DNA from: Pseudomonas sp. R5-89-07
Lineage (GTDB): Bacteria; Pseudomonadota; Gammaproteobacteria; Pseudomonadales; Pseudomonadaceae
DNA: 64,000 bases
Reading direction: 5' to 3'
Assembly (NCBI RefSeq): GCF_003851685.1
Contig: NZ_CP027727.1
Coordinates: 5,642,001-5,706,000 of the forward strand
Notes under the pieces: generated by a model
Database searches by the model: none
What the model saw: only the letters and a program-made list of their open reading frames with translations
What the model was told of the DNA's origin: nothing
Translations under genes and position numbers: made by a program
In this document: positions 1 through 64,000 of the stretch, in pieces
How the letters are laid out: every line of letters begins with the position of its first letter
Position numbering within the stretch: position 1 is the stretch's first letter

Positions 1-9
1 TTTAAAGCC

Positions 10-423
10 CTAAACCGGTTTAGCCCCCATCAACCCAGCAATCGCGACAAACCCCACCAGGCTGACCACCGCCAGCACCAGGGTAAAATTCACGCTACCG
101 CCCTCGCCCTTGCGCAGCCGATTGAGCCGCGCCACCAGCCAGAACCAGGCCAACGCCGCGACGGTGTAGAGAATGCTGGAGCCCAGAATCCAGGTCTGCC
201 CCAGCGGCCAGCCCACCAGGTGCACCATCCACCAGCCGGTAAACGGCATGCTCACCAGGCAAACCCCCATCAGCAGCCAAACGAATGCCCACGGGCGTTG
301 CACGGTTACCGCAGGCCCGGTGCTGCGCTTGCGCCAGGCCAATATCGCCAGGCCGAGGCCGCTGAGCAGCAGCAACACCGTGGCGATGACGTGGATGACT
401 TTGAGGGTGGTCAGCGTTTCCAT
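10..423 (-). CDS. DUF2269-type integral membrane protein
   Basis: A 137-residue protein with four hydrophobic stretches (about residues 7-28, 42-66, 72-98 and 112-133), so a small polytopic inner-membrane protein. The N-terminal segment with an early His (KVIHVIATVLLL), a Trp/Gly-rich second segment and the overall length fit the DUF2269 family, whose function is not established. It lies 40 bp downstream of ilvA on the same strand and could be co-transcribed with it. Its own downstream side is at the window edge. Family assignment is from pattern recognition only; no catalytic motif is visible. Confidence 0.7.
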   Translation of the reverse strand: METLTTLKVIHVIATVLLLLSGLGLAILAWRKRSTGPAVTVQRPWAFVWLLMGVCLVSMPFTGWWMVHLVGWPLGQTWILGSSILYTVAALAWFWLVARLNRLRKGEGGSVNFTLVLAVVSLVGFVAIAGLMGAKPV

Positions 424-463
424 GATTTCGATTCCTTGAAGGCCGCTCAGTCAGCGTAGTCGC

Positions 464-1978
464 TCAACCGAGGAACAACTGGTAGGCCGGGTTTTCGCTT
501 TCATCCCAATACGGGTAGCCGATCTCGGCCAGCGCAGCCGGGACCAGGTGGCGCTCGTCGGCAGGCACTTGCAGGCCAGCGACCACGCGGCCGTCGGCTG
601 CACCGTGGTTGCGGTAGTGGAACATCGAGATATTCCAGCGCCCGCCCAGCTTGTTGAGGAAGTTGAACAGTGCCCCCGGCCGTTCCGGGAATTCAAATCG
701 AAATACCAGCTCGTCGCTGACCTTGGCCGCATGCCCGCCCACCATATGGCGGATGTGCAACTTGGCCAATTCGTTTTCGGTCAGGTCCAGCACCGGGAAA
801 CCCTGCTCGGTGAGGCTGGCGATCAACGCACTGCGCGGGTCGCTTTCCGGGTGGGTCTGCACACCGACGAAGATGTGCGCTTCGCTGCCGGTGTGATAGC
901 GGTAGTTGAATTCGGTGATCTGGCGCTTGCCCACCGCCTCGCAGAATGCCTTGAAGCTGCCCGGCTTCTCGGGAATGGTCACGGCGATGATGGCTTCGCG
1001 GCCCTCGCCCAGCTCGGCACGTTCGGCCACGTGGCGCAGGCGGTCGAAGTTGACGTTGGCGCCAGAGTCGATGGCGACGAAGGTCTGGCCGCTCACGCCA
1101 CGGGTCTCGACGTACTTCTTGATCCCGGCCACGCCCAACGCGCCCGCCGGCTCGGTGATCGAGCGCGTGTCGTCGTAGATATCCTTGATCGCCGCACAGA
1201 TTTCATCGGTGCTGACGGTGATCACTTCGTCCACGTAGTCCTTGCAGATCTCGAAGGTGTAATGGCCGATCTGCGCCACCGCCACGCCGTCGGCGAAGAT
1301 GCCAACGGTCGGCAGCACCACGCGCTCACCCGCCGCCATCGCAGCCTGCAGGCAGTTGGAGTCGTCCGGCTCGACGCCGATGATCTTGGTCTCCGGACGC
1401 AGGTATTTCACGTATGCCGCAATACCGGCGATCAGCCCGCCGCCGCCCACCGGTACGAAGATCGCGTCCAGGGGCCCAGGATGCTGGCGCAGAATCTCCA
1501 TCGCCACGGTACCCTGCCCGGCAATGGTGTGCGGATCATCGTAGGGGTGAATGTAGACGTAGCCTTTTTCATCGACCAGCTTCAGCGAGTAGGCCAGGGC
1601 TTCCGGGAAAGAATCACCGTGCAGCACCACTTTGCCGCCACGCGAGCGCACGCCTTCGACCTTGATCTCCGGGGTGGTCTTGGGCATCACGATCGTTGCC
1701 TTGACCCCCAGCACCTTGGCCGCCAGGGCCAGGCCCTGGGCATGGTTGCCCGCCGAGGCAGTGACCACGCCGCACGCGCGCTCCTCAGCGCTGAGCTGGC
1801 ACAGTTTGTTGTAGGCGCCGCGAATCTTGAACGAAAACACCGGCTGCAAGTCTTCGCGCTTGAGCCAAATCTGGTTGCCCAGCCGTTCGGAAAGCTGGCG
1901 GGCAGTCTGCAGGGGTGTTTCTACGGCAACGTCGTAAACGCGCGAGGTGAGGATCTTTTTGACGTAGTGTTCAAGCAT
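464..1978 (-). CDS. ilvA: Threonine ammonia-lyase, biosynthetic (IlvA)
   Basis: Cytoplasmic PLP enzyme that deaminates L-threonine to 2-oxobutanoate, the first step to isoleucine. The 504-residue length matches the long biosynthetic form. The PLP lysine is K51 in SFKIRGAYNK, with a glycine-rich phosphate loop (GGGGL) near residue 180. The last ~180 residues hold two ACT-like regulatory repeats (PGSFKAFCEAV and PGALFNFLNKL), which in this family bind isoleucine (inhibitor) and valine (activator). It diverges from rpiA with 137 bp between start codons, an arrangement I recall from P. aeruginosa. Confidence 0.96.
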   Translation of the reverse strand: MLEHYVKKILTSRVYDVAVETPLQTARQLSERLGNQIWLKREDLQPVFSFKIRGAYNKLCQLSAEERACGVVTASAGNHAQGLALAAKVLGVKATIVMPKTTPEIKVEGVRSRGGKVVLHGDSFPEALAYSLKLVDEKGYVYIHPYDDPHTIAGQGTVAMEILRQHPGPLDAIFVPVGGGGLIAGIAAYVKYLRPETKIIGVEPDDSNCLQAAMAAGERVVLPTVGIFADGVAVAQIGHYTFEICKDYVDEVITVSTDEICAAIKDIYDDTRSITEPAGALGVAGIKKYVETRGVSGQTFVAIDSGANVNFDRLRHVAERAELGEGREAIIAVTIPEKPGSFKAFCEAVGKRQITEFNYRYHTGSEAHIFVGVQTHPESDPRSALIASLTEQGFPVLDLTENELAKLHIRHMVGGHAAKVSDELVFRFEFPERPGALFNFLNKLGGRWNISMFHYRNHGAADGRVVAGLQVPADERHLVPAALAEIGYPYWDESENPAYQLFLG

Positions 1979-2070
1979 CGGCAGGCATCTACTTCAGGGG
2001 TTGGGCAGGACCAGGGAGTCTAACCCGGCTTTTGGCCGGGAGACCACACGAATCCCAAGGTTTGTTGGGG

Positions 2071-2076
2071 TATACT
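2071..2076 (+). promoter_or_regulatory. Probable -10 element upstream of rpiA
   Basis: TATACT, 40 bp before the rpiA ATG, preceded by a G-run in the same GGTATACTCGCC context that precedes the 6S RNA gene in this window. No good -35 hexamer is visible 16-18 bp upstream. This is a sequence match only. Confidence 0.45.
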
Positions 2077-2115
2077 CGCCGCCCTCGATAACTCCCCGCC
2101 CGTTCCGGAGCCCGC

Positions 2116-2787
2116 ATGACCCAGGATCAACTCAAACAGGCAGTGGCCCAGGCCGCTGTCGATTTAATCCTTCCCAAACTCGACGACAAGAGCATCGTCG
2201 GCGTCGGCACCGGCTCCACCGCCAACTGCTTCATCGATGCGCTGGCCCTGCATAAAGGCGCGTTCGATGGCGCGGTGGCCAGCTCCGAAGCGACCGCCGC
2301 ACGCCTTAAAGGCCATGGCATTCCGGTGTACGAGCTCAACACCGTGAGCGACCTGGAGTTCTACATCGACGGCGCGGACGAAAGCGACGAGCACCTGAAC
2401 CTGATCAAGGGCGGCGGCGCAGCCCTGACTCGCGAGAAGATCGTCGCGGCCGTGGCCAAGACCTTCATCTGCATTGCCGACGCCAGCAAACTGGTGCCCG
2501 TACTCGGTGCGTTTCCGCTGCCGGTGGAAGTGATCCCGATGGCCCGCAGCCACGTGGCCCGCGAGCTGGTGAAACTGGGCGGCGACCCGGTGTACCGCGA
2601 AGGCGTGTTGACCGATAACGGCAATATCATCCTCGATGTGTTCAACATGCAGATCACCAACCCGGTGGAACTGGAAACCCGGATCAACGCCATCGTCGGC
2701 GTGGTCACCAACGGGCTGTTCGCCGCGCGCCCGGCGGATGTACTGCTGCTGGGTACCCCGGAAGGCGTGAAAACCCTCAAAGCTTAA
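2116..2787 (+). CDS. rpiA: Ribose-5-phosphate isomerase A
   Basis: Interconverts ribose-5-phosphate and ribulose-5-phosphate in the non-oxidative pentose phosphate pathway. The 223-residue length is standard for RpiA. Signature blocks are [11 protein letters not shown] near residue 30 (phosphate binding), DGADESDEH near 85 (catalytic Asp) and [12 protein letters not shown] near 97 (catalytic Lys/Glu). The ATG is the only start that keeps the full N-terminus. It diverges from ilvA and is followed by a short REP palindrome that may end its transcript. Confidence 0.97.
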
Positions 2788-2802
2788 TAACACCGCAATT
2801 CA

Positions 2803-2833
2803 AATGTGGAGGGGGCAAGCCCCCTCCCACATT
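2803..2833. repeat. Single REP palindrome after rpiA
   Basis: A compact inverted repeat in which ATGTGGAGGGGG pairs with CCCCCTCCCACAT around a CAAG centre. It begins 16 bp after the rpiA stop and would fold into a strong hairpin, so it may protect or end the rpiA mRNA. The rest of the 251-bp gap up to the next gene shows nothing I can name. Confidence 0.75.
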
Positions 2834-3038
2834 CAAAAAGCAAAGCGCTACTTTTCGCAGCACTCCTCGCTAAAACCGTGCGCTCTGTCACGGCCCGCCT
2901 GGTATCCAATCCGTTACAAATTACAACCAGGCGACCCACGCGTTTAACAATGCGCCAATTCGCAGCCGCCCACGGAATGAGGCGCGCATTGTGCAAAGCG
3001 TATGGGCTTGAACCGACCATCACCTCAAGGAAGACCCT

Positions 3039-4985
3039 GTGATAAAGCCCCTAGCCTTCGCGATCAGCGTCGCCGGCACGCTGCTGTCCACGCACCTTCA
3101 GGCCTACGATTACGGCCAGCACGCCAACACCACCCTGGAAAAACTGATCAACGATTACCCCGGTCGTTATCGCGGCACCGCCAATTTCGCCGGGGCAGCC
3201 GACTGGATGCAGAGCCAGATGGGCACGGCCTACACCCTCAGCCGCCAGAACTTCACCTGGAACAACGGCAGTCGCGCCTCGCAGAACGTAGTGGCCTACG
3301 CCGCCGGGACTAAACCGCAATATGTGGTGATCGGCGCGCATTTTGACACCTACTTCGGCCGCCCTGCCCTGCAAGGCCTGGACGACAACGGTTCCGGCGC
3401 CAGCGTGCTCACCGAGGTGGCGAAGAACCTGGGCGGGCTGCAGCTGGAAAACGGCCTGCAGGTGGTCGGCTTCGGTGCGGAGGAAGAAGGCTTGCGCGGC
3501 TCCAAGGCCTTCGTCGACTCCCTGAGCGCGAGCCAGCGCGCCAATATGCTTGCGATGATCAACCTCGACAGCCTGATCACCGGCGACATGATGTATGCCC
3601 ACGCCGGGCAGAACAGCGCGACCAACCCCAGCCTGGCGGCGTTGCGCGAGCATACCTTCCAGATTGCCCGGGAACTGAATATCCCGCTGTTCACCAACCC
3701 CGGCCTGGACCCGCAATACCCCAAGGGCACCGGTTGCTGCAGCGATGGCGAACCGTTCGAACCGCTGAACATCCCGATCCTGTACATCGAGGCCACCAAT
3801 TGGGAGCTGGGCGACCTGGATGGCTACACCCAGACCGACAACCCGAAAATCCCCGGCGGCTCGACCTGGCACGACCCGAACGAAGACAACAAGGCCGTGC
3901 TCACCGATGCGTTCGGCCAGGCGCGCATCGACCAGCGCCTGCGCGACTACTCGCGCCTGCTCAGCCGCCTGGTGCTGGAGCTGACCAACGCCGACTTGAT
4001 GGCCTCGACCGCCTCGGGCGGCGCCGTCGCGCGCAACATGCAGGACAACCTGCAGCGCCAGCACCAGGCCAATGTGCGCCTGCATGACCGCCGTTGGCTG
4101 ACCTTGCAGTCGGCCAGCCGCGACGTGGGCAGCTTCGATGGCGAGGTCGGCGTGGATGGCGAATACAACCCGGACAGCGGCTTCGACCGTGCACCCAACC
4201 CAGAGGCTCGGCAGCTGGGCCTGCATGCGCTGGGCGACTACCAGCTCAGTTCAGCCCTGAACATCGGCGCCAGCCTGAGCTACCGCAACGGCCGCGACGC
4301 GTTGGAGCACCGCGGCAAACTCGACAGCGACACCTGGCAGGCCGCCGCCTACGCCCTGCTCAATGACGGTGGCCCGAGCTGGCTGGCCGGCGACCTGAGC
4401 GTCGGCCATACGCGTTTTGATTCCAAACGCGACCTGCTGATCCAGGCCAACGGCGGGCCGGTGCTGCTCGACCAGCAACTGACCGGCAAGACGGACGCCT
4501 TGTCCTTGGGCGCACGGGTGCTGGGCGGCTATGACTTCGATTTCGGCGCCCTCCAGAGCGGCCCCTTTGCCGGGCTGGATTACAGCCACTACCGCATCGA
4601 TCAGTTCCACGAAAAGCAAAACCTGCGCACCGCGCTGGACTACGAAGAACAGTCGTTCGATTCCCTGGAAGCCAGCCTGGGCTGGCGCGTGCGCGGTGCG
4701 CTCGCCCTGCCTTACGGCCTGAGCCTGATGCCTTACGGCACTATCGCGTGGGTCAGGGAACTGGCCAATGGGCGTCTGGACGACCTGCAACTGACCGCCC
4801 GCGCCGACGGCCAGGCCCGCACCGCCAAACTGGGCTCAGTCGACAAAAGTTTTGGTCGCGCGCAGCTCGGCAGCCAATTGGCGATTACTCCGCAACTGGG
4901 GGTGTACGCCGAGGTCAATGGTCGGCTCGGCCATGCCGAGGGCAGCCAGACCGGCTACTCGCTGGGCGTGCAGTGGATGTTCTGA
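3039..4985 (+). CDS. aaaA: AaaA-like autotransporter aminopeptidase (M28 passenger + beta-barrel)
   Basis: A 648-residue surface-anchored exopeptidase. A signal peptide (about residues 1-22, ending LQA) is followed by an M28 zinc peptidase domain with ligand motifs H101-x-D103 (GAHFD), LDDN near 114, the AEEEGLRG glutamates near 147-153, the NLDS aspartate, and a WHD histidine. Residues ~370-648 look like an autotransporter barrel with alternating hydrophobic strands, ending in the sorting-type C-terminus VQWMF. Layout and length match P. aeruginosa AaaA, an arginine-specific aminopeptidase, and the position after rpiA agrees. The start is GTG, with AAGGAAG 5 bp upstream. Its stop directly abuts the stop of the convergent gene. 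Substrate preference is inferred. Confidence 0.87.
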   Translation: MIKPLAFAISVAGTLLSTHLQAYDYGQHANTTLEKLINDYPGRYRGTANFAGAADWMQSQMGTAYTLSRQNFTWNNGSRASQNVVAYAAGTKPQYVVIGAHFDTYFGRPALQGLDDNGSGASVLTEVAKNLGGLQLENGLQVVGFGAEEEGLRGSKAFVDSLSASQRANMLAMINLDSLITGDMMYAHAGQNSATNPSLAALREHTFQIARELNIPLFTNPGLDPQYPKGTGCCSDGEPFEPLNIPILYIEATNWELGDLDGYTQTDNPKIPGGSTWHDPNEDNKAVLTDAFGQARIDQRLRDYSRLLSRLVLELTNADLMASTASGGAVARNMQDNLQRQHQANVRLHDRRWLTLQSASRDVGSFDGEVGVDGEYNPDSGFDRAPNPEARQLGLHALGDYQLSSALNIGASLSYRNGRDALEHRGKLDSDTWQAAAYALLNDGGPSWLAGDLSVGHTRFDSKRDLLIQANGGPVLLDQQLTGKTDALSLGARVLGGYDFDFGALQSGPFAGLDYSHYRIDQFHEKQNLRTALDYEEQSFDSLEASLGWRVRGALALPYGLSLMPYGTIAWVRELANGRLDDLQLTARADGQARTAKLGSVDKSFGRAQLGSQLAITPQLGVYAEVNGRLGHAEGSQTGYSLGVQWMF

Positions 4986-5894
4986 TCAGGGCTTCTTGAA
5001 CACGTAGAACAGGTTTGGCTCACTGACGAGGTACAAAGTGCCCTCGTCATCCATGGCGATCCCTTCGGCCTGGGGCACACGTTTTTTCAGGCCATGGCGC
5101 CCGTTGAGCAGCGACAGACTGCTCAACGGGCGACCGTCGATATCCAGTTCCAGCACCAGAAACGACTCATCCGACAGTGCCAGCAAATGGCCGCTGCGCT
5201 CGTCGTACTGCAGGCTCGACAGGTCGCGCACGAACAACCCGGCATCGCGCTTGGGGTTGTTGATCACGTGCACCGAGTAGGTTTTTTCCGCTTTGAAATG
5301 GGGGAAGCCGTGGACCTCATAAATCACCATCGGGTCGCGTTCCTTGGCGACAAACAGGCGCTTGCCCACCGAGTCATAGGCCAGGCCCTCGAAGCCCTTG
5401 TTGCTGCCGATGTGCACGCCCAGGGTCATCTGCTCCGCATCGGCGGCGTCGAGAAACTGCGTGTCGTCGTCCACGTGTACTTTGATCAGCCGCTGTTGGC
5501 GCTCGTCGCTGATGACGTAAATGTTATCGCTGATGAACTCAACCGCCTCGGCATCGCCAAAACCCACCAGCGGAATGCGCCGCAGGATCTTGCCCTGCAG
5601 GGACAGCTCGACCAGCTCGGCATTTTTGTTGGTGACCGTAAACAGGCTTTTGCGCACCGGATCGAAAGTCAGCGCCGACACATCGTCGTCGAGCCCTTCG
5701 ATCACCTGGCCTTCCAGGACGACGCGGTAATCGGCCAGGCCTATGCCACGTTCAGCCGCTGGCTGGTGCCACACCTGCCAGTTGAACCAGGCGCGTTCGA
5801 ACAGACGGAACTGCTGCGCAACGATCACGGCAGCAACCAGCGCCATGCAAAGCAGGATAAAAAAAGCGGGTTTGGGGCGGGCAAGTCGGCGCAT
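4986..5894 (-). CDS. SdiA-regulated-domain protein (YjiK-like), copy 1
   Basis: A 302-residue protein with an N-terminal membrane anchor (about residues 7-28) and a six-bladed-propeller-like body of repeated DPVRKSLFTVTNKNAELVEL-type motifs. It ends in the block GIAMDDEGTLYLVSEPNLFYVF, characteristic of the SdiA-regulated (YjiK) family, whose function is unknown. I chose the ATG at 5894; an in-frame TTG at 5933 with AGGCGA upstream would add 13 residues. It is paralogous to the next gene, with the same motif order and C-terminus. The two are in one orientation with ~120 bp between them. Confidence 0.8.
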   Translation of the reverse strand: MRRLARPKPAFFILLCMALVAAVIVAQQFRLFERAWFNWQVWHQPAAERGIGLADYRVVLEGQVIEGLDDDVSALTFDPVRKSLFTVTNKNAELVELSLQGKILRRIPLVGFGDAEAVEFISDNIYVISDERQQRLIKVHVDDDTQFLDAADAEQMTLGVHIGSNKGFEGLAYDSVGKRLFVAKERDPMVIYEVHGFPHFKAEKTYSVHVINNPKRDAGLFVRDLSSLQYDERSGHLLALSDESFLVLELDIDGRPLSSLSLLNGRHGLKKRVPQAEGIAMDDEGTLYLVSEPNLFYVFKKP

Positions 5895-6015
5895 CGTGGC
5901 GGGCTCAGAGAAAAACTGGCGAATAGATATCAAGGTCGCCTGAATTTAAGCTTAAACGCACCGGGCTGTCTGGTGGATACCGTTTTTTTGAGAAAAGTCT
6001 GACGTAATACCTGCG

Positions 6016-6942
6016 TTATTTCTGCTTTTCAAACCGATAGAACAGGTTGGGTTCACTGACGATATACAGCGTACCGCTCTCGTCCATGGTCACGCCTTCG
6101 GCGCGGGGAATGGTGTCCTTGAGGCCGTTGAAACCGCCCAGCAGGGTCATGAAGCTGACTTGCTCACCCGTCTCATTCAGTTCCAGTAACAGGTGGGAGT
6201 CCGCCGACAGCACCAGCATATGCCCGGTACGCGGGTCGATGGCCAGGGCGGACAGGTTGCGCACGTCCAGCTCGGTGCTGGCCCGTTTCTGCTTGTCGCC
6301 GGTCAGCGTCTGGCTACCGTCGCTCTTCCAGGTAAACAGGGCCGGCGGGCGCTCTTCGCCCAGCACCAGTTGCTGGTTGCGCTTGTCCCAGGTGATCGCT
6401 TCAAAGGCCTTGTTCTGGTCCTTGGACGGGCCCAGGTCATAGCTGGGGAAATCAGCCTTGTTCAAGGCTGTGGTGCCGGCGTCGACCTTGACGATGGTCA
6501 GGCTGTGTTCGCGCTCATCGACCACGGCCAACAGGCCATTTTCCATCACCGTCACGCCTTCCGGATTGTTCCAGCCATTGAGCGGCATCTTGCGCAGCAC
6601 GTCGCCTTGCAGGCTCAACTCCACCAGAAACGGGTTCTTGCCCATCACGGAAAACAGGGTTTTGGTGCTGGGGTTGTAGGAGAGGTCCGAGGCCTCGTCC
6701 TTTTCCATACCGGGCAGCAGCTTGGCATCGATGACCGCGTGATAATCCGGCAACCACACGCTGTCCCGGCGTTCGGCCGGGCTTTCGAAACGCTCCAGCA
6801 CCCACAACACACCGCGATCATCCCAGTGCATGGCCCAGGCGATGCCATACAGGATGGCGCCGGCCAGAAACACCCAGGAATACCAGCGCATGGTCAAGCG
6901 AGAGCGAAGCGTAGGTTTGGAGGTGGGCAGAGGCACGGCCAT
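6016..6942 (-). CDS. SdiA-regulated-domain protein (YjiK-like), copy 2
   Basis: A 308-residue paralogue of the downstream gene: N-terminal basic stretch, one membrane segment (about 20-38), then a periplasmic propeller-like domain with LSYNPSTKTLFSVMGKNPFL, AITWDKRNQQLVLGEE and the C-terminal VTMDESGTLYIVSEPNLFY block. Family function is unknown. The ATG at 6942 gives the usual short cytoplasmic N-terminus; an ATG at 6990 would add 16 residues without a convincing ribosome site. The tandem pair may have arisen by duplication. Confidence 0.78.
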   Translation of the reverse strand: MAVPLPTSKPTLRSRLTMRWYSWVFLAGAILYGIAWAMHWDDRGVLWVLERFESPAERRDSVWLPDYHAVIDAKLLPGMEKDEASDLSYNPSTKTLFSVMGKNPFLVELSLQGDVLRKMPLNGWNNPEGVTVMENGLLAVVDEREHSLTIVKVDAGTTALNKADFPSYDLGPSKDQNKAFEAITWDKRNQQLVLGEERPPALFTWKSDGSQTLTGDKQKRASTELDVRNLSALAIDPRTGHMLVLSADSHLLLELNETGEQVSFMTLLGGFNGLKDTIPRAEGVTMDESGTLYIVSEPNLFYRFEKQK

Positions 6943-7067
6943 TGAGGGCTTTTTCCGGAAGTCAGCTGTAGGGAATAGCACAGGACCCAAAGGCCTGCGT
7001 GCAAGAAGCTCGAATTATGCGGATGGCGTGTGAAAAAAATGCAAAACCAAAAATGTACACAGAACTC

Positions 7068-7158
7068 ATGTGGGAGGGGGCTTGCCCCCGATTGCAGTGT
7101 GTCAGCCAGTGTATGTTTAGCTGACTCACCGCTATCGGGGGCAAGCCCCCTCCCACAT
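7068..7158. repeat. REPIN (two inverted REPs)
   Basis: Left arm ATGTGGGAGGGGGCTTGCCCCCGAT and right arm ATCGGGGGCAAGCCCCCTCCCACAT, separated by a ~40-bp variable spacer. It lies between the start region of the second SdiA-regulated gene and the 3' end of the FAH-family gene. The same architecture recurs through the window. Confidence 0.9.
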
Positions 7159-7182
7159 TTTTTACAGCATGTATGCAGACAG

Positions 7183-7848
7183 TCAGCGCACCACGCTTTC
7201 GAAGCGATTCACGCCCGACAATTCCAGCACCAGCTCATCACCGACATTCAACGGCCCTACGCCAGCCGGCGTGCCGGTCAGGATCACATCACCCGCCTGC
7301 AGCGAGAAGCAGCCGGCCATGTGCTGGATCATCGGCACGATCGGGTTGAGCATCTGCGCGCTGTTGCCGTCCTGGCGGACTTCGCCGTTGATGGTCAGGC
7401 GAATGCCGATATCGGTCACGTCCGCAAAGGTGCTGCCGACCACGAAGGGCGCGATCACCGCCGCGCCGTCGAACGACTTGGCGATCTCCCACGGCAGACC
7501 CTTGGCTTTCAACTCGGCCTGCTTGTCGCGCAGGGTCAGGTCCAGGGCCGGGGCGAAGCCGGAGATGGCGTCCAGCACTTCTTCACGGCTTGGCTTGTTC
7601 GACAGCGGCTTGCCGATCAACACGGCGATTTCCGCTTCGTAATGCACCGAACCGCGCTCGGTAGGAATGGTGAATCCGCCTTCCAGCGGCACCACGCAAC
7701 TGCCCGGCTTGATGAACAGCAACGGCTCGGTCGGCACCGGGTTGTCCAGTTCCTTGGCGTGTTCGGCGTAGTTACGCCCGATACACACCACTTTACCCAC
7801 TGGAAAGTGGATGTTGGTGCCGTCGACATACTTGTGCTGGTAGCTCAT
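7183..7848 (-). CDS. Fumarylacetoacetate hydrolase-fold protein (acylpyruvase / oxaloacetate decarboxylase type)
   Basis: A 221-residue single-domain FAH-fold enzyme. Visible are CIGRNYAEHA near residue 22, the metal-site acidic cluster (HYEAEIAVLIG near 69-79 and a later Asp in the LDLTLRD block) and the terminal LTGTPAGVGPL loop. Single-domain members hydrolyse acylpyruvates or decarboxylate oxaloacetate with Mg/Mn. It lies 24 bp downstream of the FAD-linked dehydrogenase and is probably co-transcribed. That operon faces serA, so a role with 2-oxo or 2-hydroxy acids is plausible. The exact substrate cannot be read from sequence. Confidence 0.85.
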   Translation of the reverse strand: MSYQHKYVDGTNIHFPVGKVVCIGRNYAEHAKELDNPVPTEPLLFIKPGSCVVPLEGGFTIPTERGSVHYEAEIAVLIGKPLSNKPSREEVLDAISGFAPALDLTLRDKQAELKAKGLPWEIAKSFDGAAVIAPFVVGSTFADVTDIGIRLTINGEVRQDGNSAQMLNPIVPMIQHMAGCFSLQAGDVILTGTPAGVGPLNVGDELVLELSGVNRFESVVR

Positions 7849-7872
7849 GGAACGACTCCTTAAAAAGCGTCC

Positions 7873-9267
7873 TTAAACAGCGAAGATCTTGCCTGGGTTC
7901 ATGATCCCGTTCGGGTCGAACACCGCTTTCACGGCCTTCATGTATTCGATTTCAACCGGTGAGCGGCTGTAGGTCAGGTAATCGCGCTTGGTCATGCCCA
8001 CGCCGTGTTCGGCGGAGATCGAGCCGTTGTATTTGGCCACGGTCTCGAACACCCATTTGTTCACGGTAGCGCACTTGGCGAAGAACTCGTCCTTGCTCAG
8101 GTTTTCCGGCTTGAGGATGTTCAGGTGCAGGTTACCGTCGCCAATGTGGCCAAACCAGACGATTTCGAAATCCGGGTAGTGCTCGCCGACGATCGCGTCA
8201 ATTTCACTCAGGAATGCCGGCACTTTGGAAACTGTTACCGAGATATCGTTCTTGTACGGCGTCCAGTGGGAAATCGTCTCGGAGATGTACTCGCGCAGCT
8301 TCCACAGGTTATGCAGCTGGGTCTCGCTCTGGCTCATCACGCCATCCAGCACCCAGCCTTGCTCGACGCAGTGTTCAAAGGTTTCCAGGGCGTGATTGGC
8401 GACTTCCTCGGTGGTGGCTTCGAATTCCAGCAGCGCATAGAACGGGCACTCCGTTTCGAACGGCGCCGGCACATCGCCGCGGCCGAGGACTTTGGCCAGG
8501 GCCTTGTCGGAAAAGAATTCGAAAGCGGTCAGGTCCAGCTTGCTCTGGAAGGCGTGCAGCACCGGCATGATCGAGTCGAAGTCGGTGGTGCCGAGCACCA
8601 TGGCGGTCAGGTTTTTCGGCGCGCGGTCCAGGCGCATGGTGGCTTCCACCACGAAGCCCAGGGTGCCTTCGGCGCCGATGAACAGCTGGCGCATGTCGTA
8701 ACCGGTGGCGTTCTTGATCAGGTCGCGGTTCAGTTCCAGCACATCACCCTTGCCGGTGACGACCTTCATCCCGGCCACCCAGTTACGGGTCATGCCGTAG
8801 CGAATGACCTTGATCCCGCCGGCATTGGTGCCGATATTGCCGCCAATCTGGCTGGAACCGGACGAGGCAAAGTCCACCGGGTAGTACAACCCGTTTTCTT
8901 CAGCGACGTTCTGCAATTGCTTGGTGACCACGCCCGGCTGGCACACCGCGGTGCGGTCGGTGAGGTTCACATCGAGAATCTGGTTCATATAGTCGAACGA
9001 CACCACCACTTCGCCATTGGCCGCAACCGCCGCCGCCGACAGGCCCGTGCGACCACCGGATGGCACCAGCGCCACCTTGTGTGTATTGGCCCAACGGACG
9101 ATGGCCTGCACCTGCTCGGTGGTCTTGGGGAAGACGATGGCGGTGGGTGCTGGAGCGAAGTGCTTGGTCCAATCCTTGCCGTAAGTCTCCAGGGAGTCGG
9201 CGTCGGTCAGCACTTTGCCGGGCTCAACCAGGGTCTTCAGCTCATCAATCAGGGCAGGATGGGTCAT
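7873..9267 (-). CDS. FAD-linked dehydrogenase, probable D-2-hydroxyglutarate dehydrogenase
   Basis: A 464-residue flavoprotein of the GlcD/D-2-HGDH/D-LDH family: an N-terminal FAD-binding PCMH domain (PSGGRTGLSAAAV near 79, GGNIGTNAGGIKVIRYG near 145) and a C-terminal cap with GHIGDGNLHLNIL and SAEHGVGMTKRDYL. Start chosen at MTHPALIDEL; ten further residues upstream lack a ribosome site. It diverges from serA. In Pseudomonas the enzyme at this position is known to oxidise the D-2-hydroxyglutarate made when SerA reduces 2-oxoglutarate, which drives the serine pathway. The substrate is therefore inferred from family plus neighbour. Confidence 0.88.
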   Translation of the reverse strand: MTHPALIDELKTLVEPGKVLTDADSLETYGKDWTKHFAPAPTAIVFPKTTEQVQAIVRWANTHKVALVPSGGRTGLSAAAVAANGEVVVSFDYMNQILDVNLTDRTAVCQPGVVTKQLQNVAEENGLYYPVDFASSGSSQIGGNIGTNAGGIKVIRYGMTRNWVAGMKVVTGKGDVLELNRDLIKNATGYDMRQLFIGAEGTLGFVVEATMRLDRAPKNLTAMVLGTTDFDSIMPVLHAFQSKLDLTAFEFFSDKALAKVLGRGDVPAPFETECPFYALLEFEATTEEVANHALETFEHCVEQGWVLDGVMSQSETQLHNLWKLREYISETISHWTPYKNDISVTVSKVPAFLSEIDAIVGEHYPDFEIVWFGHIGDGNLHLNILKPENLSKDEFFAKCATVNKWVFETVAKYNGSISAEHGVGMTKRDYLTYSRSPVEIEYMKAVKAVFDPNGIMNPGKIFAV

Positions 9268-9342
9268 CGACAGAACTCTCGAACAATTCATGGTCATCCT
9301 GAGAACGCTTCACGTCGCAGGAATAGGTGTTTAGCGGGGCGC

Positions 9343-9356
9343 GTATGCTAGCATAC
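9343..9356. promoter_or_regulatory. Palindromic divergent -10 region between D-2-HGDH and serA
   Basis: GTATGCTAGCATAC is a perfect 14-bp palindrome that reads TATGCT on both strands. It lies 117 bp before serA and 76 bp before the dehydrogenase gene. On the minus strand TTGGGC lies 18 bp upstream as a weak -35. It could hold overlapping, mutually exclusive promoters or a dimer-binding site. This is inference from symmetry and position. Confidence 0.45.
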
Positions 9357-9472
9357 CGCCCCCGCAGGACAGAGCCCAAGGGCGTTTCTGCGGTGACGGC
9401 TTTCCTGCCGTCCGGGTCAGCTTGCGCTGCTCGACTCCCTGCCAATTTTCTCCGGGATACAGGTTTACGCAG

Positions 9473-10702
9473 ATGAGCAAGACTTCTCTCGATAAGAGCA
9501 AGATCAAGTTCCTTCTTCTGGAAGGCGTCCACCCATCGGCTGTCGACGTTCTGAAAGCCGCCGGGTACACCAGCATTGAGTACATCACCAGTTCTCTGCC
9601 GGAAGCCCAGCTCAAGGAAAAGATCGCCGACGCGCACTTTATCGGCATTCGCTCCCGCACTCAGCTGACCGAAGAGATCTTCGACCACGCCAAGAAACTC
9701 GTGGCGGTCGGCTGTTTCTGCATCGGCACCAACCAGGTCGACCTCAACGCAGCGCGCGAGCGCGGCATCGCGGTGTTCAACGCACCTTACTCCAACACCC
9801 GTTCCGTCGCGGAGCTGGTGCTGGCCGAGGCCATCCTGCTGTTGCGCGGTATCCCGGAGAAGAACGCGTCCTGCCACCGTGGCGGCTGGATCAAGAGCGC
9901 GGCCAACTCCTTCGAAATCCGTGGCAAGAAGCTGGGTATCGTCGGTTACGGCTCGATCGGCACGCAACTGTCGGTATTGGCTGAAGGCCTGGGGATGCAG
10001 GTGTTCTTCTATGACACCCTGACCAAGCTGCCACTGGGCAACGCTACCCAGGTCTCGAGCCTGACCGAACTGCTGGGCATGTCCGACATCGTCACCCTGC
10101 ACGTTCCGGAAACCGCTGAAACCCAGTGGATGATCGGCGAGAAGGAAATCCGCGCCATCAAGAAGGGCGGGATCCTGATCAACGCCGCGCGCGGCACTGT
10201 GGTCGAGCTGGACGCCCTGGCCGACGCGATCAAGGACAAGCACCTGATCGGCGCCGCCATCGACGTGTTCCCGGTAGAGCCACGCTCCAACGACGACATC
10301 TTCGAAAGCCCGCTGCGTGGCCTGGACAACGTGATCCTGACTCCGCACATCGGCGGCTCCACCGCTGAAGCCCAGGCCAACATCGGCCTGGAAGTGTCGG
10401 AAAAGCTGGTCAAGTACAGCGACAACGGTACCTCGGTATCGTCGGTGAACTTCCCGGAAGTGGCCCTGCCGGCTCACCCTGGCAAGCACCGCCTGCTGCA
10501 CATCCACCAGAACATTCCAGGTGTGATGATGGAGATCAACAAGGTCTTCGCGGAAAACGGTATCAACATCTCCGGTCAGTTCCTGCAGACCAACGAGAAG
10601 GTCGGCTACGTGGTCATCGACGTCGACGCCGAGTACTCGGACCTGGCGCAAGAGAAGCTGCAGCACATCAACGGCACTATCCGTAGCCGGGTGTTGTTTT
10701 AA
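9473..10702 (+). CDS. serA: D-3-phosphoglycerate dehydrogenase
   Basis: Oxidises 3-phosphoglycerate with NAD as the first step of serine synthesis. Members of this type also reduce 2-oxoglutarate. The 409 residues match the E. coli-type enzyme: substrate domain, Rossmann motif VGYGSIGTQ near residue 165, the NAARGTVVELDAL block, the catalytic GGSTAEAQ His/Glu region near 290-300, and a C-terminal ACT domain (HQNIPGVMMEINKVF) for serine feedback. I chose the ATG of MSKTSLDKSK; a longer in-frame reading from 9422 runs through the leader. Confidence 0.96.
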   Translation: MSKTSLDKSKIKFLLLEGVHPSAVDVLKAAGYTSIEYITSSLPEAQLKEKIADAHFIGIRSRTQLTEEIFDHAKKLVAVGCFCIGTNQVDLNAARERGIAVFNAPYSNTRSVAELVLAEAILLLRGIPEKNASCHRGGWIKSAANSFEIRGKKLGIVGYGSIGTQLSVLAEGLGMQVFFYDTLTKLPLGNATQVSSLTELLGMSDIVTLHVPETAETQWMIGEKEIRAIKKGGILINAARGTVVELDALADAIKDKHLIGAAIDVFPVEPRSNDDIFESPLRGLDNVILTPHIGGSTAEAQANIGLEVSEKLVKYSDNGTSVSSVNFPEVALPAHPGKHRLLHIHQNIPGVMMEINKVFAENGINISGQFLQTNEKVGYVVIDVDAEYSDLAQEKLQHINGTIRSRVLF

Positions 10703-10706
10703 GAGC

Positions 10707-10778
10707 AGTTGCAAGCGGCAAGTTGCAAGCGGCAAGATAAAAGCTGTCGCTTGCAGCTTGTAACTTGAAGCTTGCCGC
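10707..10778. repeat. 14-bp tandem duplication within a longer inverted repeat
   Basis: AGTTGCAAGCGGCA occurs twice head to tail at 10707-10720 and 10721-10734. GCTTGCAGCTTG and GCTTGCCGC downstream (to 10778) are inverted relative to it. It begins 5 bp after the serA stop and precedes the terminator hairpin. The tandem copies are identical, so the locus may vary in copy number. Confidence 0.6.
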
Positions 10779-10818
10779 AAAAAAAACGGGAGCCCCGCAA
10801 GGGACTCCCGTTTTTTTT
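10779..10818. terminator. Bidirectional intrinsic terminator of serA and the DUF4399 gene
   Basis: A-tract, stem ACGGGAGCCCC / GGGACTCCCGT with loop GCAA, then eight T. U-rich tails exist in both directions. The two flanking genes converge on it. Confidence 0.9.
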
Positions 10819-11257
10819 ATTTCACATTAACCGTGATGACTTTCGAGGCTACAGTCGGGTCGAACTGCATGTGCAGTTTGTCGCCAGCCACCAGTTGCAA
10901 GGTGTGCTTGCCGGGCGTCAGGGTCAGTTCGGTTTCGGTCTGGGCCTTGCCGTAATGGATAACGGTGTCGGTGGCCGGGATCGGCAGTTTTGCATCCGGC
11001 AATGCTTTCTGGTCGATCAGCAGGTGGTGGTGGCCGGTGCCGGCAGCCTGGTCGGTGGCCGGTGCCAGTTTCAGGCCTTCCATGCCGAATTTCACAGTGA
11101 ACGTCTTGTCGACGGTCGCGCCGTCTTTAGGCGAGACGATGAATACTTTCGCGCCTTCAGGTGGAGCGCTGCGCGGGATGCCGTCGGCGGCAGTGGCCAA
11201 CATCGAAGCACCCAGCATCAGGGAGGCCAGGGTTGCACGGGACAAAAAGGCTTTCAT
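10817..11257 (-). CDS. DUF4399-family exported protein
   Basis: A 146-residue protein with a clear signal peptide (MKAFLSRATLASLMLGASMLATAADG, cleavage near 22-24) and a single beta-rich domain. It contains VFIVSPKDGATVDKTFTVKFG, GHHHLLID and an ending such as HMQFDPTVASKVITVNV, as in DUF4399 proteins. The GHHH cluster could bind metal, but no function is established. A GAGAAGCG-type ribosome site precedes the ATG. It converges on serA across a shared terminator and is probably monocistronic. Confidence 0.8.
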   Translation of the reverse strand: MKAFLSRATLASLMLGASMLATAADGIPRSAPPEGAKVFIVSPKDGATVDKTFTVKFGMEGLKLAPATDQAAGTGHHHLLIDQKALPDAKLPIPATDTVIHYGKAQTETELTLTPGKHTLQLVAGDKLHMQFDPTVASKVITVNVK

Positions 11258-11390
11258 TCGCTTCTCCAGTTTTTGGTGAAATCTGTAGGGTTATGACAAC
11301 TTCGCGACAAATTGCTGTCCAAGGCACTCGATACCATAGCAAAGCGATGCTGAACGGCGTCTCGCCCGTACGAATTCTTTAGGAGTGACC

Positions 11391-11873
11391 ATGCGCTTTT
11401 CGCCTGGCCTGTTACTGCTGCTTCCCCTTCTAAGCTCGCTGGCTCATGCCGAGCTGATCGATGACGTCAATGATCGCGGTGAGCTGCGCATTGCCCTTGA
11501 AGCCAACACCCCACCCTACAATTTCAAGGAAGGCGAGAAACTCACCGGCTTTGAAGTCGAGCTGGGTGAACTGCTGGCCAAGGAAATGGACGTGCGTTCC
11601 TCGTTTATCACCACCGATGACGCCGACCTGCTACCTGGTGTGGCGACCGGCAAATATGACGTGGCGATTAACCATATCGCTATGACTGCCGAGCTTAAGG
11701 ATCAGTTCGATGTCAGCGCGGCTTATCACCAGAAGCCTGAGCTGGTGATCCCGTTCCAGAAGGGCAACCCAGCATTCAAGACAAGCCTGGACGGTGCGTT
11801 GAAGCGGGTGAAGGATGATGGACGCTTGAAGGCGCTGGAACAGAAGTGGTTCGAAAAAAGCACACCGCAGTGA
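11391..11873 (+). CDS. Miniature family-3 solute-binding protein
   Basis: A 160-residue secreted protein with signal peptide 1-19 (ending SLAHA). The N-terminal lobe of a bacterial family-3 solute-binding protein is recognisable (LRIALEANTPPYNF, LTGFEVELGELLAKEM, VATGKYDVAINHIAMT). It then jumps to the family's C-terminal helix block (LDGALKRVKDDGRLKALEQKWF). Ordinary members have about 230-260 mature residues, so roughly 90 residues of the second lobe are missing, yet the reading frame is clean and has a good AGGAG site. The ATG at 11391 is preferred over GTG at 11385. It stands alone, with no permease beside it. It may be a chemosensory or buffering protein, or a decayed transporter part. 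Confidence 0.75.
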   Translation: MRFSPGLLLLLPLLSSLAHAELIDDVNDRGELRIALEANTPPYNFKEGEKLTGFEVELGELLAKEMDVRSSFITTDDADLLPGVATGKYDVAINHIAMTAELKDQFDVSAAYHQKPELVIPFQKGNPAFKTSLDGALKRVKDDGRLKALEQKWFEKSTPQ

Positions 11874-11876
11874 CCC

Positions 11877-11906
11877 ATGTGGGAGGGGGCTTGCCCCCTC
11901 CCACAT
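11877..11906. repeat. Single REP palindrome followed by T-run
   Basis: ATGTGGGAGGGGG / CCCCCTCCCACAT around CTTG, starting 3 bp after the stop of the solute-binding protein and followed by TTTTT. It is positioned to act as a rho-independent terminator for that gene. Confidence 0.8.
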
Positions 11907-11930
11907 TTTTCTTCAGAACCTTTCGCACGG

Positions 11931-12563
11931 TTAAAACGGCTCGTTACCGCGCCGACGGAACCAGCCGGTCAGGGACAGGCGTTCACGCGTGGCCGGCAGG
12001 ACTTCGTGGGGCACTTCGCCCGAGAGGAACACCACCAGGCTACCGCCGGTGGGCACCACGTCGTGTTCGAGGCCACCCTTGAGGTACATGCGCAACTGGC
12101 CGCCGTGTTCAGGCAGCCAGGCGTCGTTCAGATAGATCACGGCCGAGACCATGCGCCGGTCATCATCGCGGAAACGATCCACGTGCTTGAGGTAGAACGC
12201 CCCGGGCGGGTACATCGCGAAGTGGCTTTCGAAATCTTCCAGGCCAAGAAACAAGCCACGGTTCATCGCCAGGCGCAGGCTGTCCATCACCGCCATGTAG
12301 GTGTCGCAGACGACGGCGTCGCCCTCTTCCAGCCATTGGATGTGGTCGCCGCGAATCCCCTCGCGAATTTCCTGGGCCAGCCCGCGCCCCACCCCTGCCG
12401 GTGCCAGTTCACCTTGCGCCGCACGTTTACGGCACTCAGCCGCCAGCTCCAGGGTCAGAGCCTGGGGCAGGAAGGCATTCTGCTGCGACCAGCCTTTTTC
12501 GGCCAAGTCGTCGACAATGCGTTGCAGCAGCGGGTGATCGAGGGGTATTTGCATGGCGCGCAT
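11931..12563 (-). CDS. 2OG-Fe(II) oxygenase
   Basis: A 210-residue member of the prolyl-4-hydroxylase-like 2-oxoglutarate/Fe(II) dioxygenases. The iron facial triad is visible as KHVDRF (His and Asp two residues apart), then VPHEVLP (second His), followed by RERLSLTGWF, whose Arg should hold 2-oxoglutarate. The pattern AVIYLNDAWLPEHGGQLRMY is typical of the fold. The substrate is unknown. Start choice among ATG 12554, 12563 and 12572 is uncertain because no strong ribosome site is seen. It converges on the small solute-binding gene across a REP. Confidence 0.83.
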   Translation of the reverse strand: MRAMQIPLDHPLLQRIVDDLAEKGWSQQNAFLPQALTLELAAECRKRAAQGELAPAGVGRGLAQEIREGIRGDHIQWLEEGDAVVCDTYMAVMDSLRLAMNRGLFLGLEDFESHFAMYPPGAFYLKHVDRFRDDDRRMVSAVIYLNDAWLPEHGGQLRMYLKGGLEHDVVPTGGSLVVFLSGEVPHEVLPATRERLSLTGWFRRRGNEPF

Positions 12564-12694
12564 AGTATCCATACGCCTGTGAATCCGACAGCGCCGTCGA
12601 GCGTCTGAATACACTTTAGTCAGGTGACTGATAGGACTTCTCGACAAATCCTACGCCCGACACGGACAATAGTGGCCGACTGACAGGAGTCCTT

Positions 12695-13447
12695 ATGCGT
12701 CGTTTGTTTTTTTCCTTGCTGATGTTCTGCGTTTTGCCCGCCTGGGCAGACGGCCATGACCAGTTGTACAAGGTCGCCGGCTGGGCCGAACAACGTGCGC
12801 ATTTCAATGACGCCCTCGCCGCCGCCCAACAGCGTTACCGCAACAGCTTGCCGCCGGCGGTGTACCAGGCGCTGGTGGACAACAGCAGCAAACGCTTCGC
12901 GGCCCAGGCCATGGACCAGCGTGCCGAGGCCCAACTGCGCAAACACCTGGCGGACCCGAAACCGGCCCTGGCTTTTTTCCAGTCGCCCCTGGGGCGCAAG
13001 ATCGTCGCCGCCGAATTGCTCGCCACGCGTCGCGACCAATTGGCGAAGAACGCACAGGGCCTGCCGAAAATTCAAGCCGACGCTACTCGCAGCCTGATCA
13101 TCGGCCACCTGGCCCAGGCCCTGCCCGCACGCGAAGCCGGCGCCGAAGTCAGCCTGGCGATTGCCGGCGTGGCGGCCGACAGCTTGAGCCAGATGATCCC
13201 GGGCCTGTTGGGCGGCGGTCAGGCCCAAGGCATGTTGAATGGCCAGCGTGAGCGACTGATGCAGCAGATCGACAAGGACCTGAATAACACGCTGCTCTAC
13301 GTCTACCGGGATTTGTCTGACCCGGAGCTGGAAGAATTCGCAACGTTCGCCGAATCGCCGGAAGGCAAGGCGTATTACCAGGCGGCGCTCGCCGCCATCC
13401 GCGCAGGGCTGGCTGTGGGCCAAAGCACCTCAAGCCTGACGCAGTAG
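12695..13447 (+). CDS. DUF2059-type exported protein
   Basis: A 250-residue protein with signal peptide 1-18 (ending PAWADG) and a helix-rich body. Near its end is the DUF2059 core (YVYRDLSDPELEEFATFAESPEGKAYY). The upstream half carries a similar helical repeat (ALVDNSSKRFAAQAMDQ...ALAFFQSPLGRKIV). AGGAG lies 6 bp before the ATG. It diverges from the dioxygenase gene with ~130 bp between starts. The family has no established function; a periplasmic location is expected. Confidence 0.8.
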   Translation: MRRLFFSLLMFCVLPAWADGHDQLYKVAGWAEQRAHFNDALAAAQQRYRNSLPPAVYQALVDNSSKRFAAQAMDQRAEAQLRKHLADPKPALAFFQSPLGRKIVAAELLATRRDQLAKNAQGLPKIQADATRSLIIGHLAQALPAREAGAEVSLAIAGVAADSLSQMIPGLLGGGQAQGMLNGQRERLMQQIDKDLNNTLLYVYRDLSDPELEEFATFAESPEGKAYYQAALAAIRAGLAVGQSTSSLTQ

Positions 13448-13449
13448 AA

Positions 13450-13540
13450 ATGTGGGAGGGGGCTTGCCCCCGATGGCGCCGGGTCAGCCACACATAAGTT
13501 GACTGACCCATTGCTATCGGGGGCAAGCCCCCTCCCACAT
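13450..13540. repeat. REPIN
   Basis: Two inverted canonical REP arms around a ~40-bp spacer, starting 2 bp after the DUF2059 stop and ending 10 bp before the stop of the convergent hydrolase gene. It fills the whole intergenic gap. Confidence 0.9.
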
Positions 13541-13550
13541 TTGGAATGCG

Positions 13551-14492
13551 CTACTTCAGTTGGTCTGTCAGATACCTGAAGTACTCTTGGCGAATTTCTG
13601 GAATTTCATTGGCCAGGTGATGCCTGCCGCGCTTGAGCATCAGCACCTGCGGCTGGTCGAACTTGCTGCGCAGCACCTGCAAATTATGCTGCCAATCCAC
13701 CGTCATATCCTCTTCGCCCTGCACGATCACCGGCCGCCGTGAGCTAGCCGGCGCCGCTTCGATGCGCTTGATCCAGCGTGCCAGGGCGCCTACCCAAGCG
13801 GTGGGCAGTTGGCGCGGTTGCAGCGGGTCGGCTTCGAGAAAAGGTTTGAAGGCCGGGTCGTTGGAGTTGTCGCTGAACCGCCGCGCAATGCCTTTGACGA
13901 AAGGGCGCAGCAGGTAATAGCTGAGCTGGGACCAGCCCCAGGCACGCGGACGTACCAGCGGCGAGAGCAGAAAGGTCTTGCCCTGGGCCGGGCTCTCGGC
14001 GCCGTGGTTGAGCAGGTGGTCCACCAAGATGGCCCCGCCCGTGCTTTGCCCGAACAGGTGCCAGGGCTGCGGCAGCTGCAGTGTCTTGGCCTCGACAAAC
14101 AACGCCTGCACGACATCCTGATACACCGCAAACTCATCAATGCTGGCGCGCGCGCCGCTGGACAAGCCATGGCCGGGCAGGTCGCAGGCGATCACCACAA
14201 AGCCCTGGTCCAACGCCCATTCCACTACGTGGCGGTACAGCCCCATATGGTCGTAGAAGCCGTGGAACATGAACATCGTTGCCACGGGCACGGGCGGCCA
14301 CCACACCTGCGCCACCACCTCGAACCCGTCCACCTCCAAGCGCCCCAGACGGCTCACGGCCGGCACCTTGCGCGCGCCCAGGTCGAGGCCATAGAAACGT
14401 TGATAGACCCTCGCCTCGGCTGACAGAGGCTGCGCATCCACCAGCGGCCGCAAGCTCTCGCGCAGATGATCAGGGTCAAAGGTGACGGGCAT
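13551..14492 (-). CDS. Alpha/beta hydrolase (monoglyceride lipase-like)
   Basis: A 313-residue serine hydrolase. Visible are the oxyanion region FMFHGFYDHMGLYRHVVEWAL, the AHGLSSG-equivalent DLPGHGLSSG, the nucleophile elbow GQSTGGA (Ser), an Asp in QGEEDMTVDW and a His in GRHHLANE. The domain order is that of lysophospholipase/monoglyceride lipases (hydrolase_4 type). Start set at MPVTFDPDHL; 22 residues upstream belong to the divergent promoter region. It diverges from the thioredoxin-like gene by 99 bp. The real substrate is unknown. Confidence 0.84.
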   Translation of the reverse strand: MPVTFDPDHLRESLRPLVDAQPLSAEARVYQRFYGLDLGARKVPAVSRLGRLEVDGFEVVAQVWWPPVPVATMFMFHGFYDHMGLYRHVVEWALDQGFVVIACDLPGHGLSSGARASIDEFAVYQDVVQALFVEAKTLQLPQPWHLFGQSTGGAILVDHLLNHGAESPAQGKTFLLSPLVRPRAWGWSQLSYYLLRPFVKGIARRFSDNSNDPAFKPFLEADPLQPRQLPTAWVGALARWIKRIEAAPASSRRPVIVQGEEDMTVDWQHNLQVLRSKFDQPQVLMLKRGRHHLANEIPEIRQEYFRYLTDQLK

Positions 14493-14591
14493 AAAGGCTT
14501 CCAGACTGACGGTGAAGATGAATATCGAGCTGCGATATTCATCTGTCAGGACAAGCATGGCAAGCTACGCGACCCGCGAGGATACATCTGA

Positions 14592-15167
14592 ATGCGACAA
14601 CCCTACCGCACTGCCTTGTTCGCCAGCCTGGTGCTGATTATCTGCGCCGGCGTGCTGTGGGCCGCGTATGACTGGTTCCAGGGGCGTTACCTGCGCGCCT
14701 TCAGCGAGCACACGGCGGTGTTCTCCGGCGACGCGCTGCAACTGCCCGCCGCACTGCGCGGCCCCGGCCCGATTCGCCTGGTGCACTTCTGGGACCCGGC
14801 CTGCCCGTGCAATGTTGGCAACCAGCAACACCTGGGCGAGCTGATCGAGCAATATGCGCCGCAAGGTGTCGAGTTCTACGCGCTGCAAAAAGCCGGCAGC
14901 CACGGCGTGCTGCCGGACAACCTGGGCCAGATGAAAACCCTCGACGCCCTGCCCGGCGCCGATCAGGTACCGGCAAGCCCCGCCGTGGGCATTTGGGACC
15001 GTACCGGCAAGCTGGCGTATTTCGGCCCCTACAGCGAAGGGTTGACCTGCAATTCCAGCAACAGCTTTATCGAGCCCATCCTCAAGGCCCTGCAGGCCGG
15101 GCGCGAAGTGAATGCCACGCACACCCTGGCGGTGGGCTGCTATTGTTCGTGGCCTAAGGATCCGTAG
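14592..15167 (+). CDS. DUF6436-type membrane-anchored thioredoxin-like protein
   Basis: A 191-residue protein with one N-terminal membrane segment (about 8-27) and a periplasmic thioredoxin-like domain. VHFWDPACPCNVGNQ carries a C71-P-C73 motif where thioredoxins have CxxC, and the C-terminus carries a second CYC. A cis-Pro equivalent is likely in VPASPAVGIWD. The family is uncharacterised. A thiol-redox or copper role is suggested by the two CxC motifs. The penicillin acylase gene follows 28 bp later on the same strand, so the two probably form an operon. Confidence 0.75.
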   Translation: MRQPYRTALFASLVLIICAGVLWAAYDWFQGRYLRAFSEHTAVFSGDALQLPAALRGPGPIRLVHFWDPACPCNVGNQQHLGELIEQYAPQGVEFYALQKAGSHGVLPDNLGQMKTLDALPGADQVPASPAVGIWDRTGKLAYFGPYSEGLTCNSSNSFIEPILKALQAGREVNATHTLAVGCYCSWPKDP

Positions 15168-15195
15168 TCCGTCCATTCTGGGTTAAGGAAAGTCG

Positions 15196-17550
15196 ATGAA
15201 GCGTGTCTTGCAGGCTCTTGCGGTACTGGTTGTGCTGGTCGCCCTCGGCGCCGGCTGGTACGTCTACAGCAAGCAACCGACCCGCCAGGGCACGGTCACG
15301 CTGGCGCACCTGCAAGGCTCGGTCACGGTGCGCTACGACGACCGTGGCGTGCCGCATATCCGTGCCGGCAACGAGGCCGACCTGTACCGCGCCCTGGGCT
15401 ATGTGCACGCCCAGGACCGGCTGTTCCAGATGGAGATCATGCGCCGCCTGGCCCGTGGCGAACTGGCCGAAGTGCTGGGGCCCAAGCTGCTGGAGACCGA
15501 TAAGCTGTTTCGCAGCCTGCAGATTCGCGAGCGCGCCTTGGGTTACGTTGAGCACATGGACCCCGAGTCGGCCTCCTCGAAGGCCCTGCAAGCTTACCTG
15601 GACGGGATCAACCAGTATCAGGCCAGCCACGCCAGCCCGATGGAATTCGACGTACTGGGCATCCCCAAGCGCCCCTTCACCGCCGAGGACTCCATCAGTG
15701 TCGCCGGGTATATGGCCTACAGCTTTGCCGCGGCCTTTCGTACCGAACCCCTGCTGACTTACGTACGCGACCAGTTGGGCGGCGACTACCTCAAGGTCTT
15801 CGACCTCGACTGGCAACCCAAAGGCGCCCTCAACCTGGCGGCCGACGACTGGAAGACCCTGGGCGCCCTCGCCAACCTGACTGAGCAAGCTCTGGCCGAC
15901 AACGGCCTGCCGCAATTCGAAGGCAGCAATGCCTGGGCCGTCAGCGGCAGCCGCACCCAGAGCGGCAAGCCTTTGCTGGCGGGCGACCCGCATATTCGTT
16001 TCTCGGTGCCATCGGTGTGGTACGAGGCGCAGCTGTCGGCGCCCGGCTTTGAGCTGTATGGCTACCACAACGCGCTGGTGCCGGTGGCCTTCCTGGGGCA
16101 CAACCTGGATTTCGGCTGGAGCCTGACCATGTTCCAGAACGACGACCTCGACCTGATCGCCGAGAAGGTCAACCCGGCCAACCCCAATCAGGTCTGGTAT
16201 CACGGCCAGTGGGTCGACATGAGCAGCAGCGAGCAGCAGATCCAGGTCAAGGGGCAGGCCCCGGTCACCCTCACCCTGCGCCGCTCGCCCCACGGCCCGA
16301 TCGTCAATGACGTACTCGGTGAAAACGCCGGCAGCACGCCCATCGCCATGTGGTGGGCGTTCCTCGACAGCGAAAACCCGATCCTCGAAGGTTTCTACCA
16401 GCTCAACCGGGCCGATTCCCTGGTCAAGGCACGTGCTGCGGCGTCCAAGGTTTCGGCGCCGGGGCTGAACATCGTGTGGGCCAATGCCAAGGGTGATATC
16501 GGCTGGTGGGCGGCGGCGCAGTTGCCGATACGCCCGGCCGGCGTCAACCCGGCGTTCATCCTCGACGGCAGCACCGCCCAGGCCGACAAGCTGGGCTTCT
16601 ACCCTTTCAGCGCCAACCCCCAGGAAGAAAACCCGGCGCGCGGCTACGTGGTATCGGCCAATGCGCAACCCGCCTCGCCCACCGGCATGGAGATCCCCGG
16701 CTATTACAACCTGGCCGACCGTGGCCAACAGTTGAACGCGCAGTTGAGCGACAACAGCGTGAAGTGGAACGTGTACAACAGCCAGGCCCTGCAACTGGGC
16801 ACCACCACCGCCTTTGGCCCGCGCCTGCTGGCGCCGCTGCTGCCGGTGCTGCGTGAGGTGGTCACAGACCCGGCGCAGCTCAAGCTGGTGGAGCAATTGG
16901 CAAACTGGAAAGGCGACTACCCGCTGGACTCCACCAGCGCCACCCTGTTCAACCAGTTGCTGTTCAACCTCGCCGACGCGACCTTCCACCCGAAACTGGG
17001 CGACGCCCTGTTCAAGACCCTGCTCGGCACCCGCGTGATCGACGCAGCCTTGCCACGCCTGGCGGCCTCGCCGGATTCACCGTGGTGGAACGGCACGCGA
17101 GCGGCCACCGTCAAGCTGGCCTGGGACAACAGCCTGGCGCATCTGAAAGCCACCTTCGGCGATGATCCGTCCCTGTGGCAGTGGGGCAAAGCGCACACCC
17201 TGACCCACGGCCATCCGCTGGGCATGCAGAAGCCGCTGGACAGGCTATTCAACGTGGGCCCCTTCGCCGCACCGGGCAGCCACGAAGTGCCGAACAACCA
17301 GACCGCCATGATCGGCCCGGCTCCCTGGCCGGTGACCTATGGCCCCTCGACCCGTCGCCTGATCGACTTCGCCGACGCAGCCCATGCCCTGACCATCAAC
17401 CCGGTGGGGCAAAGCGGCGTGCCGTTCGATACGCACTACAGTGACCAGGCGCAAACCTATATCGAAGGCGGCTACGAGCAAGCGCATTTCAGCGAAGAGG
17501 AAATCACGGCCAATACCCGTGGCACCTTGAAACTGTTGCCGGCCAGATAG
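15196..17550 (+). CDS. hacB: Penicillin acylase-family N-terminal-nucleophile hydrolase (possible AHL acylase HacB)
   Basis: A 784-residue Ntn amidohydrolase made as one precursor: N-terminal hydrophobic signal/anchor (4-24), alpha chain, then the self-cleavage point EG/SNAWAVSG, which exposes catalytic Ser244 of the beta chain. Other blocks are LAGDPHIRF, HGPIVND and the late NNQTAMIGPAPWP. Size, secretion and neighbourhood of the spu locus resemble P. aeruginosa PA0305 (HacB), an N-acyl-homoserine-lactone acylase, so quorum-signal degradation is a fair guess. Many relatives act on other amides. AAGGAAAG precedes the ATG. Family confidence is high; the symbol is tentative. Confidence 0.85.
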   Translation: MKRVLQALAVLVVLVALGAGWYVYSKQPTRQGTVTLAHLQGSVTVRYDDRGVPHIRAGNEADLYRALGYVHAQDRLFQMEIMRRLARGELAEVLGPKLLETDKLFRSLQIRERALGYVEHMDPESASSKALQAYLDGINQYQASHASPMEFDVLGIPKRPFTAEDSISVAGYMAYSFAAAFRTEPLLTYVRDQLGGDYLKVFDLDWQPKGALNLAADDWKTLGALANLTEQALADNGLPQFEGSNAWAVSGSRTQSGKPLLAGDPHIRFSVPSVWYEAQLSAPGFELYGYHNALVPVAFLGHNLDFGWSLTMFQNDDLDLIAEKVNPANPNQVWYHGQWVDMSSSEQQIQVKGQAPVTLTLRRSPHGPIVNDVLGENAGSTPIAMWWAFLDSENPILEGFYQLNRADSLVKARAAASKVSAPGLNIVWANAKGDIGWWAAAQLPIRPAGVNPAFILDGSTAQADKLGFYPFSANPQEENPARGYVVSANAQPASPTGMEIPGYYNLADRGQQLNAQLSDNSVKWNVYNSQALQLGTTTAFGPRLLAPLLPVLREVVTDPAQLKLVEQLANWKGDYPLDSTSATLFNQLLFNLADATFHPKLGDALFKTLLGTRVIDAALPRLAASPDSPWWNGTRAATVKLAWDNSLAHLKATFGDDPSLWQWGKAHTLTHGHPLGMQKPLDRLFNVGPFAAPGSHEVPNNQTAMIGPAPWPVTYGPSTRRLIDFADAAHALTINPVGQSGVPFDTHYSDQAQTYIEGGYEQAHFSEEEITANTRGTLKLLPAR

Positions 17551-17557
17551 CTATGTT

Positions 17558-17584
17558 ATGTGGGAGGGGGCTTGCCCCCTTTTA
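17558..17584. repeat. Half REP / terminator hairpin after the acylase gene
   Basis: ATGTGGGAGGGGGCTTGCCCCCTTTT: the inner stem GGGGGCTTGCCCCC is kept and is followed by T, but the outer stem is lost. It starts 8 bp after the stop. Confidence 0.65.
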
Positions 17585-17591
17585 GTTATCG

Positions 17592-18557
17592 CTACGCGGG
17601 CGCTGCAAAATTGAGCCTGAACTGCTGCGGTGTCACCCCCAGCCGACGGTTGAACACACTGCGCATGTGCTGGGCGTCGCGAAACCCGCATTGGTAGGCC
17701 ACTGTCTTGAGCGGCGCGTGCGTGCTTTCGAGCATGACCCGCGCCGCGTCCACCCGCGCCCTTTCCACAAATTCCGCAGGCGTGATCCGCGCTTCACGGG
17801 CGAACACCCTGGAGAAATTGCGCGCGCTCATGTTCGCCGCCCTGGCCAGGTCGGCGATGCCCAGGTCCCCGGTCAGGTTCGCCAGCACGTACAACTGCAC
17901 CTGCGCCACCGCCGAGGTGGTTTCGGCATGGGGCGCAAGGAACGGGCTGAACTGCGACTGCCCGCCCGAGCGCTGGGTGAACACCACCAGGCGCTTGGCC
18001 ACGCTCAACGCCACTTCCGGGCCATGATCCTGGGCCAGCAGGTAGAGCGACAGGTCTATCCCCGCCGTGACCCCGGCCGAGGTGTAGAGGTTGCCGTCCT
18101 GCACATACAGACGGTCGGCTTCGACGCGGGTCGAGGGGCATAACCGGGCCAGGTCGGCGGCGTCACCCCAATGGGTGGTGACGGTTTTACCGTCGAGCAG
18201 ACCGGCGCGAGCCAGCATGAAGGCGCCATTGCAGATCGAACCGAAGCGCTGCGCCCGGGCCGCGGCGGCGCGCAGCCAGTCATCGAACGCCGGGCCGAAA
18301 TCCTCGAACGGTAACTGCGGGCCTCCGGCGACCAGCAACAAGTCATAGGCACGCAGGGCCTGGCTGTAATGCGTGTGAGCCTGCAACGACAGACCGTTGG
18401 AACACGCCATGCTGCCGTGAGCAAAGCCGATGACGTCCAGTTGGTAGTGGTCTGCGGGCGCGAGGAAACGGTTCGCCTCGCAGAACACATCCATAGGCCC
18501 GGTCACGTCCAGCGACTGGACACCGGGGAAGATCAGGATCGCAACGGTTTTGCCCAT
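17592..18557 (-). CDS. GlxA-family AraC-type transcriptional regulator
   Basis: A 321-residue regulator: N-terminal DJ-1/PfpI-like domain (VAILIFPGVQSLDVTGPMDVF; the nucleophile-elbow region FGSICNGAFML carries a Cys) and C-terminal AraC DNA-binding domain with two helix-turn-helix units (LGIADLARAANMSARNFSRVFAR and the FRDAQHMRSVFNRRLGVTPQQF signature). Start placed at MGKTVAILIF; the 48 residues upstream are translated REP sequence. It is divergent from the HD-domain hydrolase gene with a REPIN in the gap, which suggests but does not prove control of that gene. Confidence 0.88.
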   Translation of the reverse strand: MGKTVAILIFPGVQSLDVTGPMDVFCEANRFLAPADHYQLDVIGFAHGSMACSNGLSLQAHTHYSQALRAYDLLLVAGGPQLPFEDFGPAFDDWLRAAAARAQRFGSICNGAFMLARAGLLDGKTVTTHWGDAADLARLCPSTRVEADRLYVQDGNLYTSAGVTAGIDLSLYLLAQDHGPEVALSVAKRLVVFTQRSGGQSQFSPFLAPHAETTSAVAQVQLYVLANLTGDLGIADLARAANMSARNFSRVFAREARITPAEFVERARVDAARVMLESTHAPLKTVAYQCGFRDAQHMRSVFNRRLGVTPQQFRLNFAAPA

Positions 18558-18598
18558 GAACACAGATACCTTTTTGGCTGAATAAAACGCAAAACCCT

Positions 18599-18686
18599 GT
18601 GGGAGGGGGCTTGCCCCCGATAGCAGTGGGTCAGTCAGCACAGCGGATACTGATACACCGCCATCGGGGGCAAGCCCCCTCCCACA
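18599..18686. repeat. REPIN in a divergent promoter region
   Basis: Paired canonical REP arms between two divergent genes (regulator and HD hydrolase), unlike most copies here, which lie after stops. The right arm ends 140 bp before the HD gene start. Confidence 0.88.
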
Positions 18687-18826
18687 TTTTGATTGTCGCA
18701 AGCCTTACCCTAGCCGATTTTGCCTTGGCACGATGTGTCGGCACATTGGCCGAGATCGCACCTTCGCCGCGATGGCCCCTTGGCGAGGGTGCGACCAGAC
18801 TGGATGCTTTCCAGAGGAGAGCCACC

Positions 18827-19465
18827 ATGAGCACCACCATCGCCGGCATCAAGATCCCCGACAGCGCCCTGGCCAGGGCCACCACGGAATATATCCGCGA
18901 CATCGAGTCCGACCTGCTCTACCACCACTCCCGCCGGGTGTTCCTGTTCGGTGCATTGAGCGGTGAACGCAAGCAGTTGGCCTACAACCCCGAGTTGCTG
19001 TACGTCGGCGCGATGTTCCACGACCTGGGCCTGGTGGAGGGCCACCGCAGCGACAACGAGCGCTTCGAAGTGGACGGCGCCAACGCGGCGGCGGCCTTCC
19101 TCAAGCCGTATGGGCTCAGTGATGACGATATCGAACAAGTGTGGCTATCGATTGCCCTGCACACCACGCCGGGCGTGCCGCAGCATCTGCGCCCGACCGT
19201 GGCGCTGGTGACTGCAGGGGTGGAAATGGATGTATTGGGCATGGACTACGCCGCCTTCAGCAGCGTGCAGCGCGAGGCGGTGGTGCATGCGCATCCACGG
19301 GGCGAGGGGTTCAAGGAATGCATCATCTGCGCCTTCGCCGACGGCTTGCGCCATCGTCCGCAGACCACGTTTGGCAACGTGAAGACCGATGTGCTGGTGG
19401 ATCAGGAGCCGGGGTTCAAGCCGATGAACTTTGTGGAGGTGATTCGTAAATCGCCCTGGGCTTGA
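18827..19465 (+). CDS. HD-domain hydrolase (cyanamide hydratase-like)
   Basis: A 212-residue HD-superfamily protein. Metal ligands are visible in LLYHHSRRVFLFG (His), GAMFHDLGL (the HD pair) and IALHTTPGVP (later His), with Asp in the VALVTAGVEMDVLG region. This layout resembles the cyanamide hydratase / small HD phosphohydrolase group. Start at the ATG with GAGGAG 9 bp upstream. It pairs divergently with a GlxA-family regulator. The substrate cannot be assigned. Confidence 0.8.
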   Translation: MSTTIAGIKIPDSALARATTEYIRDIESDLLYHHSRRVFLFGALSGERKQLAYNPELLYVGAMFHDLGLVEGHRSDNERFEVDGANAAAAFLKPYGLSDDDIEQVWLSIALHTTPGVPQHLRPTVALVTAGVEMDVLGMDYAAFSSVQREAVVHAHPRGEGFKECIICAFADGLRHRPQTTFGNVKTDVLVDQEPGFKPMNFVEVIRKSPWA

Positions 19466-19476
19466 AACCCAATCAA

Positions 19477-19566
19477 ATGTGGGAGGGGGCTTGCCCCCGA
19501 TGGCGGTGTACCAGTATCAGATGAGCTGACTGAAACACTGCTATCGGGGGCAAGCCCCCTCCCACA
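19477..19566. repeat. REPIN between the HD gene and spuH
   Basis: Canonical paired REPs filling the gap between two convergent genes; starts 11 bp after the HD stop and ends 18 bp before the spuH stop. Confidence 0.9.
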
Positions 19567-19584
19567 TTTGGACCTCACCAGGCT

Positions 19585-20469
19585 TCAGACCGGCGCAGGC
19601 GCCCGGCGTTTGTCCGGTTGCTGCCAGCCATCGGCGGCGGCTTCTTCGATGGCTTGCTGAATGGCCTTCTTGCGATGCTCCTCGGCCCGACGGCTGAAGA
19701 ACCACACCAGGAAGGTCACCAGGGACACCGCCAGCAGAATCAGGCTGGCCACCGCGTTGATCTCAGGTTTAACCCCAAGCCGCACGGCGGAGAACACTTC
19801 CATCGGCAAGGTGGTCGAGCCCGGCCCGGACACGAAGCTGGCCAGTACCAGGTCATCCAGCGACAGCGCGAACGACATCATACCGCCCGCCGCCAGGGAG
19901 GGCGCGATCATCGGGATGGTGATCAGGAAGAACACCTTCCACGGCCGCGCCCCCAGGTCCATCGCCGCTTCTTCGATCGACAGGTCCAGCTCACGCAAGC
20001 GCGCCGACACCACCACCGCCACATACGCCGCGCAGAAGGTGGTATGGGCGATCCAGATGGTGACGATGCCACGCTCCTGAGGCCAGCCGATCATCTGCGC
20101 CATGGCCACGAACAGCAGCAACAGCGACAGACCGGTAATCACTTCCGGCATCACCAACGGCGCCGTAACCAGGCCGCCGAACAGCGTGCGCCCCTTGAAC
20201 TGGCTGATGCGCGTCAGCACGAATGCCGCCAGCGTACCCAGCGCCACTGCGGCCACCGCCGTGTAGCAGGCGATTTCCAGGGAGCGCGCCACCGAGCCCA
20301 TCAGCTGGGTGTTGTCCAGCAGGCCCACGTACCACTTGATCGACCAACCGCCCCACACCGTCACCAGTTTGGATTCGTTGAACGAGTAGATCACCAGAAT
20401 CAGCATCGGCAGGTAGATGAACAGCAACCCCACCACCAGCATGAAGCTTGAAAATCTGAAGCGCTTCAT
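19585..20469 (-). CDS. spuH: Polyamine ABC transporter permease (PotI/SpuH)
   Basis: A 294-residue inner-membrane permease with six predicted transmembrane helices and the binding-protein-dependent EAA-type loop (EEAAMDLGARPWKVFFLITIPMIAPSL). It has a long charged C-terminal tail (RRAEEHRKKA...). It is the second permease of a putrescine/spermidine importer. The ATG overlaps the spuG stop by 4 bp (ATGA), so translation is coupled. It is the last gene of the spu operon, closed by a REPIN. Confidence 0.93.
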   Translation of the reverse strand: MKRFRFSSFMLVVGLLFIYLPMLILVIYSFNESKLVTVWGGWSIKWYVGLLDNTQLMGSVARSLEIACYTAVAAVALGTLAAFVLTRISQFKGRTLFGGLVTAPLVMPEVITGLSLLLLFVAMAQMIGWPQERGIVTIWIAHTTFCAAYVAVVVSARLRELDLSIEEAAMDLGARPWKVFFLITIPMIAPSLAAGGMMSFALSLDDLVLASFVSGPGSTTLPMEVFSAVRLGVKPEINAVASLILLAVSLVTFLVWFFSRRAEEHRKKAIQQAIEEAAADGWQQPDKRRAPAPV

Positions 20470-21386
20470 ATCTTGCCCTCCAACTCTTTGGCTTGGCTGC
20501 GGTTGAACAGGATGATAGGCACGATCAGGATCGCCAGCATCACCACGGCCAATGCGGAGGCCACCGGCCAGTCACGGTTGTTGAAGAATTCCTGCCACAG
20601 CACCTTACCGATCATCAGGGTTTCCGGGCCGCCGAGCAGTTCAGGAATCACGAACTCGCCCACCACCGGGATAAACACCAGCATGCAGCCGGCGATGATG
20701 CCGTTCTTGGACAACGGCACGGTGATCTTCCAGAAGCTGTTGAAGGTGCTCGAACCCAGGTCCGATGCCGCTTCCAGCAGGCTCTGATCATGCTTCACCA
20801 GGTTGGCGTACAGCGGCAGGATCATGAACGGCAGGTATGAATAGACCACGCCGATATACACCGCGATGTTGGTGTTGAGGATCTGCAGCGGTTCGTTGAT
20901 CAGCCCCATGGACATCAGGAAGCCGTTGAGCAAGCCGTTGTTGCTGAGGATGCCCATCCACGCATAGACGCGGATCAGGATCGCGGTCCAGGTCGGCATC
21001 ATGATCAGCAGCACCAGCACCGTTTGCATTTCCTTGCGCGCGGTGGCGATGGCGTAGGCCATCGGGTAGCCGATCAGCAGGCACAGCAGCGTGCTGAAAA
21101 AAGCCATCTTCAGCGAGCCCAGGTAGGCGGCGATGTAGAGCTCATCGCCCGCCAGCAGGCTGTAGTTGGCCAGGTTCAGCACCACTTGCAGCTTCTGCTC
21201 AACGTAAGTGTAGATCTCGGTGTAGGGCGGGATCGCCACATCGGCTTCGGCAAAGCTGATTTTCAATACGATGAAAAACGGCAGGGCGAAAAACAGGAAC
21301 AGCCACAGGAAGGGAATCCCGATGACCACCTGCTTGCCACTGGGCACGATGCGATCCAAGCGCCGCTTGAATTTCTTCATGTTCAT
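20466..21386 (-). CDS. spuG: Polyamine ABC transporter permease (PotH/SpuG)
   Basis: A 306-residue permease with a cytoplasmic basic N-terminus (MNMKKFKRRLDR), six hydrophobic helices and the EAA loop LLEAASDLGSSTFNSFWKITVPL. It forms the membrane channel with SpuH. The start is fixed by an ATGA overlap with the spuF stop. A longer open frame upstream overlaps spuF and is a shadow. Confidence 0.93.
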   Translation of the reverse strand: MNMKKFKRRLDRIVPSGKQVVIGIPFLWLFLFFALPFFIVLKISFAEADVAIPPYTEIYTYVEQKLQVVLNLANYSLLAGDELYIAAYLGSLKMAFFSTLLCLLIGYPMAYAIATARKEMQTVLVLLIMMPTWTAILIRVYAWMGILSNNGLLNGFLMSMGLINEPLQILNTNIAVYIGVVYSYLPFMILPLYANLVKHDQSLLEAASDLGSSTFNSFWKITVPLSKNGIIAGCMLVFIPVVGEFVIPELLGGPETLMIGKVLWQEFFNNRDWPVASALAVVMLAILIVPIILFNRSQAKELEGKI

Positions 21387-22525
21387 GAGCGAAGTACCAC
21401 GCCGCTGTCGTCTTCCCACCATACGTACACCTGGTCGCCCCAGGTTGGGCGCTGGCCACGGCGTTCCGCGTTGGCGACAAAGGATTGCACCAGCTTGCCG
21501 CTCGGCAGCTCTACGTAGAACACCGAATGGCCGCCCAGGTAGGCGATATCGTGCACCTTCCCGCTGGACCAGTTGTGCTCGCAGGTCGGCATTTGCGTGG
21601 TGACCAGCAGTTTTTCCGGGCGGATGGCGTAGGTCACCGACTTGTCTTCCACCGAAGTGGCGATGCCGTAGCCCACGTAGATATCGCGGTCCAGGTCCGG
21701 GCACTTGAGCACGGCGTGGCCTTCGGCGTCGTCCACCACTTGGGTGTCGAAGATATTGACGTTGCCGATGAACTCGCACACCAGGCGGCTGGTAGGCGTT
21801 TCGTAGATGTCGATCGGGCTGCCGATCTGGGCGATCCACCCAAGGTGCATGATCGCGATGCGCTCGGCCATGGTCATGGCCTCTTCCTGGTCGTGGGTCA
21901 CCATCACACAGGTCACGCCGACACGTTCGATGATCTCCACCAGCTCCAGTTGCATCTGCGAGCGCAGCTTCTTGTCGAGCGCACCCATCGGTTCATCGAG
22001 CAGCAGCAGTTTCGGACGCTTGGCCAGGGAACGGGCCAATGCCACACGCTGGCGCTGGCCACCGGACAGCTGGTGCGGCTTGCGCTTGGCGTACTGGCTC
22101 ATCTGCACCAGCTTGAGCATTTCGGCCACACGGGCGTCGACTTCCGCCTTGGGGATCTTGTCCTGCTGCAGGCCGAAGGCGATGTTCTGCGCCACGGTCA
22201 TGTGCGGGAACAAGGCATAGGACTGGAACATCATGTTGATCGGCCGCTCATAGGGCGGCATGTCGGTGATGTCCACCCCATCGAGGTAGATGCGACCTTC
22301 AGTCGGGCGTTCGAAACCTGCGAGCATGCGCAGCAGGGTGGACTTGCCCGAACCCGAACCGCCGAGCAAGGCGAAGATCTCGCCTTTCTTGATTTCCAGG
22401 GACACATCGTCCACCGCAATCGTCTCGTCGAACTTCTTCGTGACCCGGTCGATTTTGACCAGCACCTTCTTCGGTGTCTGGTCGCCCTCGAGGGCTTTCT
22501 TATAGGCGCCGGAGGCAACTGCCAT
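21383..22525 (-). CDS. spuF: Polyamine ABC transporter ATP-binding protein (PotG/SpuF)
   Basis: A 380-residue ATPase: Walker A GGSGSGKST near residue 55, Q-loop FQSYALFPHM, signature LSGGQRQRVALARSL, Walker B LLLLDEP, H-loop VMVTHDQEEAM, then a C-terminal TOBE/OB regulatory domain from ~285 (YAIRPEKLLV). It powers polyamine import. It lies 67 bp downstream of spuE and overlaps spuG by 4 bp. Confidence 0.95.
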   Translation of the reverse strand: MAVASGAYKKALEGDQTPKKVLVKIDRVTKKFDETIAVDDVSLEIKKGEIFALLGGSGSGKSTLLRMLAGFERPTEGRIYLDGVDITDMPPYERPINMMFQSYALFPHMTVAQNIAFGLQQDKIPKAEVDARVAEMLKLVQMSQYAKRKPHQLSGGQRQRVALARSLAKRPKLLLLDEPMGALDKKLRSQMQLELVEIIERVGVTCVMVTHDQEEAMTMAERIAIMHLGWIAQIGSPIDIYETPTSRLVCEFIGNVNIFDTQVVDDAEGHAVLKCPDLDRDIYVGYGIATSVEDKSVTYAIRPEKLLVTTQMPTCEHNWSSGKVHDIAYLGGHSVFYVELPSGKLVQSFVANAERRGQRPTWGDQVYVWWEDDSGVVLRS

Positions 22526-22592
22526 TTACGAAACTCCCAACAAAAAAGAGTGCAGTCCACCCGGTGCAGGCGGACTTTGGATAGTTTGAGCC

Positions 22593-23699
<1,107 letters not shown>

Positions 23700-23815
23700 T
23701 TAAATAGTTGGGCCCAAAGTTGTTGCCCGGCAACAAAACCGGCGCGCAACTTACCCTCGATAAACCGATCCGGCAAAACTTTCTGTCATTTATTTTCTGT
23801 ACGGCTGCCGCTCTT

Positions 23816-23916
23816 TGTAGGAGCGAGCTTGCTCGCGAAGAACTCACAGGCAACGCGGGCGACCAGAGGCGCTGCGTTATCGTTGACGATTTTCGCGAGC
23901 AAGCTCGCTCCCACAG
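23816..23916. repeat. Long inverted repeat of a second family, inside the spu operon
   Basis: GTAGGAGCGAGCTTGCTCGCGAA and TTCGCGAGCAAGCTCGCTCCCAC are near-perfect inverted arms with a ~55-bp centre. The family differs from the GGGGGCTTG REPs. It lies 10 bp after the spuD stop and 129 bp before the spuE start. Confidence 0.88.
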
Positions 23917-23926
23917 GTTTTAAGGC

Positions 23927-25036
23927 TTATTTACCGGACTTGATCTTGGTCCAGCTGCGCGTCATTTCACGCTGGGTTGCCGCCGGCAAGTCGGCAATCG
24001 CGTAGAGCTTGGCCTGCACTTCCGCCGATGGGTAGATGCCCGGGTCGCTGGTGATGTCTTTGTCGACCAACGCAGTGGCTTTCTCGTTGCCGTTCGGGAA
24101 ACGCACACTGTTGGTGATTGATGCCATCACTTCCGGCTTGAGCAGGTAGTTCATGAAGGCATACGCGGCCTCGACGTTTTCAGCGTCCTTGGGAATGGCG
24201 ACCATGTCGAAGAAGCTGCCAGCACCTTCTTTCGGAATGTCGTAGGCCACTTTGACTTTGCCACCGGCTTCATTCGCACGGGACTTGGCCTGCTGGATGT
24301 CACCCGAGTAACCCACGGCTACGCAGATGTTGCCGTTGGCCAGGTCCGAGATGTACTTGGACGAGTGGAAGTAGCCAATCGAAGGACGGATTTTCAGGAA
24401 CAGGTCTTCGGCCTGCTTGAGGTCAGCCTTCTTCTGGCTGTCGGTCGGCAGGCCCAGGTAATGCAGCGCGATCGGCAGCATTTCGGTCGGCGAGTCAAGG
24501 AAGCTCACGCCGCAGCTTTTGAGCTTGGCGATGTTTTCCGGCTTGAGCAGCACGTCCCACGAATCGATCTTGTCCACGCCCAGCGCGGCCTTGACCTTCT
24601 CCGGGTTGTAGCCGATGCCAATCGAGCCCCACATGTAGGGGAACGCGTGCTTGTTGTCCGGGTCGCTGACCGACACGGCCTTGAGCAGGGATTTGTTCAG
24701 GTTGCTGTAGTTAGGCAGCTTGGACGTGTCCAGCTCCTGGTAGACGCCGGCCTTGATCTGCTTGGCGAGAAAGTTGTTCGATGGCACGACGATGTCGTAG
24801 CCGGACTTGCCTGCCAGCAACTTGGCTTCCAGGGTCTCGTTGCTGTCGAATACGTCGTACACCACCTTGATGCCCGACTCTTTTTCAAAGTTGGCGATGG
24901 TGTCCGGTGCAATGTAGTCGGACCAGTTGTAGACATGCAGCACTTTATTGTCCGCCTGGGCCGCGCCCGCCATTGCGCCCATCAGGGACAAGGCGAGGAG
25001 GGTCTTGCCAGCGTTCTTCAAACCTAATGCCTTCAT
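23927..25036 (-). CDS. spuD: Periplasmic polyamine-binding protein, putrescine type (SpuD)
   Basis: A 369-residue paralogue of SpuE with signal peptide to about residue 28 (GAAQADN) and the same ligand-site blocks ([64 protein letters not shown]). Start at [11 protein letters not shown]; 42 upstream in-frame residues have no ribosome site. By gene order it matches SpuD, the putrescine-preferring protein of P. aeruginosa. A repeat hairpin follows the gene, which could set the SpuD:SpuE ratio. Confidence 0.9.
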
Positions 25037-25214
25037 TTGGTGATGCTCCGATTTTTCTTTTTTGGGCCGCAAGTTGTAGGTGTTTCGGGCCCAGCCAAAG
25101 GGCAACAAAACAGGACGACAGTCTGGCAAGTTCGGGGGCCCGCTTTCAACCGGCCCCCACATTTATCCACACAGGCGCAGCACACGAAAAGCCGCTGCGC
25201 ACTGAGCCTAGCAC

Positions 25215-26579
25215 TTAGCCCTGCAATGCCGCCAAAGTCAGGTCCAGGCACTGGCGGGCCTTGCTCACCAATTCGTCGATTTCTGCCTGGCTGATCACCA
25301 GCGGCGGCGAAATGATCATGGTGTCGCCCACGGCGCGCATGATCAGGCCATTCTCGAAGCAGAACGTGCGGCAGATCATGCCCGCGCCCTTCCCTTCGTA
25401 ACGCTTGCGCGTGGCCTTGTCCTGCACCAGCTCGATCGCACCGAGCATGCCCACACCGCGTACTTCACCCACCAGTGGATGGTCCGCCAGTTCCCGCAGA
25501 CGTTTCTGCAAATACGGTGCCGTTTCATCGTGTACACGGCTAACGATTTTTTCATCGCGCAGGATGCGGATGTTTTCCAGGGCCACCGCTGCCGCCACCG
25601 GGTGCCCGGAGTAGGTGAAACCGTGGTTGAAATCGCCGCCTTCGTTGAGCACCGCTACTACATCGTCATGCACGATCAGGCCGCCCATGGGCACGTAGCC
25701 CGAGGTCAGGCCCTTGGCGATGGTCATCATGTGGGGCTTGAGGTCGTAGAAGTCGCTGCCGAACCACTCGCCGGTACGGCCGAAACCGCAGATCACTTCG
25801 TCGGCGACAAACAGGATGTCGTACTTGGCGAGGATTTCCTTGATGCGCGGCCAGTAGCTGGCGGGCGGCACGATCACACCACCCGCGCCCTGGATCGGCT
25901 CGGCTATAAAGGCACCGACGTTGTCCACGCCCAGTTCCAGGATTTTCTCTTCCAGCTGGTTGGCGGCCCAGACACCGAATTCTTCGGGGCTCATGTCGCC
26001 GCCTTCGCCGAACCAGTAAGGCTGGGCGATGTGGGTGATGCCCGGGATCGGCAAATCGCCCTGCTCATGCATATAGGTCATGCCGCCCAGGCTGGCGCCG
26101 GCTACGGTGGAGCCGTGGTAGCCATTCTTGCGGCTGATGATGGTTTTCTTGTTCGGCTGGCCCTTGATCGCCCAGTAGTGGCGGACCATGCGCAACATGG
26201 TGTCGTTGCCTTCGGAGCCGGAACCGGTGAAGAACACATGGTTCATGCCCGCGGGTGCGACGTCGGAAATGACTTTGGCCAGTTCGAGTACCGGCGGGTG
26301 AGCGGTCTGGAAGAACAGGTTGTAGTACGGCAGCTCTTTCATCTGCCTGGCGGCGGCTTCAGCCAGTTCGTCGCGACCGTAACCGATCGCCACGCACCAC
26401 AGGCCGGCCATGCCGTCGAGGATCTTGTTGCCTTCGCTGTCCCACAGGTAAACGCCGTGGGCTTTGGTGATGATCCTTGGGCCTTTCTCTTTCAATTGCT
26501 TGAAATCGCTGAACGGCGCCAGGTGGTGATCATTGCTCAAGGCTTGCCATTCACGGGTTTGCGGGTTGTTGCTGGACAT
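25215..26579 (-). CDS. spuC: Putrescine/polyamine:pyruvate aminotransferase (SpuC)
   Basis: A 454-residue class-III PLP aminotransferase. Cofactor blocks are FTGSGSEGNDTMLRMVRHYW, NGYHGSTVAGASLGG, VADEVICGFGRTGEWFG and the Schiff-base lysine in TIAKGLTSGYVPMGG. It transaminates putrescine and related amines with pyruvate, giving 4-aminobutanal for GABA formation. It sits between spuB and spuD in the operon. The length fits the family. Confidence 0.94.
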   Translation of the reverse strand: MSSNNPQTREWQALSNDHHLAPFSDFKQLKEKGPRIITKAHGVYLWDSEGNKILDGMAGLWCVAIGYGRDELAEAAARQMKELPYYNLFFQTAHPPVLELAKVISDVAPAGMNHVFFTGSGSEGNDTMLRMVRHYWAIKGQPNKKTIISRKNGYHGSTVAGASLGGMTYMHEQGDLPIPGITHIAQPYWFGEGGDMSPEEFGVWAANQLEEKILELGVDNVGAFIAEPIQGAGGVIVPPASYWPRIKEILAKYDILFVADEVICGFGRTGEWFGSDFYDLKPHMMTIAKGLTSGYVPMGGLIVHDDVVAVLNEGGDFNHGFTYSGHPVAAAVALENIRILRDEKIVSRVHDETAPYLQKRLRELADHPLVGEVRGVGMLGAIELVQDKATRKRYEGKGAGMICRTFCFENGLIMRAVGDTMIISPPLVISQAEIDELVSKARQCLDLTLAALQG

Positions 26580-26637
26580 ACCGATCTCCTAGACTTTTTC
26601 GGTGAGGGCGCGCCGTGTGAACGACGCGCCCGGCGCA

Positions 26638-27996
26638 TCAGACGGCGAAGAGCAGGAATTCCCGCTCCCACGAACTGATCACGCGCTTGAAGTTTTCATG
26701 CTCGGCCCGCTTGACCGCGACATAGCCTGTGATGAATTTCTGACCCAGGTATTGCTCGATGGTCTTGCTGTTTTCCATGCGTTCCAGTGCGTCTTCAATG
26801 GTCAACGGCAGGCGCAGGTTGCGGCGCTCGTAGCCACGGCCCACCACGGGGGCGCTCGGGTTGTGGCCTTCGACCATGCCGATATAGCCACACAGCAAAC
26901 TGGCGGCAATCGCCAGGTACGGGTTGGCATCGGCGCCCGGCAAGCGGTTTTCCACGCGGCGGTTCTGCGGGCCGGCATCCGGTACGCGCAGGCCCACGGT
27001 GCGGTTTTCTTCGCCCCACTCCACGTTCACCGGCGCCGAGGTGTCGGGCAGGAAGCGGCGGAATGAATTCACGTTGGGGGCGAACAAAGGCAGCAATTCG
27101 GGGATGAATTTCTGCAGGCCACCAATGTGGTTAAGGAACAACTGGCTCATGGTCCCGTCTTCATTGGAGAAGACGTTCTTGCCGGTGGCGATGTCGATAA
27201 TGCTCTGGTGCAGGTGCATCGCACTGCCGGGCTCGCCGGTCATCGGCTTGGCCATGAAGGTGGCGGCCACGTTGTGCTTGAGCGCGGCCTCACGCATGGT
27301 GCGCTTGAACACCAGGATCTGGTCGGCCAGGGACAGCGCATCGCCATGACGGAAATTGATTTCCATCTGGGCGGTGCCGTCTTCGTGGATCAGCGTGTCG
27401 AGGTCCAGCTCCTGCAGTTCGCACCAGTCGTAGACGTCTTCGAACAGCGGGTCGAATTCGTTGGCAGCTTCTATAGAGAAGGACTGGCGACCGGTCTCCG
27501 GGCGACCGGAGCGGCCAATCGGCGGTTGCAGCGGGAAGTCCGGGTCTTCGCAGCGCTTGGTCAGGTAGAACTCCATCTCTGGCGCCACGATGGGCTGCCA
27601 GCCGCGGTCGGCGTAGAGCTTGAGGACTTTCTTGAGCACGTTGCGCGGCGACAGCTCGATCGGGTTGCCTTGCTTGTCGTAGGTGTCGTGGATCACCTGG
27701 GCGGTCGGCTCGATGGCCCAGGGCACCAGGAATACCGCGTTCTGGTCGGGGCGGCAGATCATGTCGATGTCGGCCGGGTCGAGCAATTCGTAATAGATGT
27801 CGTCTTCGACATAGTCGCCGGTTACGGTCTGCAGCAGCACGCTTTCGGGCAGGCGCATGCCTTTTTCGGCGATGAACTTGTTGGTCGGCGAGATCTTGCC
27901 CCGGGTGATGCCTGTGAGGTCGCCAATCATGCATTCGACTTCTGTGATCTTGTGGTCTTTCAACCAATCGGTGAGCTGGTCGAGGTTGTTACTCAT
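26638..27996 (-). CDS. spuB: Gamma-glutamylpolyamine synthetase (SpuB)
   Basis: A 452-residue glutamine-synthetase-fold ligase: N-terminal beta-grasp (ECMIGDLTGITRGK), ATP/glutamate blocks (PEMEFYL, HEDGTAQMEINF, GSAMHLHQS) and the C-terminal NRRVENRLPGADANPYL. Glutamylation of polyamines by such paralogues opens the spermidine branch of catabolism. The start is MSNNLDQLTD. It is the first gene of the spuBCDEFGH transcript here because spuA is absent upstream. A sigma54-like promoter lies 117 bp upstream. Confidence 0.92.
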   Translation of the reverse strand: MSNNLDQLTDWLKDHKITEVECMIGDLTGITRGKISPTNKFIAEKGMRLPESVLLQTVTGDYVEDDIYYELLDPADIDMICRPDQNAVFLVPWAIEPTAQVIHDTYDKQGNPIELSPRNVLKKVLKLYADRGWQPIVAPEMEFYLTKRCEDPDFPLQPPIGRSGRPETGRQSFSIEAANEFDPLFEDVYDWCELQELDLDTLIHEDGTAQMEINFRHGDALSLADQILVFKRTMREAALKHNVAATFMAKPMTGEPGSAMHLHQSIIDIATGKNVFSNEDGTMSQLFLNHIGGLQKFIPELLPLFAPNVNSFRRFLPDTSAPVNVEWGEENRTVGLRVPDAGPQNRRVENRLPGADANPYLAIAASLLCGYIGMVEGHNPSAPVVGRGYERRNLRLPLTIEDALERMENSKTIEQYLGQKFITGYVAVKRAEHENFKRVISSWEREFLLFAV

Positions 27997-28112
27997 AAAT
28001 GCCTCTGGGCTGGGTTTCCTGGCATCCATTAAAAAGCCAGGCGTTGGTTGACGCAGCATCCGCGTCGTTTGTTCACTCAGGGTAGGAGCTTACCTGCCAT
28101 TTGCCCAAGGGT

Positions 28113-28128
28113 TGCATTCCTCACGCCA
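28113..28128 (-). promoter_or_regulatory. Sigma54-like -24/-12 promoter for the spu operon
   Basis: On the minus strand TGGCGTGAGGAATGCA fits the -24/-12 pattern TGGCACG-N4-TTGCW: GG and GC are in exact spacing and 9 of the 12 defined positions match. It lies 117 bp upstream of spuB and points at it. Polyamine use in Pseudomonas is under CbrAB/NtrBC control, which works through sigma54, so the context agrees. Confidence 0.55.
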
Positions 28129-28445
28129 AACTTGTGCAGAATCATGAGCAGCACCGTGCATCGGCACGGCTGCGCGGCACAATTGAGACAATCGAAGGGG
28201 AAAAGAGAGAGGCGGACCAGGCGTCAAGAATATTGGCCGCTGCGCAGGTATACACGCTGCGACGAGAAACGGATGACACAGCCTGGCTGAAGCAGGCCAA
28301 GACGCCAGATGGCGGCAGGCGAGACATGAAGCACCCCGGTATTATTGCTGTTATGGGTTTGAATCGAGCTTAGCCTTGTTCATTTTTTTACACAACACCC
28401 CCGTAAAAAATACAACACGGCCCGCTCAAGCCTGCAGGTCCCAAG

Positions 28446-28480
28446 CCCCCCAAACCCAAAAAACCGCCCCCAAAAGCCCC
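28446..28480 (-). other. Potential G-quadruplex-forming tract
   Basis: The + strand has C-runs of 6, 3, 5 and 4 (28446-28451, 28455-28457, 28467-28471, 28477-28480) separated by A-rich loops of 3, 9 and 5 nt. The minus strand therefore carries four G-runs. It lies ~125 bp before spuI, directly next to a hairpin. Confidence 0.5.
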
Positions 28481-28505
28481 AAAAAAGGCGCCGTGGCGCT
28501 TTTTT
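28481..28505. terminator. Terminator/attenuator-like hairpin in the spuI leader
   Basis: AAAAAAGGCGC and GCGCTTTTTT form a GC-core stem with a T-run on the 3' side on the + strand. It lies 100 bp before the spuI start, so it would stop or attenuate transcription entering from upstream. It is nearly symmetric and could also work on the minus strand. Confidence 0.5.
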
Positions 28506-28605
28506 AGGGCAAAAAATGCCTCGCTTGACTTCGGCATGCCGTTCGGGTTGACTGAAACCAGAAAAGATCAATGATTGATATTTTTAACAACAAAGGTGTT
28601 GCATC

Positions 28606-29982
28606 ATGTCGGTACCCCCGCGTGCCGTTCAGCTTAACGAAGCGAACGCGTTCCTTAAGGATCATCCTGAGGTTCTGTACGTAGACCTTCTAATTGCGGA
28701 TATGAATGGTGTGGTGCGCGGCAAGCGCATCGAACGCACCAGCCTCCACAAGGTTTACGAGAAGGGCATTAACCTGCCTGCCTCTTTATTTGCCCTGGAT
28801 ATCAACGGCTCTACGGTGGAAAGCACCGGCCTGGGCCTGGATATCGGTGATGCTGACCGAATCTGTTATCCAATCCCCGACACCCTGTGCAATGAGCCCT
28901 GGCAAAAGCGCCCAACCGCGCAACTGCTGATGACCATGCACGAACTGGAAGGTGAGCCGTTCTTCGCCGATCCTCGCGAAGTGCTGCGCCAAGTCGTGAG
29001 CAAATTCGACGACATGGGCCTGACCATCTGCGCTGCCTTCGAGCTTGAGTTCTACCTGATCGACCAGGAGAACGTGAACGGCCGGCCACAACCGCCCCGC
29101 TCGCCGATTTCCGGCAAACGCCCGCACTCGACACAGGTCTACCTGATCGACGACCTCGACGAATACGTCGACTGCCTCCAGGACATTCTGGAAGGTGCCA
29201 AAGAGCAAGGCATTCCGGCCGACGCCATCGTCAAGGAAAGTGCCCCGGCGCAGTTCGAAGTGAACCTGCACCACGTCGCCGACCCGATCAAGGCATGCGA
29301 CTACGCGGTACTGCTCAAGCGCCTGATCAAGAACATCGCCTACGACCATGAGATGGACACCACCTTCATGGCCAAGCCTTACCCAGGTCAGGCAGGCAAC
29401 GGTTTGCACGTACACATCTCCATTCTGGACAAGGACGGCAAGAACATCTTTGCCAGCGAGGATCCCGAGCAGAACGCCGCATTGCGTCACGCGATCGGCG
29501 GTGTGCTGGAGACCCTGCCCGCCCAGATGGCGTTTCTGTGCCCCAACGTCAACTCCTACCGTCGTTTTGGCGCACAGTTCTACGTGCCGAACTCGCCGTG
29601 CTGGGGCCTGGACAACCGCACCGTGGCGATTCGCGTACCGACCGGCTCGTCCGATGCGGTGCGTATCGAACACCGCGTGGCCGGTGCCGACGCCAACCCT
29701 TACCTGCTGATGGCTTCGGTCCTGGCGGGCGTGCACCACGGTCTGACCAACAAGATCGAACCGGGCGCTCCCGTTGAAGGCAACAGCTACGAGCAGAACG
29801 AACAGAGCCTGCCGAACAACCTGCGCGATGCCCTGCGCGAGTTGGATGACAGCGAGGTGATGGCCAAGTACATCGATCCTAAATACATCGATATCTTCGT
29901 TGCCTGTAAGGAAAGTGAGCTGGAGGAGTTCGAACACTCCATCTCCGACCTTGAGTACAACTGGTACCTGCATACCGTTTAA
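28606..29982 (+). CDS. spuI: Gamma-glutamylpolyamine synthetase (SpuI)
   Basis: A 458-residue glutamine-synthetase-like enzyme, paralogous to SpuB: N-terminal YVDLLIADMNGVVRGKRIE, ATP/glutamate residues in CAAFELEFYL, ESAPAQFEVNLHH and NGLHVHISI, and C-terminal VRIEHRVAGADANPYL. It activates putrescine-type amines by gamma-glutamylation with ATP. Divergent from spuB as in P. aeruginosa. The transcript ends at a strong intrinsic terminator 18 bp downstream. Confidence 0.92.
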   Translation: MSVPPRAVQLNEANAFLKDHPEVLYVDLLIADMNGVVRGKRIERTSLHKVYEKGINLPASLFALDINGSTVESTGLGLDIGDADRICYPIPDTLCNEPWQKRPTAQLLMTMHELEGEPFFADPREVLRQVVSKFDDMGLTICAAFELEFYLIDQENVNGRPQPPRSPISGKRPHSTQVYLIDDLDEYVDCLQDILEGAKEQGIPADAIVKESAPAQFEVNLHHVADPIKACDYAVLLKRLIKNIAYDHEMDTTFMAKPYPGQAGNGLHVHISILDKDGKNIFASEDPEQNAALRHAIGGVLETLPAQMAFLCPNVNSYRRFGAQFYVPNSPCWGLDNRTVAIRVPTGSSDAVRIEHRVAGADANPYLLMASVLAGVHHGLTNKIEPGAPVEGNSYEQNEQSLPNNLRDALRELDDSEVMAKYIDPKYIDIFVACKESELEEFEHSISDLEYNWYLHTV

Positions 29983-30000
29983 GCGGTTGCTGCAAAAAAG

Positions 30001-30037
30001 AACGCCGCAGGCCTTATAGGCTGCGGCGTTTTTTTAT
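30001..30037 (+). terminator. Intrinsic terminator of spuI
   Basis: Perfect 10-bp stem AACGCCGCAG / CTGCGGCGTT with a 10-nt loop and a run of seven T (the last two stem bases included), 18 bp after the spuI stop. Confidence 0.92.
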
Positions 30038-30056
30038 GGTTTTTTTCCGGTACATC

Positions 30057-30077
30057 GGGTTGCCCCCGATGGCGGCT
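30057..30077. repeat. REP remnant
   Basis: CATCGGGTTGCCCCCGATGGC keeps the ATCGGG...CCCGAT core of the REP but has lost the TGTGGGAGG end. Confidence 0.5.
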
Positions 30078-30134
30078 GAGCAGACAACACATCTTCCTGC
30101 TCATACAATGCCCGCTGCCCTGTAGGAGACTTCC

Positions 30135-30763
30135 ATGCCCCCCCCCCCGCCGCCCCTCGCAAACCACGCGCCCGCAGCCAGGCCCGGATCGACGCAATCC
30201 TGGACGCCGCCCGTGCCTTGCTGGCGACCGAAGGCGTGGCCGGCTTGTCGATCTACAGCGTGGCCGAACGGGCGCAGATCCCGCCATCGTCGGTGTATCA
30301 CTTTTTCGCCAGCGTGCCAGCGTTGCTGCAAGCCTTGACGGCCGATGTGCACGCGGCCTTTCGCGCAGCCATCCAGGCGCCCATCGAGCATGATTCACTC
30401 CAGACGTGGCGCGACCTGTCCTGCATCGTCGAGCAACGTATGCTCAGCATCTACAGCCACGACGCCGCCGCCCGCCAGTTGATCCTGGCCCAGCATGGGC
30501 TGACCGAAGTCACCCAGGCGGATCGCCAGCATGACCTGGAACTGGGGGTGCTGATGCTGGAGGTGTTCAACCGCCACTTCGACGTGCCAAGCCTGCCGAA
30601 CGATGTGGATGTATTTGCCCTGGCACTGGAGCTGAGCGACCGCGTGTATGCGCGTTCGGTGCATCAGCATGGGCAGATTACGCCGCGCATGGCGCAGGAA
30701 GGGATGCGGGTGTTTGATGCGTATGTGGGGCTTTATTTGCCGGTGTATTTGCCCAAGCGGTGA
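30135..30763 (+). pseudogene. TetR/AcrR-family regulator, out of frame at an 11-C tract
   Basis: From about 30161 the frame encodes a normal TetR regulator: RKPRARSQARIDAILDAARALL, then the helix-turn-helix LSIYSVAERAQIPPSSVYHFFASVPALLQAL and a ligand-binding domain ending PVYLPKR. The only credible start, ATG 30135 with TAGGAGAC 4 bp upstream, runs straight into 11 consecutive C (30138-30148) and is in the wrong frame. With 12 or 9 C it would give an intact protein (209 residues with 12 C). It may be a phase-variable regulator, a recent frameshift or a base-calling error. The downstream TTG at 30218 would remove part of the DNA-binding domain. Confidence 0.75.
30138..30148 (+). repeat. Poly(C)11 tract at the regulator start
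   Basis: Eleven C immediately after the ATG codon. Homopolymers of this length are prone to slipped-strand change. The frame of the regulator body needs a C count of 9, 12 or 15. Confidence 0.95.
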
Positions 30764-30787
30764 GTCTTGTGTTGGCTGGGCCGGCCT

Positions 30788-30806
30788 CATCGGGGGCAAG
30801 CTGTTC
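30788..30806. repeat. Left half of a REP split by the IS element
   Basis: CATCGGGGGCAAGCTGTTC: the REP arm up to the loop, ending in the GTTC that is repeated at the far side of the insertion sequence. Confidence 0.75.
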
Positions 30807-30839
30807 TGGTCAAGTTTTTCCGGACACCGATTACGGTGA

Positions 30840-31987
<1,148 letters not shown>

Positions 31988-32052
31988 TTGGAACCTCCTG
32001 ATTGGGCGAATCATATCGCCCTTAAGAGGTGTCCGGGATCATTAGGCCAGTT

Positions 32053-32118
32053 CAAGCCCCCCTCCCACATTTGGATCTGTGAATACATTCAAAGTGTGGG
32101 AGGGGGCTTGCCCCCGAT
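32053..32118. repeat. Right half of the split REP plus a tail-to-tail REP
   Basis: CAAGCCCCCCTCCCACAT (32053-32070) followed by TGTGGGAGGGGGCTTGCCCCCGAT (32095-32118) with a 24-bp spacer. The pairing is outward, opposite to the usual REPIN. Confidence 0.8.
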
Positions 32119-32141
32119 GACGGCCTCAAGAGCGACGTACA

Positions 32142-32357
32142 TTACAACTTGGCAATCGACACCTCAGTCGACTTAACAAAGGCAATCACTTCACTGCCAA
32201 TCACCAACTCCAGTTCCTTGACCGAGCGAGTGGTGATCACCGAGGTGACGATGCCGGACGCCGTCTGTACGTCGATTTCCGACAACACGTCGCCCACCAC
32301 GATTTCCTTGATGGTGCCCTTGAACTGGTTACGCACGTTGATGGCTTTGATAGTCAT
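32142..32357 (-). CDS. ssuF: Molybdopterin-binding/TOBE-domain protein SsuF
   Basis: A 71-residue single TOBE/Mop domain (INVRNQFKGTIKEIVVGDVLSEIDVQTASG...SVITTRSVKELEL). Such proteins bind oxyanions like molybdate. In P. putida and P. fluorescens the equivalent ssuF is the last gene of the ssuEADCBF operon and is needed for sulfonate use, though its role is unclear. It lies 18 bp after ssuB. The IS3 element lies ~90 bp downstream and does not touch it. Confidence 0.88.
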   Translation of the reverse strand: MTIKAINVRNQFKGTIKEIVVGDVLSEIDVQTASGIVTSVITTRSVKELELVIGSEVIAFVKSTEVSIAKL

Positions 32358-32375
32358 GGTTTTTTCCTCTGCGAG

Positions 32376-33182
32376 TTATTGAGCCCAACGCAATTGCGTC
32401 GGCAGCGGTGAAACAGGTTCGGGTTCCGGCGGTGAGCCGGGCAGCGACAGCACGCGGTTGAGTACTTCGGCTTCCAGCGCAGCCAGGCGATGTGAGCCAC
32501 GGGCGCGGGGGCGTGGCAAGTCGACGCTGAGGTCCAGGCCGATTTCGCCGTCTTCGATCAGGATGACCCGGTCGGCAATCGCCACGGCTTCACTGACGTC
32601 ATGGGTGACCAGCAGCACGGTAAAGCCGTGTTTCTGCCACAGGTTTTCGATCAGTTGCTGCATCTCGATCCGTGTCAGGGCATCCAGCGCGCCCAGCGGC
32701 TCATCGAGCAGCAACAGACGCGGCTGGTGAATCAAAGCGCGGGCCAGGGCAACGCGCTGCTTCTGGCCACCGGACAAGGCCGCCGGCCACTCATCGGCGC
32801 GCTCGGCAAGGCCCACGGCCTCCAACGCTTCCAACGCCTTGGGGCGCCAGTTGCCCTTGAGGCCCAGGCCGACGTTGTCGATGATTTTCTTCCACGGCAG
32901 CAGGCGCGCTTCCTGGAACATCAACCGCGTGTCTTCAATCGCCTCATGCAGCGGCGCGGAGCCCGCCAGTAGCTCGCCGCCACTGGCTTTGTCCAGGCCT
33001 GCCAGCAGGCGCAGCAAGGTACTTTTGCCACAGCCGCTGCGGCCAACCACGGCCACGAACTGGCCGGCCGGGATATGCAGATCGATTGCCTTGAGCACTT
33101 CGCGAGCACCGAAGGACTTGCGCAACTTGCGCACCGCCAGGGGGATGCCCTTGAGCAGGCGCGGGGGTTGTTGAGCCGTCAT
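32376..33182 (-). CDS. ssuB: Aliphatic sulfonate ABC transporter ATP-binding protein
   Basis: A 268-residue ATPase: Walker [10 protein letters not shown] near residue 48, Q-loop FQEARLLPW (typical of SsuB/TauB/NrtD), signature [15 protein letters not shown], Walker B LLLLDEP, H-loop [11 protein letters not shown]. The start at [10 protein letters not shown] overlaps the ssuC stop by 4 bp (ATGA). It energises sulfonate uptake with SsuA and SsuC. Confidence 0.94.
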
Positions 33183-33967
33183 GCCGCACCTCCCTTGTTC
33201 ACTTGATACGCCGGGTGCCAGCGCAGCCATACCCGCTCCAGGCCGCGCGCCGCCAGGTCGGCCAGCTTGCCGAGGATCGCGTACATCACAATGGCCAGCA
33301 CCACCACGTCGGTCTGCAGGAACTCGCGGGCATTCATCGCCAGGTAACCGATGCCGGAACTGGCCGAGATCGTTTCCGCCACAATCAGCGTCAACCACAT
33401 GAAGCCCAGGGCAAAGCGCACGCCCACCAGGATCGACGGCAATGCGCCCGGCAGGATGACTTGCCAGAACAGGCTGAAACCGGACAACCCGTAGCTGCGC
33501 GACATTTCCACCAGTGCCGGGTCGACGTTGCGGATGCCGTGGTAGGTGTTCAGATAAATCGGGAACAAGGTGCCGAGGGCCACCAGGAAAATCTTCGCGG
33601 TCTCGTCAATCCCGAACCACAGGATCACCAGGGGAATCAGCGCCAGGTGCGGCACGTTACGGATCATCTGCACCGAGCTGTCCAGCAAGCGTTCGCCCCA
33701 CTTCGACAGGCCGGTGATAAAGCCCAGCGCCAGGCCGATGCTGCCACCAATCACAAAGCCCAGGCCCGCGCGCCAGCCACTGATCGCCAGGTGCGTCCAG
33801 ATTTCGCCGCTGCGGATCAGGTTGATGCCGGCCTCGATGACCGCGCTGGGCGCCGGCAGAATGCGCGTCGACAACCAACCCGCCGTTACCGACAGCTGCC
33901 ACACCGCCAGCAATAGGATCGGCAGCACCCAGGGCGCCACGCGATGACTGAATTTTTCCAGGTTCAT
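33179..33967 (-). CDS. ssuC: Aliphatic sulfonate ABC transporter permease
   Basis: A 262-residue permease with about six transmembrane helices and the EAA-like loop [34 protein letters not shown], as in the SsuC/TauC family. It starts 10 bp after the ssuD stop and overlaps ssuB, so it is a tightly packed operon. Confidence 0.94.
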
Positions 33968-33976
33968 AGCGCCGCC

Positions 33977-35125
33977 TCAGCTCTGCGATGCAGCTTTGGG
34001 AAGAATGTCGTTGGCCACCATCTCGCCGAATGGGCTGACGTAGCCGGCGCCTTTGGGCAGCTCCGGGCGTTCGATATCCAGGTGCGGAAATAGCAGCTCG
34101 GCAACCCGATACGACTCTTCCAGGTGCGGATAACCGGAGAAGATAAAGGTGTCGATGCCCAGATCCGCGTATTCCTTGACCCGCGCCGCAACCGTTGGGC
34201 CATCGCCCACCAGCGCAGTACCCGCGCCGCCACGCACCAGCCCGACCCCAGCCCACAGGTTGGGGCTGACTTCCAGGTTGTCGCGGCTGCCACCGTGCAA
34301 GGCCGCCATGCGTTGCTGGCCCACCGAATCGAAGCGCGCCAGGGAGGCCTGGGCGCGGGCGATGGTGTCGTCGTCCAGGTGGGAGATCAGTTTATCGGCA
34401 GCCTTCCAGGCCTCCTCGTTGGTTTCACGCACGATTACATGCAGGCGAATACCGAAACGCAGGGTGCGCCCGAGCTTGGCGGCCTTGGCCCGCACTTGTT
34501 CGATCTTCTCGGCCACCGCTGCCGGTGGTTCGCCCCAGGTCAGCACCATTTCCACTTGCTCGGCCGCCAGGTCCTGGGCGGCTTCGGAGGAACCGCCAAA
34601 GTACAGCGGCGGGCGTGGCTGCTGGACCGGCGGATAGAGCAACTTGGCGCCTTTGACGCTGATGTGCTCGCCGTCGTAATCCACGGTCTCGCCTTCGAGC
34701 ACACGACGCCAGATGCGGGTGAATTCCACTGACGCCTGATAACGCTCTTCATGGCTGAGGAACAAGCCGTCGCCGGCCAGCTCTTCCGGGTCACCGCCGG
34801 TCACCAGGTTGAACAGCGCACGGCCACCGGAGAGGCGGTCCAGGGTTGCCGCCTGGCGCGCGGCCACCGTCGGGGAAATGATCCCGGGGCGCAGCGCGAC
34901 GAGGAATTTCAAACGCTGGGTTACGGGAATCAGCGAGGCGGCCACCAACCAGGAGTCTTCGCAGGAGCGCCCGGTAGGGATCAACACCCCACCGAAGCCC
35001 AGGCGATCAGCGGCCTGGGCCACTTGCTGCAGGTAACCGTGATCGACGGCGCGAGCGCCTTCGGCGGTGCCAAGGTAATGGCCGTCGCCGTGGGTAGGCA
35101 GGAACCAGAAAATATTGAGGCTCAT
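33977..35125 (-). CDS. ssuD: FMNH2-dependent alkanesulfonate monooxygenase
   Basis: A 382-residue bacterial-luciferase-fold monooxygenase that uses FMNH2 from SsuE and O2 to split alkanesulfonates into aldehyde and sulfite. Typical blocks are [59 protein letters not shown] and [21 protein letters not shown]. Start set at MSLN with GGAGACAAC just upstream. It lies 25 bp after ssuA. Confidence 0.96.
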
Positions 35126-35150
35126 GGAGTTGTCTCCTGAAGAAGTCGGA

Positions 35151-36119
35151 TTACGGCGCTTTGGCAACAGCGGCGGGTGGGGTCCAGATCACGTCCTTGA
35201 TACTCAAGGGCTTGGGAATCAATTTGAGCTGGTAGAAGCTGTCGGCGATTTTCTGCTGGGCAGCGACCACTTCAGGCGTCAGGAACAGCGCGCCGTAACC
35301 CTGGCGTTTCACCGAGGTGAGGGTGATGTCCGCCGGCAGGCCGAGCAGCGGCGCGACCTGGTCAGTCACTTCCTGCGGGTTGGCCTTGGACCATTCGCCC
35401 ACGGCGCGCACTTCTTCCACCAGCGCCTTGATCACCTCGGGGTGCTGTTCGGCGTAAGGCTTGGTGGCCAGGTAGAACTGGTGGTTGTCGGCGATGCCGG
35501 TGCCGTCGCGCAGGGTGCGCGCTTGCAGTTGTTTCTCGGCGGCGGCCTGGTACGGGTCCCAGATTACCCAGGCGTCCACACTGCCGCGTTCGAAGGCGGC
35601 GCGAGCGTCGGCGGGCGGCAGGAACACGGTTTTCACGTCGGTGTAGGCAAGGCCGGCGTCTTCCAGGGCACGCACCAGCAGGTAGTGCACGTTGGAGCCT
35701 TTGTTCAGCACGATTTTCTTGCCCTTGAGCTCGGCCACCGATTTGATCGTCGAATCCTTCGGCACCAGGATCGCTTCACTGGTCGGCGCGGGCGGCTCAT
35801 ACGCCACGTACAGCAAGTCGGCACCAGCGGCCTGGGCGAACACCGGTGGGGTTTCGCCAGTAACGCCGAAGTCGATGGAGCCGACGTTCAGGCCTTCAAG
35901 CAATTGCGGGCCACCGGGGAATTCGGTCCATTGCACCTGCACGCCCTGGGCAGCCAGGCGTTTTTCCAGGGTGCCCTTGGCCTTGAGCAGCACCAGCGTG
36001 CCGTATTTCTGATAACCGATCCGCAGGGTTTCGGCGGCGTGGGCTTGAACGATGGCGCCGAAGGACACAGCCGCAGCAAACAGTGCGACCAGACCGCGAC
36101 GCAAAATGACAGTGCGCAT
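35151..36119 (-). CDS. ssuA: Sulfonate ABC transporter substrate-binding protein
   Basis: A 322-residue periplasmic protein with signal peptide to residue 28 (QAHAAET) and SsuA-type blocks [56 protein letters not shown] and [15 protein letters not shown]. It delivers sulfonates to SsuBC. It is second in the operon, 96 bp after ssuE. Confidence 0.95.
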
Positions 36120-36215
36120 GGCGCTCTCTCCAAATATGCGATTAGGGTTTTGGCTGCACCTGCTTGGCCGTTGGCGGCTGAGTAAGGTGAGTGTTTCCAG
36201 ATGTCGGGGTAAGGC

Positions 36216-36809
36216 TTAAATGCTCCAGCGAGCACTCAACAAGCGTTCATTCAATACATGCGGGTCCAGCGGTTTCGGGCGGCGGGCCATGGCGCTGTAG
36301 AACTGCTCCAGGGCTTCGTGCAAACGCTGCTCAAGCACCGGCACCAATTGCGCCTGGGCGCTGCCTTCGCCGTAGGCGATCTGGCTGTCTTCGGCAAAAA
36401 TCCCATGCAGTAATTCCTGCGCCTTTAGCGCCGACAACACCGGTTTGAGGGCGTAATCCACCGCCAGCATGTGGGCGATGCTGCCGCCGGTGGCCATCGG
36501 CAAGACCACCTTGTGCGCCAGGGCGCGCTCGGGCAGCAGGTCGAGGACCGTCTTCAATGCACCGGAGAAAGACGCCTTGTACACCGGCGTGGCGATCACC
36601 AGGCCATCGGCATTTGCCACTTGCTGCAACAGGTCAATGACCTTGGGGCTGTCGAAGCGCGCATGCAGCAGGTCTTCGGCCGGGAAGTCGCGGACCTGGT
36701 AACTCACCACTTCCACGCCCTGGCCTTGCAGCCATTGACGGGTTTTCTCCAGCAAGACCCCGGAGCGGGAACGCTGACTGGGGCTGCCTCCAAGTGTTAC
36801 GACCAGCAT
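36216..36809 (-). CDS. ssuE: NAD(P)H-dependent FMN reductase
   Basis: A 197-residue flavodoxin-fold reductase ([21 protein letters not shown], then [21 protein letters not shown] and [22 protein letters not shown]) supplying reduced FMN to SsuD. It is the first gene of ssuEADCBF; upstream is an AT-rich promoter region consistent with a sulfate-starvation-controlled start. Confidence 0.95.
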
Positions 36810-36961
36810 GCAAGTATTCCTTGAGCAAGTGTCGGCGGTTCGCTGTGTGACGATGACGCCAAGATGGAACAGACCTTAGCAGCAGATTTATATATCTTTA
36901 AATCTTATTTATTCATTTGTTTATTCTTTAAATGCATATGCAGGCAGTGAATCGCCAGGCG

Positions 36962-36990
36962 AAAAAAAAGGCCGTCGAAACGGCCTGAAA
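36962..36990 (-). terminator. Intrinsic terminator of lsfA
   Basis: On the minus strand, AGGCCGT / ACGGCCT stem with a 4-nt loop followed by a T-run of eight. Confidence 0.85.
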
Positions 36991-37036
36991 ACCCTTGTGG
37001 TGATTCAGCTTCAAAAAGCGGTGCATTTACCGACGT

Positions 37037-37116
37037 CATCGGGGGCAAGCCCCCTCCCACATTGGAATGCGGCCAATTGTGGGAGGGGCGGTGCGACGAT
37101 TCGACTTGCCCCCGAT
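37037..37116. repeat. REP pair, one canonical and one with internal insert
   Basis: Canonical CATCGGGGGCAAGCCCCCTCCCACAT, then TGTGGGAGGGGC followed by the extra block GGTGCGACGATTCGAC and TTGCCCCCGAT. The insert form recurs at 45075 and 55648. Confidence 0.88.
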
Positions 37117-37129
37117 GGCGATATCCGCT

Positions 37130-37768
37130 TTAACGATTGGGTTGTGGAGTAAGTCGCAGGTATGGCTTCACTGCGCGATAGCCCTTCGGAAAGCGTTTCT
37201 TGATCTCGTCTTCATCCTTGAGCGACGGCACGATCACCACTTCGTCCCCGTCCTGCCAGTTGGCCGGGGTGGCGACCTTATGGTTGTCGGTCAGCTGCAA
37301 CGAGTCGATCACCCGCAGGATTTCGTGGAAGTTACGTCCAGTACTGGCCGGGTAGGTGATGGTCAGGCGGATTTTCTTGTTCGGGTCGATCACGAACAAG
37401 GAACGCACGGTGAGGGTGTCGCTGGCATTGGGGTGGATCAGGTCGTAGAGGTCCGACACCTTGCGATCGGCATCGGCCAGAATCGGGAAATTGACCACGG
37501 TGTTCTGGGTTTCGTTGATGTCTTCGATCCACTTGTGGTGCGAGTCCACGGGGTCAACCGACAAGGCGATGGCCTTGACGCCACGCTGGGCGAACTCGTC
37601 CTTGAGCTTGGCGGTAAAGCCCAGCTCAGTGGTGCACACCGGGGTGAAGTCCGCCGGATGGGAAAACAGTACACCCCAGCTATCGCCCAGCCATTCGTGG
37701 AAACGAATCTTGCCGGCGCTGGAATCCTGTTCGAAGTCGGGGGCGATGTCGCCCAGTCTTAGGCTCAT
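37130..37768 (-). CDS. lsfA: 1-Cys peroxiredoxin LsfA
   Basis: A 212-residue Prdx6-type peroxiredoxin. The peroxidatic Cys45 lies in SHPADFTPVCTTELG. No resolving Cys is present, and the long C-terminal extension (DGDEVVIVPSLKDEDE...GYRAVKPYLRLTPQ) is typical of 1-Cys enzymes. In Pseudomonas LsfA is induced by sulfate starvation and sits next to ssuE, as here. It reduces hydrogen and organic peroxides, perhaps those from flavin-dependent desulfonation. Confidence 0.95.
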   Translation of the reverse strand: MSLRLGDIAPDFEQDSSAGKIRFHEWLGDSWGVLFSHPADFTPVCTTELGFTAKLKDEFAQRGVKAIALSVDPVDSHHKWIEDINETQNTVVNFPILADADRKVSDLYDLIHPNASDTLTVRSLFVIDPNKKIRLTITYPASTGRNFHEILRVIDSLQLTDNHKVATPANWQDGDEVVIVPSLKDEDEIKKRFPKGYRAVKPYLRLTPQPNR

Positions 37769-38006
37769 GGTGTGGCTCCTGATGAGTGCTTATGGAGCCC
37801 ACTGTGCATGGATCGTGGATATTTTAAAAAGAATAAATATCGATTTATCTAGATGATAAAGGAATATTAAAAATCTGTTCATTGGACTTGGGGACGAGCG
37901 AGGATCAACATCGTTTTCAAGGTTCGAGAAGGCCTTGAGACGCTGTAAAAAGAGGGTTCAGGAAGGGCTTGCGGGGGTTGAGCCCGACTTGAAAAGCAAG
38001 ACACCC

Positions 38007-38036
38007 TGCCCGGCGTTGCGCCGGGCAGGGTTTTAC
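38007..38036 (-). terminator. Terminator of the OprD-family gene
   Basis: CCCTGCCCGGC / GCCGGGCAGGG perfect stem around GTTGC; T-rich on the minus-strand 3' side. It lies 24 bp after the porin stop. Confidence 0.8.
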
Positions 38037-38059
38037 AGTCTTACGACAGCGTTACGCTA

Positions 38060-39412
38060 CTAGAACAGTGGCAGCGAGTAGCTGACGATCAAACGGTTTT
38101 CGTCCTGGGAACGGGTGTTCGCCAGATCGGTGCGCCACATAGCGTTTTTCCAGGCTACGCCGAGGTTCTTCAGCGGGCCTTCCGGAATCACGTAGGCAAC
38201 AGTGATGTCACGTTCCCACTCGGATTGGCCGGTGGTTTCAGTACGTGCAGCGGTGTTGGCGATGGTGTCGATGTCGCTACCTTTGAGGTAAACAACGCCA
38301 GCAGTCAGGCCAGGTACACCTACCTTGGCGAAGTCATAAGCGTAACGAGCTTGCCAGGTACGCTCGCCAGCACGGGCGAATTTCTGGATCTGCATGTCGG
38401 TAGTCAGGTAAGCCGACGAGCCGTCACCCTGGTTCAGCCAAGGGAAGTCGCTGCTGCCATTGCTGACTTGGTAACCGCCGCCAAAGGTATGGCCGGCCAC
38501 CGTGTACAGGAACAGGCCGCTGTACAGGTTGTTGTCGACTTTACCCTTACCAGCACGGAAACCGTTGTAGTTACCGTTGGTGTAGTAGCTGGAAGTATTA
38601 CCGTTCAGGCCGTCGTCAGAGCTGTTGAAATAACGCAGGTCAGACTTCAATACGCCCGGGCCAATCGACCAGTTATGGGTCAGACCCAGGAAGTGCTGCT
38701 TGTAGAAGTCTTCCAGGTTGCCGTAGTAATACTGTGCAGTCAGGTCTTTGGTGAGCTTGTAGTCACCACCGGCGTAGTAGAACTTGTTGACGAACTTGCC
38801 TGCGGTGTAGTTGGAACCACCGTTGGCACCACCCAGCGACAAACCTTCGTTGTTGCTGGAGTTACGGCCTTTGGCATGCTCGATCTGACCGGCAACCAGG
38901 GTCAAATCCTTGATATCGTTTGTAGTGATCTGGCCACCCTGGAAGGTTTGCGGCAGCAGACGACCATCGTTGGTCACGATAACTGGCAGCTTAGGCTGCA
39001 AGGTGCCCAGCTTCAGTTCGGTTTGGGAAATCTTCACCTTGCCGGTCACGCCCAGGCTGGCGAAATCGTTGACTGCGCGGTTGCCGTCGCTTGGGAACAC
39101 AGTACCGCCGGACGAAGTACCGGCGATGTTACCGCTGGTGCCACGGCCAGAATCGAGGCGCACACCGTACAAGCCGATGGCGTCAACGCCGAACTGAACG
39201 GTGCCTTGGGTATAACCCGAAATGAAGCGCAGATCGAAGCCTTGGCCCCATTCTTCGTTCTTGTTCGCACCGGCGCCATCACGGTTATCGGTGTTGATGT
39301 AAAAGTTACGCAGACCCAGTGTGGCCTTGCTGTCTTCGATGAAACCGGCAGCGCCTGCTTGCTGGGCGATTGCGCCCAACGCTACAGCCACAGCCAAGGT
39401 GGACTTCTTCAT
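38060..39412 (-). CDS. OprD-family outer-membrane porin (OprE/OprD-like)
   Basis: A 450-residue porin: signal peptide 1-22 (QQAGAAG), then AGFIEDSKATLGLRNFYINTDNRDG, the family opening. Long alternating beta strands and a terminal YSLPLF with C-terminal Phe follow. OprD porins pass specific amino acids or carboxylates. The neighbours (ssu/lsfA on one side, divergent tauA on the other) suggest, but do not show, uptake of sulfur compounds. Preceded by a 370-bp AT-rich regulatory region shared with tauA. Confidence 0.9.
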   Translation of the reverse strand: MKKSTLAVAVALGAIAQQAGAAGFIEDSKATLGLRNFYINTDNRDGAGANKNEEWGQGFDLRFISGYTQGTVQFGVDAIGLYGVRLDSGRGTSGNIAGTSSGGTVFPSDGNRAVNDFASLGVTGKVKISQTELKLGTLQPKLPVIVTNDGRLLPQTFQGGQITTNDIKDLTLVAGQIEHAKGRNSSNNEGLSLGGANGGSNYTAGKFVNKFYYAGGDYKLTKDLTAQYYYGNLEDFYKQHFLGLTHNWSIGPGVLKSDLRYFNSSDDGLNGNTSSYYTNGNYNGFRAGKGKVDNNLYSGLFLYTVAGHTFGGGYQVSNGSSDFPWLNQGDGSSAYLTTDMQIQKFARAGERTWQARYAYDFAKVGVPGLTAGVVYLKGSDIDTIANTAARTETTGQSEWERDITVAYVIPEGPLKNLGVAWKNAMWRTDLANTRSQDENRLIVSYSLPLF

Positions 39413-39782
39413 GTACCGCTCCTCTCATTTCTAATTTTTGTATTTCTTTGGTCTCGGGTCTGACGCCCTCGATCCACAGATGCGCGATTAGCGCCAGATA
39501 GTGACTACCAAGTCAATCGTAACCTTGTGTGTCTACTACCTTCGTCTAATCGCAGTCGATTTGGTCCCTGCAGGGTAATGAGTTTTTCATACACCCAAAA
39601 AGAATTGTTTCATTCTTTTTCATACGATTCAGGAATAAGCGCATCCATGAGACGGGTAGGTCAGGTTAGACGAACCGTTCCATAAGCTAATTCCTAAAAG
39701 GTATTTACTGCTGCTTTTTTAGATCGATTAGTGTTGACGTTCGGTTGCATACGTCACTCACGATCAAAAAGGCGACGCCATC
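39413..39782. other. Divergent regulatory region between porin and tauA
   Basis: 370 bp, markedly AT-rich, with no gene. It holds a perfect 9-bp inverted repeat with 6-bp spacer (39597-39620), a 10-bp direct repeat TTTTTCATAC (39583-39592 and 39616-39625), and a TTGACG -35-like hexamer near 39733. Confidence 0.7.
39597..39620. promoter_or_regulatory. Operator-like inverted repeat
   Basis: AAAAAGAAT, 6-nt spacer, ATTCTTTTT: perfect dyad. A direct repeat TTTTTCATAC occurs with its copies 33 bp apart (about three helical turns), the second overlapping the dyad. This is the kind of layout used by LysR-type activators such as CysB, but the protein is not identified. Confidence 0.5.
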
Positions 39783-40769
39783 ATGGCCAAACGCACATCC
39801 TCCCGTCAATTTGTTACAGTTTTTGTATCGGTATTACTTTCTTTTGGTGTCAACGCGGCCGACCTGACTGTCGGCTACCAGACCGGCATCGACCCCAGCA
39901 AAGTCCCCCAGGCCGACGGCCTTTACGAAAAAGCCATTGGCGAAAAGATCGATTGGCGCCGGTTCAACAGTGGCCCGGAAGTGGTTACGGCCATTGCCTC
40001 CGGCGATGTGCAAATCGGCAACCTGGGTTCCAGCCCGCTCGCAGCGGCCGCTTCACGCAACTTGCCGATTGTGGCGTTTATCGTATCGGCACAAATCAAC
40101 GCTTCTGAAGCCCTGGTGGTGCGTAACGGCAGCGGTATCGACAAACCCTCCGACCTGATCGGCAAGACCATCGCCACGCCGTTCGTCTCCACCTCCCATT
40201 ACAGCCTGCTGGGTGCACTCAAGCATTGGGGGCTGGACACCAAGCAAGTCAAAGTCGTGAACCTGCAACCCGCCGAAATTGCCGCCGCGTGGAAACGTGG
40301 CGATATCGACGGTGCCTTCGTGTGGTCACCGGCTCTCGGCGAGATTCGCAAGACCGGAAAAACCCTGACAGACGCGGCGCAGGTGGGTCAGTGGGGTGCG
40401 CCAACTTTCGAAGTGTGGGTGGCGCGCAAGGATTTCGCCGAAAAACACCCTGACGTAGTGGCCAGGTTTGCCAAGGTCACGCTGGACGCTTTTGCCGACT
40501 ACGCCGCGCACAAGGACAGCTGGACGGTGGATTCCGAACCGGTACAGAAAATCGCCAAACTGACAGGTTCGAACGCCACCGACATTCCCGAATTGCTGGC
40601 CGGCAGCACTTTCCCCGATGCACAGGCGCAACAGAGCGAAGCGCTGCTCAAGGGCGGCACGGCGAAGGCGATTGGGGAGACGGCGAAGTTCTTGAAGGAG
40701 CAAGGCAAGGTCGAAACGGTGCTGCCGGACTATTCGGCGTATGTGACTGACAAATACATCAAAGACTGA
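39783..40769 (+). CDS. tauA: Taurine ABC transporter substrate-binding protein
   Basis: A 328-residue periplasmic binding protein: signal peptide 1-25 (SFGVNAAD), then TauA-type blocks LTVGYQTGIDPSKVPQADGLYEKAIG, RRFNSGPEVVTAIASGDVQIGNLGSSPLAAAAS and WKRGDIDGAFVWSPALGEI. It should bind taurine and deliver it to TauBC, but tauBCD do not follow: a REPIN and the argA 3' end come next. It therefore depends on a transporter encoded elsewhere or on SsuBC. Confidence 0.92.
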   Translation: MAKRTSSRQFVTVFVSVLLSFGVNAADLTVGYQTGIDPSKVPQADGLYEKAIGEKIDWRRFNSGPEVVTAIASGDVQIGNLGSSPLAAAASRNLPIVAFIVSAQINASEALVVRNGSGIDKPSDLIGKTIATPFVSTSHYSLLGALKHWGLDTKQVKVVNLQPAEIAAAWKRGDIDGAFVWSPALGEIRKTGKTLTDAAQVGQWGAPTFEVWVARKDFAEKHPDVVARFAKVTLDAFADYAAHKDSWTVDSEPVQKIAKLTGSNATDIPELLAGSTFPDAQAQQSEALLKGGTAKAIGETAKFLKEQGKVETVLPDYSAYVTDKYIKD

Positions 40770-40779
40770 ATGCAGTTAA

Positions 40780-40870
40780 ATGTGGGAGGGGGCTTGCCCC
40801 CGATTGCGGTTTGTCAGCGACTTATGAGTTAACTGACCCACTGCTATCGGGGGCAAGCCCCCTCCCACAT
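40780..40870. repeat. REPIN between tauA and argA
   Basis: Canonical paired REPs starting 10 bp after the tauA stop, between convergent genes. It occupies the place where tauB would be expected. Confidence 0.9.
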
Positions 40871-40899
40871 TTGGATAGGTGTGGTTTGTTGGACCGGGG

Positions 40900-42198
40900 T
40901 TACAGGGCCTTCTCGAAAATTTTCGAGTTACGCTGATAGTTGTACAGCGACGCCCGCGCCGACGGCAGGCGGTCCACGCTGCTGGGCACAAAGCCGCGCT
41001 CACGAAACCAGTGGGCAGTGCGGGTGGTGAGGACGAACAAAGTCTTCAAGCCCTGGGCCCGGGCACGGGTTTCGATGCGTTCCAGCAACACATCGCCACG
41101 TGCGCCATGCCGGTATTCCGGGTTTACCGCCAGGCACGCCAGCTCACCCGCATCCGAATCGGCGATCTGATACAACGCCGCGCAGGCGATGATCATGCCT
41201 TCGCGTTCCACCACGCTGAACTGCTCGATCTCACGCTCGAGCACTTCGCGGGAACGACGCACCAGGATGCCCTGCTCTTCCAGCGGGCTGATCAGGTCGA
41301 GCAAGCCACCGACGTCTTCAATCGCCGCCTCGCGCACCAGTTCGAATTGCTCCTGGGCGACCAGCGTACCGCCGCCGTCGCGGGTGAACAGTTCGGTGAG
41401 CAAGGCGCCGTCTTCGGCGTAGCTCACAATATGGCTGCGCCCCACGCCACCACGGCAGGCTTCGGCGGCGGCATCGAGCAGCTCCGCCTGATAGTTGCTG
41501 CCCAGGCGCTGCAGGTGCGCCGGCACTTGTTGCGGACGCAACTCACGCACCAGTCGACCGTTTTCATCGATCAGGCCCAGGTCGGCGCCGAACAGCAGCA
41601 ATTTGTCGGCACCCAGGTCAATGGCGGCTCGGGTGGCAACGTCTTCGCAGGCCAGGTTGAAAATTTCACCGGTGGGCGAATACCCCAACGGCGACAGCAA
41701 GACGATGGAGCGCTCGTCCAGCAAACGGTTGATGCCCTTGCGGTCGACCCGGCGTACTTCGCCGGTGTGGTGGTAGTCCACGCCTTCGAGCACACCGATC
41801 GGCCGTGCGGTGACCAGGTTGCCGCTGGCCACCCGCAGGCGCGAGCCCTGCATGGGCGATGAGGCCATGTCCATGGACAGGCGCGCTTCGATGGCGATAC
41901 GCAAGTGCCCCACGGCGTCGATCACGCACTCGAGCGTCGCCGCATCGGTAATGCGCAAGCCTTCGTGATACGCCGGGGTCAGGCCGCGTGCTTCAAGGCG
42001 CGCTTCAATTTGCGGACGCGAGCCGTGCACCAGCACCAGGCGCACCCCCAGGCTGTGCAGCAACACCAGGTCGTGAACGATATTGCCGAAGTTGGGGTGT
42101 TCCACACCATCGCCGGGCAGCATGACCACAAAGGTGCAGTCGCGGTGGGCGTTGATGTAGGGCGAAGCGTGACGAAGCCAATTAACGTATTCGGGCAT
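40900..42198 (-). CDS. argA: N-acetylglutamate synthase
   Basis: A 432-residue two-domain enzyme: N-terminal amino-acid-kinase fold (about 20-290, binding arginine: LVLVHGSRPQIEARLEARGL, ERSIVLLSPLGYSPTGEIFN) and C-terminal GNAT acetyltransferase (about 295-432: ACLAVNPEYRHGARGDVLLERIE). It makes N-acetylglutamate, the first committed step of arginine synthesis, with arginine feedback. The argE gene lies 137 bp upstream on the same strand. Confidence 0.95.
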   Translation of the reverse strand: MPEYVNWLRHASPYINAHRDCTFVVMLPGDGVEHPNFGNIVHDLVLLHSLGVRLVLVHGSRPQIEARLEARGLTPAYHEGLRITDAATLECVIDAVGHLRIAIEARLSMDMASSPMQGSRLRVASGNLVTARPIGVLEGVDYHHTGEVRRVDRKGINRLLDERSIVLLSPLGYSPTGEIFNLACEDVATRAAIDLGADKLLLFGADLGLIDENGRLVRELRPQQVPAHLQRLGSNYQAELLDAAAEACRGGVGRSHIVSYAEDGALLTELFTRDGGGTLVAQEQFELVREAAIEDVGGLLDLISPLEEQGILVRRSREVLEREIEQFSVVEREGMIIACAALYQIADSDAGELACLAVNPEYRHGARGDVLLERIETRARAQGLKTLFVLTTRTAHWFRERGFVPSSVDRLPSARASLYNYQRNSKIFEKAL

Positions 42199-42335
42199 AA
42201 CACCTGGGCCTGTAATAAAAAGCAGCCAAAAAAAGGATCAATCGTGAAAGCGCACAGCGGGCTGATGGTTATCGTCGGAACAGGCTTGGCGACACGCTCA
42301 CTCTCCTTTGTATGTACGAACAGGCGGGGGTTAAT

Positions 42336-43484
42336 TTATGCAGGTTTCAGGCAGTAATGTTCGATCAGTTCCCGCAATAGACGCACTGTAGGCGCCAAGC
42401 GTGACATTTCGAGGTATTCGCCCGGCTGGTGCGCACAGGCAATATCGCCAGGGCCGAGCACCAGGGTTTCACAACCAAGGCGCTGAAGATAAGGCGCTTC
42501 GGTGCCGAACGCCACTGCTTCGGCACGATGGCCGGTCAAACGCTCCGCCACCCGCACCAACTCGGCGCCTTCGGGTTGCTCGAAGGGCGGTACTTCGGGA
42601 AACAGCGGCGCGTAATCGATCTTGACCTTGTGGCGCTCGGCCAGGGGCTCGAGTTTTTGCCGAATGGCGGCGCGCAGCACCGCAGGGTCCATGCCCGGCA
42701 GAGGGCGCAGGTCGAACTCCAGGGAGCACTGGCCGCAGATGCGGTTGGGGTTGTCGCCGCCATGGATGCAGCCGAAGTTCAGGGTCGGCTGTGGCACGCT
42801 GAATTGCGGGTTGCGGTATTCGCGCTGCCAGGCAAGGCGCAAACCGCGAAGTTCGCCGATGGCGTCGTGCATGGCTTCCAGGGCGCTATGGCCCAGGCTT
42901 GGGTCCGACGAGTGGCCGCTGCGGCCAAGGATGTCGATGCGTTCCATCATCACGCCTTTGTGCAGACGGATCGGCTTGAGCCCGGTGGGTTCACCGATCA
43001 CCGCCGCCCGGCCCAACGGCCGCCCCGCCTCGGCCAGCGCCCGGGCGCCGGACATGGAGCTTTCTTCATCGCAGGTGGCGAGAATCAGCAGCGGTTGCTT
43101 GAAGGGTTGGTCGAGCAGCGGCAACACCGCTTCAATCGCCAGCGCAAAAAAACCCTTCATGTCGCAACTGCCCAAGCCTACCCAGCGGCCGTCGACTTCC
43201 GTCAGCTTGAGCGGGTCGGTTTTCCACAGCGCCGCGTCGTAAGGCACCGTGTCGCTATGGCCGGCCAGTACCAGGCCACCGGGGCCACTGCCAAAACTGG
43301 CGAGCAGGTTGAACTTGCCGGGGCTGACCTGCTGGATGTCGATGGAGAAGCCCAGGTCGCCCAGCCAGGTGGCGAGCAGATCGATCACCGGGCGGTTGGT
43401 CTGGTCGATGGACGCTTGAGTGCAACTGACCGACGGCGCGGCAATCAGCGCGGCGAACTGCTCTTTCATGGACGGTAACGGCAT
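42336..43484 (-). CDS. argE: Acetylornithine deacetylase
   Basis: A 382-residue M20 metallopeptidase-fold enzyme releasing acetate from N-acetylornithine. Metal-site blocks are LAGHSDTVPYD (His/Asp), GSCDMKGFFAL (Asp), ATCDEESSMSGAR (Glu pair), and the final His in CAHQPGEYLEM. Start at MPLPSMKEQF; the much longer upstream open frame is a shadow of the divergent CYTH/CHAD gene. Pseudomonas also has argJ, so ArgE here may be auxiliary. Confidence 0.92.
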   Translation of the reverse strand: MPLPSMKEQFAALIAAPSVSCTQASIDQTNRPVIDLLATWLGDLGFSIDIQQVSPGKFNLLASFGSGPGGLVLAGHSDTVPYDAALWKTDPLKLTEVDGRWVGLGSCDMKGFFALAIEAVLPLLDQPFKQPLLILATCDEESSMSGARALAEAGRPLGRAAVIGEPTGLKPIRLHKGVMMERIDILGRSGHSSDPSLGHSALEAMHDAIGELRGLRLAWQREYRNPQFSVPQPTLNFGCIHGGDNPNRICGQCSLEFDLRPLPGMDPAVLRAAIRQKLEPLAERHKVKIDYAPLFPEVPPFEQPEGAELVRVAERLTGHRAEAVAFGTEAPYLQRLGCETLVLGPGDIACAHQPGEYLEMSRLAPTVRLLRELIEHYCLKPA

Positions 43485-43641
43485 GCGCGGTCTCCAACTT
43501 CCCGGATGAACCCCACTATAGAGCCATCTGCACGACACAATAAACCGTTGCGGCACGTTGCCGGGCTCAGTCCTGTACACTGCACGACCTTGGCAGCCAC
43601 ACTTTTCCCCGGCTGCGCTCCCGATCCTGGATTTTCCGGCC

Positions 43642-45009
43642 ATGCAGAAAGAAACCGAAATCAAGCTCCGCGTCAGCCGCGAAACACTCGCCGCGCTGCG
43701 TGAGCACCCGCTACTGAAAAAACGCAACAAAAGTGGCTGGGAACGCCGTGAGTTGATGAACCAGTACTTCGACACCCCCGAACGCGACCTGGCCCAAGCC
43801 AAGGTGGCCCTGCGCCTGCGCAAGGACGGTGACGACATCATCCAGACCCTCAAGACCCGCGGCCAGAGCGTCGCCGGCTTGTCGGAACGTAACGAATACA
43901 ACTGGGAACTGCCCAAAGCCAAGCTCGACGTGAAGAAACTCGACGGCGAATGCTGGCCCGAGCAACTGGCCGAGCTGGACAAAAAGACCCTCAAGCCGAT
44001 CTTTACCACCGACTTCGTGCGCGAACGCGCCGAAATCGCCTGGGGTCGCGGCAAGGCCAAGGTAGTGATCGAAGCCGCCCTGGACCTGGGCCATGTGGTG
44101 GTCGGCAAGCAGAAGGAAGAAATCTGCGAGCTGGAACTGGAACTGCGCGAAGGCGAACCGGCCGCCCTGCTGGAACTGGCCGCCGAGCTGGCTGCGACCC
44201 TGGCGCTGATGCCGTGCGATATCAGCAAGGCTGAACGTGGCTATCGCCTGCATGACGCCAGCAGCTATTCCTTGAGCTTGCCGGCACCGCAGATCCACGC
44301 CGAAATGCCGTTGGACGATGCCTTCGCCGCAATCATGTGGCACCTGCTGGGCAGCAGCCAGCGCCTGGCCGAACAATATCGCTTCAATGGCCACTGGCGC
44401 CTGCTGCAGGATTGGGTCGAGAACCTCGGCGAATTGCGCGCCATGATCGGCAGCCTCGGCCAGGCCGCGCCGCGTCAGTCCACCAGCGAGCTGCGCAGTG
44501 CTTTGGACGCGTTGCTGGAAGACTGGCGCCCGCTGGTGCAGGCCGGTGACGACGATGAAGACATTCGCAAAGCCGCACCTGAACAGTTCGCTGAAGAACT
44601 GCAGGACGTGCGCTGGGGCCTGTTCTCCCTGAACACCTCACGCTGGCTGCTGGCCCGCACCTGGACCGCCGAGCGCAACGTGCGTGGCAACCGCCAGGGT
44701 GGCGCGCAGATCACCAACTGGCTGCCGCGCCTGCTGGCCGACGACGCCGTCGCCTTGCAACTGCAGCGCTACCAGCAGCAGCCGGAAGACCTGGCCGAGC
44801 AATTGCCGCGTATCGAACGCATCCAGGCCTGGCTGCACCATGCGCGTCAGGTGGTGGAAATCCCGGAACTGGACCGTTTGTACGGCGAACTGAACAAGTT
44901 GGCGCACCTGGCTAACCAGCCGATTACCGATGAGTCGCTGGATGCGCGGATGCATCAGGCGATTGCGGTTTATCAGAATCGTGCCTGGAAGATGCTTCTG
45001 CGCCTGTAA
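43642..45009 (+). CDS. CYTH and CHAD domain protein (inorganic triphosphatase-like)
   Basis: A 455-residue protein. The N-terminal CYTH domain carries the ExExK motif (E4-T-E6-I-K8) and alternating charged strands of the triphosphate tunnel, as in the YgiF triphosphatase. The C-terminal CHAD domain (about 230-455) is helix-rich with conserved His/Arg-type residues for polyphosphate binding. It likely hydrolyses inorganic triphosphate. Divergent from argE; ATG chosen because it begins the CYTH signature. Confidence 0.9.
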   Translation: MQKETEIKLRVSRETLAALREHPLLKKRNKSGWERRELMNQYFDTPERDLAQAKVALRLRKDGDDIIQTLKTRGQSVAGLSERNEYNWELPKAKLDVKKLDGECWPEQLAELDKKTLKPIFTTDFVRERAEIAWGRGKAKVVIEAALDLGHVVVGKQKEEICELELELREGEPAALLELAAELAATLALMPCDISKAERGYRLHDASSYSLSLPAPQIHAEMPLDDAFAAIMWHLLGSSQRLAEQYRFNGHWRLLQDWVENLGELRAMIGSLGQAAPRQSTSELRSALDALLEDWRPLVQAGDDDEDIRKAAPEQFAEELQDVRWGLFSLNTSRWLLARTWTAERNVRGNRQGGAQITNWLPRLLADDAVALQLQRYQQQPEDLAEQLPRIERIQAWLHHARQVVEIPELDRLYGELNKLAHLANQPITDESLDARMHQAIAVYQNRAWKMLLRL

Positions 45010-45015
45010 GATCGC

Positions 45016-45113
45016 CATCGGGGGCAAGCCCCCTCCCACATATAACTGCATTCCAAAGTAGGAACTCGGTCAACTGTGGGAGGGGCGGTGCGACGATTCG
45101 ACTCGCCCCCGAT
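45016..45113. repeat. REP pair, canonical plus insert form
   Basis: Canonical arm at 45016-45041 and insert form (TGTGGGAGGGGC + GGTGCGACGATTCGAC + TCGCCCCCGAT) at 45075-45113. It starts 7 bp after the CYTH/CHAD stop. Confidence 0.87.
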
Positions 45114-45126
45114 GAGGCCGGACCTG

Positions 45127-45597
45127 CTAGCGCAACACTGGCAGGCTGGTGGTGGATTTGATCTCAGACAGCGCCACAATCGAATTGACCTCCTGAATCC
45201 CCGGCACCATCGACAACTTGTCGAAGAAAAACCGCTCATACGCCTCGATGTCCGACGCCACAATGCGCAACAGAAAGTCCACCGCCCCCATCAGCACGTA
45301 GCACTCCAGCACTTCCGGAAAGCCACGAATCGCTTCGGTGAACTCGGTGAAGTTGGACCGTCCGTGGGCGTTGAGTTTGACCTCGGCGAAAATCTGCGTA
45401 TTGAGCCCGATCTTCTTGCGGTCCAGCAAAGTGACCTGGCCGCGGATCACGCCTTCCTCCTTGAGCCGCTGGATACGCCGCCAGCACGGTGACTGCGAAA
45501 GTCCGACCTGCTCGGCGATCTGTGCGCTGGAGAGCGAAGCGTCCTCTTGAAGCAGGGCCAGGATGCGGCGGTCGTATACGTCCAGCTCGCTGTGCAT
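45127..45597 (-). CDS. Lrp/AsnC-family transcriptional regulator
   Basis: A 156-residue regulator with N-terminal helix-turn-helix (RILALLQEDASLSSAQIAEQVGLSQSPCWRRIQRLKEEGVI) and a C-terminal RAM/ligand domain (FPEVLECYVLMGAVDFLLRIVASDIEAYERFF). Such proteins sense amino acids and often control a divergent gene. An ACT-like protein is encoded divergently with 127 bp between starts. The ATG at 45597 is chosen for AAAGG upstream. Confidence 0.9.
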   Translation of the reverse strand: MHSELDVYDRRILALLQEDASLSSAQIAEQVGLSQSPCWRRIQRLKEEGVIRGQVTLLDRKKIGLNTQIFAEVKLNAHGRSNFTEFTEAIRGFPEVLECYVLMGAVDFLLRIVASDIEAYERFFFDKLSMVPGIQEVNSIVALSEIKSTTSLPVLR

Positions 45598-45724
45598 AGA
45601 AATACCTTTTAACTCGTTCAATTTGAATTATGTGATTCGATTACACGCTAATACAGGCGATTTTAGATAAGAAATCTCCCGGATTGAATGTAAAAATTTC
45701 TCCAGTCGAATCTGGAGAATCAGC

Positions 45725-46063
45725 ATGCATGCCGTCGAAACCGTTCACTGTGTTACCCGCGTCGATGCATGGGCGGTCGATAGCCTTCACTGCGAGGCGC
45801 AGTATCAGATCGTCGCGCAGGCAGAACCGGATGTGTTGTGCCGGGTGCTGAATTATTTCGCGCTGCAATTTCTCACGCCCCGACAGGTAAGCATGAACAG
45901 GGAAGACGACCTGTTGCGCATCGACATCGTGATCGACGGCCTGAGCTGGCACCGCGCCCAGGTGATCGGTGAAAAGTTTCGAAACCTGATCAGCGTGTGC
46001 TCCGTGGAGTTGTGGCCGGCGGATGGCGTGCGGCCTCAAGCCGTGGCGGCGACGTTCGGGTAA
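45725..46063 (+). CDS. Small ACT-like domain protein
   Basis: A 112-residue soluble protein I cannot name. Its middle (VLCRVLNYFALQFLTPRQVSMNRED...LLRIDIVIDGLSWHRAQVIGEKFRNLISVCSVEL) has the beta-alpha-beta-beta-alpha-beta rhythm and the closing V-x-V of small ACT domains, as in the regulatory subunit of acetolactate synthase. No catalytic motif is seen. With a divergent Lrp-type regulator it may sense an amino acid. Treat the fold as inference. Confidence 0.6.
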   Translation: MHAVETVHCVTRVDAWAVDSLHCEAQYQIVAQAEPDVLCRVLNYFALQFLTPRQVSMNREDDLLRIDIVIDGLSWHRAQVIGEKFRNLISVCSVELWPADGVRPQAVAATFG

Positions 46064-46143
46064 AAGCCTGCAACACAGGCGCAGGGAGGATTTTCAGGTG
46101 CTGGCTAGGCTGGGATTACACCCGACGCCAACCAGGAAACATC

Positions 46144-47829
46144 ATGCCCACCGCCCTGCAAGATCGCCCCTTGGAACTGCATCGATTACTGCCTGCATTG
46201 GTCGAGCAGGAAGTTATCAGCGCAGCGGTGGCGCAGCGCTTGTCGTCGGCCCCCCCCAGCACCCAGCATCCGCTGGAACGTATCGCCGCCGAAGGCCCGT
46301 GCCTGGAAACGCTGACGCAGTGGCTGGCCCGGCAGGTCGGCCAGCCGTATCTACGCATCGACCCGCTGAAGATCGACGTCGCGACGGTGGTGCCGTTGAT
46401 GTCTCAGGCCTTCGCCCAGCGCCACGCCATTCTCGCGGTGGCCGTGGATACACACAGCGTCACGGTGGCCAGCACTCAACCCCACGTCAGTGCCTGGGAA
46501 GCCGGGCTGTCCCAGGTGCTCAAACGCTCGGTCAAGCGCGTGGTGGCCAGCCCTCAAGCCATCCAGCGCTGTATCAACGAATTTTATCGGCTGGCCAGGT
46601 CAGTCAGCGGCGCCGATCAGAACATGGCGGCGCCCGGCGGTGGCGAACTGCTCAGCCTCGGCGCCAGCGACAAGGAGCCGGACGCCAACGACGCGCATAT
46701 CGTCAATATCGTCGATTGGCTCTTGCAGTACGCCTTCGGTCAGCGGGCCAGTGATATCCATATCGAACCTTGCCGGGATCAGGGCCGTGTGCGCTTTCGC
46801 ATCGATGGGCTGCTGCATGACGTCTACCAGTTTCCGCCCCAGGTCACCACCGCCGTGGTCAGCCGCCTGAAAAGCCTTGGGCGAATGAATGTGGCCGAGA
46901 AACGCAAACCCCAGGACGGCCGCGTCAAGACCCGAACCCCGGCGGGCGCCGAAGTGGAGCTGCGCCTTTCGACCCTGCCCACCGCCTTTGGCGAGAAGCT
47001 GGTCATGCGCATTTTTGATCCTCAGGTGCTGCTCAAGAATTTCGACGAGCTGGGTTTGTCTGCCGACGATCAACAGCGCTGGCAGGCCATGACCCGTCAG
47101 GCCAACGGCATCATCCTGGTCACCGGCCCCACCGGCTCGGGCAAGACCAGCACGCTCTACACCACCCTCAAGCAACTGGCGAGCCGCGAGGTCAACCTGT
47201 GCACGGTGGAAGATCCGATCGAAATGGTCGAGCCGGCGTTCAACCAGATGCAGGTGCAGCACAACATCGACCTGACCTTCGCCAGCGGTGTCCGCGCGTT
47301 GCTGCGCCAGGACCCGGACATCATCATGATCGGCGAGATTCGCGACCAGGAAACCGCCGAAATGGCGATCCAGGCCGCGCTGACCGGGCACCTGGTGCTG
47401 TCGACCCTACACACCAACGATGCGCCGAGTGCCATCAGCCGCTTGCAGGAGCTGGGTGTCGCGCATTATTTGATCAAGGCCACCCTGATAGGCGTCATGG
47501 CGCAACGCTTGGTGCGCGTGCTGTGCCCCCATTGCAAAAGCGCCGTGGCTGAAGTTTATGAAGCTGTCGGCTGCGTGGAGTGCCGCGACAGTGGCTATCG
47601 AGGCAGAGCCGGGCTCTACGAAATCATGAGCCTGGACGAAACCCTCAAGGCGCTGATCACCCCCGGCGCGGACGTGCAGGCCTTGCGTCATGCGGCTCTG
47701 CGTCAAGGCATGCACAGCCTGCGGATGGCCGGCCTGCAAAAGGTGAAGGCCGGGCTGACAACGATGGCGGAAGTACTCAGGGTTACCCCTGGGGATTCAG
47801 TAACAAATCCGTTGTTTGTCGGACACTGA
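46144..47829 (+). CDS. GspE/PulE-family secretion ATPase, orphan
   Basis: A 561-residue type II/IV secretion ATPase: N-terminal GspE_N-like domain (1-160), Walker A GPTGSGKTST, Asp box (CTVEDPIE), Walker B IIMIGEIRD, His box (LTGHLVLSTLHTND), and a short tetracysteine zinc site (LCPHC...CVECRDSGYRGR). The two CxxC pairs are separated by only about 15 residues, closer than in many GspE proteins. No other gsp or pil gene is nearby. It may work with a pilus or secretion system elsewhere. Start at MPTALQDRPL. Confidence 0.88.
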   Translation: MPTALQDRPLELHRLLPALVEQEVISAAVAQRLSSAPPSTQHPLERIAAEGPCLETLTQWLARQVGQPYLRIDPLKIDVATVVPLMSQAFAQRHAILAVAVDTHSVTVASTQPHVSAWEAGLSQVLKRSVKRVVASPQAIQRCINEFYRLARSVSGADQNMAAPGGGELLSLGASDKEPDANDAHIVNIVDWLLQYAFGQRASDIHIEPCRDQGRVRFRIDGLLHDVYQFPPQVTTAVVSRLKSLGRMNVAEKRKPQDGRVKTRTPAGAEVELRLSTLPTAFGEKLVMRIFDPQVLLKNFDELGLSADDQQRWQAMTRQANGIILVTGPTGSGKTSTLYTTLKQLASREVNLCTVEDPIEMVEPAFNQMQVQHNIDLTFASGVRALLRQDPDIIMIGEIRDQETAEMAIQAALTGHLVLSTLHTNDAPSAISRLQELGVAHYLIKATLIGVMAQRLVRVLCPHCKSAVAEVYEAVGCVECRDSGYRGRAGLYEIMSLDETLKALITPGADVQALRHAALRQGMHSLRMAGLQKVKAGLTTMAEVLRVTPGDSVTNPLFVGH

Positions 47830-47906
47830 AACCGTTCTTATCCGTGACGAGGCCGTTACAATCAGCCGAACCTCGTATCACTGACATCACCAGATAGGGA
47901 ATCGCT

Positions 47907-48827
47907 ATGCAGATCGGAACCGTACTGCTTCTTTTCGTGGGGTTGGCCATTGCCATCCTGTTCATGGGCTTCAAGGTAGTGCCCCAGGGCTACCAGTGGA
48001 CAGTCGAACGTTTCGGCCGCTATACCAACACGCTCAAGCCCGGCCTCAATATCATCATCCCGGTCATGGACCGCATCGGCCGCAAGATCAACGTGATGGA
48101 AAGCGTGCTGGATATCCCGCCTCAGGAAGTGATCACCGCTGACAACGCCACCGTGCAGATCGACGCCGTGTGCTTCTTCCAGGTGGTCAACACGGCCCAG
48201 GCCGCGTACGAGGTGAACAACCTCGAGCATGCCATCCGCAATCTGCTGCAAACCAATATCCGCACGGTGCTCGGCTCCATGGAGCTGGATGCCATGCTCA
48301 GCCAGCGCGACGGTATCAACGAAAAACTGCTGCGCACCGTCGACGAAGCCACGGCGCCGTGGGGCATCAAGATCACCCGTATCGAAATCAAGGACATCAG
48401 CCCACCCGCCGACCTGATGGCGGCCATGTCCGGGCAGATGAAAGCCGAGCGAATCAAGCGTGCCCAGATCCTCGAAGCCGAAGGCCTGCGAGCCTCGGCG
48501 ATTCTCACGGCCGAAGGCAAGAAGCAGGCGCAGATCCTCGAGGCTGAGGGTAGCCGCCAGGCCGCCTTCCTCGAATCCGAAGCGCGTGAGCGTCAGGCCG
48601 AAGCTGAAGCCCGTGCGACACAAGTGGTATCGGAAGCGATCGCGTCCGGCAACGTGCAGGCGGTGAATTACTTCGTCGCGCAGAAATACATCGATGCCCT
48701 GGGCAAGCTCGCGTCGGCCAACAACAGCAAGGTGATCCTGATGCCGCTGGAAGCCAGCCAGGTGATTGGTGCCGTGGGCGGTATCGGTGAGATAGTCAAA
48801 GCAACTTTCGACAGCAAGAAAGGCTGA
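47907..48827 (+). CDS. SPFH/stomatin-like membrane protein (QmcA-type)
   Basis: A 306-residue band-7 protein with one N-terminal membrane anchor (about 3-22), an SPFH domain ([33 protein letters not shown]) and a long alpha-helical coiled region ([28 protein letters not shown]) typical of oligomeric membrane scaffolds. It lies 10 bp upstream of a NfeD gene, the classic partner. Its role is thought to be membrane microdomain organisation or protease modulation. Confidence 0.92.
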
Positions 48828-48837
48828 GGCCGCCACC

Positions 48838-49284
48838 ATGTGGGATTTCCTGCAGCATCTTTCGTTCTGGGACTGGTTGGCGCTGGGCACCGTGTTGTTG
48901 ATTCTCGAAGTGTTCGGTGCCGGTGGCTACTTGTTGTGGATGGGTATCGCCGCAGCTGCCGTGGGGGTGATCAAATTCATCGTCCCGCCCCTGGGGCTTG
49001 AGTGGCAACTGTTGCTGTTCGCCCTGTTGTCGATATTGACGGCAGTGTACTGGTGGAAACGCCAACGCAGCAGCGCCAAGGCCAGCGACCAACCCGGCTT
49101 GAACGAGCGCGGTTCAGAGCTGGTCGGGCGCACCTTCGTGGTGCATCAGGCAATTGTGGATGGCAGGGGCAAGGTCAAAGTCGGCGATGGCGTATGGATG
49201 GTCACTGGTACCGATGCACCTGTAGGCGCTCAAGTCCGCGTGGTTGGCCAGGATGGGGTGGTTTTAAAAGTTGAAACTGTTTAG
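48838..49284 (+). CDS. NfeD-family membrane protein
   Basis: A 148-residue short NfeD protein: two to three transmembrane helices in the first 75 residues, then a C-terminal OB-fold domain (ELVGRTFVVHQAIVDGRGKVKVGDGVWMVTG). It is the partner of the upstream SPFH gene, almost certainly in the same operon (10-bp gap). Confidence 0.9.
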   Translation: MWDFLQHLSFWDWLALGTVLLILEVFGAGGYLLWMGIAAAAVGVIKFIVPPLGLEWQLLLFALLSILTAVYWWKRQRSSAKASDQPGLNERGSELVGRTFVVHQAIVDGRGKVKVGDGVWMVTGTDAPVGAQVRVVGQDGVVLKVETV

Positions 49285-49352
49285 TCAGTGATGGAACTGG
49301 ATCAGGTTAACTACAATCAAAACGTACAGATAACCCACCGGAGTCACCCATC

Positions 49353-49667
49353 ATGCGTCTTAAATATGCTGTCGCAACCCTCGCTGTGCTTTCCCTCCCT
49401 GTCGGCTCAGCCATGGCCGACAGCTTCTGGCGTAATGTCATCTCGTCGGGCGCCACCACCGGCTCGACTTACCTGACCTTCAAGGACCACAAGCTGGTGG
49501 TCGCCGCCCAGGACGACGCAGGCAGCTTCGTTGCCAGTGACGGCGGCATCCGCGGCCCATACCTGGAAGCCGCCATGCAGAAAGTACGCGCCGACAACCC
49601 TGGCCTCCAGGCCACGGATATGGAGCTGGCCAACGCCATCCTCGCGAAGAACGCTGTTACCGAGTAA
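49353..49667 (+). CDS. DUF2388-family small exported protein
   Basis: A 104-residue protein with signal peptide 1-23 (VGSAMADS) and a short mature domain containing SSGATTGSTYLTFKDHKLVVAAQDDAGSFVASDGGIRGPYLEAAM, typical of DUF2388 proteins of Pseudomonas. Function unknown; periplasmic or secreted. A good ribosome site (CCGGAG) precedes the ATG. Its transcript ends at the hairpin just downstream. Confidence 0.82.
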   Translation: MRLKYAVATLAVLSLPVGSAMADSFWRNVISSGATTGSTYLTFKDHKLVVAAQDDAGSFVASDGGIRGPYLEAAMQKVRADNPGLQATDMELANAILAKNAVTE

Positions 49668-49681
49668 CAACTGCGCGTTAG

Positions 49682-49713
49682 AAAAATGCCGCTTTTTCAA
49701 GCGGCATTTTTTT
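49682..49713 (+). terminator. Intrinsic terminator of the DUF2388 gene
   Basis: AAAAATGCCGCTT / AAGCGGCATTTTTTT with loop TTTC, 15 bp after the stop. Confidence 0.92.
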
Positions 49714-49831
49714 GTCTGCAACGTGACGAATCGTTCACGGGCGACAGGCTATATTCAGTCGAGCCATGCAACCATGCAGGACTCACACGTCCATTACTTA
49801 TCGCCTAACTGAAACGGATGCCTTCTTCGTC

Positions 49832-50974
49832 ATGAGCCAACAGCCCTTCCTGCCGTTCTCCAAACCTACCATTGATGAAGCCACCATCTCGGCGGTCGGC
49901 GATGTGCTGCGTTCCGGATGGATCACCAGCGGGCCGAAGGTGCAGGCGTTCGAAGCGCAACTGTCGGAATATTTCGGCGGCCGTCCGGTACGCACCTTCA
50001 ACTCCGGCACCTGCACCATGGAGATTGCCCTGCGCATCGCTGGCATCGGGCCTGGAGATGAAGTCATCACCACACCGATTTCCTGGGTTGCCACGGCCAA
50101 TGTCATCCTCGAGGTAGGCGCCACCCCCGTATTTGCCGATATCGACCCGGTGACCCGCAACATCGACCTGGCCCAGGTGGAAGCGGCGATTACCCCGCGC
50201 ACCAAGGCGATCATCCCGGTGTATCTGGCCGGATTGCCCCTGGACATGCCGATGCTTTACGCGCTGGCCAACAAGTACAACCTGCGCATCGTCGAGGATG
50301 CTGCCCAGGCCCTGGGTTCCAGCTGGGACGGAGAACGCATCGGCGCTACCGGTGACTTCGTGTCGTTCAGCTTCCAGGCCAACAAGAACATCACTTCATC
50401 CGAAGGCGGCTGCCTGGTGCTGAACAACGCCGAAGAAGCCCGTCTGGCCGAAAAATATCGCCTGCAGGGTGTGACCCGTAGCGGTTTCGATGGCCTGGAT
50501 GTGGACGTGCTGGGTGGCAAATTCAACATGACCGATATCGCCGCCGTCATCGGCCTGGGGCAATTTGCCCATATCGAGAAAATTACCGCCCACCGCCAGA
50601 ACCTGGCGCGGCACTACTTCGAATGCTTCGGCAGTGATTTTGAAGAACAGTACGGCGCGCAATTGCCGCCGGCCGACTTCGAGAACAGCAACTGGCACTT
50701 GTTCCAACTGGTATTGCCGGAGCGTCAGGACGGTTTGCCTGCCCGCGCCACCTTTATGGAACAGATGCAGGCCCACGGCGTCGGCATTGGCTATCACTAC
50801 CCGCCGATCCACCTGCTGAGCCTGTATCGGGCACAGGGGTTCAAGGAAGGCATGTTCCCGGTTGCGGAGAAAGTGGGACGTTTGATCGTGTCGTTGCCGA
50901 TGTTTACGGCGATGACAGAGACGGATGTAGAGCGAGCCGTGGCGGCGGTAAAAGCAGTATTGAAAGCAGACTGA
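49832..50974 (+). CDS. DegT/DnrJ/EryC1/StrS aminotransferase (ArnB-like)
   Basis: A 380-residue PLP sugar aminotransferase: FNSGTCTMEIALRIAGIGPGDEVITTPISWVATANVIL, the pyridine-N Asp in IVEDAAQALGS, and the Schiff-base lysine in SFQANKNITSSEGG. Relatives aminate 4-keto or 3-keto nucleotide sugars for LPS or polymyxin resistance. No sugar-nucleotide or arn genes flank it, so its substrate is unknown. Start at MSQQPFLPFS. Confidence 0.88.
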   Translation: MSQQPFLPFSKPTIDEATISAVGDVLRSGWITSGPKVQAFEAQLSEYFGGRPVRTFNSGTCTMEIALRIAGIGPGDEVITTPISWVATANVILEVGATPVFADIDPVTRNIDLAQVEAAITPRTKAIIPVYLAGLPLDMPMLYALANKYNLRIVEDAAQALGSSWDGERIGATGDFVSFSFQANKNITSSEGGCLVLNNAEEARLAEKYRLQGVTRSGFDGLDVDVLGGKFNMTDIAAVIGLGQFAHIEKITAHRQNLARHYFECFGSDFEEQYGAQLPPADFENSNWHLFQLVLPERQDGLPARATFMEQMQAHGVGIGYHYPPIHLLSLYRAQGFKEGMFPVAEKVGRLIVSLPMFTAMTETDVERAVAAVKAVLKAD

Positions 50975-50981
50975 TCACCTA

Positions 50982-51070
50982 ATGTGGGAGGGGGCTTGCC
51001 CCCGATGGCGGAGTGTCAGCCAATGCATCTTTGACTGAACCACCGCTATCGGGAGCAAGCCCTCCCACAT
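50982..51070. repeat. REPIN with one degenerate arm
   Basis: The left arm is canonical. The right arm reads ATCGGGAGCAAGCCCTCCCACAT: G-to-A in the inner stem and two C lost, so it pairs imperfectly. Confidence 0.85.
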
Positions 51071-51081
51071 GGGCCTTGCGT

Positions 51082-51465
51082 TTACTCGCCGATAGCGGCT
51101 TTGTAGCCGGCAGCGTCAAGTAGCTTGTCCAGATCAGCCGGGTTGCTTGGCTTGAGCTTGAAGATCCAGGCGCCGTAAGGGTCGGAGTTCAACAGCTCAG
51201 GACTACCACTCAACTCTTCGTTGACGGCAATCACTTCGCCAGCCACCGGCGCATAAATATCCGAAGCTGCCTTCACCGACTCAACCACACCCGCCTGCGC
51301 TTCTGCGTCAAATTTGGCGCCAACCTCAGCCAATTCAACAAACACTACATCACCCAAGGCTTCCTGTGCATGGTCGGAGATCCCCACGGTCACGGTGCCG
51401 TCGGCTTCCAGACGGGCCCACTCATGACTTTCGGCAAAACGCAGGTCGGCAGGGATATTGCTCAT
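51082..51465 (-). CDS. gcvH: Glycine cleavage system H protein
   Basis: A 127-residue lipoyl carrier of the glycine cleavage complex. The lipoylated Lys65 lies in [13 protein letters not shown]. The length and the ends ([23 protein letters not shown]) are standard. It lies 53 bp after gcvT. No gcvP follows in this window. Confidence 0.95.
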
Positions 51466-51518
51466 AGTCTGTGTCCTCAAGAAGAAATGTCAGCAGCCAT
51501 TGGCCTGCCGGAAAATAG

Positions 51519-52601
51519 TTAGATCAAGGTTTTGCCATGGCGCACGAAGGTCGGCTTGACCACTCGAACCGGGTACCACTTGCCGCGGATTTCCACTTCG
51601 GCCCGGTCGGCAGTTGCCGTCGGCACGCGCGCCAGTGCAATGGATTTGCTCAGCGTAGGTGAGAAACTACCACTGGTGATCTCCCCTTCGCCAACATTGG
51701 CGATACGAACCACCTGGTGAGCGCGCAAAACCCCACGCTCTTCCAGGACCAGGCCCACCAGTTTGAACTGCACACCGGCCGCTTTTTCTGCTTCCAGCGC
51801 GGCGCGGCCGATGAAGTTGCGCGAGGCCGGCTCCCAGGCGATGCTCCAGGCCATGTTGGCGGCCAGGGGTGACACCTGCTGGTGGATATCCTGGCCGTAC
51901 AGGTTCATGCCGGCCTCCAGGCGCAAGGTATCGCGGGCACCAAGGCCAATGGGGGAAATGCCGGCGCCCACCAGGTCGTTGAAAAAACCTGGCGCCTGGT
52001 CGGCAGGCAGGACAATCTCCAGGCCGTCTTCGCCGGTGTAACCGGTGCGGGCGATAAACCAGTCGCCATCGGCCTGGCCTTCGAACGGTTTGAGCTGGTG
52101 AATGAGGCTGCCACGGGACTGAGTCACCAGTTCGGCGATCTTCTGCCGCGCGAGGGGACCTTGAATGGCGAGCATGGCCAGCTCCGAACGCTCCTGGAGC
52201 TGCACTTCATAGTGACCCAGTTGCGCCTGCATCCAGGCCATGTCCTGGTCGCGGGTGGCGGCGTTGACCACCAGCCGGTAACCGGTTTCGGTGCGGTAGA
52301 CGATCATGTCGTCCACCACCCCGCCCTGCTCGTTGAGCATGGCGCTGTACAACGCACGGCCGCAGCCGTGCAATCGAGCGACATCATTGGCCAGCAGGTG
52401 CTGGAGCCATTCCTTGGCCTGAAGGCCGCTGACATCGATCACGGTCATATGAGATACATCGAACACCCCGCAGTCGCGTCGCACTTGGTGGTGCTCCTCA
52501 ACCTGCGAGCCGTAATGCAAAGGCATATCCCAACCGCCAAAATCGACCATTTTCGCGCCGAGGGCGAGATGCAGGTCGTACAGAGGCGTACGCTGTCCCA
52601 T
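51519..52601 (-). CDS. gcvT: Aminomethyltransferase (glycine cleavage T protein)
   Basis: A 360-residue THF-dependent T protein ([76 protein letters not shown]). It transfers the methylene group from H-bound aminomethyl to tetrahydrofolate, releasing ammonia. Start at [10 protein letters not shown] with AGGAG upstream; the 52 in-frame codons before it are intergenic. Confidence 0.95.
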
Positions 52602-52757
52602 GGGTTTCTCCTTCCGGGCTTGGCGAAGGTGCGCAGAGCCACCGCTAGTGCCGCAAGCCTTGAATGACAAGGCCTGCAGACACACGCGGCGCCCCGTCTC
52701 GAAAGACGCGGCACACCGAATGCCGCGCATTGTAGCCGCAAGCCGTAGGACTGGCAC

Positions 52758-54374
52758 CTAACCGATTTGTCTCGCGGAGCGTCGGATCAGTCCGATGACC
52801 GGCAACAGCCCGACCAGCACCAGGGTCAGCGCCGGCAGCGAGGCCCGCGCCCATTCCCCTTCACTGGTCATTTCGAAGATCCGTACCGCCAGGGTGTCCC
52901 AGCCAAACGGGCGCATCAGCAAGGTGGCGGGCATTTCCTTGAGTACATCGACGAACACCAGCAGCGCCGCGCTCAGCGTGCCGGGCAGCAACAACGGCAG
53001 ATACACCTTGTAAAACAGTCGTGGCCCACTCACCCCCAGGCTTCGCGCGGCCTCGGGCAACGACGGGCGGATACGCGCCAGACTATTTTCCAGAGGCCCG
53101 TAAGCCACCGCCAGAAAACGCACCAGATAGGCGAGCACCAGCGCCGACAGGCTGCCCAGCAGCAATGGTTTACCCGCCCCGCCCAGCCAGCCCGACAACG
53201 GCACCACCAGCTCACGGTCCAGGTAACTGAAAGCCAGCATGATCGACACTGCCAGCACCGAGCCGGGCAAGGCATAACCGACATTGGCCAGGCTGATGCC
53301 GGAACGAATCGCCCGCGTCGGCGCCAGGCGGTTGGCGAACGCCAGCACCAGCGCCACGCTGACCGTTATCAGCGCCGCGATCCCGCCCAGATACAGGGTG
53401 TGCACGATCAGGCCGCTGTAGCGCTCATCCAGATCGAAGCGGCCGCGCTGCCAGAACCAGGCCACCAGTTGCAGCATCGGAATCACAAATGCGCAGGCGA
53501 ACACCACGCCACACCAGGCACTGGCCGCTGCCGCCTTGAACCCATGCAGGTGGTACAACGCCTTGCCCCGCGGGCGCTCGTTGCTGGGCCGACTCGCTCC
53601 GCGGGCGCGCCGCTCACCGTACAGCACCAGCATCACCACCAGCAGCAACAGGCTGGCCAGTTGCGCCGCGCTGGACAGGCTGAAAAAGCCGTACCAGGTC
53701 TTATAGATGGCGGTGGTGAAAGTATCGAAATTGAACACCGAGACCGCACCAAAATCCGCCAGGGTTTCCATCAAGGCCAAGGCGACACCCGCACCGATCG
53801 CCGGGCGAGCCATGGGCAGCGCCACGCGCCAGAACGCTTGCCAGGGCGACTGGCCGAGCACCCGTGCCGCTTCCATCAGGCCCTTGCCCTGGGCCAGGAA
53901 TGCCGAGCGCGCCAGCAGGTAGACGTAGGGGTAGAACACCAGCACCAATACGATGATCACCCCGCTGGTGGAACGCACACGCGGCAGGCGCAGCCCTGCA
54001 CCGAACCACTCGCGCAGCAGGGTTTGCACCGGGCCTGCAAAATCCAGCAGCCCCACGAACACGAAGGCCAGCACATAGGCCGGAATCGCAAAGGGCAGCA
54101 TCAGCGCCCAATCCAGCCAGCGGCGCCCCGGGAATTCGCACAGGCTGGTCAGCCAGGCCAGGCTCACGCCCAGCAACGTCACGCCAAGACCGACGCCGAG
54201 CACCAGCGTCAAGGTGTTACCCAGCAAACGCGGCATCTGGGTGTCCCACAGGTGGGACCAGATCTGCTGGTCGATGCTTTGCCAGGACAGCAACAGCACG
54301 CTAAGCGGCAGCAGCACCAGGGCGGCGACGCTGAAGACCGGCAGGTACCAGCGGCGTTGGGCGGGATGGGCCAA
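52758..54374 (-). CDS. Ferric iron ABC transporter permease (FbpB-like, fused)
   Basis: A 538-residue permease with about twelve transmembrane helices in two halves, each with an EAA-type loop (LMEAARVLGQSPWQAFWRVALPMARPAI and LPEAARSLGVSGPRLFYKVYLPLLLPG). It is a tandem-duplicated Fe(III) permease of the FbpB/SfuB type. Its binding protein is encoded 149 bp upstream. No ATPase gene is adjacent, so it must borrow one from elsewhere. Confidence 0.9.
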   Translation of the reverse strand: MAHPAQRRWYLPVFSVAALVLLPLSVLLLSWQSIDQQIWSHLWDTQMPRLLGNTLTLVLGVGLGVTLLGVSLAWLTSLCEFPGRRWLDWALMLPFAIPAYVLAFVFVGLLDFAGPVQTLLREWFGAGLRLPRVRSTSGVIIVLVLVFYPYVYLLARSAFLAQGKGLMEAARVLGQSPWQAFWRVALPMARPAIGAGVALALMETLADFGAVSVFNFDTFTTAIYKTWYGFFSLSSAAQLASLLLLVVMLVLYGERRARGASRPSNERPRGKALYHLHGFKAAAASAWCGVVFACAFVIPMLQLVAWFWQRGRFDLDERYSGLIVHTLYLGGIAALITVSVALVLAFANRLAPTRAIRSGISLANVGYALPGSVLAVSIMLAFSYLDRELVVPLSGWLGGAGKPLLLGSLSALVLAYLVRFLAVAYGPLENSLARIRPSLPEAARSLGVSGPRLFYKVYLPLLLPGTLSAALLVFVDVLKEMPATLLMRPFGWDTLAVRIFEMTSEGEWARASLPALTLVLVGLLPVIGLIRRSARQIG

Positions 54375-54408
54375 GGCTTAACTCTCTGGGAAGGGTGAAC
54401 ACAAAACA

Positions 54409-54499
54409 ATGTGGGAGGGGGCTTGCCCCCGATTGCGGTGAATCAGCCACTGATGATTAGACTGACACTCCGCCATCGGGGGCAAGCCCCCTCCCACAC
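54409..54499. repeat. REPIN inside the iron-transport operon
   Basis: Canonical paired REPs between the binding-protein gene and the permease gene (same strand). A hairpin here could reduce permease expression relative to the binding protein. Confidence 0.9.
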
Positions 54500-54523
54500 T
54501 TTGATCCGCGGCGACTTACAAAA

Positions 54524-55528
54524 TCAGTTCCAGCCGGCGCGATCCATCAAGCGGATAGCCTCGGCCTGGCGCTTGCCCGCCACTTCCACCGGCAAGGTAT
54601 CGGCCACGAATTTGCCCCAGCTCGCCACTTCGGGCGACGGCGGCACCGCCGGGTTGGCTGGGAACTCCTGGTTTACATCGGCGAAGATTTTCTGCGCTTC
54701 GGGCGTGGTCATCCACTCCACCAAAGCCTTGGCCGCCTCTGGGTGTGGCGCGTGCTTGGTCAAGCCAATACCCGACAGGTTCACATGCACGCCACGGTCG
54801 CCCTGGTTCGGCCAGAACAGCTTCACCGCCAGGTCCGGCTTCTGCTTGTGCAGGCGCCCGTAGTAGTAGGTGTTGACGATACCGACATCGCATTGCCCGG
54901 CATTGATCGCCTCCAACACCGCGATATCGTCGGAGAACACGTCGGTAGACAGGTTATTCACCCAGCCCTTGACGATTTCTTCAGTCTTGCTCGCGCCATG
55001 GGTTTCGATCAGCGTGGCGGTGAGTGACTGGTTGTAGACCTTTTTCGCCGTGCGCAGGCACAGGCGGCCTTCCCACTGTTTGTCGGCCAGGGCTTCGTAG
55101 GTGGTCAGGTCGCCCGGTTTTACACGGGCGGTGGAATAGGCGATGGTACGCGCGCGCAGGCTCAAGCCGGTCCAGGCGTGGGCCGAGGAGCGGTATTGCA
55201 GCGGAATGTTCTTGTCGATCACCTCGGAGGTGAACGGTTGCAGGATGCCCATTTGCTCGGCCTGCCAGAGGTTGCCGGCATCGACAGTGAGCAGCAGGTC
55301 GGCGGTGGCGTTTTCGCCCTCGGCCTTGATGCGCTGCATCAGCGGGGCTTCCTTGTCGGTGATGAATTTGACCTGCACACCGGTTTTCTGGGTGTAGGCG
55401 TCGAACACCGGCTTGATCAGTTCATCGATGCGCGAGGAGTAGACCACCACTTCGTCGGCGGCCTGCACGGTGGTGCTGCCGATCAGGGTGAGTGCCAGGG
55501 CAGTCAGGAGGCGCTTGGGTGCCAACAT
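54524..55528 (-). CDS. Ferric iron-binding periplasmic protein (FbpA/FutA-like)
   Basis: A 334-residue periplasmic protein: signal peptide 1-23 (TVQAADE), opening [30 protein letters not shown], and the metal-site tyrosines in [13 protein letters not shown], as in FbpA/FutA Fe(III)-binding proteins. It feeds the permease downstream. A Fur-box-like sequence lies ~30 bp upstream of its start. Confidence 0.92.
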
Positions 55529-55557
55529 GGGTGCGGTCGCTCATTTGCAAAAAGAGG

Positions 55558-55576
55558 GCAAATGATAAGGACTCAC
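55558..55576. promoter_or_regulatory. Candidate Fur box
   Basis: GCAAATGATAAGGACTCAC matches 12 of 19 positions of GATAATGATAATCATTATC, mainly in the left half. It lies just upstream of the iron-binding protein gene. Confidence 0.4.
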
Positions 55577-55647
55577 ATTTGGTAACGCTTGATGGAGGCG
55601 TTACCAGATGTTGCACGGTTTGAGGTATGTGTGAGGGCTGGCGACCT

Positions 55648-55687
55648 CATCGGGGGCAAGTCGAATCGTCGCACCGCCCCTCCCACA
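55648..55687. repeat. Single REP, insert form
   Basis: CATCGGGGGCAAGTCGAAT...CGTCGCACCGCCCCTCCCACA: REP carrying the GTCGAATCGTCGCACC block in reverse orientation. It lies 17 bp before the stop of the downstream minus-strand gene. Confidence 0.87.
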
Positions 55688-55704
55688 GGAGGCCGCATTT
55701 TAAT

Positions 55705-56928
55705 TTACAGTTTGGCGAGGTTCGGGAGGTCGCCGCTCAGGCCCAGGGCCTGGCGTACAAACAGTGCCTTGGCTTCGGGCATTTGGTCGACCATTTTCAA
55801 GCCGGCATTGCGCAACCAGCGCAATGGCAGTTGATCAGCCTGAAACAAACGTTCGAAGCCTTCCATCGCGGCCATCAGCGCCAGGTTATGCGGCATGCGC
55901 CGCCGCTCGTAGCGGCTCAGCACCTTCACATCCGCCAGACGCTCGCCACGTTCGTTGGCCGCCAGCAGCACTTCGGCCAGCACCGCAGCATCCAGAAACC
56001 CCAGGTTCACGCCCTGCCCCGCCAGCGGATGAATCACGTGGGCCGCATCGCCAATCAGCGCAAGGCCCTCGGCCACATAGCGTTTGGCGTGGCGCTGACG
56101 CAACGGCACGCAGACGCGCGGGTCGGTGCTGATCACGTTGCCCAGGCGCCCTTCAAAGGCACGCTCCAGTTCCCCACAGAAGCGCTCGTCATCCAGCGCC
56201 ATCAGGCGCTCGGACTCCGCCGGCGTGGTCGACCAGACGATCGAGCACCAATCCTCTTGCCCATCCCGCACCAGCGGCAAGAACGCCAGCGGGCCGGTGT
56301 CGGTAAAGCGTTGCCACGCCGTGCGCTGGTGCGGCTGGCTGCTGCGCACGCTGGTCACGATGGCGTTATGCAGGTAATCCCATTCGCGGGTGGGGGTGCC
56401 GGTCAAGCGGCGCACCGCGGAGTTGGCACCGTCGGCGGCGACCACCAGCGGCGCACGCAGCTTGCGGCCATCGGCCAGGGTCAGCAGCCAGTCATCGCCG
56501 GAGCGGCGCATCTGCTCCAGGCGCGCATTGGCCAGCAGGCCCAGGTCGCAATCATGCAGGCGGTCCAGCAAGGCATCCTGGACCACGCGGTTTTCGACGA
56601 TATGCCCCAGCACCTCGGCATGCACGCTGGCCGCCGAGAAGTGGATCTGCCCGGTGCCGCTGCCGTCCCACACTTGCATCTGGCCGTACGGGCTGGCGCG
56701 ACGCTGGACAATGCCATCCCACACGCCAAGGCGCTCCAGAATGCGCTGGCTGGCGGCGGACAACGCACTCACCCGAGGTTCAAACGCCGCTGCCGGCTCG
56801 AACGGCTTGACGCTCAGCGGGCTGCCGTCAAGCATCAATACCTGCAGGCCACTGCCCTGCAACGCCAGCGCCAGGGCGCTTCCGACCATTCCGGCCCCGA
56901 CAATCAGCACATCTGCGCGCATGTCCAT
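55705..56928 (-). CDS. FAD-dependent ubiquinone-biosynthesis hydroxylase (UbiI/VisC type)
   Basis: A 407-residue flavin monooxygenase of the UbiH/UbiF/VisC/COQ6 family: N-terminal Rossmann motif DVLIVGAGMVGSALALALQGSG, mid block VVAADGANSAVRRL, and the FAD-ribityl motif LIGDAAHVIHPLAGQGVNLGFLDA. It hydroxylates the ubiquinone ring precursor. By synteny with P. aeruginosa it is the VisC/UbiI member, but which ring position it attacks cannot be read here. Start among TTG 56934, ATG 56928 and ATG 56922 is uncertain. Confidence 0.88.
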   Translation of the reverse strand: MDMRADVLIVGAGMVGSALALALQGSGLQVLMLDGSPLSVKPFEPAAAFEPRVSALSAASQRILERLGVWDGIVQRRASPYGQMQVWDGSGTGQIHFSAASVHAEVLGHIVENRVVQDALLDRLHDCDLGLLANARLEQMRRSGDDWLLTLADGRKLRAPLVVAADGANSAVRRLTGTPTREWDYLHNAIVTSVRSSQPHQRTAWQRFTDTGPLAFLPLVRDGQEDWCSIVWSTTPAESERLMALDDERFCGELERAFEGRLGNVISTDPRVCVPLRQRHAKRYVAEGLALIGDAAHVIHPLAGQGVNLGFLDAAVLAEVLLAANERGERLADVKVLSRYERRRMPHNLALMAAMEGFERLFQADQLPLRWLRNAGLKMVDQMPEAKALFVRQALGLSGDLPNLAKL

Positions 56929-56930
56929 AG

Positions 56931-57416
56931 TCAAGCCTGTCTCGCTGGCGGCTTGCGCCGCACGTAAAGGGTTTTGTCGACTCGCGCCACCAAGGTGCCG
57001 GAGCCGTCATGAATCTGGACCTTGAGGCGAGGCAAATATTTCTCGCCATCGGCGGTCTGCCGGCGCACCTCATCGAGCAAGGTGTCGTCGATGGAAAACT
57101 CGGCATACACCGGGCCTTTGCCCGGCGCGATGAAGTCGATGCTGGCGGCCTTGTCCCACACGATGTAGTCGCGGCCCAGGTTCTCCATCAGCATCAGCAT
57201 GTAGAACGGATCGACCATCGAATACAGGCTGCCGCCGAACTGCGTGCCCACATAGTTGCGGTTATACCAGCCCAGACCCATGCGCACTTTGACGTGACGA
57301 AAGTCGGCGCTCATGTGCTGCACGCTGACGCCGGCGCCCAGATACGGCGGATAGAGCGTCATCACCCAGCGCAACAGCCGCGCCTTGCCCAGCCGCCCGA
57401 CCAGCCACTTACGCAT
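56931..57416 (-). CDS. DUF4442 hotdog-fold protein
   Basis: A 161-residue hotdog-fold protein (VKVRMGLGWYNRNYVGTQFGGSLYSMVDPFYMLMLMENLG, then KAASIDFIAPGKGPVYAEFSI), matching DUF4442, a thioesterase-like family. The catalytic role is unproven. It overlaps ubiH by 8 bp and nearly touches the next gene, so it is embedded in the ubiquinone operon. The start is MRKWLVGRLG. Confidence 0.84.
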   Translation of the reverse strand: MRKWLVGRLGKARLLRWVMTLYPPYLGAGVSVQHMSADFRHVKVRMGLGWYNRNYVGTQFGGSLYSMVDPFYMLMLMENLGRDYIVWDKAASIDFIAPGKGPVYAEFSIDDTLLDEVRRQTADGEKYLPRLKVQIHDGSGTLVARVDKTLYVRRKPPARQA

Positions 57417-58596
57417 CGGAGCGCGTACCCAGGCCCATGGCCTGGCGGGCGAACCAGCGCTTGGCCGGCGGCAGCAGATCCAGGCCGAGCAGGCCCATGT
57501 TGCGCCCCAGCGCAACCAACGGTTGCCCGCTGCCAAACAGGCGCGTGACCTGGTCGGAGAAGCCCACGGTCAACTGCTGGTCCAGGCGCTGGCGCTCGCG
57601 ATAGCGTTGCAGCGTTGCCAGGTCCCCGGGCACTTGCGGCCCGGCCAGCAAGGCTTCGGCCAGGGCATTGGCATCGCGCAAGGACAGGTTGAAGCCCTGC
57701 CCGGCGATCGGGTGCAGGCTGTGCGCCGCATTGCCCAGCACCACCAGGTGCGAGCGCACTTGCTCCTCGGCTTCCACCAGGGTGAGCGGATAAAGATGTC
57801 GCGCGCCCACTTGTTTCAGGGTGCCCAGGCGATAGCCGAACACGTCCTGCAATTGGCTCAGGAAACTGCGCTCATCGAGGTTGGCCAGGCGCTGGGCGTC
57901 CATACCGATGCGGGTCCAGACCAGCGCACAGCGGTTGTCGGGCAGCGGCAGCAAGGCCATCGGGCCGTCATCGGTGAAACGCTCGAACGCTTCGCCGTTG
58001 TGGGCTTCGCTCGGGGTGATGTTGGCGATCAGCGCGCTCTGGTTGTAGGGCCGGGTTTTCACGCCGATGCCCAGTTGCTCGCGCAAGCCGGAGCGACCGC
58101 CATCGGCCAACACCGCCAGATCGCACTCCAGCACGGTTTCGTCGTTGAGGGTCAGGCGATAGCCATCCGGCAGCGGCTCCATGCGCGTGACCTCCGCCGG
58201 GCAGCGCCAGCTCACCACGTCCTTGTCCAGGCCTTGCCACAGGCACTGGCCGAGCCAGGCGTTTTCCACCACATAACCCAGGGCCGGCACGCCCTCTTCC
58301 AGGGCAGACAAACGTGCGGTGGAGAAACGCCCACGGTCCGACACGTGAATCTGTTTGATCGGCTCCGCGCGCCGGGAAATCGCTTGCCACAGGCCCAGGC
58401 GCTGATAAATCTGGCGGGCGCCGAAGGACAACGCCGAAGAACGCGCATCGTAGCTCGGCTGGTAGCTGTCACCCGGAGCGAAGGGCTCGATCAGGGCGAT
58501 GGTCCACCCGCGCGCCTTGGCCCCGGCCTGCAACGCCAGTGCCAGGCTGGCACCCACCAGGCCGCCGCCGATAATCGCCAGGTTGACCCGGCTCAT
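57409..58596 (-). CDS. ubiH: 2-octaprenyl-6-methoxyphenyl hydroxylase UbiH
   Basis: A 395-residue FAD monooxygenase: LAIIGGGLVGASLALALQ, VLADGGRSGLREQLGI and VLGNAAHSLHPIAGQGFNLSLRDA. It hydroxylates a ubiquinone intermediate. It overlaps pepP by 4 bp and DUF4442 by 8 bp. The pepP-ubiH order is conserved in gammaproteobacteria, which supports the UbiH call over its paralogue downstream. Confidence 0.92.
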   Translation of the reverse strand: MSRVNLAIIGGGLVGASLALALQAGAKARGWTIALIEPFAPGDSYQPSYDARSSALSFGARQIYQRLGLWQAISRRAEPIKQIHVSDRGRFSTARLSALEEGVPALGYVVENAWLGQCLWQGLDKDVVSWRCPAEVTRMEPLPDGYRLTLNDETVLECDLAVLADGGRSGLREQLGIGVKTRPYNQSALIANITPSEAHNGEAFERFTDDGPMALLPLPDNRCALVWTRIGMDAQRLANLDERSFLSQLQDVFGYRLGTLKQVGARHLYPLTLVEAEEQVRSHLVVLGNAAHSLHPIAGQGFNLSLRDANALAEALLAGPQVPGDLATLQRYRERQRLDQQLTVGFSDQVTRLFGSGQPLVALGRNMGLLGLDLLPPAKRWFARQAMGLGTRSDA

Positions 58597-59915
58597 CGGG
58601 CAGCCGCCATCAGCGCTTCGATCTCGGCCACCGTCTTGGGCACCGCGCCGGTCAGGATTTCACAGCCTTGCTTGGTCACTATCACGTCGTCCTCGATGCG
58701 CACGCCAATGCCACGCCACTTCTTCGCTACGCTCTGGTTGTCCGGTGAAATATAGATTCCCGGCTCCACGGTCAAGGCCATGCCGACTTCCAGCACACGC
58801 CATTCACCGCCCACTTTGTACTCGCCCACATCATGCACATCCATGCCCAGCCAGTGACCGGCGCGGTGCATGTAGAAGGCGCGATAGGCCTCGCTGGCGA
58901 TCAGCTCGTCAACCTCGCCTTGCAGCAGCCCCAGCTTGACCAGCCCGGCAGTGATGACCTGCACGGTCGCCTCATGCGCCTGGTTCCAGTGCTTGTTCGG
59001 CGCGATCTGCTGGAAGGCGGCTTCCTGGGAGGCCAGCACAATTTCGTAGATCGCCTTCTGTTCGGGCGAAAACTTGCCATTGACCGGCCACGTGCGAGTG
59101 ATGTCACTGGCGTAGCAGTCGATCTCGCAACCGGCATCGATCAGCACCAGGTCGCCGTCCTTGAGCAACGCGTCATTCTGCTGGTAATGCAGGATGCAGG
59201 TATTACGCCCGGCGGCGACGATGGAGCCATAGGCCGGCATTTTCGCGCCGCCTTTGCGGAACTCGTAATCCAGCTCGGCCTCCAGGCTGAACTCATGCAG
59301 GCCGGCACGGCTGGCCTGCATCGCCCGCACATGGGCCGCGCAGGAAATTCGCGCTGCCTCGCGCATCACCTTCACTTCCGCCGCCGATTTATACAGGCGC
59401 ATATCGTGCAGCAAATGATCCAGGGCAACGAATTCGTTCGGCGGCTGGGCGCCCAGGTGCGCCTTGGAGCGGATCACGTTGATCCACTCCATCAGATGCC
59501 GGTCAAATTCGGCATTGCTGCCCATGGCCGAATACACCCGGTCACGGCCTTCGATCAGGCCGGGCAGGATGTCGTCGATATCGGTGATGGGAAACGCATC
59601 GTCCGCCCCGTAATCACGGGTCGCGCCTTCAGTGCCGGCGCGCAGGCCATCCCACAATTCGCGCTCGGCGTTGCGTTCGCGGCAGAACAGCACGTACTCG
59701 CCATGCTGGCGACCGGGCATCAGCACGATCACCGCCTGCGGTTCGGGAAAACCGCTCAGATACTGGAAGTCGCTGTCCTGGCGGTAGACATGCTCCACAT
59801 CGCGATTGCGGATCGCCACGGCGGCGGCGGGCAGGATGGCGATGCTGTTGGGTTCCATCTGCGCCATGAGCGCCTTGCGGCGACGGGTGTATTCCGCTTT
59901 GGGGATATGGATCAT
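58593..59915 (-). CDS. pepP: Xaa-Pro aminopeptidase P
   Basis: A 440-residue M24B metalloprotease releasing N-terminal residues before proline. Manganese ligands are visible: Asp in VLIDAGCEIDCY, Asp in SDITRTWP, His in HRAGHWLGMDVHDVG, Glu in LTVEPGIYI and Glu in GVRIEDDVIVT. Domain order and length are standard. It lies 20 bp after the YgfB-family gene. Confidence 0.95.
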   Translation of the reverse strand: MIHIPKAEYTRRRKALMAQMEPNSIAILPAAAVAIRNRDVEHVYRQDSDFQYLSGFPEPQAVIVLMPGRQHGEYVLFCRERNAERELWDGLRAGTEGATRDYGADDAFPITDIDDILPGLIEGRDRVYSAMGSNAEFDRHLMEWINVIRSKAHLGAQPPNEFVALDHLLHDMRLYKSAAEVKVMREAARISCAAHVRAMQASRAGLHEFSLEAELDYEFRKGGAKMPAYGSIVAAGRNTCILHYQQNDALLKDGDLVLIDAGCEIDCYASDITRTWPVNGKFSPEQKAIYEIVLASQEAAFQQIAPNKHWNQAHEATVQVITAGLVKLGLLQGEVDELIASEAYRAFYMHRAGHWLGMDVHDVGEYKVGGEWRVLEVGMALTVEPGIYISPDNQSVAKKWRGIGVRIEDDVIVTKQGCEILTGAVPKTVAEIEALMAAAR

Positions 59916-59935
59916 GGGCAGATGGGTTTCCTCTC

Positions 59936-60493
59936 TTAGTGCAGCGACGGCTTGGGTGCCGCCGGTTCAGCGGACTTCTTGGTCTCGGTGAACAACAGCA
60001 ATGGCGCGACGCGCAGGTATTCCATGACTTCCATGTAGTCGCCCTCGCCATCTTCGGACTCTTCCAGGGCGTCTTGTACCTGGGAGATGGCTGCCAGGTC
60101 CTGCAGCACTTCCTTGGCATCGGTGCTCAGTTCCAGGCCGCCGGCGTTCACGCCGAAACCGTGGAGGAAACCCTGGCACCATTGGCCCAGTGCAGCGGCG
60201 CGTTCGGCCAGCGGCGCATCGTCGGTCGGCAGCAGCAGGACCACGGTGACGTCATCACCGGTCAGCTCGCCCTTGACCATCTCTTGCAGGCCGATCAGCG
60301 CATTGCGCACGTTATCTTCAGGTTCCTTTTCCAGCAGCTCGGCCACATCGGCCAGCCAGTTGTCGGCATCGAAGCCGACACCGGTGCAGCTGCGGCCCAA
60401 CAGCACGCCGTGCAGTTCAGCAGGCGAGCAAGGATGACCGCTGGTGCTCAGCAGTTTGGAAAAAGCGTCGTACGGGGAGTTCTGAATGGGCAT
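59936..60493 (-). CDS. UPF0149/YgfB-family protein
   Basis: A 185-residue YgfB-type protein ([58 protein letters not shown]). Function is not firmly known in general; in P. aeruginosa a YgfB homologue affects AmpDh3 expression and beta-lactam resistance. It is the first gene of the ygfB-pepP-ubiH operon and diverges from the zapB-like/zapA pair. Confidence 0.92.
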
Positions 60494-60631
60494 GGTGAGC
60501 TAGGCGCCAGACGGCGCAATGTCTAGAATGGAGCGCTGTATCCTAGCACCGGCAGACGTACCAAGACTATCGAGGGCGTCAGATCGTTTATCCTGCAGTT
60601 GCCATTCATCAGACAAATCCAGTGGAACCCA

Positions 60632-60841
60632 ATGGAAGACACCGACCTGCAAGCGCTGATGGCCAGACTCGAACTGCTAATTGATCGGGTCGAGCAACTT
60701 AAGAGTCAAAACGGACTCCTACTAGCTCAGGAAAAGACCTGGCGCGAGGAACGCGCTCACCTCATTGAAAAAAACGAAATCGCCCGGCGTAAGGTCGAAT
60801 CGATGATTTCGCGCCTGAAGGCCCTGGAGCAAGACTCATGA
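60632..60841 (+). CDS. TIGR02449-family coiled-coil protein (ZapB-like)
   Basis: A 69-residue protein that is almost entirely coiled coil (LQALMARLELLIDRVEQLKSQNGLLLAQEKTWREERAHLIEKNEIARRKVESMI). It fits TIGR02449, often named ZapB-like for size and neighbour. Its stop overlaps the zapA start by 4 bp, so the two are translated together; a divisome role is likely. Confidence 0.9.
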   Translation: MEDTDLQALMARLELLIDRVEQLKSQNGLLLAQEKTWREERAHLIEKNEIARRKVESMISRLKALEQDS

Positions 60842-61155
60842 GTTCAAGCAATAGCGTTACCGTGCAGATCCTAGACAAAGAATATTCGATCATCTGCCCC
60901 CAGGAAGAGCGCAGCAACCTGGTGAGCGCTGCCCGCTACCTGGACGGCAAGATGCGCGAGATCCGCAGCAGCGGCAAAGTGATCGGCGCCGACCGCATCG
61001 CCGTGATGGCCGCGCTGAACATTACCCACGACCTGCTGCATAAGCAGGAGCGCCCTGATGTGCAGGCCAGTGGCTCGACCCGTGAGCAAGTGCGCGACCT
61101 GCTCGAACGCGTTGATCTGGCGCTTTCAACCGATTCAGACACACCCAAGGGCTGA
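60838..61155 (+). CDS. zapA: Cell division protein ZapA
   Basis: A 105-residue FtsZ-ring cross-linker (VTVQILDKEYSIICPQEERSNLVSAARYLDGKMREIRSSGKVIGADRIAVMAALNITHDLL). Globular head then C-terminal helix, standard size. It is followed 32 bp later by the 6S RNA gene, the conserved zapA-ssrS-fau order. Confidence 0.94.
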   Translation: MSSSNSVTVQILDKEYSIICPQEERSNLVSAARYLDGKMREIRSSGKVIGADRIAVMAALNITHDLLHKQERPDVQASGSTREQVRDLLERVDLALSTDSDTPKG

Positions 61156-61174
61156 TTGCCGAGTCTGTTTAAGG

Positions 61175-61180
61175 TATACT
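61175..61180 (+). promoter_or_regulatory. -10 element of 6S RNA
   Basis: TATACT, with the likely start 7 bp further at about 61187, just before the 5' strand of the 6S terminal stem. Confidence 0.6.
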
Positions 61181-61186
61181 CGCCTC

Positions 61187-61365
61187 ACTCCCTGGCGTGT
61201 TTGCCAGTCGGCGATGTCCCGGAGCCGATTCGCACTACCCTGGAAGTTGCACGTTGGGCTGGTGTGCATGTCCGCTAGACGGAAAGCCTTAAAGCCTACT
61301 GCTTCTTCCACCTTGAACTTTCGGGTTCAAGGGCTTAGTCGACAGCGGCTCTGCCGGGGAGCCTG
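61187..61365 (+). ncRNA. ssrS: 6S RNA
   Basis: About 180 nt between zapA and the formyl-THF cyclo-ligase gene, the conserved place of 6S RNA. The 5' strand CTCCCTGGCG pairs with the 3' strand GCCGGGGAG as the terminal stem. The conserved GATGTCCCGGAGCCGATTCG block follows the 5' stem, and a large open central bubble can form. 6S RNA binds sigma70 RNA polymerase and downshifts transcription in stationary phase. Ends are estimated to a few bases. Confidence 0.9.
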
Positions 61366-61376
61366 AATCCCAAACT

Positions 61377-61406
61377 CAATGCCAGTCCCAGGACTGGCAT
61401 TGTTTT
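61377..61406 (+). terminator. Hairpin at the end of ssrS, abutting the next ORF
   Basis: CAATGCCAGTCC / GGACTGGCATTG perfect stem around CA, then TTTT. The T-run is followed at once by the ATG at 61407, the first in-frame start of the cyclo-ligase frame. Confidence 0.8.
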
Positions 61407-61421
61407 ATGAGCCGAAAAGCC

Positions 61422-62051
61422 ATGACCGAACCTGCGCCGCTCTCCCGTCCGCAACTTCGACGCATGTTGCGCAAAGCCCGCCGCGCCCTCACGCCGCGCG
61501 AGCAGCGCCAGGCCGCTTTGGGCCTGTATCGGCAACTGGCGCAGCACCCGCTGTTTCGCCGGGCCAACCATATTTCCTTGTATCTACCGACGGACGGTGA
61601 AATCGATCCGCGCCTGCTGCTGCGCGCTGCCCAGCGCCAGGGCAAGGCCACCTACCTGCCCGTTTTGAGTGCGTGGCCGCGGACCAAGATGGTGTTCCAG
61701 CGCGTGCGGCCTGGGGATAAGTTGCTGCCCAACCGTTTTCGCATTCTCGAGCCACGGCCCAATGCCCAGCGCCAACGCAAGGTGTGGGCCCTGGACCTGG
61801 TGCTGCTGCCGCTGGTGGGGTTCGATGATGAGGGTGGGCGATTGGGCATGGGTGGCGGATTCTATGACCGCAGCCTGGCCTACCTCGCACGGCGCAAAAG
61901 CTGGCGCAAGCCAACGCTGCTGGGGCTGGCCCATGAGTGTCAGCAAGTGGATCGCTTGGCGCAGGCGAGTTGGGACGTGCCGCTGGCGGGCACTGTCACC
62001 GATAAGCATTGGTATGTTGCACAAACGTCGCTGGAACCAGCGACGCCTTGA
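61422..62051 (+). CDS. fau: 5-formyltetrahydrofolate cyclo-ligase
   Basis: A 209-residue ligase converting 5-formyl-THF to 5,10-methenyl-THF with ATP. Features are the basic N-terminus (RRMLRKARRALTPREQRQAALGL), LYLPTDGEIDPRLLL and the signature GMGGGFYDRSLAYL with DLVLLPLVGFD. It is the ygfA/fau partner of 6S RNA. The ATG at 61422 is preferred; the one at 61407 sits on the terminator T-run. Neither has a clear ribosome site. Confidence 0.92.
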   Translation: MTEPAPLSRPQLRRMLRKARRALTPREQRQAALGLYRQLAQHPLFRRANHISLYLPTDGEIDPRLLLRAAQRQGKATYLPVLSAWPRTKMVFQRVRPGDKLLPNRFRILEPRPNAQRQRKVWALDLVLLPLVGFDDEGGRLGMGGGFYDRSLAYLARRKSWRKPTLLGLAHECQQVDRLAQASWDVPLAGTVTDKHWYVAQTSLEPATP

Positions 62052-62058
62052 AGTGGTG

Positions 62059-62205
62059 TCAGCGCTTGAATTGCTGTTGCACAGGCGAGAGTTCAACCGG
62101 TGCATCGGTCTTGTTCGACCACAGGCTCTGGGCATACCCGGTGGTCACGACGCCCAGACCAAACAAAATAACCAATATCCATAGTAAATCCGGTTTACGT
62201 TGCAT
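62059..62205 (-). CDS. 48-residue single-pass membrane peptide
   Basis: A short gene read directly from the sequence: ATG at 62205, TGA at 62061-62059, with AAGGGGGGC 5 bp upstream. The product begins MQRKPDLLWILVILFGLGVV, has one transmembrane segment (about 8-25) after a basic start (N-in), and a short periplasmic tail ending QQQFKR. It is too short for default gene finders. Function unknown. It converges on fau with 7 bp between stops and diverges from the EVE gene. Confidence 0.72.
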   Translation of the reverse strand: MQRKPDLLWILVILFGLGVVTTGYAQSLWSNKTDAPVELSPVQQQFKR

Positions 62206-62399
62206 CGATTGCCCCCCTTCAGGCACCTCGTACACGATGACAACAACGTTCCAAAGTAGTCCGTTGCAGCTGCGCCAAGCTTAAAAGCCGGCATTCTGAG
62301 GTAACGTGAACCAACACGCAAACCTTGACGTCAACCGACTGTCGGTTTGTCACGGCATTGCCCGACAACTTGCCCAATGCCTTTTTCAGGAGCCCAAAA

Positions 62400-62849
62400 A
62401 TGGCCTATTGGCTGATGAAATCCGAGCCTGACGAACTGTCCATACATGACTTGGAAAAGCTCGGCCAAGCCCGCTGGGACGGGGTGCGCAATTACCAGGC
62501 GCGCAACTTTCTACGAGCCATGGCGGTGGGCGATGAATTTTTTTTCTACCACTCCAGCTGCCCGGAGCCGGGCATTGCCGGCGTCGGTAAAATCATCGAG
62601 GCCGCCTATCCCGACCCGACCGCACTTGAGCCGGACAGCCATTATTTCGACGCCAAGGCCACCCCGGAGAAAAACCCGTGGAGCGCAATCGACGTCGCGC
62701 ATGTGCAGACCTTTCCCAAGGTGCTGGGCCTGGGCTACCTCAAACAGCAGGCCGCGCTGGCCGAATTGCCTTTGGTGCAAAAAGGCAGCCGGCTCTCGGT
62801 GATGCCGGTCACTGCCGAGCAGTGGGCGGCGGTGATGGGTTTGCGTTGA
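62400..62849 (+). CDS. EVE-domain protein
   Basis: A 149-residue single EVE domain (MAYWLMKSEPDELSIHDLEK, WDGVRNYQARNFLRAMAVGDEFFFYHSSC, VLGLGYLKQQAALAELPLVQKGSRLSVMPVTAEQW), a PUA-like fold that reads modified bases. House-keeping copies next to fau are common in proteobacteria. A run of eight T encodes the FFF. It converges on the FliL-like gene with 4 bp between stops. Confidence 0.93.
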   Translation: MAYWLMKSEPDELSIHDLEKLGQARWDGVRNYQARNFLRAMAVGDEFFFYHSSCPEPGIAGVGKIIEAAYPDPTALEPDSHYFDAKATPEKNPWSAIDVAHVQTFPKVLGLGYLKQQAALAELPLVQKGSRLSVMPVTAEQWAAVMGLR

Positions 62850-62853
62850 GGCG

Positions 62854-63261
62854 TTACTGGATGATCAGGTTGTTGAACAACAGGTCTTCTACCACCGGCT
62901 TGCCGGTCTCATCGTTCATCACCTGCTGGGTTTGTTTCAACGCTTCCTGACGCAGCTTTTCCTTACCTTCAACGCTGCTCATGGTTTCGTTGGTCTGTTG
63001 GGTAAACAGCGCCACCAGTTGGTTGCGAATCAACGCATCGTTGGCTTTGACCGCTGCGGCGGCCTCGGTACCGGTCACGCGCAGGGCGATATCGGCCTTG
63101 AAGACCTTGAGCTTGGCCGTGCCATCCAGCCCGTAGTTGCCCACGAACGGCGGGGTGAGGCTGATATAGCTGACTTTCGGCGCCTCGCCCTCTTTGGCTT
63201 CTTCGGCCTGGGCTGCCATCGGCAAGGTCAGGGCCAGCATCAACAGGATCCACGCTTTCAC
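62854..63261 (-). CDS. FliL-like periplasmic protein
   Basis: A 135-residue protein with a signal peptide (1-19, MAAQAEE) and a FliL-type domain (VSYISLTPPFVGNYGLDGTAKLKVFKADIALRVTG...IRNQLVALFTQQTNETMSSVEGKEKLRQEALKQTQQVM). It has a cleavable signal where flagellar FliL has an anchor, and no flagellar gene is nearby. Such stand-alone copies are of unknown role. Confidence 0.85.
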   Translation of the reverse strand: MKAWILLMLALTLPMAAQAEEAKEGEAPKVSYISLTPPFVGNYGLDGTAKLKVFKADIALRVTGTEAAAAVKANDALIRNQLVALFTQQTNETMSSVEGKEKLRQEALKQTQQVMNDETGKPVVEDLLFNNLIIQ

Positions 63262-63411
63262 AGTTCATTCCTCGAATTCGGTTGCCGGGTAGCATAACGC
63301 TAGCAAGGCTGAGCACAAGCTTATGGGGGCTTATCAGGCGCGGGCATGCTCGTTGACCCACGCGCGTACCCTCCTACACTTATCGGCCACGATGCCAAAA
63401 GGAATAGTCCG

Positions 63412-64000
63412 ATGAAAGCTGTGCTGTGCAAAGCCTTCGGCCCCGCCGAAACCCTGGTGCTGGAAGAGATCGCCAGCCCTGCGATCAAGAAGAACGAAAT
63501 CCTGCTGGACGTGCACGCGGCCGGGGTGAATTTCCCGGATACCCTGATTATCGAAGGCAAGTACCAGTTCAAGCCACCCTTTCCGTTTTCGCCGGGTGGC
63601 GAAGCGGCGGGCGTGGTGAGCGAGGTTGGGGAGAAGGTCAGCCACTTGAAAGTCGGTGATCGTGTAATGGCCCTGACCGGCTGGGGCAGCTTTGCCGAGC
63701 AGGTTGCGGTGCCTGGCTACAATGTGCTGCCGATCCCGCCCAGCATGGACTTCAACACCGCCGCCGCCTTCAGCATGACCTACGGCACCTCGATGCACGC
63801 GCTGAAACAGCGCGCCCACCTGCAACCCGGCGAAACCCTGTTGGTACTCGGCGCTTCCGGTGGCGTGGGCCTGGCCGCCGTGGAAATCGGCAAGGCCATG
63901 GGCGCGCGGGTGATCGCCGCCGCCAGCAGCGCCGACAAGCTCGCGGTGGCCAAGGCGGCCGGCGCCGATGAGCTGATCAACTACAGCGAAGCCAACCTCA
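63412..64000 (+). CDS. NADPH:quinone oxidoreductase-family protein, partial
   Basis: The first 196 residues of a zinc-independent medium-chain dehydrogenase/reductase: GroES-like N-domain (MKAVLCKAFGPAETLVLEE, GVNFPDTLIIEGKYQFKPPFPFSPGGEAAGVV) and the NADPH motif VLGASGGVGLAAVEIGKAMGA near residue 145. The reading frame runs off the window end; about 130 residues should follow. It probably reduces quinones or enones. Confidence 0.9.
   Translation, partial: MKAVLCKAFGPAETLVLEEIASPAIKKNEILLDVHAAGVNFPDTLIIEGKYQFKPPFPFSPGGEAAGVVSEVGEKVSHLKVGDRVMALTGWGSFAEQVAVPGYNVLPIPPSMDFNTAAAFSMTYGTSMHALKQRAHLQPGETLLVLGASGGVGLAAVEIGKAMGARVIAAASSADKLAVAKAAGADELINYSEANL

Follow-up and report, generated by a model that had tools for sequence, protein, structure and literature searches.

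Does a tract of 11 C directly behind the start codon of a tetR gene make that gene a phase-variable switch, or does it mark a gene that was lost in one lineage? We addressed this question at a locus in the window (the whole stretch of 64,000 nucleotides from Pseudomonas sp. R5-89-07 that was analysed), for which a preliminary description had suggested a possible switch. The reading that we favour, with confidence somewhat better than even, is that a conserved Pseudomonas TetR/AcrR gene carries here a recent OFF allele, restricted to one lineage, that would be prone to slippage and perhaps revertible.

An 11-C tract separates the start codon of tetR from its reading frame

The elements at the 5' end of the gene, all on the forward strand, are the following.
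30081..30109, + strand: promoter-like site CAGACA-17-TACAAT just 5' of tetR, with 9 of 12 matches
30124..30128, + strand: ribosome-binding site AGGAG, 6 nt 5' of the ATG
30135..30137, + strand: tetR start codon ATG, a conserved start that is out of frame with the body here
30138..30148, + strand: C11 tract, exactly 11 C directly 3' of the ATG
30135..30338, + strand: out-of-frame product from the ATG, 67 codons, with its stop at 30336-30338
30161..30763, + strand: intact TetR/AcrR-family body, 200 codons and a stop (TetR_N, 2.3e-9)
30218..30220, + strand: TTG, the earliest start codon in the body frame; initiation here loses 19 body residues

The C11 tract is followed by GCCGCCCCTCGC, which runs into the TetR/AcrR body. 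The body frame contains no stop between 30161 and its TGA at 30761-30763, and it is displaced by -1 (+2) from the frame of the ATG at 30135. No ATG, GTG or TTG was found in the body frame 5' of 30161, back to a stop 28 codons upstream. The TetR_N match begins before the TTG at 30218, and 7 of the 19 residues lost by initiation at this codon belong to the domain. As in a simple-sequence-repeat phase-variable locus, a homopolymer was found to set the frame, with C11 lying between the ATG and the body and the two being in different frames. Ribosomes starting at the ATG would yield an unrelated peptide of 67 residues. We therefore propose that the regulator would be absent and that its targets, perhaps its neighbours, would be misregulated.

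The body matches PF00440 (TetR_N) over residues 13-59 with 37.3 bits against a cut-off of 24 (2.3e-9), which places it in the TetR/AcrR family. It could be assigned to no named subfamily with a known target or ligand among the NCBIfam models, 10 of which match and none above its cut-off. A search against solved structures returned 30 matches (best E 1.5e-5), nearly all of them inside the first 105 residues.

The start codon is conserved in relatives, and the upstream signals in many of those aligned

We collected 109 relative loci, comprising those from the 29 best of 392 other matched genomes and a further 80, the best among 345 confirmed matches, and removed duplicates to obtain 101 distinct sequences. 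All 101 have an in-frame ATG 7, 8 or 9 codons 5' of the body, and on this ground we regard the ATG at 30135 as the real start. The TACAATG stretch, the AGGAG and the ATG were invariant across 14 aligned upstream regions of our own choosing, while the leader differs in at least four other relatives (L092, L103, L117, and L132). The promoter scan near tetR gave one site of the quality of CAGACA-17-TACAAT, with 0.3 expected. By eye, a GC-rich hairpin with T bases behind it could be made out 3' of the glutamine-synthetase gene and 5' of tetR, at about 30000-30035; the scan listed no terminator, and the loop of the hairpin, judged by eye, exceeds the rule of the scan. The promoter-like site together with the hairpin and its T bases suggests that tetR probably has its own promoter.

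The preliminary description had stated that the ATG and C11 are out of frame with the TetR body and that the ribosome site lies here and not downstream. Our analysis bears out both statements. The sequence, the frames and the lack of an in-frame upstream start agree with the first, and the position of the AGGAG, with no such site seen by eye before the TTG at 30218, with the second. The same description had considered that the frame break might occur together with other disabling mutations; no further lesion was seen in the body.

The tract is found in one genome

As the preliminary description had proposed, we compared the length of the tract in related strains. Within the 27 bases 5' of the body, C runs reach a maximum of 2 to 6, depending on the sequence, among the 101 distinct relative sequences. 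None of them has a C run of more than 6 at the tetR start, and the tract is thus not retained in these relatives. Their first codons are C-rich yet interrupted by other bases, whereas the C11 of the window is unbroken. A frequent form in close relatives is ATG-ACN-ACC-CGC-CCC-GCC. In Pseudomonas sp. W4I3 (L056), which was the nearest relative found, the gene begins with ATG-CCG-CCC-CGC-CCC-GCC, in frame and with its C run interrupted by G bases. The motif AGGAGACNTCCATGCCCCC, the search for which is able to fit only relatives having that leader, was found in a single one of 398 genomes of the genus, namely that of the window. Of 977 protein-cluster matches, 120 representatives were listed, and none of these 120 starts with MPPP, as an in-frame poly-proline version would; the clusters were built at 90% identity and hide strain variants. 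We rejected a conserved contingency locus, given the interrupted run of W4I3, the single genome with the motif, and the lack of runs above 6 in the relatives.

Origin and age of the frame break

The tetR gene of W4I3 is intact, and its TetR body is 99.5% identical to that of the window at the protein level. Long alignment blocks between W4I3 and the window are 93-96% identical, with pieces at 92-97%. In the first codons, W4I3 has two interrupting G bases that the window lacks, and the lengths differ by one base. Because position 3 of codon 2 is variable among relatives, the common ancestor may have had C at this position. In such an ancestor, loss of the sole remaining G would lead to C11 and to the frame break in a single event, with the base loss fusing two shorter C runs and thereby creating the tract and breaking the frame together. 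We infer that this one-event origin, by loss of one interrupting base, is the simplest history, the ancestral base being unproven. With such an origin, an in-frame uninterrupted tract need never have existed. A two-step origin, in which substitutions lengthened the run and slippage followed, is possible, and an ancestor with G would need at least two events.

We then analyzed the substitutions in the 200-codon body, which is separated from that of W4I3 by 26 synonymous nucleotide differences and by a difference at 1 amino acid. A change was assigned to the window lineage when the W4I3 codon was common to at least 5 of 9 outgroups, which were picked from the 29 best of 392 other matched genomes. 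Nine changes in the body were assigned in this way and all nine were synonymous; a stricter rule (at least 8 of 9 outgroups) gave 4 window-lineage changes, also all synonymous. The sole amino-acid difference, at codon 100, seems to lie on the W4I3 side; 1 of the 9 outgroups nevertheless has the W4I3 codon. For a neutral synonymous fraction of 0.25-0.30, the probability that 9 out of 9 changes are synonymous is 3e-6 to 2e-5, which argues for a recent lesion. Judged from this pattern of substitution, tetR is a gene that was functional over most of the history of the lineage, so that the frame break either occurred recently or has not ended the use of the gene. As expected of a loss-of-function allele, a single disabling lesion was found in a gene that is intact in relatives. 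Relaxed constraint after the lesion was not seen, with 0 of the 9 window-lineage changes altering the protein, and this lack of amino-acid change would be compatible with a lesion of very recent date or with a gene that continues to function.

Long C/G runs and the accuracy of the assembly

A first-order Markov model, based on the dinucleotide content of the window, gave the expected numbers of C/G runs. For runs of at least 11 bases, the expectation is 0.07 in the window and 6.5 in the genome. The genome contains 10 C/G runs of at least 9 bases compared with about 86 expected, and long C/G runs appear to be avoided in it. Two of the ten are 11 long, and the one other than the tetR tract is located in intergenic DNA that we take to be REP-like.

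Among the runs read as coding, two are in frame (L040 and L043) and two are at a frame break (C11 and probably L044). The two in-frame runs, L040 (own genome, C1:919242) and L043 (C1:1616883), are a G10 and a G9 that are probably coding, and the gene containing the former is, by its look, what we take to be a fimbrial chaperone gene. L044 (G000:C1:2954460-2954469) is a 10-base G/C run, probably coding, that seems to lie at the frame break of a glycosyltransferase-like gene. When the two pieces of this gene were searched separately, the second matched PF04488 (3.2e-9) and PF12919 (4.7e-6), and the first had no Pfam match. The frame break at L044 would fit either errors in tract length or real instability.

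To look at the assembly more widely, we compared 68 reading frames of W4I3 with the window. Of these, 59 match the window, and 55 of the 59 are covered over at least 95% of their length in one frame, by a test that is blind to N-terminal breaks (tetR itself passes, with 200 of 209 residues). All 9 unmatched reading frames lie beyond the stretch aligned to the window. Of the 4 partial ones, two lie at the limits of the region compared, a third (144 aa) is without its first 11 residues, and the fourth is a doubtful ORF of 103 aa. Most of the 65 alignment gaps against W4I3 seem, by eye and without a count, to fall outside genes or in a variable gene at about 38.0-39.4 kb. We rejected a broad background of frameshift errors in the assembly, as none was seen over 64 kb against W4I3 with a 95% cut that lets an N-terminal break pass.

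Slippage, mismatch repair and comparison with known systems

The mutS and mutL genes are both open and above cut-off. No hypermutator background is obvious from these two repair genes, and the slippage rate is therefore expected to be modest. In the excerpted text of PMC4702332, longer homopolymers were reported to mutate faster in mismatch-repair-deficient P. aeruginosa, G:C runs more than A:T runs, and repair-proficient lines had just one indel in a homopolymer, so slippage may be rare here. The excerpted text of PMC3764201 likewise describes longer runs, G:C foremost, as mutating faster in Pseudomonas, mainly without mismatch repair. Homopolymer back-mutation has been proposed as a switch in P. 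aeruginosa by the authors of PMC4702332. We infer that C11 would slip more often than sequence of the usual kind and that revertants should appear, though rarely. Reversion by slippage in this strain is plausible.

The frameshift switch bvgS of Bordetella pertussis involves a poly-C tract. It is alike in having a frameshift in a regulatory gene and differs in being a demonstrated switch of a two-component system, whereas a switch at tetR would be putative. The mga gene of group A Streptococcus (excerpts of PMC10330708) has poly-C within a transcriptional regulator gene, where one-base changes break the frame. Its tract is located near the 3' end, is shared by one gene cluster, is polymorphic among isolates and was shown to revert, whereas the tract in the window tetR is located at the 5' end and in one genome. 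The homopolymer indels of P. aeruginosa (excerpts of PMC4702332, PMC3764201, and PMC8115180) are similar in that indels in runs, G:C foremost, inactivate or alter genes. They differ in that they are observed mutations, mostly from mutators, and that the runs concerned are shorter (5-7 bases, with one of 9), whereas mutS and mutL are open here and the run itself is new. In its excerpted part, PMC8115180 emphasises intergenic runs. The 5'-end homopolymeric tracts described for gene inactivation (excerpts of PMC2831843) share the 5' position and a frameshift that abolishes the protein, but the positional enrichment reported there is of poly-A and poly-T, in contrast to the poly-C of tetR. No phase-variable TetR gene in Pseudomonas was recognised among the titles and abstract openings of a partial literature search.

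Probably a lost gene rather than a dedicated switch

Because relatives have a normal gene at this position, inactivation in one lineage, and not a dedicated switch, is the most likely explanation. The property resembling a switch would be a by-product of the mutation, and no sign of selection for this property was seen. Of the suggestion of a phase-variable switch in the preliminary description, the broken frame, the position of the start and a tract prone to slippage are supported. A switch as an evolved feature is not, with 0 of 101 distinct relative sequences having a run above 6 and 1 of 398 genomes having the motif. As the allele is carried by one genome only, sequencing error and within-population switching both keep some probability. 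The former would be an error of assembly or base calling in the C-rich stretch, with the true tract in frame or interrupted and the gene intact. It is unlikely in our judgement. In its favour, C/G runs as long as C11 are difficult to call, tetR otherwise looks fully constrained, and another coding G10 run of the same assembly seems to be at a frame break. Against these points, 55 of 59 W4I3 frames are covered at 95% or more, though the test would miss an N-terminal break, and the two other coding runs, G10 and G9, are in frame. Miscounted Cs would also be insufficient, since the interrupting base or bases must be lost as well. Expression of the C11 allele by other means, through ribosomal or transcriptional slippage or through initiation at the TTG at 30218, with enough TetR being made, is very improbable. 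The strong constraint on the body is in line with it, as is a protein cluster, P0010 (Pseudomonas sp. R3-18-08, 181 aa), that starts at the residue equivalent to this TTG. Proline CCC runs are known for +1 slippage, but from the ATG this would lead into the wrong frame, that of the body being -1 (+2), and a start at the TTG removes 7 TetR_N residues and has no AGGAG-like site before it by eye. The annotated length of the R3-18-08 regulator could reflect a 5' lesion that arose independently, or no more than the choice of start in the annotation.

A functional phase-variable switch, in which slipped-strand mispairing toggles the regulator in populations of this strain and is kept by selection, is quite unlikely. 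C11 directly after the ATG, the intact body and the strong constraint would all suit such a switch, and it has precedents in the poly-C of mga, a shown switch (excerpts of PMC10330708), and in the proposal of homopolymer back-mutation as a switch in P. aeruginosa (excerpts of PMC4702332). However, the tract is lacking in all 101 distinct relative sequences and the motif in 397 of 398 genus genomes, and 0 of the 120 listed cluster representatives (of 977) start with MPPP, with the caveat that 90% clustering hides strain variants. Open mutS and mutL genes, and a genome with fewer long C/G runs than expected, also argue against it. We give little credence to a bolder form of this idea, in which a core regulator of fluorescens-group-like Pseudomonas would newly have become a contingency gene through one base loss, with slippage toggling it despite intact mutS and mutL and perhaps acting on sulfur or polyamine genes. 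If the tract does switch, it would show how a GC-rich bacterium can gain a contingency locus in a single step, and it would provide a concrete site at which to measure slippage in a Pseudomonas with intact mutS and mutL. If it does not, the locus would be a clean case of a frame broken by a homopolymer, in which annotation might wrongly see a shortened gene or a long-standing pseudogene.

Gene neighbourhood and an adjacent IS3-family element

The following features surround tetR.
28606..29982, + strand: glutamine-synthetase family gene (Gln-synt_C, 5.4e-112), the conserved upstream neighbour
30802..32054, - strand: IS3-family element, 38 bp past the tetR stop in REP-like intergenic DNA, with a 3-bp AGC duplication and ends placed by eye
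32376..33398, - strand: ssuB (aliphatic sulfonate ABC transporter ATPase), over cut-off, the conserved downstream neighbour

The tetR gene is flanked by genes of the glutamine-synthetase family on one side and by the ssu sulfonate genes on the other. The glutamine-synthetase neighbour was found on the same strand, less than 600 nt upstream and more than 60% identical in 76 of 80 loci. The ssuB neighbour was found on the opposite strand and more than 60% identical in 78 of 80 loci, and it is downstream in the 11 rows viewed. Neither glutamine-synthetase gene (26638-28059 and 28606-29982) reached a specific NCBIfam cut-off. Farther upstream are polyamine-transporter-like genes, mostly below specific cut-offs, and an aminotransferase gene; downstream, ssuB, ssuC, ssuD, and ssuA are above cut-off. 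A search of the plasmid collection gave no match. From position, we would guess that tetR targets the polyamine or the sulfonate genes.

The IS3-family element is absent at the corresponding site in W4I3. It was rejected as a cause of the 5' lesion, as it sits 3' of tetR and leaves the 5' end untouched. The first 29 bases of the element match exactly at three other sites in the genome, which suggests that it is probably multi-copy.
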